Position numbers and translations under genes: made by a program. Positions 1 to 64,000 of a stretch of 64,000 nt of DNA are shown here, piece by piece. The stretch's first letter is position 1, and the number at the start of each line of letters is the position of its first letter. The notes beneath the pieces were generated by a model that saw nothing but the letters and a program-made list of their open reading frames with translations, did not search any database and had not been told where the DNA came from. Origin of the DNA: Alphaproteobacteria bacterium (GTDB taxonomy: Bacteria; Pseudomonadota; Alphaproteobacteria; UBA828); assembly GCA_022826665.1 (NCBI GenBank), contig JAJDUK010000103.1, forward strand, positions 1 to 64,000, in the 5' to 3' direction.

Positions 1-62
1 TCCACGGGGTTGCCCCCACTAGCTCCTGAGGCTAGCGCGTCTACCAATTCCGCCACGACCGC
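1..62 (-). tRNA. tRNA-Leu(CAG), 3' end cut off by the window edge
   Basis: Read on the minus strand the segment begins GCGGTCGTGGCGGAATTGG, a typical leucine tRNA acceptor and D-arm start. A 5-bp anticodon stem CTAGC/GCTAG encloses the loop CTCAGGA, giving anticodon CAG. The long variable arm characteristic of tRNA-Leu begins before the window edge cuts off the T-arm and acceptor 3' strand. It lies ten bases downstream of tRNA-Leu(GAG), so the two are probably co-transcribed. Confidence 0.9.
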
Positions 63-71
63 CAGGTCAGA

Positions 72-158
72 TGGTGCGGCTGAGAGGACTCGAACCTCCA
101 CGGGGTCGCCCCCACAGCGCCCTCAACGCTGCGCGTCTACCAGTTCCGCCACAGCCGC
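72..158 (-). tRNA. tRNA-Leu(GAG)
   Basis: A complete leucine tRNA. The acceptor stem GCGGCTG pairs with CAGCCGC, followed by discriminator A and an encoded CCA (72-74 on the plus strand). The anticodon stem CAGCG/CGCTG holds loop TTGAGGG, giving anticodon GAG. The long class II variable arm and the GGTTCGAGTCC T-arm are present. It is the first of two tandem leucine tRNAs downstream of gpsA on the same strand. Confidence 0.95.
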
Positions 159-251
159 AAGACACCCGTGCTCGAAGAGCGGGCGGGGCGGAGAAAACAA
201 GGTAAGGCAGCGCCTTGTCAAGCCGCGATCCGCGGTACTTTCGCGGCGCCA

Positions 252-1253
252 CTAACGACCAGCGCCGGCCTCGGGCTTGAAGGGGCGGGAGAGCAGGCCG
301 CCGATGGCATCGTCGACCGACGCACCGCGATGCAGCACCGCATGCACCGCGCTGGCGATGGGCATTTCGACGCCGAGGCTTGACGCCATCGTCACCACGG
401 CCGGCGCGCTCTCGTGGCCTTCGGTGACCGCCTCGCTGGAGTCGAGCGCCGCCTTGGGCGCGGTCCCGCTGCCGATCGCGCGGCCGAAGCTGAAGTTGCG
501 CGATTGCTCGCCGGTGCAGGTCAGCACGAGATCGCCGAGGCCCGCGAGGCCCGCGAGTGTCTCCATCCGCGCGCCCTTGGCGACGGCGAGGCGCACAAGC
601 TCGGCGAAGCCGCGCGCGATGATGGCGGCGCGGGCGTTGTCGCCGAGGCCTCGGCCAATGGCGATTCCGGCGGCGATCGCGATCACGTTCTTGACCGCGC
701 CGCCGATCTGCACGCCGATCAGATCGTCCGTGAGATAGGGGCGGAAAGCCGGGACGCCGATCGCCTTCACCACCGCTCCGCCCATGCGCGCGTCCTCGCA
801 GGCAAGCGACACGGCGGCGGGCAAGCCGTCTGCGACCTCGCGCGCGAAGGTGGGGCCCGAGAGCACGGCGATCGGCATGTCGGGTGCCACCCGGCGCACC
901 GCTTCGCTCATCAGCGCGCCGGTGCCCCGCTCGATTCCTTTGGGGCAAATGACGGCGGGAGTTGCGCAGTCGGTCGCCTTGGCGACCTGCGCCGTCGTCT
1001 CGGCGAGATGCTGCGCCGGCGTCACCAGGAGCAGGAGATCAGCATCCGCCGCCTCATTCAGGTCGGCGGTGGCACGAATCGCGTGCTCGAGGGGGACGCC
1101 GGGCAGGAAGCGCCGGTTTTCGTGGCGGTCGTTGATGCTCGTAATGACATCGGTCTCACGCGCCCAGAGGGTCACCGTCCGTCCGGCTCGCGCTGCCACC
1201 GCAGCCAAGGCCGTGCCCCAGGCGCCGCCGCCGATCACGCCGATGCGCTTCAT
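252..1253 (-). CDS. gpsA: NAD(P)+-dependent glycerol-3-phosphate dehydrogenase
   Basis: GpsA reduces dihydroxyacetone phosphate to sn-glycerol 3-phosphate in the cytoplasm, supplying the backbone for phospholipids. The protein is 333 residues, the usual length. It starts with the dinucleotide-binding motif IGGGAWGTALA (residues 7-17), has the CPKGIE motif near residue 108 and the C-terminal catalytic segment GGAVKNVIAIAAG. An in-frame upstream extension is open, but the ATG at 1253 places the Rossmann motif at the N-terminus as in the family. In many alphaproteobacteria gpsA directly follows tsaD; here an unrelated gene on the opposite strand sits between them. Confidence 0.96.
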   Translation of the reverse strand: MKRIGVIGGGAWGTALAAVAARAGRTVTLWARETDVITSINDRHENRRFLPGVPLEHAIRATADLNEAADADLLLLVTPAQHLAETTAQVAKATDCATPAVICPKGIERGTGALMSEAVRRVAPDMPIAVLSGPTFAREVADGLPAAVSLACEDARMGGAVVKAIGVPAFRPYLTDDLIGVQIGGAVKNVIAIAAGIAIGRGLGDNARAAIIARGFAELVRLAVAKGARMETLAGLAGLGDLVLTCTGEQSRNFSFGRAIGSGTAPKAALDSSEAVTEGHESAPAVVTMASSLGVEMPIASAVHAVLHRGASVDDAIGGLLSRPFKPEAGAGR

Positions 1254-1399
1254 CGTTCTCGTGCGGCCGTCGGAGGTTCGCGTTCCATGCCGCCCAGTGT
1301 AGCGGACGCCGCCGAGTCGGAAACACGACGAGGCAACAGACGCCGCAGCGAGCCGCGCGTACAATCGGAAACACGGCGGCGTAAGGGGAGGGGCGCACG

Positions 1400-2215
1400 A
1401 TGCACACGATGTCGGCAATCGGGGGGCTTCTTGCCGTCGCGCTCGCCGCACTTCCGGTGGTCTCCACCGGGTGGGCCGATGCCCCCTTCGAGATGGTGGA
1501 CATCCCCGGCGGCAGCTTCGAGATGGGCGATGCCGACGGCCGGCCGGACGAGGCGCCCCGGCCCGCCACGGTCGCGCCGTTTCGTCTCATGCTCTTCGAG
1601 GTGACGAACGCCCAGTTCGCCGCCTTCGTCGCCGAGACCGGTCACGTCACCGATCCCGAGCGCCGCGGCTTCGGCTACGTCTGGCCGGGGCGCTGGACCA
1701 AGGTGCCGGGCGCCGACTGGCGGCATCGCAGCGGGCCGGCCTCGAATCCCATCGGCCTCGACGACCATCCGGTGGTCCAGGCGAGTTGGAACGACGCCCG
1801 TGCCTTCTGCCGCCACCACGGGCTCCGGCTGCCGAGCGAGGAGGAGTGGGAGTTCGCCGCGCGCGGCACCGACGGGCGCATCTTCCCCTGGGGCGACGCG
1901 GCGCCTGACGAGGGCGGGACGAGGCGCGCCAACTACGGCACCAACAAGTGCTGCGCCGCGGACATGACCGACGGCTACCACGAGACCGCGCCCGTCGGCT
2001 CCTATCCCGCCGGCGCCTCGCCTTTCGGCCTTCACGACATGGCCGGCAATGTCTGGGAGTGGACGTCGAGCCCCGACGGCGATACCGGCAAGTACGTGAT
2101 TCGCGGCGGCGGCTGGGGCAACAATCCGTTCTGTCTGCGGGTGAGCTACCGCCACAAGAACCCGCCCGACATCGGCCTCGACATGGTGGGTTTTCGCTGC
2201 GCCGGCGATCCGTAG
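1400..2215 (+). CDS. Secreted formylglycine-generating-enzyme (SUMF1/FGE-sulfatase) domain protein, probably not a canonical FGE
   Basis: This 271-residue protein has a cleavable-looking signal peptide (about residues 1-27, ending near GWADA), then one FGE-sulfatase fold. Family markers are VDIPGGSFEMGD, FEVTNAQFAAFV, LPSEEEWEFAARG, FPWGD, GLHDMAGNVWEWTS and the C-terminal VGFR. True FGE uses two cysteines a few residues apart after RGGS. Here that stretch reads RGGGWGNNPFCLR, with a single Cys, so sulfatase activation is unlikely. A carbohydrate-binding or other enzymatic role, as in EgtB-like and PvdO-like relatives, is possible. A GGGGAGGGG ribosome site precedes the ATG. It lies between divergently oriented gpsA and convergent tsaD, suggesting a later insertion. 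Confidence 0.85.
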   Translation: MHTMSAIGGLLAVALAALPVVSTGWADAPFEMVDIPGGSFEMGDADGRPDEAPRPATVAPFRLMLFEVTNAQFAAFVAETGHVTDPERRGFGYVWPGRWTKVPGADWRHRSGPASNPIGLDDHPVVQASWNDARAFCRHHGLRLPSEEEWEFAARGTDGRIFPWGDAAPDEGGTRRANYGTNKCCAADMTDGYHETAPVGSYPAGASPFGLHDMAGNVWEWTSSPDGDTGKYVIRGGGWGNNPFCLRVSYRHKNPPDIGLDMVGFRCAGDP

Positions 2216-2237
2216 GTCTTGAGGGCTGGCGCGGGTT

Positions 2238-3311
2238 TCAAGCCTTTCGCCCCAAGCGTCCCGGCACACCGGCGCCTTGGGCCAGCCCGGCATCCTCGTC
2301 GAGGGGCCAGCGTGCACGCGGCGATGCGTCGAGCGAATCGGTGAGACCGCGGGCGAGCCGCTCGATACCGGCCCAGGCGATCATTGCCGCGTTGTCGGTG
2401 CAGAGCCGGGGCGGCGGAATGTTCAGGACGAGGCCGCGTGCCGCCGCCAGCTCTTCGATGCGCCGCCTGATCTCGCTGTTGGCTGCGACTCCGCCCGCTA
2501 CCACCAGCGCCGTCGGCTCCACGTTTGAGCCCCGGAGCATGGCGATCGCGTTCGCCGTGCGGTCGGCGAGCACGTCGGTCACCGCCGTCTGGAACGACGC
2601 GGCGAGCTCGGCGCGGTCGCCCTCCGATGGCGTGTCCATCGCCTGAACGGCGTGGAGCAACGCCGTCTTGAGGCCCGAAAACGAGAAGTCGCAGCCGGGC
2701 CGGCCGAGCAGGGGCCGGGGCAGGGCGACGCGTGTCGGGTCGCCGTCCTTGGCCGCGCGCTCGATTGCGGGCCCCCCCGGATAGCCGAGCTCCAGCAGCA
2801 TCGCCGCCTTGTCGAAGGCCTCGCCCACCGCGTCATCGATGGTGGTGCCCAAGCGGCGGTAGCTGTCCACCTCCTCGACGAGCAGCAGTTGGCAGTGCCC
2901 GCCCGAGACCAGCAGCAGCAGATAGGGGAACTGGAGATCGGGCGCGATGAGGCGGGGGCTGAGCGCATGCCCCTCCAGGTGGTTGACGGCGAGCAGCGGC
3001 TTGTCGTGGGCGGCGGCAATCGCCTTGCCCGTCATGAGCCCGACCATGACCGCGCCGATCAGGCCGGGGCCTGCGGTGGCGGCCACGCCGTCAAGGTCGG
3101 TGAAACCGACGCCGGCCTCCTCCATCGCCCGGGCGATGAGGCCGTCGAGATGCTCCACGTGGCTGCGCGCGGCGATCTCCGGCACCACGCCGCCATAGGG
3201 CGCGTGGTCGGCGCATTGCGAGAGCACGATGTCGGACAGCACACGGCGCTCGCCGGTCACGACCGCGGCCGCCGTCTCGTCGCAGCTCGTCTCGATGCCG
3301 AGGACGATCAT
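2238..3311 (-). CDS. tsaD: tRNA N6-adenosine threonylcarbamoyltransferase
   Basis: TsaD transfers the threonylcarbamoyl group from threonylcarbamoyl-AMP onto A37 of ANN-decoding tRNAs, working with TsaB and TsaE. The 357-residue protein starts [18 protein letters not shown], the family's diagnostic N-terminus, and has the metal-binding HxxxH in [11 protein letters not shown] near residue 112. The nucleotide-binding segments [12 protein letters not shown] and [13 protein letters not shown] follow. Length and start are normal. It is convergent with the FGE-like gene (22 bp apart) and is followed upstream by an unusually long intergenic region. Confidence 0.97.
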
Positions 3312-3830
3312 GGGCGCGAGACTAACTCAGATTTCTCATCACGGTCAGTGCCTGCACGATAGTTTCCCGCCGAAATGGGTGACGTTCGCGACTACGTGTC
3401 AGGAGAAAAACGGGTGCTCCCCGTGGATAACGAATAGCCTCGATCAGGAGCACCCTGATGCCAAATCGTGCCCCGACAGTTATTGGGTCTACGGACGACC
3501 TTCGAGGCCGTGAAGGCGATGGTGGAGGCGCTTCCCGACGCGATCTTCACACGCCGCCAAAGCCGGGTACTCGGTCAATCTGGAGGCTCCTGAGGTCGTG
3601 AATTTGGCGTTCACGTCCTTATTCGCTTGGTTCATATTTTTCTATAGAGCTATGAATTTTTCTTATTAGCTCGTATTTTCTCCATAACGCGAGTCGTCGG
3701 GCCGAAACTGGACTGGCTCCGCTGCACGAACCGGTCGCGATGGACGACGGCGGGCTTGCTGGGCGTCGACCAGCATCCACATCCGACCGCCCCCCTTGGG
3801 GGACGGGCACGTTCGACAAGGAGAATCACC
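3312..3830. other. Intergenic region without a supported gene; decayed or regulatory DNA
   Basis: This 519-bp gap separates tsaD from the alpha/beta hydrolase. It includes a 9-bp inverted repeat GGGTGCTCC/GGAGCACCC (3412-3420 and 3447-3455) and an AT-rich stretch at about 3620-3690 that could hold the hydrolase promoter. A short reading frame of about 47 codons starts at 3458 behind an AGGAG. Its sequence is not recognisable, and a coherent peptide (FEAVKAMVEALPDAIF) continues only in another frame, as in a frameshifted remnant. Confidence 0.5.
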
Positions 3831-4694
3831 ATGAAACGCGCACTGCAAATGTTCTTGGCTCTCGGGGTCGTCCTGCTGTTTGCCGCAGCCGGCCCGGCGA
3901 CGGCTGGCGACGGTTGGCGCACGCTGACGCCGCCGCAGCCACTTCCGGCGCCCGAAGCGACCGGCAACGTCGCGGTCAACGGCGCCAACATTCACTACGC
4001 GCTGTACGGCTCCGGCAACACCGACGCGGTGCTGCTGTTGCACGGCGGCTTGGGCGCGGTCGAGGACTTTGGGGGACAGATCGGCGCCCTCGCTGCCACA
4101 TACAAGGTAATCGCCATCGACAGCCGGGGCCACGGCCGCTCGACCGACGACGAACAACCTTATGGTTATCACCTGATGGCGAGCGACGTGATGGGCGTGA
4201 TGGACAGCCTCGGTCTGGACCAAGCGGCAATCGTGGGCTGGAGCGACGGCGGAAACATCGGGCTCGATCTGGCAATCCACAATCCCGACCGCCTGACCAA
4301 GGTGTTCGCGCTCGGGGCCAACTACCAGACCTCCGGCCTTCGCCCCTCCGCCTTTACCGACGCGCTGATTGGCGCCTACGTCGGCCACGCGGCCGCACAG
4401 TACGCACAGATTTCGGCGACGCCCGACGCGTGGGAAGCGTTTTCCGGCAAGGTGTTCGCGATGTGGGGTGGCCAGCCCGCCTACACCGACGAGCAGTTGG
4501 CAGGAATCACGGTCCCCTTCATGATCGCGGCCGGGGTCTACGAAGAGGCCATCGACGAGGCTCACACCAAACGCATGGCTGAGCTCATTCCGGGCTCCCA
4601 GTTGCTCTTAATCGGCAATTCCAGCCACTTCGCGCACTGGCAGCAGGTCGAGGCGGTGAACACCGCGATCCTGGAGTTCCTCGCCGCCGAGTGA
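3831..4694 (+). CDS. Secreted alpha/beta hydrolase
   Basis: The 287-residue protein carries a signal peptide (about residues 1-25, ending GPATA) and an alpha/beta hydrolase core. Visible elements are the oxyanion segment LLLHGGLG, the conserved IDSRGHGRS, the nucleophile elbow GWSDGG and the final catalytic His in NSSHFAHW. The usual GDxD loop carrying the acidic residue reads AAGVYEEAIDEAH, so Glu rather than Asp probably completes the triad. The start is fixed by AAGGAG at 3818-3823, eight bases before the ATG; the open frame upstream is not needed. Substrate is unknown. It is followed without a gap by a nitroreductase fragment, and both interrupt the usual tsaD-hemC neighbourhood. Confidence 0.85.
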   Translation: MKRALQMFLALGVVLLFAAAGPATAGDGWRTLTPPQPLPAPEATGNVAVNGANIHYALYGSGNTDAVLLLHGGLGAVEDFGGQIGALAATYKVIAIDSRGHGRSTDDEQPYGYHLMASDVMGVMDSLGLDQAAIVGWSDGGNIGLDLAIHNPDRLTKVFALGANYQTSGLRPSAFTDALIGAYVGHAAAQYAQISATPDAWEAFSGKVFAMWGGQPAYTDEQLAGITVPFMIAAGVYEEAIDEAHTKRMAELIPGSQLLLIGNSSHFAHWQQVEAVNTAILEFLAAE

Positions 4695-4807
4695 CGGAAG
4701 CGGCCGAGCGGCCCTTCCTGCTGCTGGTGGTCGGCTATCCGGACCAGGATGCGGTAGTGCTCGACATCGGGCGAAAGCCGCTCAACGAGACGGTCACCTA
4801 CGTCTGA
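4691..4807 (+). pseudogene. C-terminal fragment of a nitroreductase-family protein
   Basis: A 38-codon open stretch, overlapping the hydrolase stop codon (GTGA), translates to a tail containing ERPFLLLVVGYP and RKPLNE. This pattern is typical of the last 30-35 residues of nitroreductase-family flavoproteins (ERPFLLxxVGYPxxDAxVPxIxRKPLxE). No flavin-binding N-terminal part is present upstream, where the hydrolase lies. I infer that the hydrolase segment replaced the body of an older nitroreductase gene. The call rests on my recognition of the tail pattern and has not been searched. Confidence 0.6.
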
Positions 4808-4939
4808 CTAAAGGGATAGGGTTTGGCGCTGGTCCGGGCGGGATCGGTGCCGCAACGATCCTGGCCGTCCGTGGCTCGAAAGCGCTCGCATCGGCCGGGT
4901 CCGCTGTGTAGAAGGGGCGCGACGCTCCGAATCGGTGCC

Positions 4940-5884
4940 GTGGACGTGCGCCTGCCAATAGTCGTCGGGACGCGGGGCAGCCCGCTCGCCATCGCCCAGA
5001 CCCGCCACGTCTGCGCCCGGCTGGTTGCGGCCCATTCTGCGCTGGCCGAGGACGGTGCGCTGCTCACCCAGACCATCACCACCTCGGGCGATCGATTTGC
5101 GGACCGCCCGCTTGCCGAGATCGGCGGCAAGGGGCTCTTCACCAAGGAGATCGAGGAGGCGCTCCTGGATGGGCGCATCGATCTCGCCGTGCACTCGATG
5201 AAGGACGTGCCGACCTGGCTGCCGGAGGAGCTGGAGATCGCCGCGATCCCTGAGCGGGAGGACCCGCGTGACGTGCTGATTACGCGCGCTGGGCCGGGCT
5301 CTCGCGGCCTCGCCGACCTGCCGGCGGGGACGCGCGTCGGGACCGGATCGCTCCGCCGCCAGGCGCAGCTGCTGGCGCACCGCCCCGATATCGAGATCGT
5401 TCCGATGCGGGGCAACGTCGGCACCCGGCTGCGCAAGGTGGCCGATGGTGCGGCCGACGCCACTCTGCTGGCTCTGGCCGGCCTCAAGCGCTTGGGCGAG
5501 GAGGTCGACGGGATGGCGGTGTTGGAGCCGGCGGAGATGTTGCCGGCGGTGGGGCAGGGCGCGCTCGGCATCGAGTGCCGGACGGGCGACGAGCGGATGC
5601 AGAAACTGCTGCAGCCCGTCGTCGATCCCGTGACGACTGCCGCGGTCCAGTGCGAACGCGCGCTGCTGGAGGTGCTCGACGGCTCCTGCCGCATGCCGAT
5701 CGCGGGGCTCGCCGAGGCGGACGACTCGGGCGGGCTTCGCCTCGACGCCCTGATCGCGAAGCCCGACGGCAGCGTCTGCCACCGGGTCGAGCGCGCAGGC
5801 GCCATGGCCGACGCGCCCGCCATCGGCCGCGACGCCGGTGCTGCGCTGCGTGCGGCTGGCGGCCCCGGTTGGTTCGAGTCATGA
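4940..5884 (+). CDS. hemC: Porphobilinogen deaminase (hydroxymethylbilane synthase)
   Basis: HemC condenses four porphobilinogen units into hydroxymethylbilane, a step of haem synthesis in the cytoplasm. Family motifs are VVGTRGSPLAIAQ at the N-terminus, VHSMKDVP, GTGSLRRQAQL, MRGNVGTRL and the cofactor-attachment Cys in LDGSCRMPIAG. The frame is open upstream to an ATG at 4823, but that adds about 40 residues unlike the family. I therefore place the start at GTG 4940 (VDVRLPIVVGTRG); GTG 4946 is an alternative. No strong ribosome site marks either. It overlaps hemD by four bases (ATGA) and heads the haem operon, opposite in direction to tsaD and gpsA as is usual in alphaproteobacteria. Confidence 0.94.
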   Translation: MDVRLPIVVGTRGSPLAIAQTRHVCARLVAAHSALAEDGALLTQTITTSGDRFADRPLAEIGGKGLFTKEIEEALLDGRIDLAVHSMKDVPTWLPEELEIAAIPEREDPRDVLITRAGPGSRGLADLPAGTRVGTGSLRRQAQLLAHRPDIEIVPMRGNVGTRLRKVADGAADATLLALAGLKRLGEEVDGMAVLEPAEMLPAVGQGALGIECRTGDERMQKLLQPVVDPVTTAAVQCERALLEVLDGSCRMPIAGLAEADDSGGLRLDALIAKPDGSVCHRVERAGAMADAPAIGRDAGAALRAAGGPGWFES

Positions 5885-6642
5885 GCGGCCCCCGCCTGTT
5901 GCTGACCCGCCCACGTCAGGATGCTGTCGCGCTCGCGGAGGAGCTGGCGCGTCACGGCGTCGACTCGCTGATCGAGCCGATGATGACGATCCGACTCGAC
6001 GCCGATGCGCGACTCGACCTTGCGGGCGCCCAGGCGATCCTGCTCACCAGCGGGAACGGCGCGCGGGCGCTCGCGGCAGCGTCACCCGACGAGGATGCGC
6101 GCCGGCTTCCGGTCCTGGCCGTGGGTTGCGCTACAGCGCGGGCTGCGCAGGACGTCGGCTTCCGCTCGGTGACCACGGCGGACGGCGACGTGGATGCTCT
6201 CGTGGCACTCGTCACGGCCCGGCTTTGTCCGGATGCGGGCCGCCTCGTCCATGTAGCCGGCCGGGTCAGCACGGGCGACCTCGCGCCCCGGCTGCGCGCC
6301 GCCGGTTTCGATGCGGTGCGCGTGCCTCTCTACGACGCGGTCGCCGCGAGCGCCTTGTCTGCGCCGGCGTGCCAGGCGTTGGAGTCGCGAGCCCTCGCCG
6401 GCGCCGCGTTTTACTCTCCCCGCACCGCGCGCCTCTTTGCTAAGCTCGCACGCGAGTCGGGACTCGACTCGACGGCGCGGGCACTCACCGCGTTCTGCCT
6501 GAGCCAAGCGGTGGCCGAAGCGGCAGCATCTCTTCCCTGGAAACGCGTCTCGGTGGCCACCGCGCCGCAACAGGATGCGCTCGTCGCCTGCGTCGTGAGC
6601 GCGTTTGCGCCGAGCCCGCAAGTCGGCGAGCAGCAACGGTGA
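5881..6642 (+). CDS. hemD: Uroporphyrinogen-III synthase
   Basis: HemD closes and isomerises hydroxymethylbilane to uroporphyrinogen III. The 253-residue protein has the weakly conserved two-lobed fold expected. Visible elements are LLTRPRQDAVALAEEL at the N-terminus, the AILLTSGNGARAL segment, LPVLAVGCATARAAQDVGF and FYSPRTARLF. Identification leans on these and on its place directly after hemC (4-bp overlap) and before the mitofilin gene (GTGA overlap). The tight spacing implies translational coupling in a single hemC-hemD-mic60-hemY transcript. Confidence 0.93.
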   Translation: MSGPRLLLTRPRQDAVALAEELARHGVDSLIEPMMTIRLDADARLDLAGAQAILLTSGNGARALAAASPDEDARRLPVLAVGCATARAAQDVGFRSVTTADGDVDALVALVTARLCPDAGRLVHVAGRVSTGDLAPRLRAAGFDAVRVPLYDAVAASALSAPACQALESRALAGAAFYSPRTARLFAKLARESGLDSTARALTAFCLSQAVAEAAASLPWKRVSVATAPQQDALVACVVSAFAPSPQVGEQQR

Positions 6643-8210
6643 GCAAGAGATCGTCCCGGCGCCGAAGAGGCCGCGACAGGCGTAACGAGAGACACATGGC
6701 GGCGCGGAAGGACGATGGCCAGGAGCCGCCGGCAAGCGGCCGGCCAGGCGTGATCTGGCGCTTGCCGGCGACGCGGGGTGCAACGCAGGACGCGGACACC
6801 CCCGATGCCTCCGCTGCTGAGGCCGAGGCGGATCGCCCGAAGGGTCGCCGCGTCCCGCTGCTGGCGGCCATAGGCCTGGCTGCAGCGCTCGTTTGCGTCG
6901 GGCTTTATGCCGCGTGGTCCGAATTCGGGTCCGATGTCTTCGGCATTGGCGGTGAGGAGAGCGTCGCCTCGGCCCCTGCCGCTGCGCCGCCCGTCGCCGA
7001 ACAAACGGGTGACGGTCCGTCGGGCGAGGGCACGGCGACCTCTCCCCCTGCGGATGGTGCTAGCGCGCCGCTCGCCGTCGCAGAGGTGGAGGACGAGGCC
7101 TCCAAGGCCGGCACGGCAGAAGAGGCGGTATCGCTCGTGGCTGCCCCGCAGGACGACGGGAGCGATTCCCCAGAGACCGCCACGCCCGCGCCGACAGCAC
7201 CGCCATCCGATCTCCCGTCGCCATCGCCGGCGCTTGCCGCAGACGACCCGCCGACGAACCCGGCCGTCGCCCCCGCGCACGCCAAGGAGCAGGCCCTGCC
7301 CGAGCGCGCGACCGCCGTTGCTGCCGAAACAGCTCCGGTTGCGGTCGACGAGTCCCGGCCTGCTACCCGGTCGACCGCGCAAGCCGATCTCGGCAGCGAC
7401 GCGCTCGGCGCGCTCAACGCTCGGCTGGATGCCCTGGAGGCGCGGTCGGATGGTGCCATCGGCGCGGGCGCTGCGGTGATCGCCCTGGAGCAGCGGGTCC
7501 GGGCGCTTGAGGATGATCCGACGCGCGAGCCTCTCGGTGAGGCGCTGGCTGCGTGGGGGGAGCAGCGCGCAGCGCTGGAGACTGCGCTCGCCGAAGTGAG
7601 CGCGCGGCTTGCGCTCTTCGAGGAAGAAGCTGCACAGCAAGCCGCCGCCGACGGGCGCCTGGTGACGCTGGTGTTGGCCACGGGCGAGCTCACCGCGGCT
7701 CTCGCCTCATCCCGCGGTTTTGAACCCGCGCTCGACACGGTTCGCGGCATCACCGGCGACGACCCCGCGTTCAAGAGCGCCCTCGCGCGGCTCGCGCCCT
7801 TCGCCGCCACCGGCGTGCCGACCATCGACGGGCTCCTCGCGCGCTTTCCCGAGGCCGCCAACGCCATCGTGCGCGCCGCGCCCGCAACCGAGGACGCCGA
7901 CTGGATCGACGAGACGGTCACCCGGCTGAGCCAGCTCGTGACCATTCGCAAGACCAGCGGCGCCATCGACCCGGCCAGCCTCGACGGCCGTCTGGTCGAG
8001 GCCGAATCGGCGCTCGCGACCGGCGATCTCGGGCGCGCGATTGCCATCGTCGAGGCGACGATGCCCAGTGCCGCCGAGGCCATCAGCGCCCAAACCTGGC
8101 TGCGCGACGCCCGCGCCCGACAGGAGGCCGACGAGGCGCTCGCCGCTCTTGTCGCCACCGTCCACGCGCGCATCGGCGCCCGTTGGGCAACGACCGGCGG
8201 CACGCAATGA
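6639..8210 (+). CDS. Mitofilin/Mic60-like inner-membrane protein
   Basis: This 523-residue protein has a basic N-terminus, one transmembrane helix (about residues 72-93) and a long Ala/Pro/Glu-rich linker to about residue 250. A coiled-coil-like stretch (about 250-330, LNARLDALEARSD to LALFEEEAAQ) and a helical C-terminal region follow. This is the architecture of alphaproteobacterial Mic60 (COG4223), the bacterial relative of the mitochondrial cristae-junction organiser, known to be encoded in the haem-biosynthesis operon. Most of the protein would face the periplasm. The GTG at 6639 overlaps the hemD stop; ATG 6696 is a plausible later start. Coupling to hemY is again by a 4-bp overlap. Role in this organism, such as shaping intracytoplasmic membranes, is inference. 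Confidence 0.88.
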   Translation: MSKRSSRRRRGRDRRNERHMAARKDDGQEPPASGRPGVIWRLPATRGATQDADTPDASAAEAEADRPKGRRVPLLAAIGLAAALVCVGLYAAWSEFGSDVFGIGGEESVASAPAAAPPVAEQTGDGPSGEGTATSPPADGASAPLAVAEVEDEASKAGTAEEAVSLVAAPQDDGSDSPETATPAPTAPPSDLPSPSPALAADDPPTNPAVAPAHAKEQALPERATAVAAETAPVAVDESRPATRSTAQADLGSDALGALNARLDALEARSDGAIGAGAAVIALEQRVRALEDDPTREPLGEALAAWGEQRAALETALAEVSARLALFEEEAAQQAAADGRLVTLVLATGELTAALASSRGFEPALDTVRGITGDDPAFKSALARLAPFAATGVPTIDGLLARFPEAANAIVRAAPATEDADWIDETVTRLSQLVTIRKTSGAIDPASLDGRLVEAESALATGDLGRAIAIVEATMPSAAEAISAQTWLRDARARQEADEALAALVATVHARIGARWATTGGTQ

Positions 8211-9586
8211 TCCGCATCATCGCCTTCGTCGTCGCGGTGATCGTCGTGGCGGCGGCCGCGACCTGGATCTCGGAGCCGCCCGGCCGTGTCGAGATCGCAT
8301 GGGGCGACTACATGGTCGAGACCTCACCGGGGGTCCTGGCTGCGGCCCTCGCCGTGGCGGCGGCCATCGTCCTCGTGATTGCCGCCGTGGTGCGTTTCGT
8401 CTGGATCGGCCCCCGCCGCGTCGCATTGGCGCGCCGTCGTCGTCGCGAGCGTCTAGGCTATCACGCGCTGACCCAGGGGCTGGTCGCTGCGGCGGCGGGC
8501 GACCCAAAGCGTGCTCGCCGCTTCGCGCGGCGCGCCGATGCGCTGTTGGAGGAGCCCCCACTGACGCTCCTGCTCTCGGCCCAGGCGGCGCAGCTCGAGG
8601 GCGACGACCACGCCGCGCGCGGCTATTTCGAGGCCATGCTCGACCAGCCGGCGACGGCGTTCCTCGGATTGCGCGGCTTGCTCGTTCAGGCCGAGCGCAC
8701 CGGCGACACGGCGAGGGCGCTGGAGCTTGCGGAGCAGGCTTTCGCGCTCCGGCCGGAGACGCCCTGGGTACTGACGGCACTGCTGGAGATGCAAACGCGG
8801 GCGGGGCGCTGGCCCGACGCGCTCAACACGGTCAAGCAGGCGCTCCGCCACGGCGCGGTGAGCGATGAGGTCGGCCGCCGACGCCAGGCGGGATTGCTCT
8901 TCGAGCGTGCGCGGGCGTTGCGCGAGCAGGGCGAGGTGAGGGAGGCGCTGCGCGTCGCCGACGAAGCGCGCGCGGCAGATGCTGCGTTCCTGCCCGCAGC
9001 GCTGCTGGGCGCCGGACTCGCCAAGGAAGCCGGCCGAGACAGTGCTGCGCAGCGGGCGGTGATCGATGCCTGGCGTCATTGTCCTCATCCGGCGCTCGGC
9101 CGGCTCTTTCTCGCGCTCCACGCCGACAGTTCGGCCGCAGAGCGGCTGAAACGGGTCGAGACGCTGGTGGCCAACAACAGCGACCACGCCGAGAGCCTCA
9201 TGCTGCTCGCCAATCAGGCGCTCGACGCCAAGCAGTGGGGGATGGCGCGCCAGCATCTGGAGCGCGCCGCGGTTGAGTGCCCCAGCGCCGGCGTCTACCG
9301 CCTGCTGGCACGTCTGGAGGAGGCCGAAACGGGGGACGGCGACGCGGTCCGCTGGCGCCTTCAGCAGGCGAGCGAGGCGCCGCCCGATCCGGCCTGGCTC
9401 TGCACCCGCTGCGCCAGCGCGAGCCCGGCGTGGTCGATCGTCTGCGATCGCTGCGGTGCCTTCGATGCGATCGAGTGGCGCACACCGTCGCGCGTCGAGG
9501 CAAGCGCCTTGCCGCCAGATACCGCTGCCTCTGCCGACGACGACGAGCAGCCAGTACCGGCGGCCGCAGGCACCGCCGCCGAGTGA
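8207..9586 (+). CDS. hemY: HemY-family inner-membrane TPR protein with C-terminal zinc ribbon
   Basis: The 459-residue protein starts MIRIIAFVVAVIVV. It has two transmembrane helices (about residues 3-22 and 43-66) flanking the HemY_N pattern RVEIAWGDYMVETSPGVL, followed by TPR-like repeats on the cytoplasmic side. It ends in a rubredoxin-like ribbon with paired cysteines (CTRC at 399-402, CDRC at 413-416), as in alphaproteobacterial orthologues. Its molecular function is not established; the name comes from linkage to haem genes and it is unrelated to protoporphyrinogen oxidase HemY of Gram-positives. The ATG at 8207 overlaps the mitofilin stop by four bases. Confidence 0.93.
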   Translation: MIRIIAFVVAVIVVAAAATWISEPPGRVEIAWGDYMVETSPGVLAAALAVAAAIVLVIAAVVRFVWIGPRRVALARRRRRERLGYHALTQGLVAAAAGDPKRARRFARRADALLEEPPLTLLLSAQAAQLEGDDHAARGYFEAMLDQPATAFLGLRGLLVQAERTGDTARALELAEQAFALRPETPWVLTALLEMQTRAGRWPDALNTVKQALRHGAVSDEVGRRRQAGLLFERARALREQGEVREALRVADEARAADAAFLPAALLGAGLAKEAGRDSAAQRAVIDAWRHCPHPALGRLFLALHADSSAAERLKRVETLVANNSDHAESLMLLANQALDAKQWGMARQHLERAAVECPSAGVYRLLARLEEAETGDGDAVRWRLQQASEAPPDPAWLCTRCASASPAWSIVCDRCGAFDAIEWRTPSRVEASALPPDTAASADDDEQPVPAAAGTAAE

Positions 9587-9671
9587 CCGTTCTTGCGGGA
9601 AGCCAGGACCGGCCCGCGATTGGCGCCTTTACAATGCAGCGTGCCTTGACGATAGTTCGGCGCGGAACCGG

Positions 9672-9747
9672 GCCGCAGTAGCTCAGTCGGTAGAGCAATG
9701 CATTCGTAATGCATGGGTCGGGAGTTCGAATCTCTCCTGCGGCACCA
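9672..9747 (+). tRNA. tRNA-Thr(CGT)
   Basis: A 76-nt cloverleaf with acceptor GCCGCAG paired to CTGCGGC, discriminator A and encoded CCA. The anticodon stem ATGCA/TGCAT encloses loop TTCGTAA, anticodon CGT. The T-arm carries GTTCGAATC. It stands alone between hemY and otsB. The 130 bp downstream hold no recognisable integrase or duplicated tRNA end. Confidence 0.96.
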
Positions 9748-9880
9748 GTCCCCGGCTTCATGCGTTCCTACCCATTCTCGAAATCTGTTGTTTGGCGCGG
9801 GGATCTGACGCTGATCGGCACTGTAACCCATTGAGACAGCGAGACTCTGGAGGGGGCAAAGTTCGGCGCCCATCAACACC

Positions 9881-10648
9881 GTGAGCTCCATGACTCTGCC
9901 CGAGCCGTGTCCGGATTGGGCACTGTTTCTCGACTTTGACGGCTGCATCGTCGATCTCGCGCCGACGCCGGAGGCCATCGACGTTCCGGACTGCCTGCCT
10001 TCGCTGCTGTTCGCGTTGCGCGAGGCGCTGGGTGGCGCCGTGGCGATCGTAACAGGCCGACCCATCGAGCAGATCGACGGCTTTCTGGGCACTGCCGTCC
10101 CCGCCGTTGCCGGATTGCATGGGCTTGAACGGCGCACGGCGGATGGCGGGATTGTGCGTTCTCCCTTGCCGGGGAATGACTTGCACGCCGTCCGGGCGCT
10201 GCTTGAAGAGTTCGCGGCGGAGCGTCCGGGTGTTCTCGTCGAAGACAAGCAATACACCGTCGCCCTGCACTATCGCCTTGTCCCGTCGCTGCGAGATGAG
10301 TGCAGGGATGTCTTGAACGCCGCCCTCGAGCGCGCCCCGCAGGGCTGGCAGGTTGTCGAAGGCAAGTTCGTATTCGAACTCAGACCGTGTGAGGCCAACA
10401 AGGGTACGGCCATAGACGCGTTCATGGGCGAAGCGCCATTCCGCGGGCGGACACCGGTGTTCTGTGGCGACGACATCACCGACGAAGACGGATTCGAGGT
10501 CGTCAACGCACGGGGCGGCGTGAGCATCCGCGTCGGCAAAGGCTCGGCCACGCGGGCAGCGACGCAGGTCGATACGGTCGGCGAATTACTGGATTGGTTG
10601 ACGCGGGTGGCCGGCGCAACGGGGCCTATGCCTCGGAGAGCCGGGTGA
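9881..10648 (+). CDS. otsB: Trehalose-6-phosphate phosphatase
   Basis: OtsB dephosphorylates trehalose 6-phosphate to trehalose. The 255-residue protein is a HAD-superfamily type IIB phosphatase. The nucleophile motif is FLDFDGCIVDLAP near residue 17, the Ser/Thr motif lies in AIVTGRPIEQID, and the metal-binding Asp pair is in FCGDDITDEDGF. GTG 9881 and ATG 9890 are both possible starts; neither has a close ribosome site. Its last 23 bases overlap the 3' end of otsA, which runs in the opposite direction. Confidence 0.94.
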   Translation: MSSMTLPEPCPDWALFLDFDGCIVDLAPTPEAIDVPDCLPSLLFALREALGGAVAIVTGRPIEQIDGFLGTAVPAVAGLHGLERRTADGGIVRSPLPGNDLHAVRALLEEFAAERPGVLVEDKQYTVALHYRLVPSLRDECRDVLNAALERAPQGWQVVEGKFVFELRPCEANKGTAIDAFMGEAPFRGRTPVFCGDDITDEDGFEVVNARGGVSIRVGKGSATRAATQVDTVGELLDWLTRVAGATGPMPRRAG

Positions 10649-12008
10649 CGAACCGCTCGAACCAGGCCTCCACACTGTTCGACCGGAGAACCTGCATCGA
10701 TCTCCGCCAGCGCTCGCTCCGCTCCTCGGCAGGCATCATGAGTGCTGTCTGGATGGTCTTGGCGACGCCTTCCACGTCATAGGGATTCACGATCAACGCG
10801 TCTGGCAGATGTTCGGCCGCACCGGCGAAGCGCGAGAGTACGAGGACTCCCGGATCGTTCGGCGGCTGGGATGCCAGATACTCCATGGCGACGAGATTCA
10901 TGCCATCGCGCAAGGGCGTGACCAGGCCGACTTGCGCGAGACGCAGAAAGCCGAACAGGGTGCGCCGGCCGAAGCTCTTGTTCAGGTAGCGAATCGGCAC
11001 CCAATCGACATCCGCCAACTCACCGTTCACGTGCCCGGCGAGCGTCTCGAGGGTTCGTCGGATCTCGGAATACTCGGCGATGCCGCCGCGGCTGGGGGGC
11101 GCGATCTGCATCAGAGAGACGCGGTTGAGGTGGCGGGGATAGGCCCGCAGAAAATGTGCAAACGCATCGAAGCGCTGTACCAGCCCCTTCGAATAGTCGA
11201 GCCGGTCCACGCCGATGATCAGCCGGCGCCCGGCGAGGCTGACCCGAAGGCGCTCGAACTCCCGGCTGCTCTCGGCCCTGGCCGCGTTGCGCTCGACATA
11301 GCGGGTATCGATGCCGATCGGATGGGTCTCGGCCCTGAAGACCCGCCGGAATGCGCGAACGACTGCGCCTCCCCCTCGGTCCTCCACCCGGGCTCCCGCC
11401 TCGCGTACCAGATAGTCGAGAAGGTGAGCCCGGTCCGTCTCCGTCTGGAAGCCGACGAGATCGAAGTAGGAGAAGCAGCGCATGAGGTCCTTGTGCACCG
11501 GCAGAGTCGCGAGCAGCTCCCGCGGCGGCAAGGGTGTGTGCAGAAAGAGGCCCAGGCGGTTCCGTATTCCGAGCCGGCGCAGTTCCTGGCCGAGTGGAAT
11601 CAGGTGGTAATCGTGAACCCAGATCAGGTCGTCAGGTTGAAGCAGACCGGCCAGCCTGCGGGCAAACTCCCTGTTGACGCGTCGATAGCCGGTGTAGTTG
11701 CCGCGATCGAAGTTGACGAGATCGACGCGGTAATGAAACAGCGGCCAGAGCGTGGAGTTTGCGAAGCGGTTGTAATACTCCTCGTAGTCGCGTTCGCTGA
11801 GATCCACGGTGGCACGGGCGAGCCGTCCGCTCTCGGTTACCCTCACGGTCTCGTCGGGAACGGCGACCACCTCGCCGCTCCAACCGAACCAGACACCCCC
11901 GGAGCGCCGGAGCGCCGCGAGCACCGCCACGGCCAGACCGCCTGCAGCAGTCCTGCCCTCGTTGACCGGCGCAACCCGGTTGGAAACGACGACAATGCGA
12001 TTCGTCAT
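10626..12008 (-). CDS. otsA: Trehalose-6-phosphate synthase
   Basis: OtsA (GT20) joins UDP-glucose and glucose 6-phosphate to trehalose 6-phosphate. The 460-residue protein has the N-terminal glycine loop TAAGGLAVAVL, VHDYHLIPLG, the phosphate-binding GVDRLDYSKGL and the donor-binding LRDGMNLVAMEYLA. In E. coli OtsA and most relatives the last motif is LVAKEY; Met replaces the Lys next to the conserved Glu here. The length is normal. It lies 85 bp downstream of the GH15 gene on the same strand and converges on otsB with a short overlap, so the three genes form a trehalose locus, probably for osmotic or desiccation stress. Confidence 0.95.
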   Translation of the reverse strand: MTNRIVVVSNRVAPVNEGRTAAGGLAVAVLAALRRSGGVWFGWSGEVVAVPDETVRVTESGRLARATVDLSERDYEEYYNRFANSTLWPLFHYRVDLVNFDRGNYTGYRRVNREFARRLAGLLQPDDLIWVHDYHLIPLGQELRRLGIRNRLGLFLHTPLPPRELLATLPVHKDLMRCFSYFDLVGFQTETDRAHLLDYLVREAGARVEDRGGGAVVRAFRRVFRAETHPIGIDTRYVERNAARAESSREFERLRVSLAGRRLIIGVDRLDYSKGLVQRFDAFAHFLRAYPRHLNRVSLMQIAPPSRGGIAEYSEIRRTLETLAGHVNGELADVDWVPIRYLNKSFGRRTLFGFLRLAQVGLVTPLRDGMNLVAMEYLASQPPNDPGVLVLSRFAGAAEHLPDALIVNPYDVEGVAKTIQTALMMPAEERSERWRRSMQVLRSNSVEAWFERFVTRLSEA

Positions 12009-12093
12009 GGGTGTCGCGGTACCCCACGATTGGAATCATTCGACCTGTCCCGACGACGGCAACTCGGCGGGAACAGGCGTCGGACTCATACCA

Positions 12094-13872
12094 TCAGAAC
12101 GCATCCTCCCACGGCCGGGAGAGCTTGATCGCCGAGGTGATCAAGCCGACCATGCTGTAGGTCTGTGGGAAGTTCCCCCACAACTCTCCCGTCTTCGGAT
12201 CGAGGTCTTCCGACAGGAGGCCCATCGCGTTGCACGAGGCGAGCATGTTTTCGAACAGCCGCCGCGCTTCATCCCGCCGGCCGAGGGCCGCGATGGCATC
12301 GATGTACCAGAACGTGCAAACGTTGAACGCATTCTCTGGCGCCCCGAAATCGTCCGTTTCGACATATCGAAACACGTGATCGCCGCGACGCAGTTCACGC
12401 TCGACCGCTGCCACGGTGTCACTGAAACGCGGATACCAGGCGCTGCAGTAAGAAATCTCGTGCATGAGCAGCAAAGCCGCGTCGATTTCGCTGCCTCCGA
12501 ACGCGCTCACATAGCACCGCTTCTCCTCGTTCCAGGCCTCACGTTCGATGCATTCCCTGATCGTTTCGGCGCGCGCGCCCCACAGCTCGGCGCGATCCTC
12601 GAGTCCGAGGCGGCGGGCGATGAGCGCGAGGCGGTCGCAGGCCGCCCAGCACATGAGGACCGAAAACGTATGGATGCGCTCGGTGCCGCGAAGCTCCCAT
12701 ATTCCCGCGTCCACCTTGTCGTAGAGCCGGAACGCCGCTTCGCCGACTCGTTCCAGCACACGGAACAGGCTCTCGTCTCCCCGCAGATCGATTCGCTCGT
12801 CGAAAAACGCCTGTGCGCAGGCGAGGATGACGGTGCCGTAGACGTCATTCTGGGTCTGGACATAGGCGAGATTGCCGGCGCGCACCGGCTGGTGCTCGCG
12901 ATAGCCCCGGAGCGAAGCGATCTCGCGCTCCGCAAGCTCGGTCTCCATGTTGATGCCGAACACCGGCTGGAGCGTGCCGTCGGGGCTCGCGGCGACGATG
13001 TTCAGGATGTAGTTGAGATACTCTTCCATGGTGCGGGTGATGCCCAGGCGATTGAATGCGCGAACGACGAAGTAGGAATCGCGCAGCCAGCAGAAGCGGT
13101 AGTCCCAGGTGCGGGAGGTTCCGTTCGCCTCGGGTATGGACGTGGTGATGGCGGCCACCATGGCGCCGGTCTCTTCGACCTCGCACAGCTTGAGCGTGAT
13201 CGCCGCCCGGATCACGGAGCTCTGCCATTCGAATGGCAGCGCGAGGTAACGGACCCATTCCCGCCAATAGTCCTCCGTCCTTTCGAAGAACTCTCGGGAA
13301 AGCTCCGCGATGTCCCGTTCGAGGGAGTCATCAGGGCCGAGAATGAGGTCCAATGGGCGGTTCAGCAGGAACGCCGTCTCCTCGAGCACGAAAGAAACCG
13401 GCGCGTTGGTGGTGAGCCGCAGGACGTGGTCGGGCAGGACGTAACGCACGTGATTGCTGCCGCGCGTGACGGTGGGCCGCTCGGCACCGTAGTTCCCGGC
13501 CGGCCGCAGCCTTATGCGGACATGCGGGCTGCCGGAGAGCGGAATCAGCCGGCGTACCAGCGTCAGGGGGCGCGCTAGGCGACCGTGCCGCTTGAAGCGT
13601 GGTGCGAAGTCCTGGACCTTGAGCGCATCGCCGGAGTTGCTGCGCAGCGTCGTTTCGACGATCGCCGTATTCGGCAGATAACGCTGCTCGCTGGTGGCGA
13701 GGTCGTCGAGCTCCACCTCGTAAAAGCCAACGGGCTCGATCGGCTGCAGCAGATCGCAGAATACCGGGTTGCCGTCGAAACGGGGCATGCACGCCCAGAC
13801 CAAGCGCGCCCGCGAGTCGAGCAGGCCCGCATAGGTGCAGTTCCCGATGATGGCGAGATCAAGCGATTGCAT
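12094..13872 (-). CDS. Glycoside hydrolase family 15 protein (glucoamylase/trehalase type)
   Basis: A 592-residue cytoplasmic GH15 enzyme. The N-terminus MQSLDLAIIGNCTYAGLL, with PRFDGNPVF soon after, is typical of bacterial GH15 proteins. A beta-sandwich domain precedes the (alpha/alpha)6 barrel, which carries RTWDYRFCWLRDSYF and GIWELRG, the latter holding the likely general-acid Glu. Some actinobacterial members of this subfamily are trehalases. Given otsA 85 bp downstream, trehalose or another alpha-glucoside is the probable substrate, but this is inference. I chose ATG 13872, preceded by AAGGGGTGGGG, over the GTG two codons upstream. Confidence 0.9.
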   Translation of the reverse strand: MQSLDLAIIGNCTYAGLLDSRARLVWACMPRFDGNPVFCDLLQPIEPVGFYEVELDDLATSEQRYLPNTAIVETTLRSNSGDALKVQDFAPRFKRHGRLARPLTLVRRLIPLSGSPHVRIRLRPAGNYGAERPTVTRGSNHVRYVLPDHVLRLTTNAPVSFVLEETAFLLNRPLDLILGPDDSLERDIAELSREFFERTEDYWREWVRYLALPFEWQSSVIRAAITLKLCEVEETGAMVAAITTSIPEANGTSRTWDYRFCWLRDSYFVVRAFNRLGITRTMEEYLNYILNIVAASPDGTLQPVFGINMETELAEREIASLRGYREHQPVRAGNLAYVQTQNDVYGTVILACAQAFFDERIDLRGDESLFRVLERVGEAAFRLYDKVDAGIWELRGTERIHTFSVLMCWAACDRLALIARRLGLEDRAELWGARAETIRECIEREAWNEEKRCYVSAFGGSEIDAALLLMHEISYCSAWYPRFSDTVAAVERELRRGDHVFRYVETDDFGAPENAFNVCTFWYIDAIAALGRRDEARRLFENMLASCNAMGLLSEDLDPKTGELWGNFPQTYSMVGLITSAIKLSRPWEDAF

Positions 13873-14019
13873 CCCCACCCCTTTGCTGCAAGCCCGGCAT
13901 CGTCACCCCGGATTCGGCAGTATACCATCGCGCCGATGGGGCACTGACCGGCCGCGACGCCGGAACCGGTCGCCGGATGCGTGCCGCGCCTGCCTAGCGG
14001 CTGGCGGGATCGGCCCTGT

Positions 14020-15792
14020 CTAGTGGGAGTGCCGGGGCAGCGTCGCCGACACGGAACGATAACGTGTCGCAAATTCCAGACAGCCGCCATCCGCCAGCTG
14101 TCCGACGTGAGCGCGATAGAGTTCCTCCCATGGCGTGTGGTGTTCGAGTTCGGCGGGCGTGTGGGCTTCGCGGCGGTTCGCCAGGGTTTCCTCGGGCAGC
14201 AGAATGTCGACCCGCCGGCGGCAGAGGTCGACCCTGAGCCGATCGCCGGTCTCCAGGATTGCGAGGTTACCGCCGACGGCGCTTTCGGGGCTGGCGTTCA
14301 GGATCGAGGGACTGCCGGAGGTGCCGGACTGCCGCCCGTCGCCGATGGTCGGCAGCTCGTGGATACCCGCCCGTACGAGCTCCGCCGGCGGCTGCATGTT
14401 CACGACTTCTGCCGATCCGGGATATCCGACGGGCCCGGTGCCGCGCATCACCAGGATGCTGGTCTCGTCGATCCCGAGCGTCGGGTCGTCGATGCGGGCT
14501 CGATAGTCTTCCGGACCGTCGAAGACGATGGCTCTCCCCTCGAACGCGTCGGGGTCGTCGGCGGACTCGAGAAAACGGGCGCGAAAGCTGTCGGAGATCC
14601 CGCTCGTCTTCATGATCGCGGCGCTAAAGAGGTTACCGCCCATGACAACGAACCCCGCCCGTTCCTTCAGCGGCCTGTTGAACGGGCGAATGACATCCTC
14701 GTCGAACGGCGCGGCGTGGGCGACGTTCTCCGCAACCGCACGGCCGTTCACCGTGACCGCATCGCCGTTCAGCTTCCCCGCGCGCAGGAGCTCTCCCATG
14801 ACGGCGGGCACGCCGCCGGCGCGGTGATAGTCCTCCGCCAGGTAGTCGCCGGCTGGCTGGCAGTTGACCAGTAGCGGCACGTCGTAGCCCACCGTCTGCC
14901 AGTCTTCGAGCGTGAGTTCGACGCCGATGTGACGTGCGATCGCATTGATATGAATGGGAGCGTTGGTCGAACCGCCGATCGCGCTGTTGACCGCGATGGC
15001 GTTCTCGAAGGCGGCGCGGGTCAAGACCTTCACGGGCGTGAGGTCCTCGTGGATCATGGAGACGATTCTCCGGCCGGTCTCGTAGGCGTACTGGGCCCGC
15101 TCCTTGTTCGGTGCGGGCGGCGTGGCCGAACCCGGCAGCGACATGCCGAGTGCTTCGGCGAGCGAGTTCATGGTGGACGCCGTTCCCATGGTGTTGCAGT
15201 GGCCAGGGCTCGGCGCCGACGAGGCCACCATCTCGATGAACTCCTCGTCGGTGATGTTACCGGCTGCGAGCAGCCGGCGGGCTTCCCAGAGGATGGTGCC
15301 CGAACCGGCTCGGCGGCCCTCCCACCAGCCGTTCAGCATCGGGCCGCCATTGAGCGAGATCGCGGGGAGGTTCGCCGTCGCTGCCGCCATGATCATCGCC
15401 GGCGTGGTCTTGTCGCAGCCCGTCGTCAAGATGACGCCGTCGATCGGATAGCCGTGCAGAATCTCCACGAGGCCCAGGTAGGCGAGATTGCGGTCGATAG
15501 CAGCCGTCGGCCGTCGGCCGCTTTCCTGGATCGGGTGAACCGGAAATTCGAGCGGGATGCCGCCTGCCTCGCGGATGCCGGCTCGCATGCGTTCCGCCAG
15601 ACTCTGGTGGATGCGGTTACAGGGTGAGAGGTCGGACCCTGTCTGCGCGATCCCGACGATGGGCTTGCCGGACTGCAGCTCCTCGCGGGTCAGGCCGAAG
15701 TTCATGTAGCGCTCGATATAGAGTGCCGTCATGCCGGGATCGAGGGGATCGTTGAACCAGCTTCGGCTGCGAAGCGTTTTTTTCCGGGCCAT
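14020..15792 (-). CDS. IlvD/EDD-family dehydratase, probably a sugar-acid (pentonate) dehydratase
   Basis: A 590-residue Fe-S dehydratase. Features are the start MARKKTLRSRSWFNDP with the downstream MTALYIERYMNFGLT, the cluster cysteine in GIAQTGSDLSPCN, LTTGCDKTTPAMIMAAA, PGHCNTMGTASTMNSLAEALGM, and the C-terminal DGRQSGTSGSPSILNASPESA. The N-terminal pattern matches the D-xylonate/L-arabinonate dehydratase branch better than dihydroxy-acid dehydratase IlvD of branched-chain synthesis. It is divergent from an enolase-superfamily gene, again suggesting sugar-acid breakdown. GGGAGG before ATG 15792 fixes the start. An inverted repeat AAGTTG/CAACTT (15806-15824) just upstream could be an operator. 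Confidence 0.88.
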   Translation of the reverse strand: MARKKTLRSRSWFNDPLDPGMTALYIERYMNFGLTREELQSGKPIVGIAQTGSDLSPCNRIHQSLAERMRAGIREAGGIPLEFPVHPIQESGRRPTAAIDRNLAYLGLVEILHGYPIDGVILTTGCDKTTPAMIMAAATANLPAISLNGGPMLNGWWEGRRAGSGTILWEARRLLAAGNITDEEFIEMVASSAPSPGHCNTMGTASTMNSLAEALGMSLPGSATPPAPNKERAQYAYETGRRIVSMIHEDLTPVKVLTRAAFENAIAVNSAIGGSTNAPIHINAIARHIGVELTLEDWQTVGYDVPLLVNCQPAGDYLAEDYHRAGGVPAVMGELLRAGKLNGDAVTVNGRAVAENVAHAAPFDEDVIRPFNRPLKERAGFVVMGGNLFSAAIMKTSGISDSFRARFLESADDPDAFEGRAIVFDGPEDYRARIDDPTLGIDETSILVMRGTGPVGYPGSAEVVNMQPPAELVRAGIHELPTIGDGRQSGTSGSPSILNASPESAVGGNLAILETGDRLRVDLCRRRVDILLPEETLANRREAHTPAELEHHTPWEELYRAHVGQLADGGCLEFATRYRSVSATLPRHSH

Positions 15793-15971
15793 GAGCACTC
15801 CTCCCAAGTTGCGGTTCTCAACTTAGCGAGCGGATGCCTCACCGGGAAGGCGCCCAACATGTCGTGGAACTGGGATACTCTGGTCTGGCTGAGGCGCCGG
15901 CCGGCAATGCCGCAAACCAATTGCGCGTTCATGCGCTGAGAGCCCCCGCAACGCCCATGGAGCCCCGATCA

Positions 15972-17072
15972 ATGACGCCCGAAACACTGACCTTCCACAG
16001 CGTCGACGTGCGCGCTGTTGTTCTCAAGCTGAGGCGCCCCGTCGTCGCCAAGATTGCGACCATTACGGATTGGCCGCTGATCCTGATCGATCTGAAGACG
16101 GAGGAAGGGGTCGTCGGGCGCAGCTATCTGGAGCCCTACATCGTAAAGTCGATGAACTATCTCGTGCCAGCCTTGCGCGACATGGGGGCGATGCTCAAAG
16201 GCCAAAAGCTGGCGCCGTCCGACATCTACGAAACCGCACAAAAGTCGCTGCACTTTGTGGGTTACGAGGGCATGTCAATGATCGCCGTTTCCGGCATCGA
16301 CATGGCAGCCTGGGACGCCCTGGCCAGAGCCGCCGGCATGCCGCTCTGCACATTGCTCGGCGCCTCGCCCGGCCCGGTGCGCGCCTACAACAGCAATGGG
16401 CTGTGGCTCCAATCTCCGTCCGAAGTTGCCGCCGAGGCCATCGAGATCCGTGATGAAGGACAGTTCGAGGGCGTGAAACTGCGTCTCGGCCGGGAATATC
16501 CCAAGGATGACCTCGCCACGATCGATGCGGTTCGACAGGCGGTTGGCGAAGACATGCACTTGATGATCGATTTCAATCAGGGTCTGGACATGGCGGAGGC
16601 ATTACGCCGGTGCCACATGCTCGACGACCTTGGACTGACCTGGCTGGAAGAGCCGGTCGTCTATGACAATTTCGACGGATACGCCCAACTCGCGCGGGAG
16701 CTAAAGACGCCCCTGCAGATTGGCGAGAACTTCTACGGACCGCGCGATCTGCATAAGGCATTGCGTTCCCAGGCCTGCGACTACGTGATGCCGGACTTCA
16801 TGCGCATCGGCGGCGTGACCGGATGGATGCGCGCGGCAGCTATCGCCGGCGCGGCCGGCATCCCGATGTCAACGCACCTCTATCCCGAGTTCGGCGCCCA
16901 TGTGATGCGGGCGACCGAAACCGCTCATTGGCTGGAGTGGCAGGACTGGGCCGATCCGATCCTGCAAAAGCCCTACGAGATCAAGGACAGCCATTTGCAC
17001 ATCCCGGATGTGCCTGGGGCGGGCCTGGACTGGAACGAAGATGTCGTCGCCAGAAACCTGTACGAAGCCTGA
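15972..17072 (+). CDS. Mandelate racemase/muconate lactonizing (enolase) superfamily enzyme
   Basis: A 366-residue enolase-superfamily protein. The barrel shows the KxR motif VKLRLGR, the metal ligands MIDFNQ, LEEPVVYDN and IGENFYG, and a C-terminal MSTHLYPEFGAH that may supply the catalytic His. This mix resembles the mandelate racemase subgroup, which includes acid-sugar dehydratases and racemases. The exact substrate cannot be read off. It is divergent from the sugar-acid dehydratase. The frame is open far upstream; GGAG at 15958-15961 suits ATG 15972, and ATG 15957 is the alternative. Confidence 0.87.
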   Translation: MTPETLTFHSVDVRAVVLKLRRPVVAKIATITDWPLILIDLKTEEGVVGRSYLEPYIVKSMNYLVPALRDMGAMLKGQKLAPSDIYETAQKSLHFVGYEGMSMIAVSGIDMAAWDALARAAGMPLCTLLGASPGPVRAYNSNGLWLQSPSEVAAEAIEIRDEGQFEGVKLRLGREYPKDDLATIDAVRQAVGEDMHLMIDFNQGLDMAEALRRCHMLDDLGLTWLEEPVVYDNFDGYAQLARELKTPLQIGENFYGPRDLHKALRSQACDYVMPDFMRIGGVTGWMRAAAIAGAAGIPMSTHLYPEFGAHVMRATETAHWLEWQDWADPILQKPYEIKDSHLHIPDVPGAGLDWNEDVVARNLYEA

Positions 17073-17116
17073 CCGCCCGACCCCCTAAACGCAGTGACCG
17101 TGCCCCGAGATTCGGG

Positions 17117-18895
17117 CTAGCCGTTGCGCAGCTGCTCCGTCGCGGCCGAGTCCAGCCCGCCGGTGTCGTCGAGGGCCACGCGGTAGGTCTCGTGGGCGGC
17201 CTCGGGCGAGACCCAGCGCTCGCGCACGTCGATCGCCACCTGCTCTGCCGGGCGCTCGGTCGGCGCGCCGTAGCCGCCACCGCCGCAGGAGTAGGAGACG
17301 ATGGTGTGGCCCTCGGGGATGATGGCCTGGGCGCAGGGGTCGAGCTGGTGCAGATCGCCGTTGGCATCGCGCCGGAACTGGTTGGCGCGGCCGCCGGCGG
17401 TGCCGCCGCGCGCACCCTCGGGCGCGGTGATGTTGCCGTCGCTGACGTAGCCGACCTCAAGGTCGCCCTCGGTCGGCCCGAACTCGCAATAGACCCCGGC
17501 GCCGCCGCGCGTCCGTCCGTGACCGCCTGAATCGGTGAGGAAGTGGCGGCCGCACACGGTGAGCGGGAAGCGCATCTCGTCGAGCTCGATGGAATCCTGG
17601 TAGGACATGCCGGCGTTGCCGAGATGGCCAATCGAAATCCAGGCGTCGGCCTGGGCGCTCGCCGCGCCGCCGCCCCAGCCCAGGAAGATCTGATTGACGT
17701 AGGGGCCCTTGGTCTTCTCGCTGTGGCCTGAGATGACGCCGAGAGAGGGCGGGATGATGGAACCCGTGCTCGCCATGCCGTAGCCGTCGCCGAGGTCCGC
17801 GATCGCCCGGCTCACCGCGTTGCCGACGCGGTCCGCGAGGTTGGTCGTCGCCACTGAGCAGCTGGTCGGGTGCCTGGGAATGCCGCAGACGGTGTTCTCC
17901 TTGAGGTGCATGCGCACCCGGCGGAAGGAGCCGGTGTTGGTCGGCACCGAATCGGGGATGCTGTTGAAGACGCCGAGCAGCAGCGTGCTCTCGCAGCAGG
18001 CCTGCGAGAGGTTGAGGCCGCAGGGCATCGCGTCCGGGTTGTCGCGCAGGTCGATGTCGATCACCGCCTCTTCCGGGTCGACGTCGACCACGATCTTGAC
18101 CGGGATGCCGTCCTCGGCGTTGGGGAAGGGGTCGTGCATCGAGGTGGTCACGGCCCGGCCGCCCGGCATCTTGCGGACGGCCGCGATCATGAGCTGCTCG
18201 CTGTAGTCGAACCACTGCTCTGCGAACTGGGCAAGGGTGTCCCAGCCGATCTCGTTGCCGAAGGCCATGATCTCGCGCTCGCCGATCCGCGCCGCGCCGA
18301 GTTCCGCGAGATAGTCGCCCCACCACTGCTCCGGCACACGGATGCGTAGCCGGCACATGCGCACGATGTCCTCGATGTCCTCGTAGTCGCGCTGGATCTG
18401 GACCGCCGGGAAGATCAGCGCGCCCTCCTCGTACACGTCGCGCGCGCTGCCGTGATAGGTGGTGGCGATGGAGTTGCCGCAATCCGCCTGATGCGCCTTG
18501 GCGACCATGGTGAAGCGGTGCACGCCTTCATCGTCGATCACGGGCGCGAGGATGGTGTGGTCGGCGGGGTGCGAGCAGCCGTGATAGGGCGAGTTGTGGA
18601 GGTAGGCATCGCCCCGCTTGAGGTCGGAGTGAAACTCCTGCATCGACTCGCACATCATGTCGGCGCCGCGAAGCACGTGAATCGGCAGGCTCTCGTTGAC
18701 CGTGAGCAGCCGGTTCTCCGCAGTCACGATGCAGCAGGAGAAGTCGCGCGCACTGTTGAGCACGCCGGAGCGCCCGGTGCGCAGCAGCGTATTGGCCATC
18801 TTGGCGCAGATGGCCTCCATCCGCTTGTTGATGATCGCCATCTGCACGCCGTCGAGCGTGCCGTCCGCGTTGAGAGTCAGCGTGTTCCTTGCCAT
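17117..18895 (-). CDS. hyuB: Hydantoinase B/oxoprolinase family protein (HyuB)
   Basis: HyuB-type subunits pair with HyuA-type ATP-dependent subunits to open cyclic amides such as hydantoins or 5-oxoproline; relatives carboxylate acetone or acetophenone. The 592-residue protein shows the family pattern RMEAICAKMANTLLRTGRS near the N-terminus, AHQADCGNSIATTYHG, CGLNLSQACCESTLL and the Gly-rich GGHGRTRGGAGVYCEF. It ends in a segment with YSCGGGGYGAPTERP. It starts 17 bp after hyuA ends, the usual arrangement. The substrate of this pair is unknown. Confidence 0.93.
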   Translation of the reverse strand: MARNTLTLNADGTLDGVQMAIINKRMEAICAKMANTLLRTGRSGVLNSARDFSCCIVTAENRLLTVNESLPIHVLRGADMMCESMQEFHSDLKRGDAYLHNSPYHGCSHPADHTILAPVIDDEGVHRFTMVAKAHQADCGNSIATTYHGSARDVYEEGALIFPAVQIQRDYEDIEDIVRMCRLRIRVPEQWWGDYLAELGAARIGEREIMAFGNEIGWDTLAQFAEQWFDYSEQLMIAAVRKMPGGRAVTTSMHDPFPNAEDGIPVKIVVDVDPEEAVIDIDLRDNPDAMPCGLNLSQACCESTLLLGVFNSIPDSVPTNTGSFRRVRMHLKENTVCGIPRHPTSCSVATTNLADRVGNAVSRAIADLGDGYGMASTGSIIPPSLGVISGHSEKTKGPYVNQIFLGWGGGAASAQADAWISIGHLGNAGMSYQDSIELDEMRFPLTVCGRHFLTDSGGHGRTRGGAGVYCEFGPTEGDLEVGYVSDGNITAPEGARGGTAGGRANQFRRDANGDLHQLDPCAQAIIPEGHTIVSYSCGGGGYGAPTERPAEQVAIDVRERWVSPEAAHETYRVALDDTGGLDSAATEQLRNG

Positions 18896-18911
18896 TGCCC
18901 GGCTCCCTGGG

Positions 18912-20975
18912 TCACGGCGTTATCAGGAGACTGCCCGAGGGCCGGCGCTCGGCCTTGGCTCCGGGGTCGATCACAACGGTGGTGAAAGACGATTCGATAA
19001 TCGCGGGCCCCTCTACGGTCTCGCCCGAACCCATGCCGTCGAAGTGCACGACGCGCGCCTCGACGAAGCCCGTGTCAGGGAAGTAGACCGAGCGGCTGTG
19101 CGCGATCTCCGGCCCGCCGCCGGCGCTCTCCACGCTCAAGTTGACGCCGTCTCGGAGCCGGCAGCGCACGTTGGCGCGCCAGCCGACGGTCTCGATGGTC
19201 GATTCGATGTCGGCGAAGGTGAACAGCGCCTCGTGGGTCTTGTGGAAGTCCTCGACGAAGGCGGCGAGCGCGGGCTCGTCCTCGATCCGGTCCGCGCGCA
19301 GCGGCACCTCGATCTCCCAGATCTGGCTGGGATAGCGGGCCTCGGCGGTGAACTCCACGACCTGCTCCAGCGAGCCCGCGCCCGGCCCCTCGATGAAGGC
19401 CCGGCACTTCTGCTCCAGCCCCTCCAGCAGCGCGTTGACTCCGTTGAAGTCAAAATCGCCGGTGGAGGTGTAGAGCGTGCCGCTGTATTCGGCCCTGAGG
19501 TCGGAGATCAGCGCCCCGTGGGCGCTGAGCGCGGCCGCGACCTCGGGCAGGATTACCTGCGCGCAGCCAAGCCGGCGCGCGATGGCGACCGCGTTGAGGC
19601 CGGCCGCGCCGCCGCCGCCGACGATGGCGGCCTCGCGGGGGTCGATGCCCTGGTTGACCGTGATGTCCTCGATGGCGTGCACCATGTTCTCGGTGGCGAC
19701 GCTCATGATCGCGGCTGCGGCCTCATGGAGGGAGAGGCCGAGCTTGCTTGCGACGTGGGTCTCGATGGCGTTCGCCGCCGCCGCGGTCTCCAGCGCCATG
19801 GTGCCGCCGAGGAAGTAGGCGGGGTCGATCCAGCCAAGGACCACCGAGGCGTCGGTCACGGTGGGTTCGGTGCCGCCGGCGCCGTAGCAGACCGGGCCGG
19901 GAACGGCACCGGCGCTCTTCGGCCCGACGTGAAGCAAGCCGCCCTCGTCGACCCAGGCGATGCTGCCGCCGCCCGCGCCGATGCTCTTCACGTCCACCGC
20001 CGGGAAGCCGGTCATGTGGCCGCGGTAGGGCTGGCCGATCCAGGTCTCCCGCGTCCACGGAATGCGCCCGCCGCGTACCAGGCTCACGTCGAAGGTGGTG
20101 CCCCCGGTGTCGGCGATGATGGCAGTATCGACACCGCTGTCGGCCTGGGCGTAGGCGCGGCCGGCGATCGGCGCCATCGCCGGGCCCGAGTTGATCGAGT
20201 GGATCGGCGCGCTCGCCATGTCGGCCGCATCCATGGCGCCACCCTGGGTGGTGACCACCAGCACCCGGCCGCCGAAGCCCGCGTCCCGCAGGCGCGATTC
20301 CAGGCCGCCCAGGTAGCTTCCCATGAGCGGCTTGAGCGAGCCGTCGATGCAGGTCGACGACGCGCGGCGGTATTCACGGAGCGAGGGGTTGAGCACGTGC
20401 GAGAGGGTGTAGGGCACGCCCGGCAGATGGCGCTCCAGCAGCTCGCCGACGCGGAGCTCGTGCGCGGGGTTCACGATGGACCAGAGCAGGCAGACGCCGA
20501 CCGCCTCGATCTCCTGGCCCTTGAGCTCTTCGATGATCGAGACGACGGCCGCTTCGTCCAGCGGCTCGGTGACGGTGCCGTCGTAGGCCACGCGCTCGGG
20601 CACCTCGTAGGTGAGCGAGCGCGGCACGTAGGGCTCGGGGTAGGGCACGGTGAAGTTGAACGGCTCGATGCGCCCGCCCTCGCGAAACACCAGAACGTCC
20701 GGATGGCCCTTGGTGGTGAGGAAGGCCGTGCGGGCGGTGTTGCCGGTGACGATGGCGTTGATCGCGTGCGTGGTGCCGTGGATCAGCATCTCGCCGCGGC
20801 CGAGCAGGGCCTCGCGGCTCTCCCCGAGGTCTTCGGCGGCGTGGGAGAGCGTCTCCAGCACGCCGGCGACCGGGTCCGACGGCGTGGTCGGCGCCTTGTA
20901 CATGCGCAGGCCCCCGTCGTCGGATTCGACGACAAGGTCGGTGAAGGTTCCCCCGGTATCAACCGCGAATCGCAT
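18912..20975 (-). CDS. hyuA: Hydantoinase A/oxoprolinase family protein (HyuA)
   Basis: A 687-residue ATP-dependent subunit partnering HyuB. The N-terminal phosphate-binding motif FAVDTGGTFTDLVVE belongs to the ASKHA fold. MLIHGTTHAINAIV, the central ADTGGTTFDVSLV and GGGSIAWVDEGG follow, with a C-terminal beta-rich segment ending in PAIIESSFTTVVI. The length is normal for the family and the start is at the motif. It is upstream of hyuB and 125 bp downstream of the LVIVD-repeat gene, within a run of minus-strand catabolic genes. Confidence 0.94.
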   Translation of the reverse strand: MRFAVDTGGTFTDLVVESDDGGLRMYKAPTTPSDPVAGVLETLSHAAEDLGESREALLGRGEMLIHGTTHAINAIVTGNTARTAFLTTKGHPDVLVFREGGRIEPFNFTVPYPEPYVPRSLTYEVPERVAYDGTVTEPLDEAAVVSIIEELKGQEIEAVGVCLLWSIVNPAHELRVGELLERHLPGVPYTLSHVLNPSLREYRRASSTCIDGSLKPLMGSYLGGLESRLRDAGFGGRVLVVTTQGGAMDAADMASAPIHSINSGPAMAPIAGRAYAQADSGVDTAIIADTGGTTFDVSLVRGGRIPWTRETWIGQPYRGHMTGFPAVDVKSIGAGGGSIAWVDEGGLLHVGPKSAGAVPGPVCYGAGGTEPTVTDASVVLGWIDPAYFLGGTMALETAAAANAIETHVASKLGLSLHEAAAAIMSVATENMVHAIEDITVNQGIDPREAAIVGGGGAAGLNAVAIARRLGCAQVILPEVAAALSAHGALISDLRAEYSGTLYTSTGDFDFNGVNALLEGLEQKCRAFIEGPGAGSLEQVVEFTAEARYPSQIWEIEVPLRADRIEDEPALAAFVEDFHKTHEALFTFADIESTIETVGWRANVRCRLRDGVNLSVESAGGGPEIAHSRSVYFPDTGFVEARVVHFDGMGSGETVEGPAIIESSFTTVVIDPGAKAERRPSGSLLITP

Positions 20976-21005
20976 GGCTCTCCCGCCGTGTCCTCTCCCC
21001 GTTAC

Positions 21006-21029
21006 GCCCGGCGGTTTCGGCCGCCGGGC
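21006..21029. other. 9-bp GC-rich hairpin between LVIVD gene and hyuA
   Basis: GCCCGGCGG and CCGCCGGGC flank a six-base loop. No T-run follows on either strand, so it is not a standard intrinsic terminator. It may limit read-through from the LVIVD gene into hyuA or protect RNA ends. Confidence 0.4.
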
Positions 21030-21099
21030 GGGCGGACCCTAGCCCGAATCGGTATGAGACGCCACGGCCCGCCGATGTGAGGTGAGGGGGCTTTGTGGG

Positions 21100-22233
21100 C
21101 TAGAGAGCGTCGGTCTCGATGATGTCGACGCCGCGCTGGCGGTCGATCAGGTAGATGAGGCCGCGGTCGTCCACGGTAACGTCGTTGGAGGAGGCGCGCT
21201 CGCAGCCCTCCGGCGGGTCGGGGACGTAGCGCGCGACCTCGTACGGCGAGAACGGGTCCGACACGTCGACCAAGCGCAGGCCCTGGGCGAACCAGGCAAA
21301 GGGCACGACGTTGCCGGTGAACCGGTCCGACGGCTGGTGGCAGCCGGTCATGTCGGGCTGGGGGCTGCCGTCTTGATCGACGCCGTCCACGTCAATGGTG
21401 CTGATGGGGATGGGGCAGCGCTCCTCGGTGATGTCGTAGACCCAGGCGAAGGCCGGCGGTGACGGCCAGAGTTTCGCCACGTCCTCGTCCGCCACCACCA
21501 TGATGTGTCGGCCCTTGAGCCTGTAGGGGAAGGGCAGGCAGGTGTGGGTCGGGTGCGGAAAGGCCGGGCTGGTGTTGACGCCGGCGACGTGCTTTGGCCG
21601 CGTCATGTCCTCGATGTCGAGGATGAAGAGGCCGTGGTGCCAGTAGCTGACGTAGAGCCGGTCGCCGAGCCGGAGCGGATGGTGGCAGCGGGGCGCTACC
21701 CAGTCGTTCCAGGGATACTCCTCGCCGCCCGCCTGCCACTGGCCGGGGATCCACCAGCGGCCGACTTCTTCAGGCTGCACCGGGTCGGCGAGGTCGAGGA
21801 TCATCACGATGTTGCCGACGTAGCCCTCGACTGTCGGCGAGATGTAGGCGTAGCGGCCGTCGAAGGTGAAGCGGTGCACGCCCTTGCCGGCGGTGCGCCA
21901 CTTGGTGATGAGGGCGGGCCGGGCGGGGTTGGAGACGTCGTAGATGCCGAGCCCGCCGCCGAAGCCGTTGGCGTCGTTGCCGCCGCCGCCGAGGCGCTCG
22001 TGGTTGACCAGCATGACGCCATTGGCGGTGCGGACCTTGTGCGAGTGCCAGCCTTCCGGCAGTTCGATCCGTGCGAGCGTGCGCGGGTTCGCCGGGTCCG
22101 CCACGTCGACGATGGTGGTGCCGGAGGGCCAGCGCATGTGGCCGATGTAGAGCGTGGTGCCGTCTACCCAGACCTGGCCGCCGCCGGGGCAGTCGATATG
22201 GGCGAGCCTGCGAGTCCGGTGCGCGTCGGCCAT
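21100..22233 (-). CDS. LVIVD-repeat beta-propeller-like protein
   Basis: The 377-residue protein is built of repeats of the LVIVD type: TTIVDVADPANP, LGIYDVSNPARP, VMILDLADPVQP, LFILDIEDMTRP and LRLVDVSDPFSP. Each is followed by a short strand-rich unit, predicting a propeller-like fold. There is no signal peptide, so it is probably cytoplasmic. Function in the family is poorly defined; here it lies among genes for ring-opening and oxidation enzymes. ATG 22233 is preceded by an in-frame GTG, which I did not use. Confidence 0.82.
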   Translation of the reverse strand: MADAHRTRRLAHIDCPGGGQVWVDGTTLYIGHMRWPSGTTIVDVADPANPRTLARIELPEGWHSHKVRTANGVMLVNHERLGGGGNDANGFGGGLGIYDVSNPARPALITKWRTAGKGVHRFTFDGRYAYISPTVEGYVGNIVMILDLADPVQPEEVGRWWIPGQWQAGGEEYPWNDWVAPRCHHPLRLGDRLYVSYWHHGLFILDIEDMTRPKHVAGVNTSPAFPHPTHTCLPFPYRLKGRHIMVVADEDVAKLWPSPPAFAWVYDITEERCPIPISTIDVDGVDQDGSPQPDMTGCHQPSDRFTGNVVPFAWFAQGLRLVDVSDPFSPYEVARYVPDPPEGCERASSNDVTVDDRGLIYLIDRQRGVDIIETDAL

Positions 22234-22300
22234 CACTTGGCCTCGCGCGGCAAGTGACCCGCCCCGGCAATACGCAGTAATAGTGTCGTTCGCCCCTCAT

Positions 22301-22390
22301 CGTCATGGCCGGGCTTGTCCCGGCCATCCACGAGGGCGCACGGAGTGCGCCTTCTGCGACTGGATGCCCGGAACGAGTCCGGGCATGACG
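22301..22390. repeat. Palindromic intergenic repeat unit of two hairpins
   Basis: The 90-bp unit contains CATGGCCGGG/CCCGGCCATC and GGATGCCCGGA/TCCGGGCAT hairpins and has inverted outer ends CGTCATG/CATGACG. Such paired palindromes with CCGGGCATGACG-like ends are common dispersed intergenic repeats in alphaproteobacteria. Only one copy lies in this window, between the dehydrogenase and LVIVD genes. Confidence 0.65.
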
Positions 22391-22436
22391 AGAAAGAGTT
22401 GTTGCGGTTGCTCATCTCTGGTCCTTGGGCAGAGCG

Positions 22437-23360
22437 CTAGGAGCGACCCTCCAGCGCGCGGCGGACGGCGACGAGCTGGCCGGCCCGCTTGCCTTGCAGG
22501 GCTTTGATGTCGTCAGGCGTGTACGAGAAAATTCCGGTCCCGGTCTTCATGCCGAGATCGCCTTTCTCCGTCCGCTCGGTGATGTAGGTGCTCACATTGT
22601 CGCGGTTGCAGAGGTCGGCGTTCAGGTAGCTGCCGACTGCCTGGTAGATGTCGAGGCCGGCCATGTCGAGCAGCGACATCGGCCCCACCACCGCGAGCTT
22701 GTAGCCGATGCCCCAGGAGACGCAGGTGTCGAGGCCCTCGGGCTCGATCACGCCGTTCTCCACCAGATCGCAGGCCTCGCGCATGATCGCGTAGAGGATG
22801 CGGTTCTCGACGAAGCCGGGCACGTCCTTCTTCACCACCACCGGCAGCAGGTTGAGGTCCTTGATCGCCTGCACCATCGCGTCGCAGGTCGCCTGCGTGG
22901 TCTCGGCGCCGGCGATGACCTCGATGACTGGGATGATGAAGGGCGGGTTCGACCAGTGCATGCCGACCATCCGGCCCGGCGCCGAGTTGCCCTCCTGCAG
23001 CGTGGTCACCGGGATGCCCGAGGTGTTGGAGGCGAGGATGCACTCCGTCGAGACCAGCTTGTCGAGGTCCGCGAACACGGCGCGCTTGATCTCGACCTTC
23101 TCGGGCACGCTCTCCAGCACGATGTCGCAGCCAGCGACGGCATCGGCGAGGGTGTCGTGATAGCTGATCAGCTCGGCTCCGCCGCGGTCGGGCATGCCGA
23201 GCTTCTCCAGCACGCCGAAGGCGATGCCAGCGGTGCCCGGCGCCTTCTCGAGCTGTGCCGCTTCGGTATCGAAGGCGCGGACCGTGAGCCCGCCGCGCGC
23301 GAGCGTTGCCGCCATGCCGGGCCCCATGGTGCCGAGGCCAACTACCGCTGCCGTGGTCAT
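22437..23360 (-). CDS. 3-hydroxyacyl-CoA dehydrogenase family NAD-binding protein
   Basis: The 307-residue protein has an N-terminal Rossmann motif VVGLGTMGPGMAATLARGG and the conserved VLESVPEKVEIKRAVF and ILASNTSGIPVT. The His-Glu pair of the family lies in GMHWSNPPFIIPVIEVIAG. A C-terminal helical domain carries DVPGFVENRILYAIMREA and ends near GIFSYT. It should oxidise a 3-hydroxyacyl-CoA or similar hydroxy acid with NAD+. The enoyl-CoA hydratase part found in fused beta-oxidation proteins is absent. It is 50 bp downstream of the gentisate-dioxygenase-like gene. Confidence 0.9.
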   Translation of the reverse strand: MTTAAVVGLGTMGPGMAATLARGGLTVRAFDTEAAQLEKAPGTAGIAFGVLEKLGMPDRGGAELISYHDTLADAVAGCDIVLESVPEKVEIKRAVFADLDKLVSTECILASNTSGIPVTTLQEGNSAPGRMVGMHWSNPPFIIPVIEVIAGAETTQATCDAMVQAIKDLNLLPVVVKKDVPGFVENRILYAIMREACDLVENGVIEPEGLDTCVSWGIGYKLAVVGPMSLLDMAGLDIYQAVGSYLNADLCNRDNVSTYITERTEKGDLGMKTGTGIFSYTPDDIKALQGKRAGQLVAVRRALEGRS

Positions 23361-23409
23361 GGTTGTCGTTCTCCCTTTGGTGAAGGCGGGGGCCGGCGGC
23401 TCGCCCGCT

Positions 23410-24564
23410 CTAGTCGAGGCGGACCGTGTCGCCCGAGGCGTCGCGGCCCCATTTCCTGAAGTGGCCGAGCGCGTGGAGCGCCGGCTTGTCGCTCGCCACG
23501 AAGAGGATGGCGGGCTCGGTCTCCGAATCGTTGACGTGGTGGCACCACCGGCCGCCGGGCACCGCGAGCGTGTCGAAAGGCCGCCAGTCGAAGCGGGTCT
23601 CGCCCACGACGCTGTGGCCGCGCCCCTCGAGCGGGGAAACGAGCAGACTGGCGGTCTGCTTGAGCGGCCGGGTCTGCTCGCCGGGCCTGAGCATCTGGGC
23701 GTAGAAGGTCATGGTCCTGAACACAGGGCCGCCGCGGGTGGGGTCCACGTATTCTACCATCAGGGCCTCGTAGGGGTCGCCGTCGCGGTCCCGGTGCGCG
23801 TCCAGCATCGTGCGCATGGGCTCCCAGCGGTAGACGTACATGGGCGAGCCCGTGCCGCTGCCGCGGCCGTGGGGCACGAAGCAGGGCATCAGGCCGCCGG
23901 AGCCGTAGACCTCGGCCGAATAGTCCGCGCTGAAGCGGGCGGACTGCTCCTTCGCGGCGACCGCGCGGCCGTCCTTCTCTTCCTTGTAGTCGTGCTCGAA
24001 GTAGATCGCGTTGAGGACCTCGACCAGCGGCAGGTCGAGCACGGAGAGGTTCACGGCGGGCTCGTCGCCCTTGTTGCCGTGGTTGTGCCAGGTGTCCTGC
24101 GGCGTCAGCACCATGTCGCCGGGACCGAAGACGATGTCCTCGCCCTCGACGCCGGTGAAGTTCATCGAGCCCGTGAGGCCGAGGCGGATGGCGTTGGGCG
24201 AATGGCGATGGGGCGGCATCACCTCGTTGGGGTCGTTGAGCCGGTAGGCGGAGTACATGGTGGAGACGGTCGCGCGGGTCGGCGCGAGGCCGGGGTTGAC
24301 CAGAATCAGCGAGCGGCGCTCGGAATCCGCCATCGAGACCAGCTCGGCCGAGCGACGGAGCAGGGGCCCGATCTCGCTCTCGTAGCGCCAGAGATAGGGG
24401 ACCGCGCCGCGGCTCCCCATGAGCTGCTTGATCTCGTCGTGCGCGACCTCGGTGGTGGTCGCCCAGAAGGGGAACATGTGGCCGCGGTGGACATCGTCGT
24501 AGAGGGCGGCAAGCGCCGCCTCGCGATTGCTCGCGTCTGTGCTCACCGGCTGCGCCTCGGTCAT
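23410..24564 (-). CDS. Gentisate 1,2-dioxygenase-like bicupin
   Basis: The 384-residue protein matches the gentisate/salicylate 1,2-dioxygenase family in length and layout. The N-terminal cupin carries the iron-binding cluster PPHRHSPNAIR, then GPGDMVLTPQDTWHNHGN with the third His. A second, degenerate cupin contains VPGGRWCHHVND near the C-terminus. These enzymes cleave the ring of gentisate-type hydroxybenzoates to maleylpyruvate-type products. No maleylpyruvate isomerase or fumarylpyruvate hydrolase is in the window, so the true substrate may differ. It lies between the FAD oxidoreductase and the dehydrogenase genes on the same strand. Confidence 0.88.
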   Translation of the reverse strand: MTEAQPVSTDASNREAALAALYDDVHRGHMFPFWATTTEVAHDEIKQLMGSRGAVPYLWRYESEIGPLLRRSAELVSMADSERRSLILVNPGLAPTRATVSTMYSAYRLNDPNEVMPPHRHSPNAIRLGLTGSMNFTGVEGEDIVFGPGDMVLTPQDTWHNHGNKGDEPAVNLSVLDLPLVEVLNAIYFEHDYKEEKDGRAVAAKEQSARFSADYSAEVYGSGGLMPCFVPHGRGSGTGSPMYVYRWEPMRTMLDAHRDRDGDPYEALMVEYVDPTRGGPVFRTMTFYAQMLRPGEQTRPLKQTASLLVSPLEGRGHSVVGETRFDWRPFDTLAVPGGRWCHHVNDSETEPAILFVASDKPALHALGHFRKWGRDASGDTVRLD

Positions 24565-24694
24565 GTCCGCCTGCCGTCTCTCGCCCGCCGCTCGTCGGGA
24601 GCGGCCGTCTGGCGTCGTTTAGACTAGCCTGGAATTCTCCCGTCGGTCACGGCCCGCCTTGGGTCGAGACCATATCCGTGGCGAGGGAACCGGA

Positions 24695-25864
24695 TTAAGC
24701 CTGAGGAAGTACGTCCTCGGGCGAGTGGGTGAGGGCGACGCAACCGAAGAGGCGAGCGGTCGCGTCCGGATCAGGCTGGATTGCGCGGTAGTACGCCGCC
24801 AGCGTCTCCGTCGGTCTGGCGAAGCGGGCGAGCTGGGCGGTGAAATGGTAGTAGGGCAGCAGCCAGGCGTCGCGCGCTTCCCCGTAGGCGGCGAGCGCCT
24901 CGTCGAGCGGACGCCGGCCGCTGAGCCCGTCGTCGGCGGCCTCGGCCAGCATCTCGGCGCAGCGGAACGCGGTCGAAATGCCCTGCGCGGTCACCGGGTC
25001 CTTCTTCATGCCCGCATCGCCGACCAGGGCCCAGCCGGGGCCGGCCGCCTCGCGCACGAAGGCCCGCGTGCAGCCGGCGTGGAAGTGCTCAACTTGGCCG
25101 GCGCCGGGCAGCGTCTCGCTCAGGTCGGGCGCTACTTCGTTGAGTCTCGCGTGGAAGGCCGCCGCGCGGTCCCGCCGGGCGGCCACGAACTCGTCGTGCA
25201 TCAGGTTGGCGGCCACCAGCACGGTGCCATCGCTCGCGGGGAAGGCGAAGGCGCCTTTGTGCTCTCGGATGTAAAGCCTGACGTGGTCGAGCGCGATGCC
25301 CTCCCAATAGCTCCAGATGTTGCTCTGCACGACCGGCTCGCACAGGGACTCTTTTGCACCGGTACAGCGCGCGACGACCGAGGCGGGCCCGTCCGCGCCG
25401 ATGACCAGGCGCGCGCGCTCGGTTTGACGCCTGCCGTCCCGACCCAGAATCACGACGCCGGCGACCGCGCCGTCATCCTCGACCAGATCGACCACGCGCG
25501 TGCCGTCGCGAAACTCTGCGCCGGCGGCGACGGCCGCCTCCGCCAGCGTGCCGTCGAGCAGCTGCCGCCGGGGCCCGTAAGACTCGTGCTGGCCATCCAC
25601 CGCAGGTGGCGCACCCCCAAGCACGGTGCCGTGGAGGTCGACCCGCCACTTGGTGAAGGGCTCGGCGCGCGCCGCGATCCGCGGCAGTACGCCCCAATCG
25701 CGCAGGTGAGCGGCGCCCAGCGGATGAATCAGGTGCGTCGATTGCCCCATCTCGCTGGGGAAACGATCACGGTCGAGCAGCAGCACGCGGTGGCCCTTGC
25801 GGGCCAGAAGCATGGCTGTGGGCGCACCCGCGCAGCGGGCGCCGACGACGATCGCGTCGTAGAT
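24695..25864 (-). CDS. FAD-dependent monooxygenase/oxidoreductase with apparent ATC start codon
   Basis: The reading frame encodes a flavoprotein of the geranylgeranyl-reductase/hydroxylase type. It has an N-terminal dinucleotide-binding motif AIVVGARCAGAPTAMLLARKG, LLLDRD at the end of the second strand, RLVIGADGPASVVAR, and WALVGDAGMKKDPVTAQGIS. The first ATG (25813) lies inside this motif and would remove the glycines. Upstream, before the stop codon at 25880-25882, there is no ATG, GTG or TTG. An ideal AGGAGG sits six bases before ATC (25862-25864), which would give a 389-residue protein starting (M)YDAIVVG. Either ATC initiates or an ATG to ATC mutation has crippled the gene. It lies 15 bp after the VOC gene. 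Confidence 0.85.
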   Translation of the reverse strand: MYDAIVVGARCAGAPTAMLLARKGHRVLLLDRDRFPSEMGQSTHLIHPLGAAHLRDWGVLPRIAARAEPFTKWRVDLHGTVLGGAPPAVDGQHESYGPRRQLLDGTLAEAAVAAGAEFRDGTRVVDLVEDDGAVAGVVILGRDGRRQTERARLVIGADGPASVVARCTGAKESLCEPVVQSNIWSYWEGIALDHVRLYIREHKGAFAFPASDGTVLVAANLMHDEFVAARRDRAAAFHARLNEVAPDLSETLPGAGQVEHFHAGCTRAFVREAAGPGWALVGDAGMKKDPVTAQGISTAFRCAEMLAEAADDGLSGRRPLDEALAAYGEARDAWLLPYYHFTAQLARFARPTETLAAYYRAIQPDPDATARLFGCVALTHSPEDVLPQA

Positions 25865-25879
25865 CGCGCGCCTCCTAGA

Positions 25880-26269
25880 TCATTCGCTGCACTCGAACGG
25901 GGTGACCCAGCCGATGGAGGCGCCGGCGCTGTCCTTGACCACGGCGAAGCGGCCGACGTCGGGCACGTCGAAGGCCGGGCGCATGATCTCGCCGCCCGCC
26001 GCCTCGACCCCGGCGAGCCGGGCGTCGATATCGTCCACGGTGATGTAGGAGAACCAGTGGTCCGGGACGCCGTCAAAGCCCGTGCCAGGCTTCATCTCGA
26101 AGATGCCGGCGGCCATGGTCTCGCCGGCCTTGCAGAGCGTGTAGGTGCCGCCGTCGGCCATCGGGTGCGACTCGTACTGCCAGCCCAGGGTCTCCCCGTA
26201 GAAGTCCTTGGCCTTGTCGACGCTCCAGGTCATCAGCTCGTTCCAGAAGAATGTACCGTGTGCCTTCAT
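25880..26269 (-). CDS. VOC-family protein (glyoxalase/bleomycin-resistance fold)
   Basis: The 129-residue protein starts MKAHGTFFWNELMT and has the paired beta-alpha-beta-beta-beta modules of VOC proteins: DKAKDFYGETLGW, GVPDHWFSYITVDD and IDARLAGVEAAGGEI. It ends SAGASIGWVTPFECSE. Such proteins bind a metal and act as lyases, isomerases or dioxygenases, and the substrate cannot be told. A longer frame is open upstream, but it only shadows the amidase. The stop codon directly precedes the ribosome site of the FAD oxidoreductase. Confidence 0.88.
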   Translation of the reverse strand: MKAHGTFFWNELMTWSVDKAKDFYGETLGWQYESHPMADGGTYTLCKAGETMAAGIFEMKPGTGFDGVPDHWFSYITVDDIDARLAGVEAAGGEIMRPAFDVPDVGRFAVVKDSAGASIGWVTPFECSE

Positions 26270-26346
26270 CGGGGTCGCTTTCGCCCTCCGTGGATGGTCT
26301 TTAGTTGCACCGGGCCGCGCCCCGCCCGTGCGGCGTTGGCCGGGGA

Positions 26347-27759
26347 TTATAAGTCGGGGGCCCGGGTGTGCCAGTCGGTCGCCTGTTGGTAGGCGTGGCC
26401 GAGACGGAAGAGGGTCGTCTCGGAGAACGGACGCCCCATTAACTGGAAGGCGGCGGGCAGGCCGCTCTCGGTGAAGCCGCAGGGCACGATAAGACCGGGG
26501 CCACCGAGGTAGTTGGCGGCACGGGTGCACGTGCTCAGGCCAGCGACCATGGCGGCCATGCGATCGCCGCCGCCGACATTCGTCTCCTCCCGCGTAGGGA
26601 TGGGGAAGGGGATGGCCGGCGTGTGCAGCGCGTCGACGCCGTCGAGCGCGGTATCCACGAACTCGCGCAGCAGCCCGGCGCGGGCGGCGAGGGCCTGGAT
26701 GTACTTGACCGCCGGCACGTGCAGGCCGGGCTCGTAGCGGTTGCGGACCTGCTCCTGATAGTTCTCGGGCCTGCTGACCAGCCAAGGCTCGTGGATCGCC
26801 GCCGCCTCGCTGGAGAGGATCACGTTGGAGAGGTTGTTGATGCGCTCGATGTCGGGCACCGAGACCTCGACGACCGTGGCGCCGCAATCGCGCAGGACGT
26901 CGAGGCTCTGTTCCATCCGCGCGCGCACCTCGTCGGTGGCGAGGTCGTAGAAGTAGCTCGTCGGCACGCCGATCCTGAGGCTCTGGACGCCCTCCGCCAG
27001 CGCCGCCTCGTAGTCGGGGACGGGCCGGTTGCTGGAGGTGGGGTCGCGCAGGTCGTGGCCTGCGATCACGCTGACGATCCGGGCCGCGTCGCGCACGGTG
27101 CGCGTGAGCGGCCCCACCGTGTCCAGCGTGTGGGAGAGCGGCATGATGCCATGGCGGCTGACCAGGCCGGCGGTCGTCTTGAGCCCGACGACGCCGTTGC
27201 AGGCCGAAGGCAGCCGCACCGAGCCGCCGGTATCGGAGCCGAGCGCGCCGAAGACCACGCGGCCCGCGATCGCGGAGCCGGAGCCGCTCGAGGAGCCGCC
27301 GGAGATGTGGTTCTGGTTCCAGGGGTTGCGGCAGTCGCCCCAGTGCTCGTTGTGGCCGGTCGGGCCGGTGGCGAACTCCGCCATGTTGAGCCCGCCGAGG
27401 TAGATCGCACCGGCGCCGTGAAGGCGAGCGAGGGCGGTGCTGTCGTGGTCCGGCACGAAGTCCTTGCGGATGCGCGAGCCGCAGGTGGTGACGTGGCCTG
27501 CGCGGTAGAACATGTCCTTGTGGGCAAGCGGCACGCCATGCAGCGGGCCCGGCGCCTCGCCCCGCGCGAGCGCGGCGTCGGCGGCGGCCGCACTCTCCAG
27601 CGCCGCTTCGGCCTGCAGCGAAATGAAGCAGTTGAGCACGGGCTGGAGCCGCTCGGCACGGGCGACGGTGGCGGTCATCACCTCGATCGCTGAGAGCTCG
27701 CGAGTGGCGATGGCGTCGGCGAGCTCGACCAGGCTTAACAGGTGGATGTCGTCGCTCAT
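26347..27759 (-). CDS. Amidase signature-family hydrolase
   Basis: The 470-residue enzyme has the full amidase signature. The catalytic Lys is in GVPLAHKDMF, the Gly/Ser segment is GGSSSGSGSAIAG, and the nucleophile region is GSDTGGSVRLPSACNG. It hydrolyses a C-N amide bond, as in AtzE-type biuret-pathway hydrolases, malonamidase or GatA. The small AtzG-like gene immediately upstream, with one base between stop and start, favours an AtzE-like two-subunit enzyme over GatCAB. Downstream are VOC and FAD oxidoreductase genes. Substrate unknown. Confidence 0.92.
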   Translation of the reverse strand: MSDDIHLLSLVELADAIATRELSAIEVMTATVARAERLQPVLNCFISLQAEAALESAAAADAALARGEAPGPLHGVPLAHKDMFYRAGHVTTCGSRIRKDFVPDHDSTALARLHGAGAIYLGGLNMAEFATGPTGHNEHWGDCRNPWNQNHISGGSSSGSGSAIAGRVVFGALGSDTGGSVRLPSACNGVVGLKTTAGLVSRHGIMPLSHTLDTVGPLTRTVRDAARIVSVIAGHDLRDPTSSNRPVPDYEAALAEGVQSLRIGVPTSYFYDLATDEVRARMEQSLDVLRDCGATVVEVSVPDIERINNLSNVILSSEAAAIHEPWLVSRPENYQEQVRNRYEPGLHVPAVKYIQALAARAGLLREFVDTALDGVDALHTPAIPFPIPTREETNVGGGDRMAAMVAGLSTCTRAANYLGGPGLIVPCGFTESGLPAAFQLMGRPFSETTLFRLGHAYQQATDWHTRAPDL

Positions 27760-27760
27760 G

Positions 27761-27961
27761 TCAGCGCGCCGCCGTCTCGTCCATCGCGATCACGATGTGC
27801 GCGGGTTCGCTTTCGAAGGCGAGCCCGGAGGCCGCGTCGTCGGCCGCTTGCATCATCAGCTCCACCGCGGCGGCGAGAGCCTTGGCGCGCTCCGGGCTCG
27901 GCGGTTTGCGCCCCGCCGACACGGCCTGGGCGGCGATGAGTTCGTCGGAAATCCTGGCCAT
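27761..27961 (-). CDS. AtzG-like (DUF4089-type) small amidase partner
   Basis: A 66-residue protein beginning MARISDELIAAQAV, with an ERAKALAAAVELMM helix and an acidic end with FESEPAHIVI. Size, helical content, the FESEP-like tail and position one base upstream of an amidase fit the small AtzG/GatC-like subunits that stabilise AtzE-type amidases. The sequence match is weak, so the call leans on context. ATG 27961 is chosen; the open frame continues to 28027 but the extra residues are not family-like. Confidence 0.62.
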   Translation of the reverse strand: MARISDELIAAQAVSAGRKPPSPERAKALAAAVELMMQAADDAASGLAFESEPAHIVIAMDETAAR

Positions 27962-27998
27962 GAGCGGCACCTCGAGGGCGCGGGAGTGCAGGACGGCC

Positions 27999-28008
27999 CT
28001 GTATACAG
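27999..28008. promoter_or_regulatory. Palindrome CTGTATACAG upstream of the amidase operon
   Basis: A perfect 10-bp palindrome 38 bases before the AtzG-like start codon. TGTATACA-type sites are typical of GntR-family operators that control catabolic operons. No regulator gene is near, so this is a candidate only. Confidence 0.35.
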
Positions 28009-28199
28009 CACCGGGGCAGGGGTGCAATATGAGTGGGCGTTACCATATGGCCGGTGAGGGCAGGGGGGCCCTGCATCGAACCGGGAGCGCGGCAATGAAG
28101 CTTGCGGCAGCCGAGTGCGACCGCACGCGCCTCTTGGCGAAAGTCTGCGGCGCGTAGAGCGGTGGGCGGACCAGTATCCACGGCAGGGAGCAGATGATC

Positions 28200-28604
28200 A
28201 TGGCAGACGACGAACCGACAAGGGTCGTTCAGCAGTTCCTGGATGCGATCAAGGGCGGCGACGGCCAGACCATGATGGGCCTGCTGGCCGAAGATGCGGT
28301 GGTGGTCCTGCCGGGCTCGTTCAAGGTCGCGTGGGCGGGCCGCTGGCAAGGGCGCGAGCCGATCAAGCAGTGCTTCCAGGCAATCGGGGCACTGCTCGAC
28401 ATCCGCGACCACACGGTGAATCTGATGTTCGGCGAGGGCGAGCACGTGATGGTGCTGATCGACGAGACGTCGGCTGCCAAGAACACCGGACGTCTCCTTC
28501 ATCAAGAGACGGCCTGGTACTTCCGCATCGTGGACGGCGCCATCGTGCATTGGCAGGCGTACGAGGACACCGAGCAGATCGCCTGGGTGTGGGACGAGGG
28601 CTGA
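28200..28604 (+). CDS. SnoaL-like/NTF2-fold protein
   Basis: The 134-residue protein has the NTF2-like pattern: an N-terminal helix VVQQFLDAIKGGD, LLAEDAVVVLPGS, REPIKQCFQAIGALLDI, and a strand-rich second half ending VHWQAYEDTEQIAWVWDEG. SnoaL-like proteins act as small isomerases or hydrolases or bind hydrophobic ligands. GCAGGGAG lies just upstream of the ATG. It is 22 bp before a small cupin gene, probably one transcript, and divergent from the amidase operon. Confidence 0.82.
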   Translation: MADDEPTRVVQQFLDAIKGGDGQTMMGLLAEDAVVVLPGSFKVAWAGRWQGREPIKQCFQAIGALLDIRDHTVNLMFGEGEHVMVLIDETSAAKNTGRLLHQETAWYFRIVDGAIVHWQAYEDTEQIAWVWDEG

Positions 28605-28626
28605 AGACTGCAATAGGGAGAACCCG

Positions 28627-28971
28627 ATGGATGCTCCGGGCCAGGTCACGCTGGCCCAGGCGGTGGCGGCCCTCGCCGAGGTTCCGGCGGGTGGCACGCC
28701 CTGGGCCGAGCTGATCTCCCGCGGGACGCTCCGTGTCGGCCTCTATGCGCCGCGTGGCACCGACCCGCAGCAGCCCCACGACCAGGACGAGGTCTACGTG
28801 GTCATGAGCGGCCGGGGGACCTTTCGTAACGGGCCGGTGAGCCATCCCTTCCAGCCCGGCGATGTGCTGTTCGTGCCCGCCGGCGTGTCGCACGTCTTTG
28901 AGGACTTCAGCGACGACCTTTACGTGTGGGTCGTGTTCTACGGTCCGCCCGGCGGCGAGGCCGATAGCTGA
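28627..28971 (+). CDS. Single-domain cupin
   Basis: A 114-residue cupin with motif 1 HDQDEVYVVMSGRGTF and motif 2 FQPGDVLFVPAGVSHVFEDF. The metal ligands expected of the fold (His, Glu and a later His) are present. Such small cupins sense ligands or act on sugars and aromatics; no substrate can be given. It is 22 bp after the SnoaL-like gene and 33 bp before ntrY. Confidence 0.85.
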   Translation: MDAPGQVTLAQAVAALAEVPAGGTPWAELISRGTLRVGLYAPRGTDPQQPHDQDEVYVVMSGRGTFRNGPVSHPFQPGDVLFVPAGVSHVFEDFSDDLYVWVVFYGPPGGEADS

Positions 28972-29004
28972 GCTTGGTCGGCGGTCGGGCAAGCGGCAGG
29001 GGCG

Positions 29005-31287
29005 ATGGCTGACGAAGCGCTGATCCGAACCGAGGCCGCCGCAAGCGCGGACCCGCGCCCGGCGGGCAGCGCGTTGCGCCAGCGTTTCGTGTCGTGGTTG
29101 CAGCGTCCCGATGTGCGGCGCTGGCTCGCCATCGGGCTGGCCTGCGCCGCGGTGATTTGCGGTGCGATCACCTACGCCACGATGAGCGGATCGGCGCCGT
29201 TCGGCCCCGAGCCCCAGACCATCCTGATTCTCCTCAACATCGACCTGGTGCTGTTGCTCCTGCTCGGTGCGTTGGTCGCTTCGCAGCTGGTGAAGCTCTG
29301 GATGGAGCGCCGCCGCGGGGCAGCCGGCGCGCGCATGCATATCCGCATGGCGGCGCTGTTCAGCCTCGTGGCATTGACGCCGACCATCGTCGTCGCCGTG
29401 TTCTCGGCGCTCTTTCTCCACTTCGGGATGCAGTCCTGGTTCAGCGAGAAGGTCTCGACTGCGCTCAACCGTTCCCTGGTCGTCGCGCAGACCTATGTGC
29501 AGGAGCAGGGCGACAGCATTCGCATCAGCACCCTGGCTGCGGCCATGCAGCTCAACGGTCAGGCCGTTCATCTTGCGCGACGCCCTCAGCTCATGCCGCG
29601 GCTCCTGAACGATACTGCCAATGCGCTCTCGCTTACCGACGCGGTTATTCTCCGCCGCAACGGGGATGTCTTGGCCCGCAGCGACCTGGGCCTCGCCGCA
29701 GTGATCGATCCCGTGCCCGATTGGGCCATGAATGCCGCAGCCGAGGGGCGCCTCGTGATCCTTCCGGCCGAGGACGACCGCGTGCGTGCGCTGATCAAGC
29801 TCGGCGGGTTCATCGACAGCTACCTCTATGTGGCCCGTTCGCTGCAACGAGACGTGATCGCTCACACCCGCCAAATCCAGGCCGTGACGAGGGACTACCA
29901 GCGCCTCGAGGATGAGCGCTACGGCATCCAAATCACGTTCGTGATGATTTTCATCCTGGTCGCCCTTCTGGTTTTGCTCTCAGCGGTGTGGCTCGGGCTC
30001 CAATTCGCCAACCGCATCGCCCATCCGATCGGCGGCCTCATCGCTGCTGCGGATCGGGTTCGCGCCGGCGAGCTTGCAGCGCGTGTCGATGAACCCCCGC
30101 AAGACGACGAAATGGGCTCTCTCAGCCGCGCCTTCAATCGGATGACCGGTCAAATCCACAGCCAGCAGCAGGAATTGCAAGACGCCAACCTGCAACTGGA
30201 CGAAAGGCGGCGCTTCACCGAGGCGGTGCTTGCCGGCGTCTCGGCTGGCGTCATCGGCCTGGACGCCGACGGGCGGATCACGCTGCCCAACCCGTCAGCG
30301 CTTGCGTTGCTGGACGCGAGGCAAGACGACCTCTCCGGCCACGCGTTCCAAGAGGCAGTCCCAGAAATGGCCGACCTGTTGACCCGGGCGCGAACGCAGC
30401 CCCAGCCCTTGGTCGAGGATCAGGTCGAATTGGTTCGCGGCGAGCGCCGCCGCACTTTGCTCGTGCGTATCGTGACCGAACGCGATGGCCAAGAGATCGA
30501 CGGCTTCGTCGTTACCTTCGACGACATCTCCGCTCTGGTGTCGGCGCAGCGGCGGGCGGCATGGGCCGACGTCGCCCAGCGCATCGCCCACGAGATCAAG
30601 AATCCCCTGACCCCAATCCAACTCTCCGCCCAGCGGCTGAAGCGTCGATATCTCGGCGAGATCAGCACCGAACCGGAAGTGTTCGAGGACTGCACCGACA
30701 TCATCGTCCGTCAGGTCGGCGACATACGCCAAATGATCGACGCATTCTCGTCGTTTGCGCGGATGCCGGCGCCCGTGATCGAACGGGCGGAGCTGACGGG
30801 CATCGTCGAGCAAGCGGTCGCCCTGCACCGTCTGGCGAACCCCGAGATCGCCATCAAAATCGAGCGTCCCGACGACGACGTTCACCTCAACTGCGACGTA
30901 CACCAGATTGGCCGGGCGCTTACTAACGTGCTGAAGAATGCCGTCGAAGCGATCGAGAGCCGAGCACCCGACGCCGGCCCGCCAGGTCGCATCGTCATTC
31001 GCGTGAGTGAAGTCGACCGGCACTGGCGGGTGGAGGTCGAGGACAACGGGCCGGGGCTACCCGCCGAGCTGCGCGACAGATTGACTGAGCCCTATGTGAC
31101 CAACCGCGCCGATGGCACGGGCCTCGGCCTCGCCATCGTGCGAAGAATCATGGAGGATCACGGTGGCCGGTTGATCCTCGAGAACGGGGCCGAAGGCGGT
31201 GCCCGTGTCACGCTCGTCTTCGCCGCGGCCGGGACGGAGCCCTCCTTGCCGGCGAGGGGTGAGAGCCAATGGCCCACGATATTCTGA
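29005..31287 (+). CDS. ntrY: Nitrogen-regulation/redox sensor histidine kinase NtrY
   Basis: NtrY is the membrane kinase of the NtrY-NtrX system, linked to nitrogen metabolism, respiration and envelope traits in alphaproteobacteria. The 760-residue protein has transmembrane segments near residues 42-64, 74-96 and 113-136, then a periplasmic domain. A fourth transmembrane helix lies around 312-334, with a HAMP domain (RIAHPIGGLIAAADRV). A PAS domain precedes the phospho-acceptor His about residue 529 in RIAHEIKNPLTPIQLSAQRL. The ATPase shows VLKNAVEAIE, VEDNGPGL and GTGLGLAIVRRI. It overlaps ntrX by 19 bp. The ntrB-ntrC pair often found upstream is absent. Confidence 0.95.
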   Translation: MADEALIRTEAAASADPRPAGSALRQRFVSWLQRPDVRRWLAIGLACAAVICGAITYATMSGSAPFGPEPQTILILLNIDLVLLLLLGALVASQLVKLWMERRRGAAGARMHIRMAALFSLVALTPTIVVAVFSALFLHFGMQSWFSEKVSTALNRSLVVAQTYVQEQGDSIRISTLAAAMQLNGQAVHLARRPQLMPRLLNDTANALSLTDAVILRRNGDVLARSDLGLAAVIDPVPDWAMNAAAEGRLVILPAEDDRVRALIKLGGFIDSYLYVARSLQRDVIAHTRQIQAVTRDYQRLEDERYGIQITFVMIFILVALLVLLSAVWLGLQFANRIAHPIGGLIAAADRVRAGELAARVDEPPQDDEMGSLSRAFNRMTGQIHSQQQELQDANLQLDERRRFTEAVLAGVSAGVIGLDADGRITLPNPSALALLDARQDDLSGHAFQEAVPEMADLLTRARTQPQPLVEDQVELVRGERRRTLLVRIVTERDGQEIDGFVVTFDDISALVSAQRRAAWADVAQRIAHEIKNPLTPIQLSAQRLKRRYLGEISTEPEVFEDCTDIIVRQVGDIRQMIDAFSSFARMPAPVIERAELTGIVEQAVALHRLANPEIAIKIERPDDDVHLNCDVHQIGRALTNVLKNAVEAIESRAPDAGPPGRIVIRVSEVDRHWRVEVEDNGPGLPAELRDRLTEPYVTNRADGTGLGLAIVRRIMEDHGGRLILENGAEGGARVTLVFAAAGTEPSLPARGESQWPTIF

Positions 31288-32732
31288 TCGTCGACGACGA
31301 ACCCTACGTCCGCAAATCCATTGCCGGGATCCTTGAGGACGGCGGGTATACGCCGCGTGATGCCGCCGATGGCGCTGCCGCAATCGAGGCAATCGATTCC
31401 GGACCACTGCCGTCGCTCATCATTCTCGACGTCTGGCTGGAGGGAAGCGAGCTCGACGGAATGGACGTTCTGGACGGGGTTATGCACCGGCATCCCGAAG
31501 TGCCTGTCATCATGATCAGCGGACACAGCACCATCGACACCGCCGTCGCCGCCATCAAGAAGGGGGCTTACGAATTCATCGAGAAGCCGCTCGACAGCGA
31601 TCGGCTGCTCATTACGGTCGCGCGCGCGCTCGAGGCAGCCGAACTAAGGCGGGAGGTCGCCGAGTTGAAGCTGCGCGCCGGCGAAACGACGGAGCTGATC
31701 GGTTCCTCGCCGGCAATCAAACAAATTCGAACGGTTGCGGAGCGCGCGGCGCCAACCGACAGACGAGTCTTCATTACCGGGCCTGCTGGGGCGGGAAAGG
31801 AGGTGCTCGCGCGTCTCATCCACAGTCGCTCGCGCCGCTCGTCGGGGCCGTTTGTTGTGGCCAACGCAGCGATGATGAGGCCCGACCGTGTGGAACTGGA
31901 GCTGTTCGGCAGCGAGGGAAACGGGGTTGCCGCTGCCGATTCACGCAAGATTGGCACGTTCGAGCGCGCCCACCGCGGCACGCTCTTCTTCGATGAGATC
32001 GCCGACATGCCCCTTGAAACTCAGGGGAAGATTGCGCGTGCCCTGCAGGCGCACACGTTCGAGCGGGAAGGTGGCTCGCAGCGGATCGAGGTCGATATCC
32101 GCGTGATGGCGGCGACGACGCGGGACATGGAGAATGAGATAGAGCAGGGGCGCTTTCGCGAAGACCTTTACTACCGATTACTGGTCACGCCCATCGAGGT
32201 GCCGGCGCTCCGAGACCGCCGGGAGGATATTCCCGAGTTGGCAAACTTCTTCATTCGTCAGGCGGCAGACAGTGCCGGGGTGTCGCCGCGCGAGATTGGT
32301 AGCGACGGCACCGCGATGCTGCAGTCGTTCGATTGGCCGGGTAACGTGCGTCAGCTCCGCAACTTCGTGGAATGGCTGCTCATCATGGCACCGATGCCCG
32401 CCAACGGGCCGATCGGCGCGGACATGATCCGGGCAGCCCTCAGGCCGAGGCCTGGGGCGGCACAGGCGCTCTCAAGCCAAGGCGACCTGATGACGCTATC
32501 TTTGCGCGACGCCCGACGGCAGTTCGAGCGAAACTATCTGCACGCCCAAATCAAACGATTCGGCGGCAATATCTCGCGCACCGCTCAGTTCGTCGGCATG
32601 GAGCGCTCGGCGCTGCATCGCAAGCTGCGTTCGCTGGGAGTCCTGGACCGAGAGCACGATGCGCACGGGGGAGACGGGAAGGGAGGTGCGGAGACGAGCC
32701 CCGCTGGCGTCGACAAGCCGAACAGCCCATGA
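31269..32732 (+). CDS. ntrX: NtrX response regulator, AAA+ type without the GAFTGA loop
   Basis: The 487-residue partner of NtrY. The receiver domain (residues 1-120) has the phospho-acceptor Asp54 in LIILDVWLEG and the conserved KKGAYEFIEKP. The AAA+ domain (about 140-370) has Walker A GPAGAGKE, Walker B TLFFDEIADMP and FREDLYYRL. Where sigma-54 activators carry GAFTGA the sequence reads ELFGSEGNGVAAADSRKIG, so contact with sigma-54 RNA polymerase is unlikely. The C-terminus is a Fis-type helix-turn-helix (GGNISRTAQFVGMERSALHR). Its stop overlaps the trkA start (ATGA). Confidence 0.95.
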   Translation: MAHDILIVDDEPYVRKSIAGILEDGGYTPRDAADGAAAIEAIDSGPLPSLIILDVWLEGSELDGMDVLDGVMHRHPEVPVIMISGHSTIDTAVAAIKKGAYEFIEKPLDSDRLLITVARALEAAELRREVAELKLRAGETTELIGSSPAIKQIRTVAERAAPTDRRVFITGPAGAGKEVLARLIHSRSRRSSGPFVVANAAMMRPDRVELELFGSEGNGVAAADSRKIGTFERAHRGTLFFDEIADMPLETQGKIARALQAHTFEREGGSQRIEVDIRVMAATTRDMENEIEQGRFREDLYYRLLVTPIEVPALRDRREDIPELANFFIRQAADSAGVSPREIGSDGTAMLQSFDWPGNVRQLRNFVEWLLIMAPMPANGPIGADMIRAALRPRPGAAQALSSQGDLMTLSLRDARRQFERNYLHAQIKRFGGNISRTAQFVGMERSALHRKLRSLGVLDREHDAHGGDGKGGAETSPAGVDKPNSP

Positions 32733-34105
32733 AGGTCATCGTCTGCGGCGCCGGCCAGGTCGGCGCCAACATCGCGCGCCAGCTCGCCAACGAGGCGAAC
32801 GATGTGACAGTGATCGACAGCGACCGGGCGGTCGTGCAGCGCTTGTCCGACACGGTGGACGCGCGGGCGATCGTCGGCAACGCATCGCTTCCCGACGTGC
32901 TCGAAGAGGCAGGTGCCAAGACCGCCGAGATGATCGTCGCGGTGACCCACTCGGACGAGGTCAACATGGTGGCCTGCCAGGTTGCCCACTCGCTCTTCGA
33001 CGTGCCCGAAAAGATCGCGCGAGTGAGGCAGCAGAGCTACCTGAATCCGGCTTGGGCCGAGCTCTACAGCCGCGACCATATGCCGATCGACCTGATCATC
33101 TCGCCCGAGATCGAGGTCGCCCGTGCTATCGAGCGCCGGCTCCAGGTGCCGGGCGCCCTCGACATGCTGCCGTTCGGCGGCGGGCGTTTGCGCGTCATTG
33201 CGGTGCGCTGCGAGGAAGGCTGTCCCATCATCAATACACCGCTCCGCCAGCTCACCGAGCTCTTTCCCGAACTCAATATCATGGTGCTTGCGATCAGCCG
33301 GGATTCCCGCCTCATCGTGCCGCGCGGCGACGACCAGATGCTCATCGGGGACGAAGTCTATTTCGCCGTGGATTCGGAGCACGTGGCGCGCGGCATGGCC
33401 GTCTTTGGGCACGAGGAGCCGGAGGCGCGCCGGGTCGTGATCATTGGTGGTGGCAACATCGGCTACTTCCTGACGCAGGAGCTGGAGGAGACTCATCCAG
33501 GACTGGACGTAAAAATTGTCGAGCTGCTGCCGGAGCGTGCGCGCTACTTGGCCGAGCGGCTCAGCCGGGCCACCATCATCGGCGGCGATGCGCTGGATCC
33601 CGAGATTTTCATCGAGATCAATATCGGACTCGCCGAGGCGGTGATCGCGGTCTCCAACGACGACGAAGTGAACATCCTGGCGGCGCTGCTGGCGAAGCGC
33701 GCCGGCTGCAGGACCGCAATCTCGCTCGTCAACAATTCGAGCTACGGGCCTCTGATGGGGAGCCTCGGTGTCGACGTTGCGGTAAGCCCGCGAGAGTCGA
33801 CGGTCTCGACCATCCTTCAGCGCATCCGACGCGGCCGTATTTTGGCCGTGCATTCGATCCGGGACGGCGCCGCCGAAATCATCGAGGCCGAAGCTCTCGG
33901 GACGTCTCCCATCGTCGGCCAACCGCTTATGGAGACCAAGCTGCCCACCGGCATCATCGTCGGCGCGATCGTGCGCGGCGACGAGGTCATCATTCCGCGC
34001 CCGCAAACGGTCGTTCAGGAGCATGACCGGGTCGTGATGCTGGCGGCGGCGCGCGCGGTGAAGAAGATCGAGCAGATGTTCGCCGTGCGCCTGGAGTTCT
34101 TCTGA
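32729..34105 (+). CDS. trkA: Trk system potassium transporter regulatory subunit
   Basis: TrkA is the peripheral NAD(H)-binding subunit that gates the TrkH/TrkG potassium channel. The 458-residue protein contains two RCK units. The first starts MKVIVCGAGQVGANIARQLA; the second starts near VVIIGGGNIGYFL, and both have the VIxxD-type strand after the glycine motif. The ATG overlaps the ntrX stop, and the ntrX-trkA order is conserved in alphaproteobacteria. The open frame further upstream runs inside ntrX and was not used. Confidence 0.95.
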   Translation: MKVIVCGAGQVGANIARQLANEANDVTVIDSDRAVVQRLSDTVDARAIVGNASLPDVLEEAGAKTAEMIVAVTHSDEVNMVACQVAHSLFDVPEKIARVRQQSYLNPAWAELYSRDHMPIDLIISPEIEVARAIERRLQVPGALDMLPFGGGRLRVIAVRCEEGCPIINTPLRQLTELFPELNIMVLAISRDSRLIVPRGDDQMLIGDEVYFAVDSEHVARGMAVFGHEEPEARRVVIIGGGNIGYFLTQELEETHPGLDVKIVELLPERARYLAERLSRATIIGGDALDPEIFIEINIGLAEAVIAVSNDDEVNILAALLAKRAGCRTAISLVNNSSYGPLMGSLGVDVAVSPRESTVSTILQRIRRGRILAVHSIRDGAAEIIEAEALGTSPIVGQPLMETKLPTGIIVGAIVRGDEVIIPRPQTVVQEHDRVVMLAAARAVKKIEQMFAVRLEFF

Positions 34106-34117
34106 CCGGAGGCCTGC

Positions 34118-34981
34118 ATGTCCCGCATCGCTTACGTGAACGGCCGCTATATGCGGCACGACCTGGCGAACGTCCATGTCGAGGACCGGGGATACCAGTT
34201 CTCGGATGGGGTCTACGAAGTCGCTGCGGTCTTCGGCGGCCGCGTGATCGACGAAGAGCCGCACCTGGATCGGCTGGAGCGCTCGCTTCGCGAGCTGAGA
34301 ATGGACCTGCCGATCCCACGCAACGCGCTCAAGCTGGTGACCCGCGAGGTGCTTCGCCGCAATCGGGTGAAGGACGGCATGGTCTACCTGCAGGTCACGC
34401 GCGGCGCGGCGGCGCGGGATCATCCTTTCCCCGAAGATGCCGAGGGCGCCGTCGTTCTCACCGCGCGTTCGGTTCAATGGCCCGAGACCGCGGAGGCAGA
34501 TCGCGGCGCCGAAGTGGTCTCGATTCCGGACGGTCGCTGGGGCCGCTGCGACGTCAAGTCGGTCTCGCTGCTCCCCAACGTCCTGGCCAAGCAGGAGGCA
34601 CGCGAGCAGGGCGCCTACGAGGCCTGGTTCATCGACCCGCAAGGCCGGGTCACCGAGGGATCCTCGACCAACGCCTGGATCGTCGACGACGCCGGCCGCG
34701 TGGTGACGCGCGATCTCGAATCGAACATCCTCGGTGGCATCACCCGCCGGACCGTGCTCCGACTGGCTCGCGAGGCAGGGATCGAGGTCGACGAACGTCC
34801 GTTCACGCTGGCCGAAGCGCAGGCCGCGCCCGAGGCCTTCCTCACCAGCACCACGTCCTTCGTCCGGGCCATCGTTCGCATCGACGGTCAGCCGGTCGGC
34901 ACCGGGGAGCCGGGGCCGGTGACCCTGCGGCTGCGCGACCTCTATCTCACCTATTGCCGCGGCGGGCTCGCCAACCAGTGA
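34118..34981 (+). CDS. dat: D-amino-acid aminotransferase (PLP fold type IV)
   Basis: The 287-residue enzyme interconverts D-alanine and D-glutamate with their 2-oxo acids, supplying cell-wall D-amino acids. Features are VEDRGYQFSDGVYEV near the N-terminus, the PLP-binding Lys in RCDVKSVSLLPNVLAKQ, the phosphate-binding EGSSTNAWIV and the C-terminal FLTSTTSFVRAIV. The related branched-chain enzyme IlvE is longer. It is 12 bp after trkA, and its stop overlaps the GTG of the HAD phosphatase gene. Confidence 0.91.
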   Translation: MSRIAYVNGRYMRHDLANVHVEDRGYQFSDGVYEVAAVFGGRVIDEEPHLDRLERSLRELRMDLPIPRNALKLVTREVLRRNRVKDGMVYLQVTRGAAARDHPFPEDAEGAVVLTARSVQWPETAEADRGAEVVSIPDGRWGRCDVKSVSLLPNVLAKQEAREQGAYEAWFIDPQGRVTEGSSTNAWIVDDAGRVVTRDLESNILGGITRRTVLRLAREAGIEVDERPFTLAEAQAAPEAFLTSTTSFVRAIVRIDGQPVGTGEPGPVTLRLRDLYLTYCRGGLANQ

Positions 34982-35640
34982 GACTGACGAGGCCGCGCGC
35001 CGTCCTGTTCGACTGGGACAACACGCTGGTCGAGAGCTGGGACATCATCCACGAGAGCCTGCGGCAGACCTTTCTCGACCTGGGGCGCGAGCCCTGGAGC
35101 TTCGATCAGACCAAGGCCTGGGTGCGGCGTTCCATGCGGGATTCGTTCCCCGACCTCTTCGGAGCCGACGCGGTGCGGGCCGAACACTCGTTCTACCGGC
35201 ATTACAGGGCGCATCACCTGCGTCGGCTGACCCCACTCACCGGCGCCGCGGCCACGCTGGATGCGCTTCACCGCGATGGGCTCCCGCTCGGGGTGGTCAG
35301 CAGCAAGCAGGGCAACCTGGTTCGAGAGGAAGCGGAGCATTTGGGCTGGAGCGGCTATTTCGGGCGCATCGTCGGCGCCGACGATGGGCCGGTGGACAAG
35401 CCGGCGCCGGAGGCCGTCACTCTGGCACTCGACGGCACCGAGATTACTCCCGGCCCGGATGTTTGGTATGTCGGCGACACGGGAATCGACGTGACCTGCG
35501 CTCGAAATTCGGGTTGCGCTGCGGTGATCGTCAGTGCCGACCCACCCCGCGATGGCGACTGCCCGCGCGTGCCGGATCATCAAGTCGCCGATCACGCGGG
35601 GTTGCATGACTTCTTGCGGGCGCACGGAATCACCATATAG
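34978..35640 (+). CDS. HAD-superfamily phosphatase (phosphoglycolate-phosphatase-like)
   Basis: A 220-residue HAD hydrolase with the nucleophile motif LFDWDNTLVESW, a helical cap, motif II LGVVSSKQGNLVREE, the Lys of motif III in GPVDKPAPEAV and the acidic motif IV in YVGDTGIDVTCA. The metabolite it acts on is unknown. The GTG start at 34978 overlaps the aminotransferase stop (GTGA); no later ATG would keep motif I. It lies between the D-amino-acid aminotransferase and hfq. Confidence 0.87.
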   Translation: MRLTRPRAVLFDWDNTLVESWDIIHESLRQTFLDLGREPWSFDQTKAWVRRSMRDSFPDLFGADAVRAEHSFYRHYRAHHLRRLTPLTGAAATLDALHRDGLPLGVVSSKQGNLVREEAEHLGWSGYFGRIVGADDGPVDKPAPEAVTLALDGTEITPGPDVWYVGDTGIDVTCARNSGCAAVIVSADPPRDGDCPRVPDHQVADHAGLHDFLRAHGITI

Positions 35641-35647
35641 TCAACAG

Positions 35648-35671
35648 TGGCATGCTTGCATGAGCATGCCA
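35648..35671 (+). promoter_or_regulatory. 9-bp perfect hairpin upstream of hfq
   Basis: TGGCATGCT and AGCATGCCA flank the loop TGCATG, eight bases after the phosphatase stop and 48 bases before the hfq ATG. There is no T-run, so it is more likely an RNA processing or regulatory element in the hfq leader, or an operator, than a terminator. Confidence 0.45.
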
Positions 35672-35718
35672 GGCGCCCGGCCCCTCGGAGGCGGGGGCAG
35701 GCAAGGATAGAGAAACAC

Positions 35719-35979
35719 ATGACTGGCAAGGGATCTCACAGTCTCCAGGACGTCTTCCTCAATCACGTCCGCAAAGGAAAAATGCCGGTCACGATCTTTC
35801 TCGTGAACGGTGTCAAGCTCCAGGGAATTATCACCTGGTTCGACAATTTCTGTGTTTTGCTCAAACGCGATGACCATTCGCAGCTTGTCTACAAGCATGC
35901 GATTTCCACGGTCATGCCGGTTCAGCCGATCCAGTTGTTCGATCAGGGAGCAGAGCCGGCAGAGGAGGACGATACGTAA
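35719..35979 (+). CDS. hfq: RNA chaperone Hfq
   Basis: The 86-residue Sm-like protein forms hexamers that pair small RNAs with mRNAs. It has the Sm1 segment [21 protein letters not shown], the conserved [23 protein letters not shown] and the Sm2 motif [10 protein letters not shown], then a short acidic tail typical of alphaproteobacteria. The open frame extends upstream but ATG 35719 gives the family N-terminus. The hflX GTG follows the stop codon with no gap. Confidence 0.97.
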
Positions 35980-37347
35980 GTGGCGAGCGTCAGCGTCCCG
36001 CGCGACGCTAATTCGCCACCGCGCACCTGCGTCCTGCATCCGGTGCTGGCTCGCCCGCCGGCGGCCGGGAACGCGTGCGAGCGCGCGCGGGAGCCCGAGA
36101 GTCGGCTTGCCGAGGCGGTGAGCCTCGCCCACGCCATCGATCTCGATGTCGTGGAGGCCGATGTCGTGCCCGTGCAGAAGCCGCGGCCGGCGACCCTCTT
36201 CGGTCCCGGGCGCGTGGAGGCGGTGGCGGACGTCGTGACCGCGCACGAGCTCGGACTGGTCGTCGTGGATGGGGCGCTCACCCCGGTCCAGCAGCGCAAT
36301 CTCGAACGCGCGTGGCACTGCAAGGTCATCGACCGCACCGCGCTCATCCTCGAAATCTTCGCGGCGCGGGCCCGCACCCGTGAAGGCCGGCTCCAGGTTG
36401 AACTCGCCGCCCTTCGCTACCAGCGGAGCCGCCTGGTGCGGTCCTGGACGCATCTGGAACGCCAGCGCGGCGGCCTTGGCTTCGTGGGCGGGCCGGGCGA
36501 GACCCAGATCGAGGCCGACCGGCGCCAGATTCGCGTCCGCATCGACCGCCTGGAGCGCGCGCTCGACGGGGTCAAGCGCACGCGCGGGCTGCATCGCGCC
36601 GCCCGCCAACGCGTCCCCTATCCCGTGATCGCCCTGGTCGGCTACACCAACGCCGGCAAGACCACGCTCTTCAACCGCCTCACCGGGGCCGCGGTGGTCG
36701 CGCGCGACCAGCTCTTCGCGACCCTCGATCCGACCATGCGCGGGGTCGTCCTGCCGTCGGGCCAGCGCGTCATCCTCTCCGATACCGTCGGCTTCGTCTC
36801 CGATCTACCGCACGATCTGGTTGCGGCGTTCCGCGCGACCTTGGAGGAGGTGGTCGCCGCCGACCTCATCGTGCATGTCCGCGACTGCGCCCATGCGGAC
36901 AGCGCCGAGCAACGCGCCGACGTGCTCCGGGTGCTGACCGAGCTCGGACTCGAAGATCGCCTCGGGACCGGCGTCCTTGAGGTGCTCAACAAGCTCGACC
37001 TGCTCGATCCGCGCCAGCGCGCCTGCCTCGCGGAGCGGGGAAGGGGAGGGGGCAACGGCGCCAACGGCCTCGCCGATCGCCAGAGCGTCGCTGCCGCATC
37101 GGCGCTCACCGGCGAAGGGGTCGACGATCTGATCCGGGCAATAGACGCCCGGCTGACGGCGTCGCGACGCATCGTCGAGGTGCGGGTGCCCTATGCCGAC
37201 GGCGCGACTCTGGCCTGGCTCTATCGCCACGGCGAGGTCTTGGAGCACGCCGACGACGACGGCGAGGCCCGTCTCAGGGTCGGCCTCACCCCGGCGGACG
37301 CCGGCCGGCTGGAGCGACGCCCCGGCATCTCGCTCGCCGTCCGCTGA
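35980..37347 (+). CDS. hflX: Ribosome-associated GTPase HflX
   Basis: HflX is a GTPase that splits and rescues stalled 70S ribosomes, especially under heat stress. The 455-residue protein has the HflX N-terminal domain, with the glycine-rich PATLFGPGRVE and the linker ERQRGGLGFVGGPGETQIEADRR. The G domain shows G1 ALVGYTNAGKTTL, G3 DTVGFVSDLP and G4 NKLD. The start is GTG immediately after the hfq stop. The 3' end lies 20 bp from the left end of an IS701-type insertion. In related bacteria mazG often follows; here it is 7 kb away. Confidence 0.95.
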   Translation: MASVSVPRDANSPPRTCVLHPVLARPPAAGNACERAREPESRLAEAVSLAHAIDLDVVEADVVPVQKPRPATLFGPGRVEAVADVVTAHELGLVVVDGALTPVQQRNLERAWHCKVIDRTALILEIFAARARTREGRLQVELAALRYQRSRLVRSWTHLERQRGGLGFVGGPGETQIEADRRQIRVRIDRLERALDGVKRTRGLHRAARQRVPYPVIALVGYTNAGKTTLFNRLTGAAVVARDQLFATLDPTMRGVVLPSGQRVILSDTVGFVSDLPHDLVAAFRATLEEVVAADLIVHVRDCAHADSAEQRADVLRVLTELGLEDRLGTGVLEVLNKLDLLDPRQRACLAERGRGGGNGANGLADRQSVAAASALTGEGVDDLIRAIDARLTASRRIVEVRVPYADGATLAWLYRHGEVLEHADDDGEARLRVGLTPADAGRLERRPGISLAVR

Positions 37348-37367
37348 TTTCTCCACCGCCGCGCTAG

Positions 37368-38799
37368 TACTACAGTTGTGTTTACGGTCGTCTTTTGTAG
37401 TGAGAGACAGCCGCTGAAGCTTGGTGTTGTCGTCGCCATAGAGACCACTGGATGATGTCGGACGCTCTGTGCGACGGTTTGACTATCAAGCGGGCGAGAA
37501 GGGTTTGGATTTCGGGGACCGAGGGAACGAGGGCGGCGAGGAGCATCAGGCGGCGATTGGCGGGTTGGGACTCGTTTCGTTCTCTTTGCCGGATGCGGCG
37601 TTTCGCAGCTCGGCAGCGAGTTTGGCGAGGAAGGCGGCTGCGGCCATGACGAGACTGATGTGGCGATGCCAACCGTGCCAGGAGCGGGCCTCGCAGTGGT
37701 CGAGGCCGAGGTCGTCCTTGGCCCTCTGGAAGCACTCCTCGATGGTCCATCGCAGGCCTGCGACACCGGCGAGTTCGGCGAGCGTGGTGTCTTGGGGGCA
37801 GAAGACGAGAGAGTAGGCCCGCTTGTTGGGATCCTTGCGGGAGCGGCGGATGAGCAACCATCGTTCCCGCCCTTCGTCGCAGGGCCAGCCCAGGGCGATG
37901 CGAGCCCAGTCGTAGAGCCTTGGGCCCTTGCTGCCCTCGCCGGCGGCATGGGCCGCCCAGGCCCCGTCGGCCAGATCATCGGCCATGGTCGCGGGATCGG
38001 TCTCGATCAGCCCGGCCGGGGTGACAAAGCGCAGAGTGTGGTTGCTGCGCACCGCCAGCACATAGCTCTGTCCTCGCTCTTCCAGCATGCGTCGCAGCCG
38101 GGTGTCCGAGCCATAGACCGCGTCGGCGAGAACGAAGGCGCAGGGCAGGTCCGCATCGAGCGCCGCAGCAATCATCGCGCGGGCGAGGGCCGGCTTGGTC
38201 GCAAAGACGATCTCGTCGGGCACCTGCGTCTTGGCCCGGCGCGCGCCGTCCTCGGCCCACGCGCGCGGCAGATACAGCCGGCGGTCGATCAGCGCCTGCC
38301 CAAGACGGCCCGCGTAGGCGAGGAAGACACCGACCTGGCTGTTCTCGACACGACCCGCCGTCCCCGAATACTGGCGGGCAACGCCGACCGAATGCCGGCC
38401 CTTCTTCACGAAGCCCGTCTCATCGACCACCAGCACGCCGTCCGGGCAGCCCAACGCCTCGAGCGCATAGGCTCGGACCTCGTCCCGCAGCGCCTCGGCA
38501 TCCCAGCGGCTGCGGCCCAGAAGCGCCTGCATCCGCCACGGCCGGGACAGCCCCGCCTGTTCCGCCATCATCCAGCCCGTCTTGCGCTCGATCCCAGACA
38601 GCAGACCGTCCAAAAACGCGCTCCCCGTCTCGCGCAACTCACGACGCCCGAACACCGGGCCCAGACGTAGCTTCCACAACCCCAGCTCACGCTCCCATTC
38701 CAGAAGCGAGCCCGACCAATCCGCCACGCTCATCGATCCACCTCTCCGCAGCCGTTCGGCCCAGAGAGCCATACGTCGAGATAAAACACAACTGTAGTA
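37368..38799 (-). mobile_element. IS701-family insertion sequence, intact
   Basis: A 1432-bp element encoding one transposase. Its ends are near-perfect inverted repeats reading TACTACAGTTGTGTTT inward from both sides. CTAG flanks both ends (37364-37367 and 38800-38803), fitting the 4-bp YTAR target duplications of this family. Matching ends, flanking repeats and an intact frame suggest a recent insertion. It lies just downstream of hflX and next to an IS630-type remnant. Confidence 0.85.
37546..38733 (-). CDS. IS701-family transposase (DDE_5 type)
   Basis: The 395-residue DDE transposase has first-Asp segment GVLVVDETGFVKKGRHSVGV, the tract ARQYSGTAGRVENSQVGVFL, the second Asp in FVLADAVYGSD and the glutamate-bearing RWTIEECFQRAKDDLGLDH. 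This order is diagnostic of IS701-type elements. ATG 38733 is preceded by GGAGAGGTGG; the frame extends to an ATG at 38772 without a ribosome site. No frameshift or stop is visible, so the element may still be active. Confidence 0.9.
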   Translation of the reverse strand: MSVADWSGSLLEWERELGLWKLRLGPVFGRRELRETGSAFLDGLLSGIERKTGWMMAEQAGLSRPWRMQALLGRSRWDAEALRDEVRAYALEALGCPDGVLVVDETGFVKKGRHSVGVARQYSGTAGRVENSQVGVFLAYAGRLGQALIDRRLYLPRAWAEDGARRAKTQVPDEIVFATKPALARAMIAAALDADLPCAFVLADAVYGSDTRLRRMLEERGQSYVLAVRSNHTLRFVTPAGLIETDPATMADDLADGAWAAHAAGEGSKGPRLYDWARIALGWPCDEGRERWLLIRRSRKDPNKRAYSLVFCPQDTTLAELAGVAGLRWTIEECFQRAKDDLGLDHCEARSWHGWHRHISLVMAAAAFLAKLAAELRNAASGKENETSPNPPIAA

Positions 38800-38815
38800 C
38801 TAGATCACTATCCGA

Positions 38816-39802
38816 TCACACGTGGTCATATCCTGTAGCAGCGAAGTAGTTTTGGCACTCGGCGGGTGTGAAGGTGTCTGTGGCTTCGCCGATGGCGTCC
38901 CAGAGTTCTGGGAGGGTGCGGGCGGCGCGGCGTTTGAGGGAGGCTTTGAGCTTGGAGAATGCCATCTCGATCGGGTTGAAGTCGGGACTGTATGGCGGCA
39001 GGAAGCGCAACTCGGCCCCGGCCCTTTGGGATGGCCTCTCGGGCGGCAGCACTTCGGTGGGCGGGAAGGTTGTCCATCACCACGATGTCGCCGGGTTTGA
39101 GGATAGGCACCAGCACCTTGTCTACGTAGGCGAGGAAGGCGGTGCCGTGCATGGCGCCGTCGAGCACCATGGGAGCGGTCATGCCGCTCAGCCTGCGTGC
39201 GCCGACGAAGGTTGTGGTCTTCCAGTGCCCATGAGGCACCGGAGCGCGGCAGCGGTGTCCGCGTAGTGCCCGGCCCGAGCGTCTTGTCATCTTGGTGGAA
39301 GCACCGTTCGGCGGCTTACGCGGCCTTCGGCCACGGTCCGCCTCACCATCGACGAAGACGAGCTTCTCGGGGTCGAGAGCAGGCTGTGTCTCAAGCCAGG
39401 CTTGCCGGCGCCTGAGCACGTCAGGGCGCTGCTGCTCGCTGGCGTGTGCCGTTTTTTGAAGGTGATGCCGCGGCGGTGGAAGAAGCGCCACACGGTGCTC
39501 TGCGAGACCCGCACCCCGTGCTCGTCCTCCAGATGGGTGGCGATCTCCGAAAGCGTCATGTCCGGGGTCTCGTCCACCAGTGCCAGAACCACCTCGGCCC
39601 ACGCCTCGATCCGCTGCGAGCGCCGGTCGCCGCTCTGCGCTCTCGGCCGATAGCTGCCCGTGCGACGCCAGGCGCTCACCCACTTGATCGCCGTCGACGG
39701 CGCGATGCCGAAGCGTCTCGCCGCGCCCCGGCGGGACATGCCGCCATCGACCACCGCCGTCACCACCCGGCGGCACAGATCATTCGAGAGAGGTCGTGTC
39801 AT
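38816..39802 (-). pseudogene. IS630-family transposase, frameshifted and disrupted
   Basis: The N-terminal helix-turn-helix part ([48 protein letters not shown]) runs from 39802 to an A6 run at 39452-39457. The frame then shifts by -1; A6 slippage is known to be programmed in some IS630 elements. The second part should begin VFVDETGASTKM, but about 12 extra residues separate VFVD from GASTKM, removing the DE motif. A second shift occurs near 39030, after [15 protein letters not shown], and the end ([18 protein letters not shown]) is in a third frame. Terminal repeats could not be identified. The copy is very probably dead. Confidence 0.85.
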
Positions 39803-40137
39803 GCAGGCTGGCCTTCTTCACCAGCCCGCATCTTGAATCACAAATCCAAGCAATTGAGAATTCTAAAGATTCTATAAGGTCGAAAAATGCTCTAATTCAC
39901 CGAAGATTTACATAATGTATAATCGAAATATTGTCTGATAGTTTACTGAATTTCATATATTTTCCCTCACTCAATGACCCTCCGGTCAAGCAGAGGGGGA
40001 TGCGCGAAGATGCCCGGCATCCACGCGTTGCGCGCGTCCAAAAGGGCCTCAGAGGCCAACATTTGGTATGGGGTGAACGAAGAACAATTGGGAAACCGCG
40101 GCTCACGTATAGGCTGCCCTGTCGGCCCGGCTTGCAG
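39803..40137. other. Non-coding stretch between the IS630 remnant and the groESL promoter
   Basis: This 335-bp segment contains a distinctly AT-rich block (about 39840-39965) and no supported gene. A short inverted repeat GGCTGG/CCAGCC lies at its left end beside the transposase start, perhaps near the element's end. The base composition differs sharply from the surrounding genome. Confidence 0.55.
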
Positions 40138-40166
40138 TTGACACCGCCGCGCCGTCTCCCTATTAA
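40138..40166 (+). promoter_or_regulatory. Sigma-70-type promoter of groES-groEL
   Basis: TTGACA at 40138-40143 and TATTAA at 40161-40166 are separated by 17 bases, an almost consensus housekeeping promoter. Transcription would begin inside the CIRCE element that follows, as expected for HrcA control. Confidence 0.8.
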
Positions 40167-40169
40167 GCG

Positions 40170-40196
40170 TTAGCACTCGCCACGTGAGAGCGCTAA
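40170..40196. promoter_or_regulatory. CIRCE operator (HrcA binding site)
   Basis: TTAGCACTC and GAGCGCTAA are separated by nine bases. The CIRCE consensus is TTAGCACTC-N9-GAGTGCTAA, so only one base in the right arm differs. It lies directly downstream of the promoter -10, where HrcA would block transcription except under heat or protein-folding stress. No hrcA gene is in the window. Confidence 0.9.
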
Positions 40197-40254
40197 CAAG
40201 CGCTCGCAGCGGACCACTGGCGGAATTGAACACGGTCACGTCTCGGAGGGCGGC

Positions 40255-40542
40255 ATGAACATCAGGCCTTTGCACGATCGCGTGCTGGTGCGGCGGATCG
40301 AGCAGGATCAGACGACGGCGGGCGGCATCATCATTCCGGACACCGCCCAGGAGAAACCGCAGGAAGGCGAGGTCGTCGCCGCAGGTCCCGGCGAGCGCGG
40401 AGAGGACGGCAGGCTCACCCCCCTCGATGTCAAGGCGGGCGACCGCATCCTGTTCGGCAAGTGGTCGGGCACCGAAGTCAAGGTCGACGGCGAGGAGCTG
40501 TTGATCATGAAGGAGTCCGACATCATGGGTGTGATCGAGTAG
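40255..40542 (+). CDS. groES: Co-chaperonin GroES
   Basis: The 95-residue lid of the GroEL chamber. It begins [21 protein letters not shown], carries the mobile loop [20 protein letters not shown] and ends [11 protein letters not shown], all typical. CTCGGAGGG precedes the ATG. It is the first gene of a CIRCE-controlled pair with groEL 45 bp downstream. Confidence 0.96.
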
Positions 40543-40587
40543 CGCGGCACCCTCCCGCACAAGCATCGAAATCTGGAGCGTTCGGCG

Positions 40588-42267
40588 ATGGCCAAGAAAG
40601 AAATCCACCAAGCCGAGGAGGCCCGCGAGCGCCTTCTCGAAGGTGTCGACATCCTCACCGACGCCGTATCGGTCACGCTCGGCCCGAAGGGCCGCACCGT
40701 GGTCTATCAGACGGCGGGCGGCGACGGGCGGATCACGAAGGACGGCGTGACCGTCGCCAAGGAGATCGAGCTCGAGGATCGGCTCCAGGACATGGGCGCC
40801 CGGCTCGTCCGCGAGGCCGCGACTCACACCGAGAAATCCGCCGGCGATGGCACCACCACGGCGACCATCCTCGCTCGTGCGCTCGCACGCGAGGGTGCCA
40901 AGGCGGTTGCGGCGGGCATGAACCCGATGGACCTGCGCCGCGGCATCGACCGCGCCGTCGATGCGGTGGTCGAAGAGATCGGCAAGAAGTCCAAGCGAGT
41001 GAAGACCCGCGAGGAGATCACGCAGGTGGCGACCGTCGCCGCCAACAATGACCCGGTGGTGGGCGACATGATCTCGCAGGCCATGGAAGAGGTGGGCGAG
41101 CGCGGCGTCATCACCATCGAGGAAGCAGCCGGCATCGACACTGAGCTCGATGTCGTCGAGGGCATGAACTTCGACAAGGGCTACGTGTCGCCCTATTTCG
41201 TGACCAATGCCGAGCGCATGACGGTCGAGCTCGACGACGCCTATATTCTGGTGCACCAGGAGAAGCTCACCAGCATGCAGGAGCTGTTGCCGGTGCTGGA
41301 GAAAGTGGGTCAGACCGGCAAGCCGCTTGCGATCATCGCCGAAGACGTGGATGGCGAGGCGCTGGCGACCCTGGTGGTCAACCGGCTGCGCGGTGGCCTC
41401 AAGGCTGCGGCGGCCAAGGCACCGGCCTTTGGCGACCGGCGCAAGGCCATGCTCGAGGATATCGCCGTGCTCACCGGCGGCACCGTGGTCAACAAGGAGC
41501 AGGGCATCAAGCTGGAGAGCATCACGCTCGACCAACTCGGCACGGCCAAGCGGGTCGAGATGAGCAAGGACGAGACCGTGATCGTCGGCGGGGGCGGCAC
41601 CAAGAAGGCCATCAACGAACGCTGCCAGCAGCTCCGCACCGAGATCGAGACCACCGATTCCGAATACGACCAGGAGCGCTTCGAGGAGCGGCTCGCCAAG
41701 CTGGTCGGCGGCGTTGCCATCCTCAGGGTCGGCGGCGATAGCGAAATCGAGGTCAAGGAGAAGAAGGAGCTCGTCGAAGACGCCATGCGCGCCACGCGTG
41801 CGGCGGTGGAGGAGGGCGTCGTCCCCGGCGGCGGCGTGGCGCTGCTCGCGGCCTCGCGCAAGCTCGACAAGCTGCAGGGGGACAATGCCGACCAGGATCG
41901 CGGCATCGCCATCGTGCGGAGCGCGATCCGCTCGCCCACCCGCCATATTGCGGAGAACGCCGGCGCCGACGGCTCGCTCGTGGTGGGCACGCTGCTCGAC
42001 GGTCGCGGCGCGAGCCGAGGATTCGACGCCCAGGAGGGTCGCTACTGCGACATGATCGAAGCCGGCATTCTGGATCCGGCGAAGGTCGTCCGCTCCGCGC
42101 TTCAGGACGCCGCGTCCATCGCCGGACTTCTGATCATGACCGAGGCCGGCATCGCGGAGATTCCCGAGGCGCCACCGCCGATGCCTCCGGGCGGCGGCGG
42201 CATGCCCGGAATGGGAGGCATGGGCGGTATGGGTGGCATGCCCGGTATGGGTGGCATGGGCATGTAA
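40588..42267 (+). CDS. groEL: Chaperonin GroEL, divergent paralogue-like
   Basis: The 559-residue chaperonin has the ATP-binding motifs [10 protein letters not shown] and [14 protein letters not shown], the apical segments and VPGGGVALL near residue 415. It ends in a Gly-Gly-Met-rich tail as in E. coli GroEL. Several positions differ from the usual alphaproteobacterial housekeeping protein: [19 protein letters not shown] at the start, [17 protein letters not shown] where NVVIDKxxGxPxITKDGV is standard, and [15 protein letters not shown]. It may therefore be a second chaperonin rather than the essential copy. It is followed by a strong intrinsic terminator. Confidence 0.93.
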
Positions 42268-42295
42268 GCCCGCCTGGTCCATCGCACGTAATCGG

Positions 42296-42322
42296 GAAGG
42301 GGGCCGCATGGCCCCCTTCTTC
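42296..42322 (+). terminator. Intrinsic terminator of groESL
   Basis: GAAGGGGGCC and GGCCCCCTTC form a perfect 10-bp stem with loop GCAT and a short T-rich end, 28 bases after the groEL stop. Confidence 0.85.
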
Positions 42323-42740
42323 GTGCCGGGTGTTCCGTTTGCATCGCTCTCCATGCGGGTGTCTGGGACAAGCAAGCAAAATTTGAGGCGGGACTCGCCG
42401 GGATTAAGCGGGATGGGAGGGATGCTGCGGCGCTCACGGCTTCTGTCCTATTGGCGTCGTCGTCGGCAATCACGCCGATCGCGGAAAGAAGACGCCCGCG
42501 AGACGAGCGCCCGCTCACCCTGTCTCCGCTTGCCTCGACTTTCGTTTTCTTGTGCCTCATGGCCCAACCCTAGCGCCGACGGCCAGCACCGGGCATCGGA
42601 CCATGGTGCGGGCGCCCAGGCCTCGCCAGCTATTTGAAGGATACGGACGTAAGTGTTTGAAATTTCTCATAGAATGACGCATTTCAAGATTGTCACACTT
42701 GCCACACAGTGGCTGCGCACCCACTTTCCCTTCATAATAC
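42323..42740. other. Intergenic DNA with no supported gene
   Basis: The first 300 bases are GC-rich with only short, family-less frames on either strand. Composition then drops sharply after about 42640, marking the edge of the accessory segment that carries the GIY-YIG-like and AbiJ-like genes. Confidence 0.5.
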
Positions 42741-42827
42741 ACATGCATGTGTTATATGTTAAAATTCATGAGGTGAAGAAAATCATTTGTTGACAGGGTA
42801 TTATGATCGAACTACACTTGCATGTGT
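42741..42827 (+). promoter_or_regulatory. Candidate promoter with two near-identical palindromic operators
   Basis: ACACATGCATGTGT (42741-42754) is a perfect 14-bp palindrome. ACACTTGCATGTGT (42814-42827) differs by one base. Between them TTGACA (42790-42795) and TACACT (42813-42818) are 17 bases apart, so the second palindrome would overlap the -10 box. This is the layout of a repressor-controlled promoter for the small gene starting at 42858. Confidence 0.5.
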
Positions 42828-42857
42828 CGGTGGCTTCCTGGATCGGAGCAATTGGGT

Positions 42858-43124
42858 ATGAACAAGAGAGATCGGGATTCCGTGACGTACGACCTTGTGC
42901 GTGGCCAGGGCAATCGTGTGGTGTACCGGGGGACAACATCTCAAGACGTCGAAGCTCGCGCAGCGCAACACCGCGCAGAGGGCAAGAAGTTTGATCGCAT
43001 CGTCCAGACATCGAGACGAATGACCGAAGACGGAGCTCGACGCAAAGAGGCGGAAAATCTTGCGAGATACCGCTCAGGCCACGGCGGTCGTAATCCCTTG
43101 TACAACGAGACCGACGACGGCTAG
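42858..43124 (+). CDS. Small GIY-YIG-like protein
   Basis: An 88-residue protein beginning MNKRDRDSVTYDLVRGQGN. The pattern YDLVRGQGNRVVYRGTT, then VEARAAQHRAEGKKFDRI and a basic helical stretch ending HGGRNPLYNET, resembles the compact GIY-YIG-type nuclease-like proteins found in phages and mobile elements. The second half of the GIY-YIG signature is replaced by VVYRG, and catalytic residues cannot be assigned with confidence. ATG 42858 is used because upstream codons lie in the putative promoter. It is followed by a structured non-coding stretch and an AbiJ-like gene. Confidence 0.6.
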   Translation: MNKRDRDSVTYDLVRGQGNRVVYRGTTSQDVEARAAQHRAEGKKFDRIVQTSRRMTEDGARRKEAENLARYRSGHGGRNPLYNETDDG

Positions 43125-43402
43125 GCCCTGCCGATAGGAGTCCCTTGCGGAGAAGAACCGCAAAGCAAACCAGCATTTACTGGACGGGTGTACACCCTTG
43201 GCTTGTCCCGTTGAGAAGCGGATCATCGGCGTCCCGTCGTCGGGACAGCCTTAGATGCACTGTGGGGCCTCTCTCCGGCGGTCGTACTCGGGGAAGCCCA
43301 CCTCTCCCTGACCCTCTTCGCCACCAGGGTCCGGAGGGAAACCGCACCTGTGATGCTGGACCGACTCCAGTGCCAGCTTTGTATTGTCGAGGCTGACAGA
43401 CG
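43125..43402 (+). other. GC-rich non-coding stretch with four inverted repeats; possible structured RNA or leader
   Basis: Between the two accessory genes lie a 6-bp hairpin TTGCGG/CCGCAA (43145-43163), a 12-bp perfect palindrome GGGTGTACACCC (43186-43197), hairpin GTCCCG-TCGT-CGGGAC (43231-43246) and GACCCT/AGGGTC (43310-43331). No open frame looks like protein. It could be a structured RNA or the regulated leader of the AbiJ-like gene. Confidence 0.4.
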
Positions 43403-44290
43403 ATGACGAACTATTGCGATGAACTACCGGATCACCTCACGTTCTCGCAGCGCTACGGCTACGAGCCGCTGCCGGAGCCCATGAAGCTAGAGGAGATTTC
43501 TAGTGATCTGAGGCGCGAGATTTGGAATGCGACTCGAGAATTCCTTATTGAAAAGCGCTCTTATGGTCACACCTACTATTTTGCTAATAGAGAAGCGAGG
43601 ATGATTGAGCGAATAGTTGGTAAATTTTTAAAGATATCGGAGAACAAAGTTCCTATAGATTATAGTAAGGTTATGTTGTATTTTGAAACAACATGTTCCT
43701 CATCACCCTTTAACAAGTTACTCGAGTTGCTAGAGGCATTCGCGAACGATAGAAATATCGGTGATGAGTTTGTTGAGCGAATAAAAAATCTGTTTGAGAT
43801 ACACGGTGCAGCCTACAGGCTAGACTCGTCCCAGCGTACCCGGCGCTTTGTTCCCATAGCCAGCAAAGAGCAAGCAGAGGCGACTCAGAAGGCGGTCGAG
43901 ACGGTCGAACAGAGCGGCGTGGCTCCTGGCGCTACGACTCACTTGCGTCAGTCTGTCGAGCACCTCAACGCAGGCCGCTACGCCGATTCGATCAGAGAAA
44001 GCATCCACGCCGTCGAATCCGTTGCTCGCGTTATCGATCCCGAAGCGAACAAGGAACTCAGTCCGGCACTGGACTCCTTGGAAAGAGCGGAACTATTGAA
44101 ACACCGCGCGCTCAAACGGGGGTTCAAGAACCTGTTCGGCTACACAAGCGATGAAGAAGGTGTCCGTCATGCCTTGCTTGAGCGCGATGCCGCCGATGTA
44201 GACGTGGACGACGCCCTGTTCATGTATGGTGCCTGCGCCTCCTTTGCCGCTTATCTCATCAACAAGAACCAGAAAGCTAGCAGCACTTAA
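43403..44290 (+). CDS. AbiJ-like abortive-infection protein (AbiJ N-terminal domain 4 type)
   Basis: The 295-residue protein starts MTNYCDELPDHLTFSQRYGYEPLP. The N-terminal half has the AbiJ_NTD4 pattern: FSQRYGYxPLPExMKLEEISSDLRREIWNA, a central helical block and FEIHGAAYRLDSSQRTRRFVPIASKEQ. The C-terminal half (about 165-290) reads HLRQSVEHLNAGRYADSIRESIHAVES, then LFGYTSDEEGVRHALL, the helical domain usually found with it. Such proteins occur in phage-defence islands and are related to lactococcal AbiJ; the mechanism is not established. The 5' half (43480-43800) is far lower in GC than neighbours, a sign of transfer. The start follows AGGCTGACAGACG, a weak ribosome site. Confidence 0.78.
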   Translation: MTNYCDELPDHLTFSQRYGYEPLPEPMKLEEISSDLRREIWNATREFLIEKRSYGHTYYFANREARMIERIVGKFLKISENKVPIDYSKVMLYFETTCSSSPFNKLLELLEAFANDRNIGDEFVERIKNLFEIHGAAYRLDSSQRTRRFVPIASKEQAEATQKAVETVEQSGVAPGATTHLRQSVEHLNAGRYADSIRESIHAVESVARVIDPEANKELSPALDSLERAELLKHRALKRGFKNLFGYTSDEEGVRHALLERDAADVDVDDALFMYGACASFAAYLINKNQKASST

Positions 44291-44380
44291 TTCTCCGGGC
44301 GCACGTCGGCGCGCCGCTTGCTTTCCCTCTCGACCCTGGGGGTGGAATACGTGCGCGCGGGGAGGGCGCGAATCTGCGTT

Positions 44381-45304
44381 CTATTCGTTCCCCGTCGGGT
44401 GGGCCTTATTTGAGCCCGGTGCCGATGGCCCGCGCTCGGCGCGTTTCGCCTCCTCCCACAGCCGGTCCAGCTCGGCGAGGCCGACGTCGGCGGCGTTGCG
44501 ACCCGAGTCCGCCAGCGCCGCTTCGACATGGTGGAAGCGCGCGGTGAACTTGGCGTTGGCGGCACGGAGCGCGGCCTCGGGCTCCACGCCCAGGTGCCGG
44601 CCGAGATTGACGCAGGCGAACAGCAGGTCGCCGACCTCCTCGGCAACCGCCGCCCGATCACCCGCCGGGTCGCCCGCCGCCTCCGTCGTCGCGGCCTCGC
44701 GCAACTCGGCCACCTCTTCGAGCACCTTGGCGAACACCGGCTCGGGCCCCGGCCAGTCGAAGCCCACGCGGGCCGCGCGTTTTTGCAGCTTCTCGGCGCG
44801 GAGCAGGGCAGGGAGAGCCAGCGCGACGCCATCCAGCACGCTGGGCCGGCGCCCTTCGGCCTCGGCCTTGGCCTCGCGCTCGGCGGCTTTCTGGGCCTCC
44901 CAGGAGCGCATCTGCGCCGGCGCCGAGTGCCGCGCCTCGGTTTCGTCGTCGCCGAAGACGTTGGGATGGCGGCGGATCATCTTGTCCGCGATGCCGCGCG
45001 CGACCTCGTCGAAGTCGAAGCTGCCGTCCTCCCGCGCCATCTGGGCATGAAAGACCACCTGCAACAGCAGGTCGCCCAGCTCGTCGCGGAGCGCCGCGCG
45101 GTCGTCCTGCCGGATCGCCTCGGCGACCTCGTAGGCCTCCTCGATGGTGTAGGGCGCGATGGTCGCGAAGCTCTGCTCGAGGTCCCACGGGCAGCCGCCG
45201 TCCGGATTGCGCAGCCGCGCCATCACGTCGAGCAGTCGGTCGATGCCGGCGGCCGGCGTACCGGGTGCGTCGGTGTCCTCGTGGTCCGGCGGCGCGTCGC
45301 TCAT
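44381..45304 (-). CDS. mazG: Nucleoside triphosphate pyrophosphohydrolase MazG
   Basis: MazG hydrolyses (d)NTPs to monophosphates and pyrophosphate, cleansing aberrant nucleotides and lowering alarmone levels. The 307-residue protein has two MazG repeats. The N-terminal one has GCPWDLEQSFATIAPYTIEEAYEVAEAI and RDELGDLLLQVVFHAQMA; the C-terminal one has KVLEEVAELREA and EEVGDLLFACVNLGRHLG. ATG 45304 gives the family N-terminus; the upstream open frame does not. It converges on the AbiJ-like gene. The 190-bp upstream gap has an AT-rich stretch suitable for a promoter. Confidence 0.95.
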   Translation of the reverse strand: MSDAPPDHEDTDAPGTPAAGIDRLLDVMARLRNPDGGCPWDLEQSFATIAPYTIEEAYEVAEAIRQDDRAALRDELGDLLLQVVFHAQMAREDGSFDFDEVARGIADKMIRRHPNVFGDDETEARHSAPAQMRSWEAQKAAEREAKAEAEGRRPSVLDGVALALPALLRAEKLQKRAARVGFDWPGPEPVFAKVLEEVAELREAATTEAAGDPAGDRAAVAEEVGDLLFACVNLGRHLGVEPEAALRAANAKFTARFHHVEAALADSGRNAADVGLAELDRLWEEAKRAERGPSAPGSNKAHPTGNE

Positions 45305-45494
45305 CGTTGCGGTTCCATTTGCGCCACCGCCGGAATGAAAGAGCTGAGCCCGGGTCGGGGTAGGCCCACGCACGCCGCCCGAATAGCCGCCGGATCCGCC
45401 TGGCTGCCCTGACATCTAATTCGCATAAGATATATTATGGATAATAATTGACGGCTCCGATAGTCCATGTCGCCACAATGGCTTAGCTCGCGCA

Positions 45495-46265
45495 TCACAA
45501 CGCATCCGTCTCGATTACGAGCCCGTCGTGCCCCGGCACCACGCCGGCCGGCAGCGCCGCCCGCAGCGTCTCGTAGTCGAACTGATGGGACATGTGGGTC
45601 AGCACGGCAAGCTGCGGCCTTACCCGCGCGATCCATTCCAGCGTGAGGTCGAGATGCGCGTGCGTGGGATGCTCCCGGTAGCCCAGGCAATCGACGATCC
45701 AGAGCTTGACGCCCTCCAGCGCGGCGAAGGCCTCCTCCGGGAACGCCTTCACGTCGGTCGAATACGCCATGGCGCCGATCCGGTAGCCGGTGGTGATACT
45801 GCGCCCGTGCTCCTGCGGGAACGGCGTCACTGCGACGCCCGCCGCAGCGAACGGCCCCTCGATCGCCACCGGATTCAGGCTCGGCTTCGCCCAACCCCTT
45901 GTGCCCATGGGCTGAAACGCATAGGCAAAGCGCCCCTGGATCGCCGCCAGCGTCGCGGCCGAGCCATAGGTGTCGAGCGCCCGCCCGGTATGGAAGTTGA
46001 TGGAGCGCAGGTCGTCGATGCCATGCACATGATCGGCGTGGCCGTGGGTATAGAGCACCGCATCCAGGTGCGTGACCTCCGCATCCACCAGCTGCGCGTG
46101 CAGGTCCGGCGGCGTGTCGATCAGAAGCCGCGCGTCACCCGATTCCACCAGCACCGAGACCCGGCGCCGGCGGTTGCGCGGGTCGCTCGAGCGGCACACC
46201 GCGCAGTCGCAGCCGATCATCGGAACCCCGCTCGACGTGCCGCAGCCGAGAATGGTGATTTTCAT
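45495..46265 (-). CDS. Metallo-beta-lactamase-fold hydrolase (PhnP-like)
   Basis: The 256-residue protein starts MKITILGCGTSSGVPMIGCDCAVC. It carries the metal-binding HGHADHVHGIDD, downstream ligands in VKLWIVDCLGY and VLTHMSHQFD, and the end GLVIETDAL. It resembles PhnP phosphodiesterases, which hydrolyse cyclic phosphates, including the CxC zinc site near the N-terminus. In alphaproteobacteria this gene routinely follows metG and tatD. It overlaps tatD by four bases. Substrate in vivo is not known. Confidence 0.9.
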   Translation of the reverse strand: MKITILGCGTSSGVPMIGCDCAVCRSSDPRNRRRRVSVLVESGDARLLIDTPPDLHAQLVDAEVTHLDAVLYTHGHADHVHGIDDLRSINFHTGRALDTYGSAATLAAIQGRFAYAFQPMGTRGWAKPSLNPVAIEGPFAAAGVAVTPFPQEHGRSITTGYRIGAMAYSTDVKAFPEEAFAALEGVKLWIVDCLGYREHPTHAHLDLTLEWIARVRPQLAVLTHMSHQFDYETLRAALPAGVVPGHDGLVIETDAL

Positions 46266-47068
46266 GCCATATCAGGCGAATGCGGCGTGGACTTGGAGAA
46301 CAGCCTGAAGAAATTTTCGGTGGTCACGCGGGCCAATTCGGCCTCGTCCAGCCCCTTGATCTCGGCGAGCCGGGCGGCGGTGTGCACCACGTGCGCGGGC
46401 TCGTTGCGCCGGCCGCGATGGGGCACCGGCGCGAGATAGGGCGCGTCGGTCTCCACCAGCAGGCGCTCGGTCGGCACGTCGCGGGCGACGGCGCGCACCT
46501 CCTCGGCCTTCTTGAAGGTGAGGATCCCTGAGAACGAAACGTGAAGGCCGATGTCGAGCGCGGTCTCGGCGACCGCGGAACCTGCGCTGAAGCAGTGGAT
46601 GACGCCGGGGAAGGCCCCGTTCCCCGCTTCCTCGCGCAGGATTCGGCAGGTATCCTCGTCCGCAGAGCGCGTGTGCACGATGAGTGGCAGCCCGGTCTGC
46701 CGCGCCGCCGCGATGTGCTGGCGAAAACTGGCTTCCTGCTGCGGCCTTGGGCTGTTGTCGTAGTGGAAATCCAGGCCGGTCTCGCCGATCCCGATCACCT
46801 TGGGATGCGTCGCCATGCGCACCAGGTGCTCGGCGCTCACCTCCGGCTCCTCCGCCACGTGGTGTGGATGGATCCCGACCGAGCACCAGATCCGCTCGTG
46901 ATCCTCCGCCAGGGCGCGGACATGATCGAACCGGGTCACCCGCGTGCAGATGGTTTGCACGGTGCCGACGCCCACCTCGGCCGCACGCGCGAGCACGCCG
47001 TCGAGGTCGTCGCCGAAGTCGGGAAAGTCCAGATGGCAGTGGCTGTCGACCAGCATCTGCGCACTCAC
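46262..47068 (-). CDS. tatD: TatD-family metal-dependent deoxyribonuclease
   Basis: The 268-residue TIM-barrel enzyme starts with the metal-binding VDSHCHLDFPDF. It has WCSVGIHPHHV, IGETGLDFHYD, LPLIVHTRSADED, GVIHCFSAGS and the late LLVETDAPYLAPVPHRGRRNEP. TatD proteins are 3'-5' exonucleases linked to DNA repair. It is nine bases after metG and overlaps the next gene by 4 bp, typical of the conserved metG-tatD-MBL arrangement. Confidence 0.95.
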   Translation of the reverse strand: MSAQMLVDSHCHLDFPDFGDDLDGVLARAAEVGVGTVQTICTRVTRFDHVRALAEDHERIWCSVGIHPHHVAEEPEVSAEHLVRMATHPKVIGIGETGLDFHYDNSPRPQQEASFRQHIAAARQTGLPLIVHTRSADEDTCRILREEAGNGAFPGVIHCFSAGSAVAETALDIGLHVSFSGILTFKKAEEVRAVARDVPTERLLVETDAPYLAPVPHRGRRNEPAHVVHTAARLAEIKGLDEAELARVTTENFFRLFSKSTPHSPDMA

Positions 47069-47076
47069 ATGTTATC

Positions 47077-48636
<1,560 letters not shown>

Positions 48637-48655
48637 CGGCTTCCGGTCCTGCGGT

Positions 48656-49735
48656 TCAGGCCCGCGCGGCCTCCTGCAGCGATGTGAACGCGCCGATCAG
48701 GACCTGCCGGGGGTCAAGGTTGAGCCCGTCCGCCTCCGCGAACGAGCGGCCGAGGTTTTCCCACACGCCGACCCAGCGATCAAGCGCCGCTCCTTGCATG
48801 AGCGCCGCGCTCGCCCTCTCGCCCGGCACGACCTCCTCCATGGACTCGAGCTCGCCGCGCGCGGCGTGGCGGATGGAACGGCCGAGCCACCAGAGGATCA
48901 GCTCGCTGAGCGTGCGCATGCGGTCGACCCCGTCCCGCCCGCCGAGCCCGTCGGCAAGCTGGTGCAGCAGGCGCACGTCGAGCGCGGGCAGCGCCCCGAC
49001 GAGGCCGATGAGCCGCCGGTAGAGTGCGACTCCGCCCTGCTCCGCCAGCGCCGCCGCGCGGCCGGGGCTGCCTTCGGCGAGCAGCCCGAGCACGCGGCGC
49101 TCCGCCGCCGGCAAGCCGGGCATCGCCTCCGCGAGCAGCCCGTCCAGCGCCGCCGCGGGCAGCAGCGATAGCGTCAGCGGGCGGCAGCGCGAGCGCAGTG
49201 TCGCCGGCACCCGGCTCGGCGCGTGACTCACGAGCAGGAAGAGCACGCGGCTCGGCGGCTCCTCCAGGCGCTTGAGCAGGGCGTTGGCGGCGTTGCGGTT
49301 CATCTCGTCGGCCGCATCGACGATCACCACCCGCCAGCCGCCTTCGCCCGCCGTGAGCGAGAGAAAGCCGTTGGCCTTGCGCACGTCGTCCACCACGATC
49401 TCGGCGCGGAGCCGCCCGCGATCGCCGAGGCCCCGTTCGATGACCGCAAGGTCGCTGTGCCCGCCCGCCGCGGTTCGCTGAAAGACCGGGTGCTCCGGCG
49501 CCATCGCCAGGCCGTCGTCACCGCCGCCCTCCCCGCCGGCGAGCACGAAGCGCGCGAACCGGTAGACCAGCGTCGCCTTGCCGATGCCGCGCGGGCCCGC
49601 GATCAGCCAGGCGTGGGCCAGCCGCCCACTGCCCCACGCCTCGACCAGCGCCCCGGTGGCCGTCTCGTGCCCAACGAGATGCGGGTTCTCGCGCGGGACC
49701 GGCCAGGTGAAGGTCGAATTGGCGGTCTCACTCAT
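48656..49735 (-). CDS. holB: DNA polymerase III delta' subunit
   Basis: HolB is a clamp-loader subunit. The 359-residue protein has HETATGALVEAWGSGRLAHAW, a P-loop GPRGIGKATLVYRFA, VVIVDAADEMNRNAANALLKRLEEPP and the sensor segment LLVSHAPSRVPATLRSRCRPL. The conserved SRC precedes helical domain III. ATG 49735 overlaps the tmk 3' end by eight bases; the longer open frame upstream lies within tmk and was not used. Confidence 0.94.
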   Translation of the reverse strand: MSETANSTFTWPVPRENPHLVGHETATGALVEAWGSGRLAHAWLIAGPRGIGKATLVYRFARFVLAGGEGGGDDGLAMAPEHPVFQRTAAGGHSDLAVIERGLGDRGRLRAEIVVDDVRKANGFLSLTAGEGGWRVVIVDAADEMNRNAANALLKRLEEPPSRVLFLLVSHAPSRVPATLRSRCRPLTLSLLPAAALDGLLAEAMPGLPAAERRVLGLLAEGSPGRAAALAEQGGVALYRRLIGLVGALPALDVRLLHQLADGLGGRDGVDRMRTLSELILWWLGRSIRHAARGELESMEEVVPGERASAALMQGAALDRWVGVWENLGRSFAEADGLNLDPRQVLIGAFTSLQEAARA

Positions 49736-50366
49736 CGAACAAGACCGGAAGTCGCGCCGCCACGATCTTCTGGATCGCTCGATCGACCGTGTCCGGGTCC
49801 GCCGTCGCATCCACAACCGCGTAACGCCTCTCATCTGATTCCGCGCGAGCGAGGAAGCCCCGCCGCACCGTCTCGTGAAAGTCGGTGCCCATGCGCTCGT
49901 AGCGGTTCGATCCCGCGCGCGCGGCGGCCCGCCCGAGCCCTTCCGACACCGGGATGTCCAGCACCACCGTCAAATCCGGCTCGAAACCTCCGAGAGAGAG
50001 GTCGCTGAGGCGCTCCAGCACGCCGAGGTCGGCGCCCTGGCCGTAGCCCTGGTAGACGATCATCGAATCCACAAAGCGGTCGGAGATGACCCAGAGTCCG
50101 CGCTCCAGCGCCGGCTCAATGGTGTGCAGCAGGTGATCGCGCCGCGCGGCCGCGTGCAGCATGGCCTCGGCCAGCGGTTCCCAACGCTCCACCGGGCCGG
50201 AGACGAGGAGCCTTCGGATCTCTTCGGCTCCGGGAGAGCCGCCGGGCTCTCGGGTCAGGACCGTGCCTACGCCACGTGCTTCCAGCGCATCGCGAAGCCG
50301 GGCGGCTTGAACGGTCTTTCCGGCGCCCTCGCCACCTTCCAGCGTGATGAAGCGTCCGCGCGTCAT
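49728..50366 (-). CDS. tmk: Thymidylate kinase
   Basis: Tmk phosphorylates dTMP to dTDP. The 212-residue protein has the P-loop FITLEGGEGAGKTVQAARL, the DR(Y/F) motif WVISDRFVDSMIVYQG, TREPGGSPGAEEIR and the LID region around AARAGSNRYERMG. Start and length are normal. It lies 25 bp after the D-Ala-D-Ala carboxypeptidase gene and overlaps holB. Confidence 0.96.
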   Translation of the reverse strand: MTRGRFITLEGGEGAGKTVQAARLRDALEARGVGTVLTREPGGSPGAEEIRRLLVSGPVERWEPLAEAMLHAAARRDHLLHTIEPALERGLWVISDRFVDSMIVYQGYGQGADLGVLERLSDLSLGGFEPDLTVVLDIPVSEGLGRAAARAGSNRYERMGTDFHETVRRGFLARAESDERRYAVVDATADPDTVDRAIQKIVAARLPVLFDE

Positions 50367-50391
50367 GCCGCGGAACGACGGGCCCCCGGCC

Positions 50392-51573
50392 CTATCCGCC
50401 CTTGCCCCAGATCAGCGCGTCGATCGCAGCCCCGATCCGGCCGAAACCGGAAAGGCTGTCCACCGAGGCGCCGGCCAACAGCGGCCACTCGCGCGTCTCC
50501 ACGTTCGGCGCGCTCACCACCAGCGTGGCCACCCGCGCGCCCTTCTCAACAGGCGCCGCGATCGGACCCTCGGCCACGATCTTCACCTCCATGCTCTTGC
50601 GGGACTTGCGCGGCATCATCAGCACGACATCGCTCTCGGTTACCAGGGGCAACTCGTCGGCCTCGCCGAGCCAGACGCCGAAGTTGTCCACCACCTGGCC
50701 CGCGCGGAACAGGACGTAGGTCTTGAACGCCCGAAAGCCGTAACTGAGCAAGCGTTCCGATTCCCGTGCACGGGAATCGACGCCGTTGATGCCGTTCACG
50801 ACCAGCACCAGACGCTGCTCGCCGCGTTTCGCCGATGCCGCGAGGCCGTGGCCCGATGCTTGCGTGTATCCAGTCTTGAGGCCGTCAGCCCCGTCGTAGC
50901 GGTAGAGCAGCGGGTTGCGGTTGCCCTGCTTGATGCCGTTGTAGGTGAAGCTCTTCTCGGCGAACATCGGGTAGTACTCGGGAAAGTCCACGATGATGCG
51001 CCGTGACATCTCGGCGACATCACGCGCCGTCGTGATGTGCTCGGGATCCGGCCATCCGGTCGAGTTGGTGAAGTGGCTGTCGGCGAGGCCAAGCTCGTCG
51101 GCCTTCTCGTTCATCAGGTCGGCGAAGGCGGCTTCCGATCCCGCCAGACCCTCAGCCAGCACGATGCTGGCATCGTTGCCCGATTGCACGATGACTCCGC
51201 GCAGCAGCTCGCTGACCGTTACCTTCTTGTTGACCTCAAGAAACATGCGTGACCCCTTCATACGCCACGCTTTCTTGCTCACGGTGAAGGTGTCTTCCAG
51301 GTCGAGCTGGCCGTCTGCCAGATGCTCGAAGACGACGTAGAGCGTCATGATCTTGCTCATGGAGGCCGGATACATGGGCTCGTCCGCGTTCTTTTCGGCG
51401 AGCACCAAGCCGGTCCCTGCATCCATCAGGATGAACTGCTTCGCCTCGGTGTCGACCGCCGCGGCAGGGCGCGGCTGGGACGCGGCGATGAAGGCACCGC
51501 TCAGGCAGAGACACAGGGCCAAGTAGAGAGCGACGGGCACGGCACGCCGGCGCACGGGATTTCGATCGACCAT
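50392..51573 (-). CDS. dacA: D-alanyl-D-alanine carboxypeptidase (PBP5/6 family)
   Basis: The 393-residue serine peptidase trims the terminal D-Ala from peptidoglycan stem peptides. It has a signal peptide (about residues 1-40, hydrophobic ALYLALCLCLSGAFIA), and the active-site motifs SMSK, SGN (VIVQSGNDASI) and KTG (GLKTGYTQASG). A C-terminal PBP5_C beta domain follows, with a final helix that could anchor to the membrane. ATG 51573, preceded by GGAG, is preferred over in-frame ATG 51594. Its neighbours rlpA and mltB also act on the cell wall. Confidence 0.92.
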   Translation of the reverse strand: MVDRNPVRRRAVPVALYLALCLCLSGAFIAASQPRPAAAVDTEAKQFILMDAGTGLVLAEKNADEPMYPASMSKIMTLYVVFEHLADGQLDLEDTFTVSKKAWRMKGSRMFLEVNKKVTVSELLRGVIVQSGNDASIVLAEGLAGSEAAFADLMNEKADELGLADSHFTNSTGWPDPEHITTARDVAEMSRRIIVDFPEYYPMFAEKSFTYNGIKQGNRNPLLYRYDGADGLKTGYTQASGHGLAASAKRGEQRLVLVVNGINGVDSRARESERLLSYGFRAFKTYVLFRAGQVVDNFGVWLGEADELPLVTESDVVLMMPRKSRKSMEVKIVAEGPIAAPVEKGARVATLVVSAPNVETREWPLLAGASVDSLSGFGRIGAAIDALIWGKGG

Positions 51574-51656
51574 CTGGTTCCGGCTCCTCCGCATCGCATC
51601 AGGGCGGATCGCAAGGTGTACACCCTCGCCGGGGGCCGGGCCAAGCGCCACTCTCG

Positions 51657-52607
51657 TCAGCGGTACCCTGCAGCGACGATGTGAGAACCGGTGAAGCCGG
51701 CGCGGTTGAGTTCGGCCAGGATGAACGCCGCCTCGTCGTCCGTGTCCACCGGGCCGATGCGCACCGCGTAGACCACGCGGCCGTTGCGCCGTTCCGGCTC
51801 GACCGCGACGGTGCCGAGCGTTCCCACCAGTTCACCCAGACGGTCGGCGTCATCGCGCCCGTTGAGAACCGCCGCTTCGACCAGGAGCCTCCGCGACGTG
51901 ACGCTGGCGATCTCCCGTTTCGGCGCCTGCGCCTGGGGCGGGCTCGCGCTCGCCACGCGCCGTACCGGCTTGTCCGGCGGCAGCACCACCGTTCCGTTCG
52001 ACGGCTTCGTCCAGCGGGGTTTCAAAGCGACGTCAGGCTCGACTGCCGCTACAACGACCGGCTGGTCAGCGGGGGGCTCCGGCGGCTCAAGGCGGTCCAG
52101 GCCGAGGTACTGGACGCGCACCTTGGTCAAACCCTGGCGCTTGAAGCCGAGAAGCTGCGCGGCGCGGCGGGAGAGGTCGATGATCCGGCCGTTGACGAAC
52201 GGGCCCCGGTCGTTCACCCGCAGTTCCAGTTGCCGCCCGTTTTCGAGGTTAGTCACGCGCACACGGCTGGGCAGCGGCAGCGTCGGGTGTGCGGCGGTCA
52301 CCCCGTTCATGTCGAAGCGTTCGCCGTTCGCCGTGGGCCGGCCATGGAACGCGGGCCCGTACCACGAGGCGACGCCCGTTCTGTCGTAGTTGGGATCGTA
52401 GCTCGGGTAATGCCAGACGTGGTTGACCTGATAGGGCGAGCCGAGCTTGTAGAGCGGCTTCGCAACGCGAACCGGCGGCTTCTCCTCCTCCTTCGTCTCC
52501 AGGTTGAACTTCTTGACGACATGAAGGGCGAGCTTGACCTCGCTGCAGCCCGCGAATGCGAGCAGGCAGAGCGCCAGCGAGGCGAGGAGAAGCGGCTTTC
52601 TGGTCAT
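51657..52607 (-). CDS. rlpA: RlpA-like septal lipoprotein with SPOR domain
   Basis: RlpA proteins are lytic transglycosylases or division-site factors acting on denuded glycans. The 316-residue precursor has a lipoprotein signal with lipobox LLAFAGC. A double-psi beta-barrel domain reads GVASWYGPAFHGRPTANGE to VNDRGPFVNGRIIDLSRRAAQLLG, including the catalytic-type Glu and Asp. A Pro-rich linker and a C-terminal SPOR domain (LLVEAAVLNGRDDADRLGEL) follow. ATG 52607 gives a proper lipoprotein signal. It is 19 bp after the mltB-like gene. Confidence 0.93.
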   Translation of the reverse strand: MTRKPLLLASLALCLLAFAGCSEVKLALHVVKKFNLETKEEEKPPVRVAKPLYKLGSPYQVNHVWHYPSYDPNYDRTGVASWYGPAFHGRPTANGERFDMNGVTAAHPTLPLPSRVRVTNLENGRQLELRVNDRGPFVNGRIIDLSRRAAQLLGFKRQGLTKVRVQYLGLDRLEPPEPPADQPVVVAAVEPDVALKPRWTKPSNGTVVLPPDKPVRRVASASPPQAQAPKREIASVTSRRLLVEAAVLNGRDDADRLGELVGTLGTVAVEPERRNGRVVYAVRIGPVDTDDEAAFILAELNRAGFTGSHIVAAGYR

Positions 52608-52626
52608 CGGCCGGACCCGCCGGCCG

Positions 52627-53637
52627 CTACCGCCTCCCGATCCTGTCGGCCAGAAGGCCGACGGATGTCGCAAAGTAGAACGAGCGGTTCCACCGCATGA
52701 TCGTCCGGTAGTTGTCGTAGACGAGGTAGGCCGGCCCCCCTTCCCCACCAGGCAGCACCACCGAGCCGCTCATCGCGGCTTGCGGCAGATCGCTGCCATC
52801 GGCGCGGCGAAGACCCAGGGCCTGCCATTCGGCGAGGGTCTTCTTCACCTTCAGGTCGGCGAGTTCCTGATCGAAGCCGGCCGGTAACTGCACCTGCCGC
52901 CCCCAGGTCTCGCCGTTACGCCACCCGGCTTGAACCAAGTAATTCGCCGCCGAGGCAAAGACGTCTTCCTGGGTGCCCCAGATATCGCGCTTGCCGTCGC
53001 CGTCGTGGTCCACGGCGTAGCGCACGAAGCTCGACGGCATGAACTGGCTCTGCCCCATGGCGCCGGCCCAGCTGCCCACCATCGCGTCCGGCGTGATGTG
53101 GCCGTCCTCCAGGATGCGGAGCGCGTGCAGCAGCTCCCCGCGGAAATAGGCGCTGCGCCGGCCGTCATGGGCGAGGGTCGCGAGGGCGCCGATCACCGGG
53201 AATCCGCCTAGAAACCTGCCGAAGCTGGTCTCGATGCCCCAAAGCGCCACGATAAAGCGGGGCGGCACCCCGTACTCGCGCCCGATCGGCTCGAGCAGGT
53301 CACGGTGTTTGGCGAGCAGTTCCCGGCCCTGCGCGACGCGTGACTCGGGCACCACGCGCTCCAGATACTCGGCGAAGGTGAGAGTGACTTCCGGCTGGGA
53401 GCGGTCCAGCTCGATGACCCGCGGAATCGGCTCGATTCCCGCAAACGCCGCATCGAAGGTGGCGGCGCTGATGCCCTGGCTCAGCGCCTCGCTACGCACC
53501 CCCTCGCGCCATTCGGCGAAGCTCTCGACACCTTCTTCCTGCGCCATTGCGCCACCCGCCAGCAGCACGCCGATCAGCGCCGCACTGGCCGCCATACGCG
53601 CGGATCTCAACCCGATTCGCGACTCGCGCCGTTTCAT
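52627..53637 (-). CDS. mltB: Lytic murein transglycosylase, MltB family
   Basis: The 336-residue protein has an N-terminal signal peptide (about 1-32, ending GGAMA) and an MltB-type domain. Its catalytic Glu lies in FIVALWGIETSFGRFLG, and GSWAGAMGQSQFMPSSF, DHDGDGKRDIW and SAANYLVQAGW follow. It cleaves peptidoglycan glycan strands to anhydromuropeptides. No lipobox is seen, so it is probably soluble in the periplasm. It is the first gene of the minus-strand envelope/replication block. Confidence 0.93.
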   Translation of the reverse strand: MKRRESRIGLRSARMAASAALIGVLLAGGAMAQEEGVESFAEWREGVRSEALSQGISAATFDAAFAGIEPIPRVIELDRSQPEVTLTFAEYLERVVPESRVAQGRELLAKHRDLLEPIGREYGVPPRFIVALWGIETSFGRFLGGFPVIGALATLAHDGRRSAYFRGELLHALRILEDGHITPDAMVGSWAGAMGQSQFMPSSFVRYAVDHDGDGKRDIWGTQEDVFASAANYLVQAGWRNGETWGRQVQLPAGFDQELADLKVKKTLAEWQALGLRRADGSDLPQAAMSGSVVLPGGEGGPAYLVYDNYRTIMRWNRSFYFATSVGLLADRIGRR

Positions 53638-53745
53638 GGCGGGCCCCTATGACACGCCTGTTACGCGCGCGCCAACCCCCCAATTGTCCAGGCGGTGTTC
53701 AAGCGTCGGTGACCGGGAGCCCGCAAGCCGCGTCGGGAAGCAGCT

Positions 53746-54711
53746 TCAATCCAGTGCTTCGGTATTGAATACAAAGGAAGAATCGAGTTTGCCGTCCAGT
53801 GCGTCGAGCACGTGCTGCGCGCACCGCGTCGCCATGCGGATAAAGGCACCGCGGGACGAGCCCCCCATGTGCGGCATGAGCACGGTCGCCGGATGGCTGA
53901 GCAACGGATCGTCGAGTCGCGGCGGCTCCTCGTCGAACACATCGAGGCCCGCCCCCGCCAGATGTCCCGATTGGAGCGCCTCGTGGAGGGCTGCGCCATC
54001 GACGATCGGCCCCCGCGCCGCATTGGCGAGAATCGCGCCCGGCTTCATCCGGGCCAGCGCCGCCCGGTCGATCAGGTGTCGGGTCTCGTCGTTGAGCGGC
54101 ACGTGCACGCTGACGTAGTCCGCCCGCGGCAGCGCCTCGGCGAGATCGGCAACCGGCGTGCAGCCGGCATCGATAATCTCCATCTGCGAAATGTAGGGGT
54201 CGCAGCACTCGACCCTCATCTCGAAGGCCCGGCAGCGCGCCGCCACCCGCCGCCCGATGCGCCCGAAGCCGATAATCAGAACGGTGCGCCCGTAGAGTTC
54301 GAGGTGGTCGGCGGCCTCGCGCACCAAAAATTCGCCGCGCCGCACCGACTCGTCGTAATGGCGTGCCTTCTTCGACGCCGCGAGCATGAAGTAGAGGGTG
54401 AGCTCGGCAACCGTCACGGCGTTGGCGTCGCCCACTGTGGCCACCGGTATCTTTCGCGCGGTCGCGACCTCCAGGTCGATGTTGTCGCAGCCGACGCCGT
54501 GCCGTGCGATGACCTTGAGCCGGGTCGATGCTTCAAGCATCTCGGCCCGCAACGGCAGATAGCGCAGGATGAGGCCGTCGGCGTCCGCAATTTCCCTCAG
54601 CAGCGTGTCGTCGTCGTCCCGCGCCACCTCGCAGATGTCCAGGTCGGCGCGGCTTTTCAAGAGATCGACGCCTGCCTCGTCGATCGCATCGTGTATGATT
54701 ACCTTCGGCAT
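53746..54711 (-). CDS. D-isomer-specific 2-hydroxyacid dehydrogenase (phosphoglycerate-dehydrogenase-like)
   Basis: A 321-residue NAD-dependent dehydrogenase. It has KVIARHGVGCDNIDLE, the Rossmann motif VLIIGFGRIGRRVA, LHVPLNDETRHLID-type segments with VSVHVPLND, and the catalytic Arg (ANAARGPIVD), Glu (DEEPP) and His (LMPHMGGSS). It lacks the ACT domain of long SerA proteins, so it may act on another 2-hydroxy acid. ATG 54711 is used; the upstream open frame is not family-like. It is divergent from the class III aminotransferase 80 bp away. Confidence 0.9.
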   Translation of the reverse strand: MPKVIIHDAIDEAGVDLLKSRADLDICEVARDDDDTLLREIADADGLILRYLPLRAEMLEASTRLKVIARHGVGCDNIDLEVATARKIPVATVGDANAVTVAELTLYFMLAASKKARHYDESVRRGEFLVREAADHLELYGRTVLIIGFGRIGRRVAARCRAFEMRVECCDPYISQMEIIDAGCTPVADLAEALPRADYVSVHVPLNDETRHLIDRAALARMKPGAILANAARGPIVDGAALHEALQSGHLAGAGLDVFDEEPPRLDDPLLSHPATVLMPHMGGSSRGAFIRMATRCAQHVLDALDGKLDSSFVFNTEALD

Positions 54712-54791
54712 GGTGGCTCCGCTGCTCGCGGTCGAACGCGGCGGTCGGCGGGGCCTGCCTCCACCCACGGAACGATCCGAGGTCCCGAGCG

Positions 54792-56195
54792 ATGGCGCTG
54801 AACTCCCCCGAGGCGCGCGATCTTGCGCATCATCTTCATTCCTACACCCATCTCCCCAGCCTGGAGCGGGATGGCCCGCTTGTGCTGGAGCGGGGCGAAG
54901 GTATCTACGTCCGCGACACGCATGGCAAGCGCTATCTCGAAAGCGTCTCGGGCCTGTGGAACGTGGTGGTCGGCTTCAGCGAGCCCAGGCTGGTGCAGGC
55001 GGCCCATGAGGCCCTCAAGCAGATGCCGGCCTATCACACTTTCTTCGGCCGCACCGCCCTGCCCCCGGTCGTGCTCGCCGAGAGGCTGGTGGAGATCGCG
55101 CCGATGGAGGTGGCGCGGGTCTACTTCGTCAACTCGGGCTCAGAGGCCAACGACACCACGATCAAGATGCTTTGGATGATGGCGAGAGGCGCCGGCGAGC
55201 CCGAGCGACGCAAGCTGATCTCCCGCTCCATGGCCTATCACGGCACGACCGTCGCCTCGTGCAGCCTCAACGGCAAGCCCTACATCGGCGCCTTCGGGCT
55301 TCCGCTGCCGGAGGTGCGCTACGTCGAGGCGCCGCACTACTGGCGCAACGCCCATCCCGGCGAGAGCGAGGACGCCTACTCAGAGCGCCTGGCGGGTGAG
55401 CTGGAGGCGCTGATCGAGGCCGAGGGGCCCGAAACCTTTGCCGGCTTCTTCGCCGAGCCCGTGATGGGCGCAGGCGGCGCGGTGCCGCCGCCCGCCGGTT
55501 ACTTCCCGAAAATCCAGGCGGTGCTCAATCGCCACGGCATCCCGCTGGTCGCCGACGAGGTGGTGACCGGGCTCGGCCGCACCGGGAACCTCTGGGGCGC
55601 GGAGACCTACGCGTTCACACCGGACATCCTGGTCACTTCCAAGGCGCTTACCTCGGGCTACTACCCGATGGCGGCGGTGTTGCTCTCGCCGGAAATGGAT
55701 CGCCGCTTGCATCGGGCGGCGGAGGAGTACGAGGAGTTTCCCCACGGCTTCACCACCGGCGGCAGCCCGGCCGCGGCGGCGGTCGCGCTGGAAACCATAG
55801 CGCTGATCACCGAGCCCGGCGGCCTGCTCGACAACGTGCGTGAGGTGGCGCCCACGCTCGAGGCTGCGATGCGCCGCTTCGAGGATCACCCGCTGGTGGG
55901 GGAGGTGCGGCATGTCGGGTTGCTCGGCGCGCTTGAGATCGTCGCGGACAAAGGCAGCAAGCGCCCGTTCGCGCCTGAGCACGCCATCGGTGAGCGCATC
56001 GTCGAGATGGCCTACGCCCGCGGCCTCATCACGCGCCCGATCGGCGATTCGGTCATCGTCGCCCCGCCCTTCATCATCACGCATGCGCAAATCGAAGAGA
56101 TGATGGCGACGCTTGGCGCGGTGCTGGATGAGTTCGCCGACGCCGCCACCCGCGAGGGCATGGGACCGGAGCAGCTCGCCGCGTCTGCAGAATAG
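54792..56195 (+). CDS. Class III (omega) aminotransferase
   Basis: The 467-residue PLP enzyme of fold type I has VYFVNSGSEANDTTIKM, AYHGTTVASCSLNG, the PLP-binding Asp in PLVADEVVTGLGRTG and the Schiff-base Lys in VTSKALTSGYYP, then HGFTTGGSPAAAA. It resembles omega-amino-acid or putrescine:pyruvate aminotransferases. The neighbouring hydroxyacid dehydrogenase, on the other strand, could process a resulting keto or hydroxy acid, but that link is inference. The AT-rich 138 bp downstream hold no gene. Confidence 0.91.
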   Translation: MALNSPEARDLAHHLHSYTHLPSLERDGPLVLERGEGIYVRDTHGKRYLESVSGLWNVVVGFSEPRLVQAAHEALKQMPAYHTFFGRTALPPVVLAERLVEIAPMEVARVYFVNSGSEANDTTIKMLWMMARGAGEPERRKLISRSMAYHGTTVASCSLNGKPYIGAFGLPLPEVRYVEAPHYWRNAHPGESEDAYSERLAGELEALIEAEGPETFAGFFAEPVMGAGGAVPPPAGYFPKIQAVLNRHGIPLVADEVVTGLGRTGNLWGAETYAFTPDILVTSKALTSGYYPMAAVLLSPEMDRRLHRAAEEYEEFPHGFTTGGSPAAAAVALETIALITEPGGLLDNVREVAPTLEAAMRRFEDHPLVGEVRHVGLLGALEIVADKGSKRPFAPEHAIGERIVEMAYARGLITRPIGDSVIVAPPFIITHAQIEEMMATLGAVLDEFADAATREGMGPEQLAASAE

Positions 56196-56333
56196 ATGCC
56201 TAGCTAACGACTAACTCGAGACTCACCCGGCGTGGCGACATTAGGCAGGCCGAGTTTCGGGCTTCGAGCGAGCTGAGAATATGCTCTAGAAAAATTGTAT
56301 AACATGCTGATTTAAAATTTATAAATCGAGGCG

Positions 56334-58031
56334 CTACGAGGCAGGAAAACGGCCGTCACCCTGCTTCTTCACCCCTCCCTCTGGGGCGTCGGAGGACAGC
56401 GCGCGGGCGCGCTCACGCAGTTCGAATTTCATGATCTTGCCCGTCGCCGTCTTCGGCAAATCGCCGAAGACGAACGTGCGCGGCACCTTGAAACGCGCCA
56501 TGCGCTCGCGGCAATGGTCGATCAACGCCTCGGCCGAGACGGCGCGCGCATCGGGCTTCAACGTGACGAAGGCGCAAGGCGTCTCGCCCCACCTTTCGTC
56601 GGGCCGTGCCACCACTGCCGCTTCGAGCACGGCCTCGTGGCTGTAGAGCGCGTTCTCGACCTCGATGCTCGAGATGTTCTCGCCGCCGGAGATGATGATG
56701 TCCTTGGCTCGGTCGGTGATCTGGATGTAGCCGTCCGGGTGCGTCACCGCGAGGTCGCCGCTGTGGAACCAGCCGCCCCGGAAGGCCTCGGCGGTGGCCC
56801 CGGCGTCGTCGAGATAGCCCTTCATCACCGTGTTCCCGCGCAGCATGATCTCGCCCACCGTGATGCCGTCCGCCGACACCGGCGCCAGCGTCTCCGAATC
56901 CGCCACCATCGCGCCCTGGATCGCGTGATGGCGCACGCCCTGGCGCGCCATCAGCGCGGCGCGCTCATCGAGTGGCAGATCCGGCCAGTCCTGCTGTGGC
57001 GCCGCCACCAGGGCCGGCCCATAAACCTCTGTCAAACCGTAGAGATGGGTGACGTTGAAGCCCATAGCCTCCATGGCGGAGATCACCGGTGCCGGCGGCG
57101 CCGCTCCCCCGGTCGCCACCTCCACCACGTGATCGAAGCGGCGCTTGTCGCCCTCGGGCGCGTTGATAAGCATGCCGAGCACCACCGGGGCGCCAGCCAT
57201 GTGGGTTACGCGCTCCTCGGCAATTAGGCGAAAGACCTCCGCCGGCTCAATCCGGGGCAGGCAGATGTGCGCGCCGGCGGCGGCAGTCACGGCCCAGGTG
57301 TGGGTCCAGCCGTTGCAATGGAACATGGGGAGGGTCCAGAGGTAGACCGAGTCACTGGTGAACCCGTTCATGAGCACGTTGCTGAGCGCGTTCAGATACG
57401 CGCCCCGGTGGTGATAGACGACCCCCTTGGGCCGCCCGGTCGTGCCCGAGGTGTAGTTGAGCGAGATCGCCTGCCACTCGTCCTCCGGCCAGGGCCAATC
57501 GAAATCAGGCGCCCCGGAGGCAAGCAGTTCCTCGTAGCTCTCGTCGGCGAAGCCCCTTCCCTCCCCTTCGGCCTCCGCCAAGTCCTCGATCGCCACCACG
57601 TGCGGGCGCCGGTCCAGTTGCGCCAGCGCCTCCTCCACGACGCTCGCAAACCCCGCGTCCGCGATGAGCACGCGGGATCGCGCATGGGCCAGCATCGTCG
57701 CAATGGATGCCGCGTCCAGGCGAATGTTGAGGGCATTGAGCACGGCACCCGCCATGGGCACGCCGAAATGGGCCTCCAGCATGGCCGGTACGTTGGGCGC
57801 CAGGATCGAGACAGTGTCTCCGATGCCGACTCCGCGCGCGGCAAGCGCACCGGCCAACCTGCGGCAACGGGCATAGGTCTCGGCATAGCTTCGCCTGAGC
57901 GCGCCGTGCACCACGGCCGTCCGCGCCGGATAGATGGCGGCCGCCCGCGCCATGAAGTCGCACGGGGTCAGCGGGACGTGGTTGGCGGGTCCCCGTTCGA
58001 GTCCGCGCTCGTAGCGGTTGTTGTTGGGCAC
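56334..58031 (-). CDS. Acyl-CoA synthetase (AMP-forming, medium-chain/dicarboxylate type)
   Basis: The 565-residue adenylate-forming enzyme activates a carboxylic acid via an acyl-AMP to the CoA ester. Motifs are A3 YTSGTTGRPKGVVYHH, A5 HLYGLTEVYGP, A7 GGWFHSGDLAVTHPDGYIQI, A8 RAKDIIISGGENISSIEVE and the final catalytic Lys in KTATGKIMKFELRERA. The layout resembles the medium-chain acyl-CoA ligase group. The start is GTG 58031, nine bases after AAGGAG; no ATG precedes the conserved N-terminus. Substrate unknown. Confidence 0.92.
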   Translation of the reverse strand: MPNNNRYERGLERGPANHVPLTPCDFMARAAAIYPARTAVVHGALRRSYAETYARCRRLAGALAARGVGIGDTVSILAPNVPAMLEAHFGVPMAGAVLNALNIRLDAASIATMLAHARSRVLIADAGFASVVEEALAQLDRRPHVVAIEDLAEAEGEGRGFADESYEELLASGAPDFDWPWPEDEWQAISLNYTSGTTGRPKGVVYHHRGAYLNALSNVLMNGFTSDSVYLWTLPMFHCNGWTHTWAVTAAAGAHICLPRIEPAEVFRLIAEERVTHMAGAPVVLGMLINAPEGDKRRFDHVVEVATGGAAPPAPVISAMEAMGFNVTHLYGLTEVYGPALVAAPQQDWPDLPLDERAALMARQGVRHHAIQGAMVADSETLAPVSADGITVGEIMLRGNTVMKGYLDDAGATAEAFRGGWFHSGDLAVTHPDGYIQITDRAKDIIISGGENISSIEVENALYSHEAVLEAAVVARPDERWGETPCAFVTLKPDARAVSAEALIDHCRERMARFKVPRTFVFGDLPKTATGKIMKFELRERARALSSDAPEGGVKKQGDGRFPAS

Positions 58032-58135
58032 CAATCGGCTCCTTCGGTGATGATCGTTATGGTCGACGCTCGCCCGACGCGGCGTCAAGAACCGGCGCCC
58101 TCGCGCTCCAGGCAACCCGCCGATATACTCGCGCC

Positions 58136-58798
58136 ATGCACGTCGCCATCGTCTCCGACACGATCTGTCCCTGGTGCTACATCGGCAAGCGCCGCTTCGA
58201 GCGTGCCAACGCCGGCCGGCCGGTCGACCTCGCCGTCGAGTGGCGCCCGTACCAACTCAATCCGGACATGCCGGCCGAGGGCGTCGAGCGGCTCCCCTAC
58301 CTGGTGGCCAAGTTCGGCTCTGAGGAGCGGGTCGCCGAGATCTTCACCACGATCGAGCAGGCGGGTGAGGCCGAAGGCATCCAATTCGTCTTCGACCAAA
58401 TTGGACGCACCCCCAACACCGTCGATTCCCATCGGCTGATCGAGTTCGCCGGCCAGCGCGGGGCGCAGGATGGGGTGGTGGAGGCGCTGTTTCGCCGCTA
58501 CTTCGAGCAGGGCGAGGACATCAGCGACCACGGCGTACTCACCGCTGCCGGCGTTGACGGTGGCCTCGACGAGGCGGAATTGCGCCGCTATCTGGACGGG
58601 AGTGACGGGGTCGAGGAAATCAAGAGAGAGAGTGAGGCCGCGAGCCGCGCGGGCATCTCCGGCGTGCCCTGCTTCATCTTCGAGCGCCGCTACGCGGTCA
58701 CCGGCGCGCAAACGCCGGACGTGTTCGAGCGGGTGTTCGAGCTCGCCGCCGCTGCGAAGTTTGAGACATCCGCCGAATCCCCGCCTGCGTCGATATAA
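58136..58798 (+). CDS. DsbA-family oxidoreductase (FrnE-like)
   Basis: The 220-residue thioredoxin-fold protein starts MHVAIVSDTICPWCYIGKRRF with a CPWC redox motif. A helical insertion carries PNTVDSHRLIEFA, and the cis-Pro segment is GISGVPCFIFE, the pattern of FrnE-type DsbA proteins. No signal peptide is seen, so it acts in the cytoplasm on disulfides or as an isomerase for small thiol adducts. It is divergent from the acyl-CoA synthetase gene and convergent with the AsmA-like gene. Confidence 0.92.
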   Translation: MHVAIVSDTICPWCYIGKRRFERANAGRPVDLAVEWRPYQLNPDMPAEGVERLPYLVAKFGSEERVAEIFTTIEQAGEAEGIQFVFDQIGRTPNTVDSHRLIEFAGQRGAQDGVVEALFRRYFEQGEDISDHGVLTAAGVDGGLDEAELRRYLDGSDGVEEIKRESEAASRAGISGVPCFIFERRYAVTGAQTPDVFERVFELAAAAKFETSAESPPASI

Positions 58799-58843
58799 TC
58801 CGAAACAGTTGCTGTTCCGGCACGAGCGTCTTTCGGGAGCCGC

Positions 58844-61800
58844 TTACTCTTTCTCGTCTTCGGACGAAAACAGCTTGCGCAGGAACGTGGGCGCCAAGAC
58901 CGAGAGCGGATTCACCGAGATATCTGGCTCAGCGGTGATCCCGCCAACCCTGTAGTCCGCCGCGAACAACCCTTCGCCTTCCCCGCCGGTCAGCAGCTCC
59001 CCCAGCACGGGAATGGCTTCGATCAAGGTGTTGAACGTGTAGGCCGGCACGATCGTGCCGCTGATGTCCACCCGATCCGATTCGAGATCGACCGTCCCCT
59101 CGGCATTGACGCCTACGGAAAAGCCTGATGTCCGCGCGTCCCGAATGGTGAGAACGTTCTCTTCTAGGGTGAAAGGCATTTCGAACCGCGAAAAGCGGAT
59201 CCCCTTGCCCCGCAGTTCACTGAGGATGCCAGTCAGGGTCGCCACGGTGAGCAGCCTTGCCAGCGTCGGCGCGTTGATCACGCGGTAGTCGTCGATCTTG
59301 ACCGTGCCAGTGACGGGCGCACCCGGCAGGTCGTCGTGCAGCACGGCTTCCATCACGAGGTCGCCGCCGACGGCGTTGTCGTAAATCTTGAAGGTGCGGG
59401 CCACGGCGCCCGCATCGCGCGAGCGGACCGTAATCAGGCGCTTGCCTCCCTGCGGCTCCAGGGAGAATGTCATGGGCGCACCGCTGGCCAGCGTGCCCTC
59501 CATGAACCCGATGTGCCGACCTTCGCTATCGGTCTCGAAACGCGCGCGCAGCTTCGTCAGATGCCGATCGTCGGCGGTTATGACGCGTTCGACATCGAGG
59601 TCGAGCAGGAGCTGGCCGGAATGCAGCGCGTCCTCCCCCATCAGATCCTCGATGTAGGGTCGGGCGTCGAGACTGGCGCCCTCAATCGCGATCCTTGTGA
59701 TCACGTCCTCGATTTCGATCGTGCCTGCGATGTCCGTCGCGCCGTGTCGCAGTCTCTCGATCGTGATCTCACGAATGCCCCCGGCGTCACGGGCGAGTAC
59801 GGCCCGGCCGAGGCCATAGAGAGTCTCCGTCTCGACCTCGACCCTGGTGATCTCGACAGGCCCTTCCGGAGGAACGCTGGCAAGAACCTGTATCGTCCCA
59901 GGCGCACCTGCGGGCTTGGCCCAGTGCAACTCCGAAATCTCGAGCCGCGCCTCCGTCGCATCGACGTGGAGCGTCGTGCGTGGCGTCCCGTCGCCCCCCG
60001 GATCTGTGTATTCCCCTTCGAGCGCAAGCGTGCCCTGAACGTAAGGCGCCATATCGAACCCCGGCGCGGCCTGGGCTTCCGGCGTCAGCGTCGTCGTCAC
60101 GTCAAGGCGCCGCGCGAATGGCGCGTCGTCGCCGAAGTTCTCGCGCCACGTGATCGCCGCGGGCATGCCCTGGAGCCTGGCCGTGCCGCGAAGTTCCAGG
60201 CTGGCGTTGTCGACACCGAGGCGCAGCGCGCCCTCTGTCATGTCTGCCATACCCGCGATGTTCGCCATCCGGGCGTCCCGCACCCGGGCGACGGCGTTCA
60301 CGTCCACCTCCTCCGGCTCGATCGCTTGCAGCATCGGCAGCTCAAGCGCGAACAGGGTATGCACCGCGCCGCCGACCCCCACCGGCTCGAGCCCGATCTT
60401 GCTCACCAGCCCGAGCCGCGGATTGTCCAGCAGGTCGAGGGCATCGGCCGCCGGCCCTTCGGCTTCGATCTCCACCGACATGCGGGGCACCGCCGAATGG
60501 ATCTCGCTCAGCACGGCCGTCCCGCGAGACGCAGTGATTCCAGCGATGCGTCCGCCGCTCATCGTGAGCTCGAGGGCTTCCCCGTTGAACCGCCCCGTAC
60601 CGCTGACCCCCGTCACAGGCGGCATCGGGCGCAGATAGTCGATGCTCGCATTCTCGAACGCGAGCGAGCCGGCGGCCGAGTCCACACCGAAGCGCTCGTT
60701 CTCGAAGGCGCCGGGCTCGATGTCGAGCACGGCATCGAACCGGCTGATCACGCCGTCGCTGACATTCTCCACGATCCATCGCCGTCCGGGCGGGATGAAC
60801 GCCTCCGGCCAGTAGGCGCCGAGCGAGTCGAACGGCATGTCGTGCGCCCGAAACCGGCCGCGCACGCCGATGCCGTCGCTGGTTTGCCAGAGGTCACCGT
60901 CGAGAGAAAAGCGCGGGCCGTCCGTGTCAACCTCGAACCTTTCGAGGCTGAGCCGGGACAGCTCGCCGTCGATCGAGCCCGTCGCGGCGAGCCGGCGCAC
61001 CGGAACCGGTTCGGGAAAGAGCTCGGGCAGCGAAATCTCCCCTTCCCCGCCCGCGATATCGAACGTGGCGCCGCCGAGAATGCCGCCGGGAGCCACGTCG
61101 ATCGCGATCGTGCCGGAGAGTGGAACGCGAAACCCGGCGAACTCCTCAAGCTCGGGAGCGATGAAGGAGAGCTTGACCAGATTAAGCCCGGAAAAGCCGA
61201 TGGCGGCGCTGCCCATCTTGCTCTCCCGGTGGTGGAAGAGTTCCACCTCCAGATGGGTCTTCAGGTCCCGCACCTGCAGCTCGGCCGACAGGTGCCCGAG
61301 GATCGCGGCGTCGTCGAGATTGAGCGTGAGGTCGGCGTTCGGCGCGGTCCAGGTAAGGTCGGTTGTCTCGTCGACCAGGACGATGGAGGCATCGCGCAGG
61401 TTGACCCGCTGCAGCCGCGCCATCGGGTGATCCTCGCGCGGCGGGTCGAGCAGATCGTCGACCAGGGAATCGGCCGCGTCGTCGTCCGCCACGCCGGCTT
61501 CGTCGCTGCCGGCAAGGCGCACGCGCCCGTCCGCGTCGCGAACCAGGGCAAGGCTGAGCCCGATCAGCTCGATCGACGTAGGCGCGATCGTGCCGCTTAA
61601 CAGAGCTGCGCCGCTCAGTCCCAACGACGCCGCCGGCACCACCGCCAGGGTCGTGCCGCTCGCGTCGGCAACCCGGAGATCGGTCAGATGGACTTCGAGC
61701 GCTTCGCCCCAGCCCGGCCAGACGAGCACGGTGTCTTCGAATTCGAAGCGATAGGAGAGACCCTCGCCCTCCAGCGCCTCTTGAATATAGGGAGAGAGGA

Positions 61801-61915
61801 ATCCGAGCGAGATCGGGCCGGTCGAAAGCCGCCATGCGGCCAGGCCGAAGAGGATGGCGAGCACACCGAACAGGGCGCCCAAAGCCTGGAGAGCGATTCG
61901 GGCCGTCGAGCTCAT
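58844..61915 (-). CDS. AsmA/YhdP-like intermembrane protein
   Basis: A very large (1023-residue) protein with one N-terminal transmembrane helix (about residues 7-29) followed by a long beta-strand-rich periplasmic region of the DUF3971/AsmA_2 type. Recognisable parts are the N-terminal ISLGFLSPYIQEAL and the C-terminal domain with LLTVATLTGILSELRGKGIRFSRFE, VGVNAEGTVDLESDRVDISGTIVPAY and PDISVNPLSVLAP. YhdP-type proteins bridge the inner and outer membranes and help move phospholipids. It is divergent from glnE with 90 bp between. Confidence 0.88.
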   Translation of the reverse strand: MSSTARIALQALGALFGVLAILFGLAAWRLSTGPISLGFLSPYIQEALEGEGLSYRFEFEDTVLVWPGWGEALEVHLTDLRVADASGTTLAVVPAASLGLSGAALLSGTIAPTSIELIGLSLALVRDADGRVRLAGSDEAGVADDDAADSLVDDLLDPPREDHPMARLQRVNLRDASIVLVDETTDLTWTAPNADLTLNLDDAAILGHLSAELQVRDLKTHLEVELFHHRESKMGSAAIGFSGLNLVKLSFIAPELEEFAGFRVPLSGTIAIDVAPGGILGGATFDIAGGEGEISLPELFPEPVPVRRLAATGSIDGELSRLSLERFEVDTDGPRFSLDGDLWQTSDGIGVRGRFRAHDMPFDSLGAYWPEAFIPPGRRWIVENVSDGVISRFDAVLDIEPGAFENERFGVDSAAGSLAFENASIDYLRPMPPVTGVSGTGRFNGEALELTMSGGRIAGITASRGTAVLSEIHSAVPRMSVEIEAEGPAADALDLLDNPRLGLVSKIGLEPVGVGGAVHTLFALELPMLQAIEPEEVDVNAVARVRDARMANIAGMADMTEGALRLGVDNASLELRGTARLQGMPAAITWRENFGDDAPFARRLDVTTTLTPEAQAAPGFDMAPYVQGTLALEGEYTDPGGDGTPRTTLHVDATEARLEISELHWAKPAGAPGTIQVLASVPPEGPVEITRVEVETETLYGLGRAVLARDAGGIREITIERLRHGATDIAGTIEIEDVITRIAIEGASLDARPYIEDLMGEDALHSGQLLLDLDVERVITADDRHLTKLRARFETDSEGRHIGFMEGTLASGAPMTFSLEPQGGKRLITVRSRDAGAVARTFKIYDNAVGGDLVMEAVLHDDLPGAPVTGTVKIDDYRVINAPTLARLLTVATLTGILSELRGKGIRFSRFEMPFTLEENVLTIRDARTSGFSVGVNAEGTVDLESDRVDISGTIVPAYTFNTLIEAIPVLGELLTGGEGEGLFAADYRVGGITAEPDISVNPLSVLAPTFLRKLFSSEDEKE

Positions 61916-62005
61916 GTCGATGATCGGGAGACGGCCGCCAGTGCGCCCCCTTTGGCCCCCTTTGCCTCTTCCCCGTTGCGATCCTTGTAATACAATCGGC
62001 TCACG

Positions 62006-64000
62006 GTGTCGCGACTGCCCTTCCTCACAGACGATGCGATTTGTCCCGAGCCAGCCTCGGGTGAACGCGCGCGTGCGGGTCGCGACGAGTGGATGTTGGC
62101 GGCAGTCTCATTAGGCGGTGCCGACGAATCGTTCGCGAGAGCCCTAGATGGCGACGGGCGCGCGCGGGCCTTTCTCGACGGCGTCTTCGGCAACGCCCCT
62201 GCCCTCGGCCGGGCGTTGATCCGCGATCCGGCCCAGCTTCGCGAGGTGGCCGAGCGGGGCCCCAATGTTGCGTTCGCGGGCGCGCTCACCGAGATAGCGG
62301 ACGCCGCCGACCAGACCACCGACCGCCGCGCCCTCGCCCGCCGGCTTCGGGGAGCCAAGCGGCGCGCGACGCTCACCGCAGCGCTTGCCGACATCGCCGG
62401 CGTCTGGCCTCTGGATCGAGTCGCCCAGGCCCTCACCCGGCTCGCCGATGCCGTGCTCGCCAGTGCGCTCCACCACCTGCTCAGGGAGGTCGCCGCACGG
62501 GGCACTATCGCACTCCCAAACGAAGACGAACCGGCGGCGAGCGGGCTGACCGTGTTCGGCGTGGGCGGTCTCGGGGCCGGCGAGCTCACCTATTCGAGCG
62601 CGCTCGACCTGCTCGTGCTGTTCGACCCCGAGCGCGTGCGCCACCGGGGACGGGGCGAGCCCGCCGAAGCCCTGCACCGCCTCGTGCGCGACCTCGCCGC
62701 ACTGCTCGGTGAGCGCACCGACGATGGCTGCATCTATCGGACCGATCTCAAGTTCAGGCCCAACACGGGTGCCACGCCGCTCGCGCTCTCGACCGCGGCG
62801 GCGGAGCAGTACTACGAGAGCCACGGGCAGAACTGGGAGCGCGCCGCGATGATCAAGGCGCGCCCGGCCGCTGGCGACATGGCGGTCGGCGCCGACATGA
62901 TCGAGCGCCTGCGCCCCTTCATCTGGCGCAAGTATCTCGACCTCTCCGCCATCCAGGACATCCAGTCGATCAAGCGCCAGATCAACGCCGAGCCCAGCCT
63001 CCGGCAGCTGGAGGTCGCAGGCCACGACATCGAGCGCGGCCGGGGCGGCATCCGCCAGATCGAGCTCTACGCGCAGACGCAGCAGCTCATCTGGGGCGGC
63101 CGCGACGACTCGCTCCGCTCGCGCGCAACCTGCGACGCGCTCAAGGCGCTCGCCGCCGCCGAGCGCACGAGCGAGGTGGCGGTGGACGCGCTGATCGACT
63201 CGTACCGCTTCCTCCGCCGGCTCGAGCACCGCATCGAGATGATCGACGACGAGCCGGACCTGCGAATTCCCGACGACGCCGACACCCGCGCCGCGCTCGC
63301 CCGCCTCATGGGCTTCAACGACGAAGCAGGGTTCGCCGATGCGCTGCAGAGCCATGTCCGCACCGTCGAGGAGCACTACGCCGCGCTCTTCGAGGACGAG
63401 CCGGACCTCGGCGACGAAGGCGGCAACCTCGTCTTCACCGGCACCGACGACGACCCCGACACCCTCGCGAGCCTGGAGCGCATGGGCTTCGGCGACGCCT
63501 CGGGCGTCTCGGCCACCGTGCGCCGCTGGCATCACGGCCGCATCCAGGCCACCCGCAGCACCCGCGCACGCGAGCTGCTCACCGAGCTCATGCCGGCCCT
63601 CCTCCGCGCGCTCTCCCACACCGCCGATCCCGACTCCGCCTTCCGCAAGCTCGACGAGTTCCTCGCCGGGCTGCCGTCGGGGGTGCAGCCCTTCCTACTG
63701 CTGCACGACAACCCCGGCCTGCTCGCCCAGCTCGCCGAGATCCTGGGCAGCGCGCCCCGAATCGCCGAGCACCTGAGCCGCAGCCCCGGCCTGCTCGAAG
63801 GCCTCATCAGCGGCGACCTGCACCAGCGCCTGCCGAATCGCGACGAGCTGCTAGACGACCTCGCGCAAGCGCTCGCGCCCGCCGGCGACTACGACGACGT
63901 GCTCGACGGCGTGCGGCGCTGGCAGCACGAGCGCGAGTTCCAGGTCGGCATGCAGATCCTGCGGGGCGACGTGGCGGTCGACCAGCTCTCCGGCGCGCTC
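62006..64000 (+). CDS. glnE: Bifunctional glutamine synthetase adenylyltransferase/deadenylase, 3' end beyond the window
   Basis: The frame is open from GTG 62006 to the last base (665 codons). The protein contains the N-terminal GlnE nucleotidyltransferase (deadenylylating) domain with ELTYSSALDLLVLFDPE, FRPNTGATPLALS, AEQYYESHGQNWERAAMIKARP, FIWRKYLDLSAIQDIQSIKRQI and RGRGGIRQIELYAQ. Helical domains and the start of the linker to the adenylyltransferase half follow. Family members have GMGKLGGREL-SSDIDL; here the stretch is GVGGLGAGEL-SSALDL, so the first Asp of the DxD pair (position 199) is Ala. GTG 62006 has a -10-like TACAAT only ten bases upstream and no ribosome site; ATG 62093 is the alternative start. 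Confidence 0.93.
   Translation, partial: MSRLPFLTDDAICPEPASGERARAGRDEWMLAAVSLGGADESFARALDGDGRARAFLDGVFGNAPALGRALIRDPAQLREVAERGPNVAFAGALTEIADAADQTTDRRALARRLRGAKRRATLTAALADIAGVWPLDRVAQALTRLADAVLASALHHLLREVAARGTIALPNEDEPAASGLTVFGVGGLGAGELTYSSALDLLVLFDPERVRHRGRGEPAEALHRLVRDLAALLGERTDDGCIYRTDLKFRPNTGATPLALSTAAAEQYYESHGQNWERAAMIKARPAAGDMAVGADMIERLRPFIWRKYLDLSAIQDIQSIKRQINAEPSLRQLEVAGHDIERGRGGIRQIELYAQTQQLIWGGRDDSLRSRATCDALKALAAAERTSEVAVDALIDSYRFLRRLEHRIEMIDDEPDLRIPDDADTRAALARLMGFNDEAGFADALQSHVRTVEEHYAALFEDEPDLGDEGGNLVFTGTDDDPDTLASLERMGFGDASGVSATVRRWHHGRIQATRSTRARELLTELMPALLRALSHTADPDSAFRKLDEFLAGLPSGVQPFLLLHDNPGLLAQLAEILGSAPRIAEHLSRSPGLLEGLISGDLHQRLPNRDELLDDLAQALAPAGDYDDVLDGVRRWQHEREFQVGMQILRGDVAVDQLSGAL

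Follow-up and report, generated by a model that had tools for sequence, protein, structure and literature searches.

A genus-wide ATC codon as the probable natural translation start of an alphaproteobacterial FAD-dependent oxidoreductase gene

Comparison of the window, a 64,000-nt stretch of alphaproteobacterial DNA, with congeneric genomes indicates that the FAD-dependent oxidoreductase gene it carries is functional and that, judging from sequence, translation very probably starts naturally at AUC throughout the genus. The original prediction had left two options for this gene: either translation naturally begins at ATC, or a change from ATG to ATC has inactivated it. The former is favored by the genus-wide presence of the ATC and its Shine-Dalgarno (SD) sequence, the intact open reading frame (ORF), and a low dN/dS; the latter did not stand. 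To our knowledge, conserved natural AUC starts outside infC have seldom been documented. The AUC start of the FAD gene is unusual but belongs to a known class, with infC, the GTC start of sigR, and the ATA start of ccpN. Gene callers limited to ATG, GTG, and TTG would drop 17 residues from the protein, including the FAD loop, and the annotation is worth correcting. More generally, the case shows that raw DNA compared among congeners can tell a rare but natural start apart from a dead gene or an error.

Start site in the window and across the genus

The FAD gene (positions 24695..25864, minus strand; 389 codons from the ATC plus a stop) lies behind a VOC/glyoxalase-family gene (25880..26269, minus strand; Pfam Glyoxalase, E = 1.6e-10), whose TGA stop is 15 nt before the ATC. 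Read directly on the minus strand, the end of the VOC gene runs into the FAD gene as GAA TGA TCT AGG AGG CGC GCG ATC, with the TGA at 25882-25880, the AGGAGG SD at 25871..25876, a 6-nt spacer (CGCGCG, 25870-25865), and the ATC start codon at 25862..25864. The codons that follow, TAC GAC GCG ATC GTC GTC GGC GCC CGC TGC GCG GGT, encode the N-terminal FAD motif. The original prediction described the stop, AGGAGG, spacer, and ATC correctly in every detail, including a ribosome-binding site six bases before the ATC. It had also stated that no ATG, GTG, or TTG occurs between the stop and the FAD motif; a start codon scan of the window detected none of these in frame between the VOC stop and the ATC, and CTG was absent from this interval as well. 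The VOC and FAD frames coincide in the window, and the in-frame stop before the FAD gene is the VOC TGA itself. The first in-frame ATG (25811..25813, minus strand), codon 18 from the ATC and the start given in the mechanical ORF list, is not credible. It is located 17 codons after the ATC, beyond the G-A-R-C-A-G dinucleotide-binding loop, just as had been foreseen in placing the first ATG past the glycines. Fold energies of the RNA around the start were no better than those of shuffled sequences (z = 0.19 and 1.10).

To determine how broadly this arrangement is shared, we compared the window's source genome (G000, a 4.63-Mb draft; 99% complete, 4% contamination) with its congeners. The gene is carried by seven of eight congeneric genomes, the window's own counted; completeness of the eighth is just 62%. 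The proteins of the six other congeners are 83 to 93% identical to the window protein, and these genomes are separate named MAG records assigned to Rhodospirillales/Alphaproteobacteria from different projects and assemblers. Two marks of a natural AUH start were found: a conserved start codon (ATC at codon 1 in all seven genomes with the gene) and a properly spaced SD (GGAGG in six of the seven, spanning −11 to −7; G006 has the weaker GGGGGA). In five of the seven species (the window and four others), an in-frame stop lies 6 to 7 codons upstream, and no ATG, GTG, TTG, or CTG precedes the ATC. In-frame GTG triplets occur 8 and 9 codons upstream in G004, and an in-frame ATG occurs 54 codons upstream in G006; apart from these remote alternatives, no canonical start able to give a complete protein was found.

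All seven species retain an intact ORF under purifying selection, with whole-gene dN/dS values of 0.14 to 0.28 at dS up to 0.6. Constraint extends up to the ATC: pN/pS for codons 2 to 17 is 0.07, versus 0.27 in the remainder, and the protein is almost invariant downstream of the ATC. Upstream of it, indels occur and codons vary among species. Invariance of the triplet is by itself weak evidence, because most Ile residues of the gene are encoded by ATC (64 of 71) and a third of fourfold sites (33%) likewise show no variation in the seven species. The start assignment follows instead from the combination of three observations: no other start in five species, a well-placed SD, and protein constraint that begins at the ATC.

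The encoded enzyme and alternative readings of the start

The predicted protein matches Pfam FAD_binding_3 from residue 3 onward (E = 2.6e-22; 80 bits versus a cutoff of 22), and homologs align across residues 1 to 389. In an AlphaFold2 model (mean pLDDT, 84.7), beta-strand 1 comprises residues 2 to 7 and helix A residues 13 to 22. Among the best Foldseek matches (probability 1.00; TM-score to the query, 0.67 to 0.81), the same whole-length fold is found in the FAD_binding_3 flavin-dependent halogenases/monooxygenases Bmp2, CndH, PqsL, and kynurenine monooxygenase, which differ in sharing only ~20% identity with the FAD protein. All NCBIfam equivalog matches shown were below curated cutoffs, the best being TIGR02032 (98.4 of 158.8 bits).

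These data bear on whether translation starts elsewhere, at the internal ATG (codon 18), a second ATC (codon 5), or an upstream GCG, AGG, or ACG, which we regard as unlikely. Although ATC is a common codon within the gene and upstream GTG and ATG codons are present in G004 and G006, respectively, the upstream stop in five of seven species leaves no standard start before the ATC. Codon 5 falls within beta-strand 1 and is separated from the SD by 18 nt. In the predicted fold, a start at codon 18 removes beta-strand 1 together with the FAD loop and truncates helix A. The original prediction had listed an ortholog N terminus at the internal Met as evidence against a rare start; such a protein would lose the first strand and the loop just mentioned. 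The upstream noncanonical codons are not the same across species.

Two further readings are far less probable. In the first, an ATG-to-ATC point mutation or assembly error confined to this genome inactivates or misreads the gene. A distant G000 paralog does carry ATG at exactly this position, but this account is already refuted by the ATC common to seven species from several independent assemblies. Since the six other genomes come from different projects and assemblers, a sequencing error or recent private mutation is excluded; the intact ORFs and dN/dS values argue against inactivation. An ATG at 25862..25864, which the original prediction had named as contrary evidence, was not encountered, and the six other assemblies likewise show ATC. 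In the second reading, the VOC and FAD proteins are fused through stop codon readthrough or frameshifting. In the window the two genes share a frame, separated only by the TGA and five codons. Among congeners, however, the frame relation is not constant: the spacing from the VOC stop to the ATC is 15, 18, 18, 18, 18, 19, and 20 nt in the seven, so that all three frames are represented, and in G006 and G004 the FAD gene is out of frame with VOC. With this variation, neither readthrough nor a fixed frameshift can be the general mechanism, and the SD is retained at the correct spacing to the ATC.

Rare starts in the genus and the proposed mechanism

To assess how rare such starts are, we surveyed 1.23 Mb of G000 containing 828 coding ORFs, about a quarter of the genome, for ORFs in which an SD of at least 5 bases is followed by ATC, ATT, or ATA and no canonical start comes earlier; starts with a weak SD are missed by this survey. 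The window gene was the sole case in which the stretch before the first canonical start looked coding (score, +0.31; the other listed cases were negative). With a single case in the 828 genes of these 1.23 Mb, general adoption of ATC starts in G000 was rejected.

The same count weighs against the idea that an altered initiator tRNA anticodon (e.g., GAU) lets this genus treat ATC as an ordinary start, which we consider extremely improbable. No initiator tRNA gene turned up in the G000 assembly to be read directly, which leaves this idea some room, but stand-alone 45-bp copies of the tRNA-fMet 3′ half in G001 and G002 carry CAT, which suggests an ordinary initiator anticodon. These copies (G001:C328:20381-20425 and G002:C45:25205-25249) run from CATAACC to CCA, are 100% (G001) and 96% (G002) identical to the query, and look like attachment site remnants of elements that integrate into tRNA-fMet.

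A looser scan recovered two other genes, infC and tlyA. infC starts with ATA in all five congeners examined (ATA GCG AGA CAT; G000:C74:129352-129606). An AUH start is the expected class for this IF3-autoregulated gene, and its presence means that such starts are already in use in the genus. A tlyA-like gene (G000:C58:55368-56090, minus strand) has no ATG, GTG, or TTG before its conserved N terminus; a CTG start overlapping the dxs stop (CTGA) in six of six congeners is plausible. Noncanonical starts are therefore present in the genus but few.

Several documented systems resemble the FAD gene. infC, which encodes IF3, is autoregulated by that factor from an AUU, AUC, or AUA start and, like the FAD gene, combines an AUH start with an SD, conserved among relatives; Streptomyces infC begins with ATC (PMC5472188). 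infC, however, encodes the start-reading factor itself, whereas the window gene encodes a metabolic flavoenzyme for which a direct feedback loop is not evident. In Streptomyces sigR, GTC is the start in 32 of 34 species with the conserved sequence AGGAGGTG, and initiation there is repressed by IF3 (PMC5472188). sigR resembles the FAD gene in its strong SD and in a rare start retained across a genus, but the codon is GTC, the product is a sigma factor, and the start was shown experimentally, in contrast to the FAD gene, which is known from its sequence. ccpN (AUA) and cvfC1 (AUU) of Staphylococcus have extended SDs, and their expression is ~10% of that from AUG in poor medium (PMC13009471). They share with the FAD gene an AUH start and strong SD kept among relatives; they differ in the extended SD and in proof by ribosome profiling, whereas the present case is an alphaproteobacterial AUC assigned by comparison of genomes.

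That ribosomes use this AUC is what we infer from a conserved ATC, a conserved SD, and an intact, constrained gene, all of which are observed directly. In the proposed mechanism, the AGGAGG six bases upstream, just past the VOC stop, would hold the 30S subunit, and initiator fMet-tRNA (anticodon CAU) would be accepted on AUC despite the third-base mismatch; the first residue of the protein would still be formyl-Met. In measurements from Escherichia coli cited in PMC12350097, AUC belongs to the seven codons that initiate most strongly, and IF3 disfavors weak third-base pairs (PMC10158994). Expression from noncanonical starts rises 3- to 15-fold in E. coli infC mutants (PMC5472188). By analogy with the systems above, the AUC start is probably weak and IF3 sensitive, and synthesis of the enzyme is likely to be low relative to its operon neighbors and dependent on the IF3 level. 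Translation of the FAD enzyme is possibly coupled to that of VOC. A more speculative proposal, which we hold to be doubtful, is that infC (ATA), the flavoenzyme (ATC), and tlyA (apparent CTG) form an IF3-tuned set of weak starts that respond jointly; if true, such a set would tie a catabolic step to the state of the translation machinery.

Gene neighborhood and origin of the ATC start

The VOC gene is the upstream neighbor in all congeners examined, and the order amidase-VOC-FAD is kept in all of them. Downstream in the window is a gentisate-1,2-dioxygenase-like cupin gene (23410..24564, minus strand; Cupin_2, E = 2.1e-20; TIGR02272, E = 1.6e-61, below cutoff). Also nearby are an amidase and a hydantoinase-type subunit, with a caprolactamase-alpha-like protein near the cupin. 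This neighborhood fits a cluster for aromatic or N-heterocycle catabolism. It also includes a 3-hydroxyacyl-CoA-dehydrogenase-type protein (22437-23360, minus strand), whose match to the FHMPC dehydrogenase model of vitamin B6 catabolism reaches 481 bits, below the cutoff of 500.

Outside the genus, the start differs. Orthologs from sister genera (56 to 61% identity) have an ATG or GTG start 6 to 8 codons upstream of the aligned ATC column, which indicates that the ATC start is genus specific. The column itself is occupied by Gln, Pro, Ala, or Lys in these genera, and because it varies, Ile is not a conserved internal residue. None of the window's neighboring proteins was detected within the sister-genus loci examined, some of which were short, and the ATC start may be tied to the operon arrangement of this genus.

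Two origins can be envisaged. Either an operon rearrangement behind VOC recruited the ATC together with a new SD, or an ancestral ATG was changed to ATC. Under rearrangement, the gene would have been placed directly behind VOC in the ancestor of the genus, with loss of the old start. The motif pattern used in the search for ancestral starts missed several distant class-level homologs. It is the upstream ATG and GTG starts of the sister genera that suggest how a rare start may arise on operon rearrangement. Distant paralogs in G000 and G001 (43%) have an ATG directly before Tyr-Asp.
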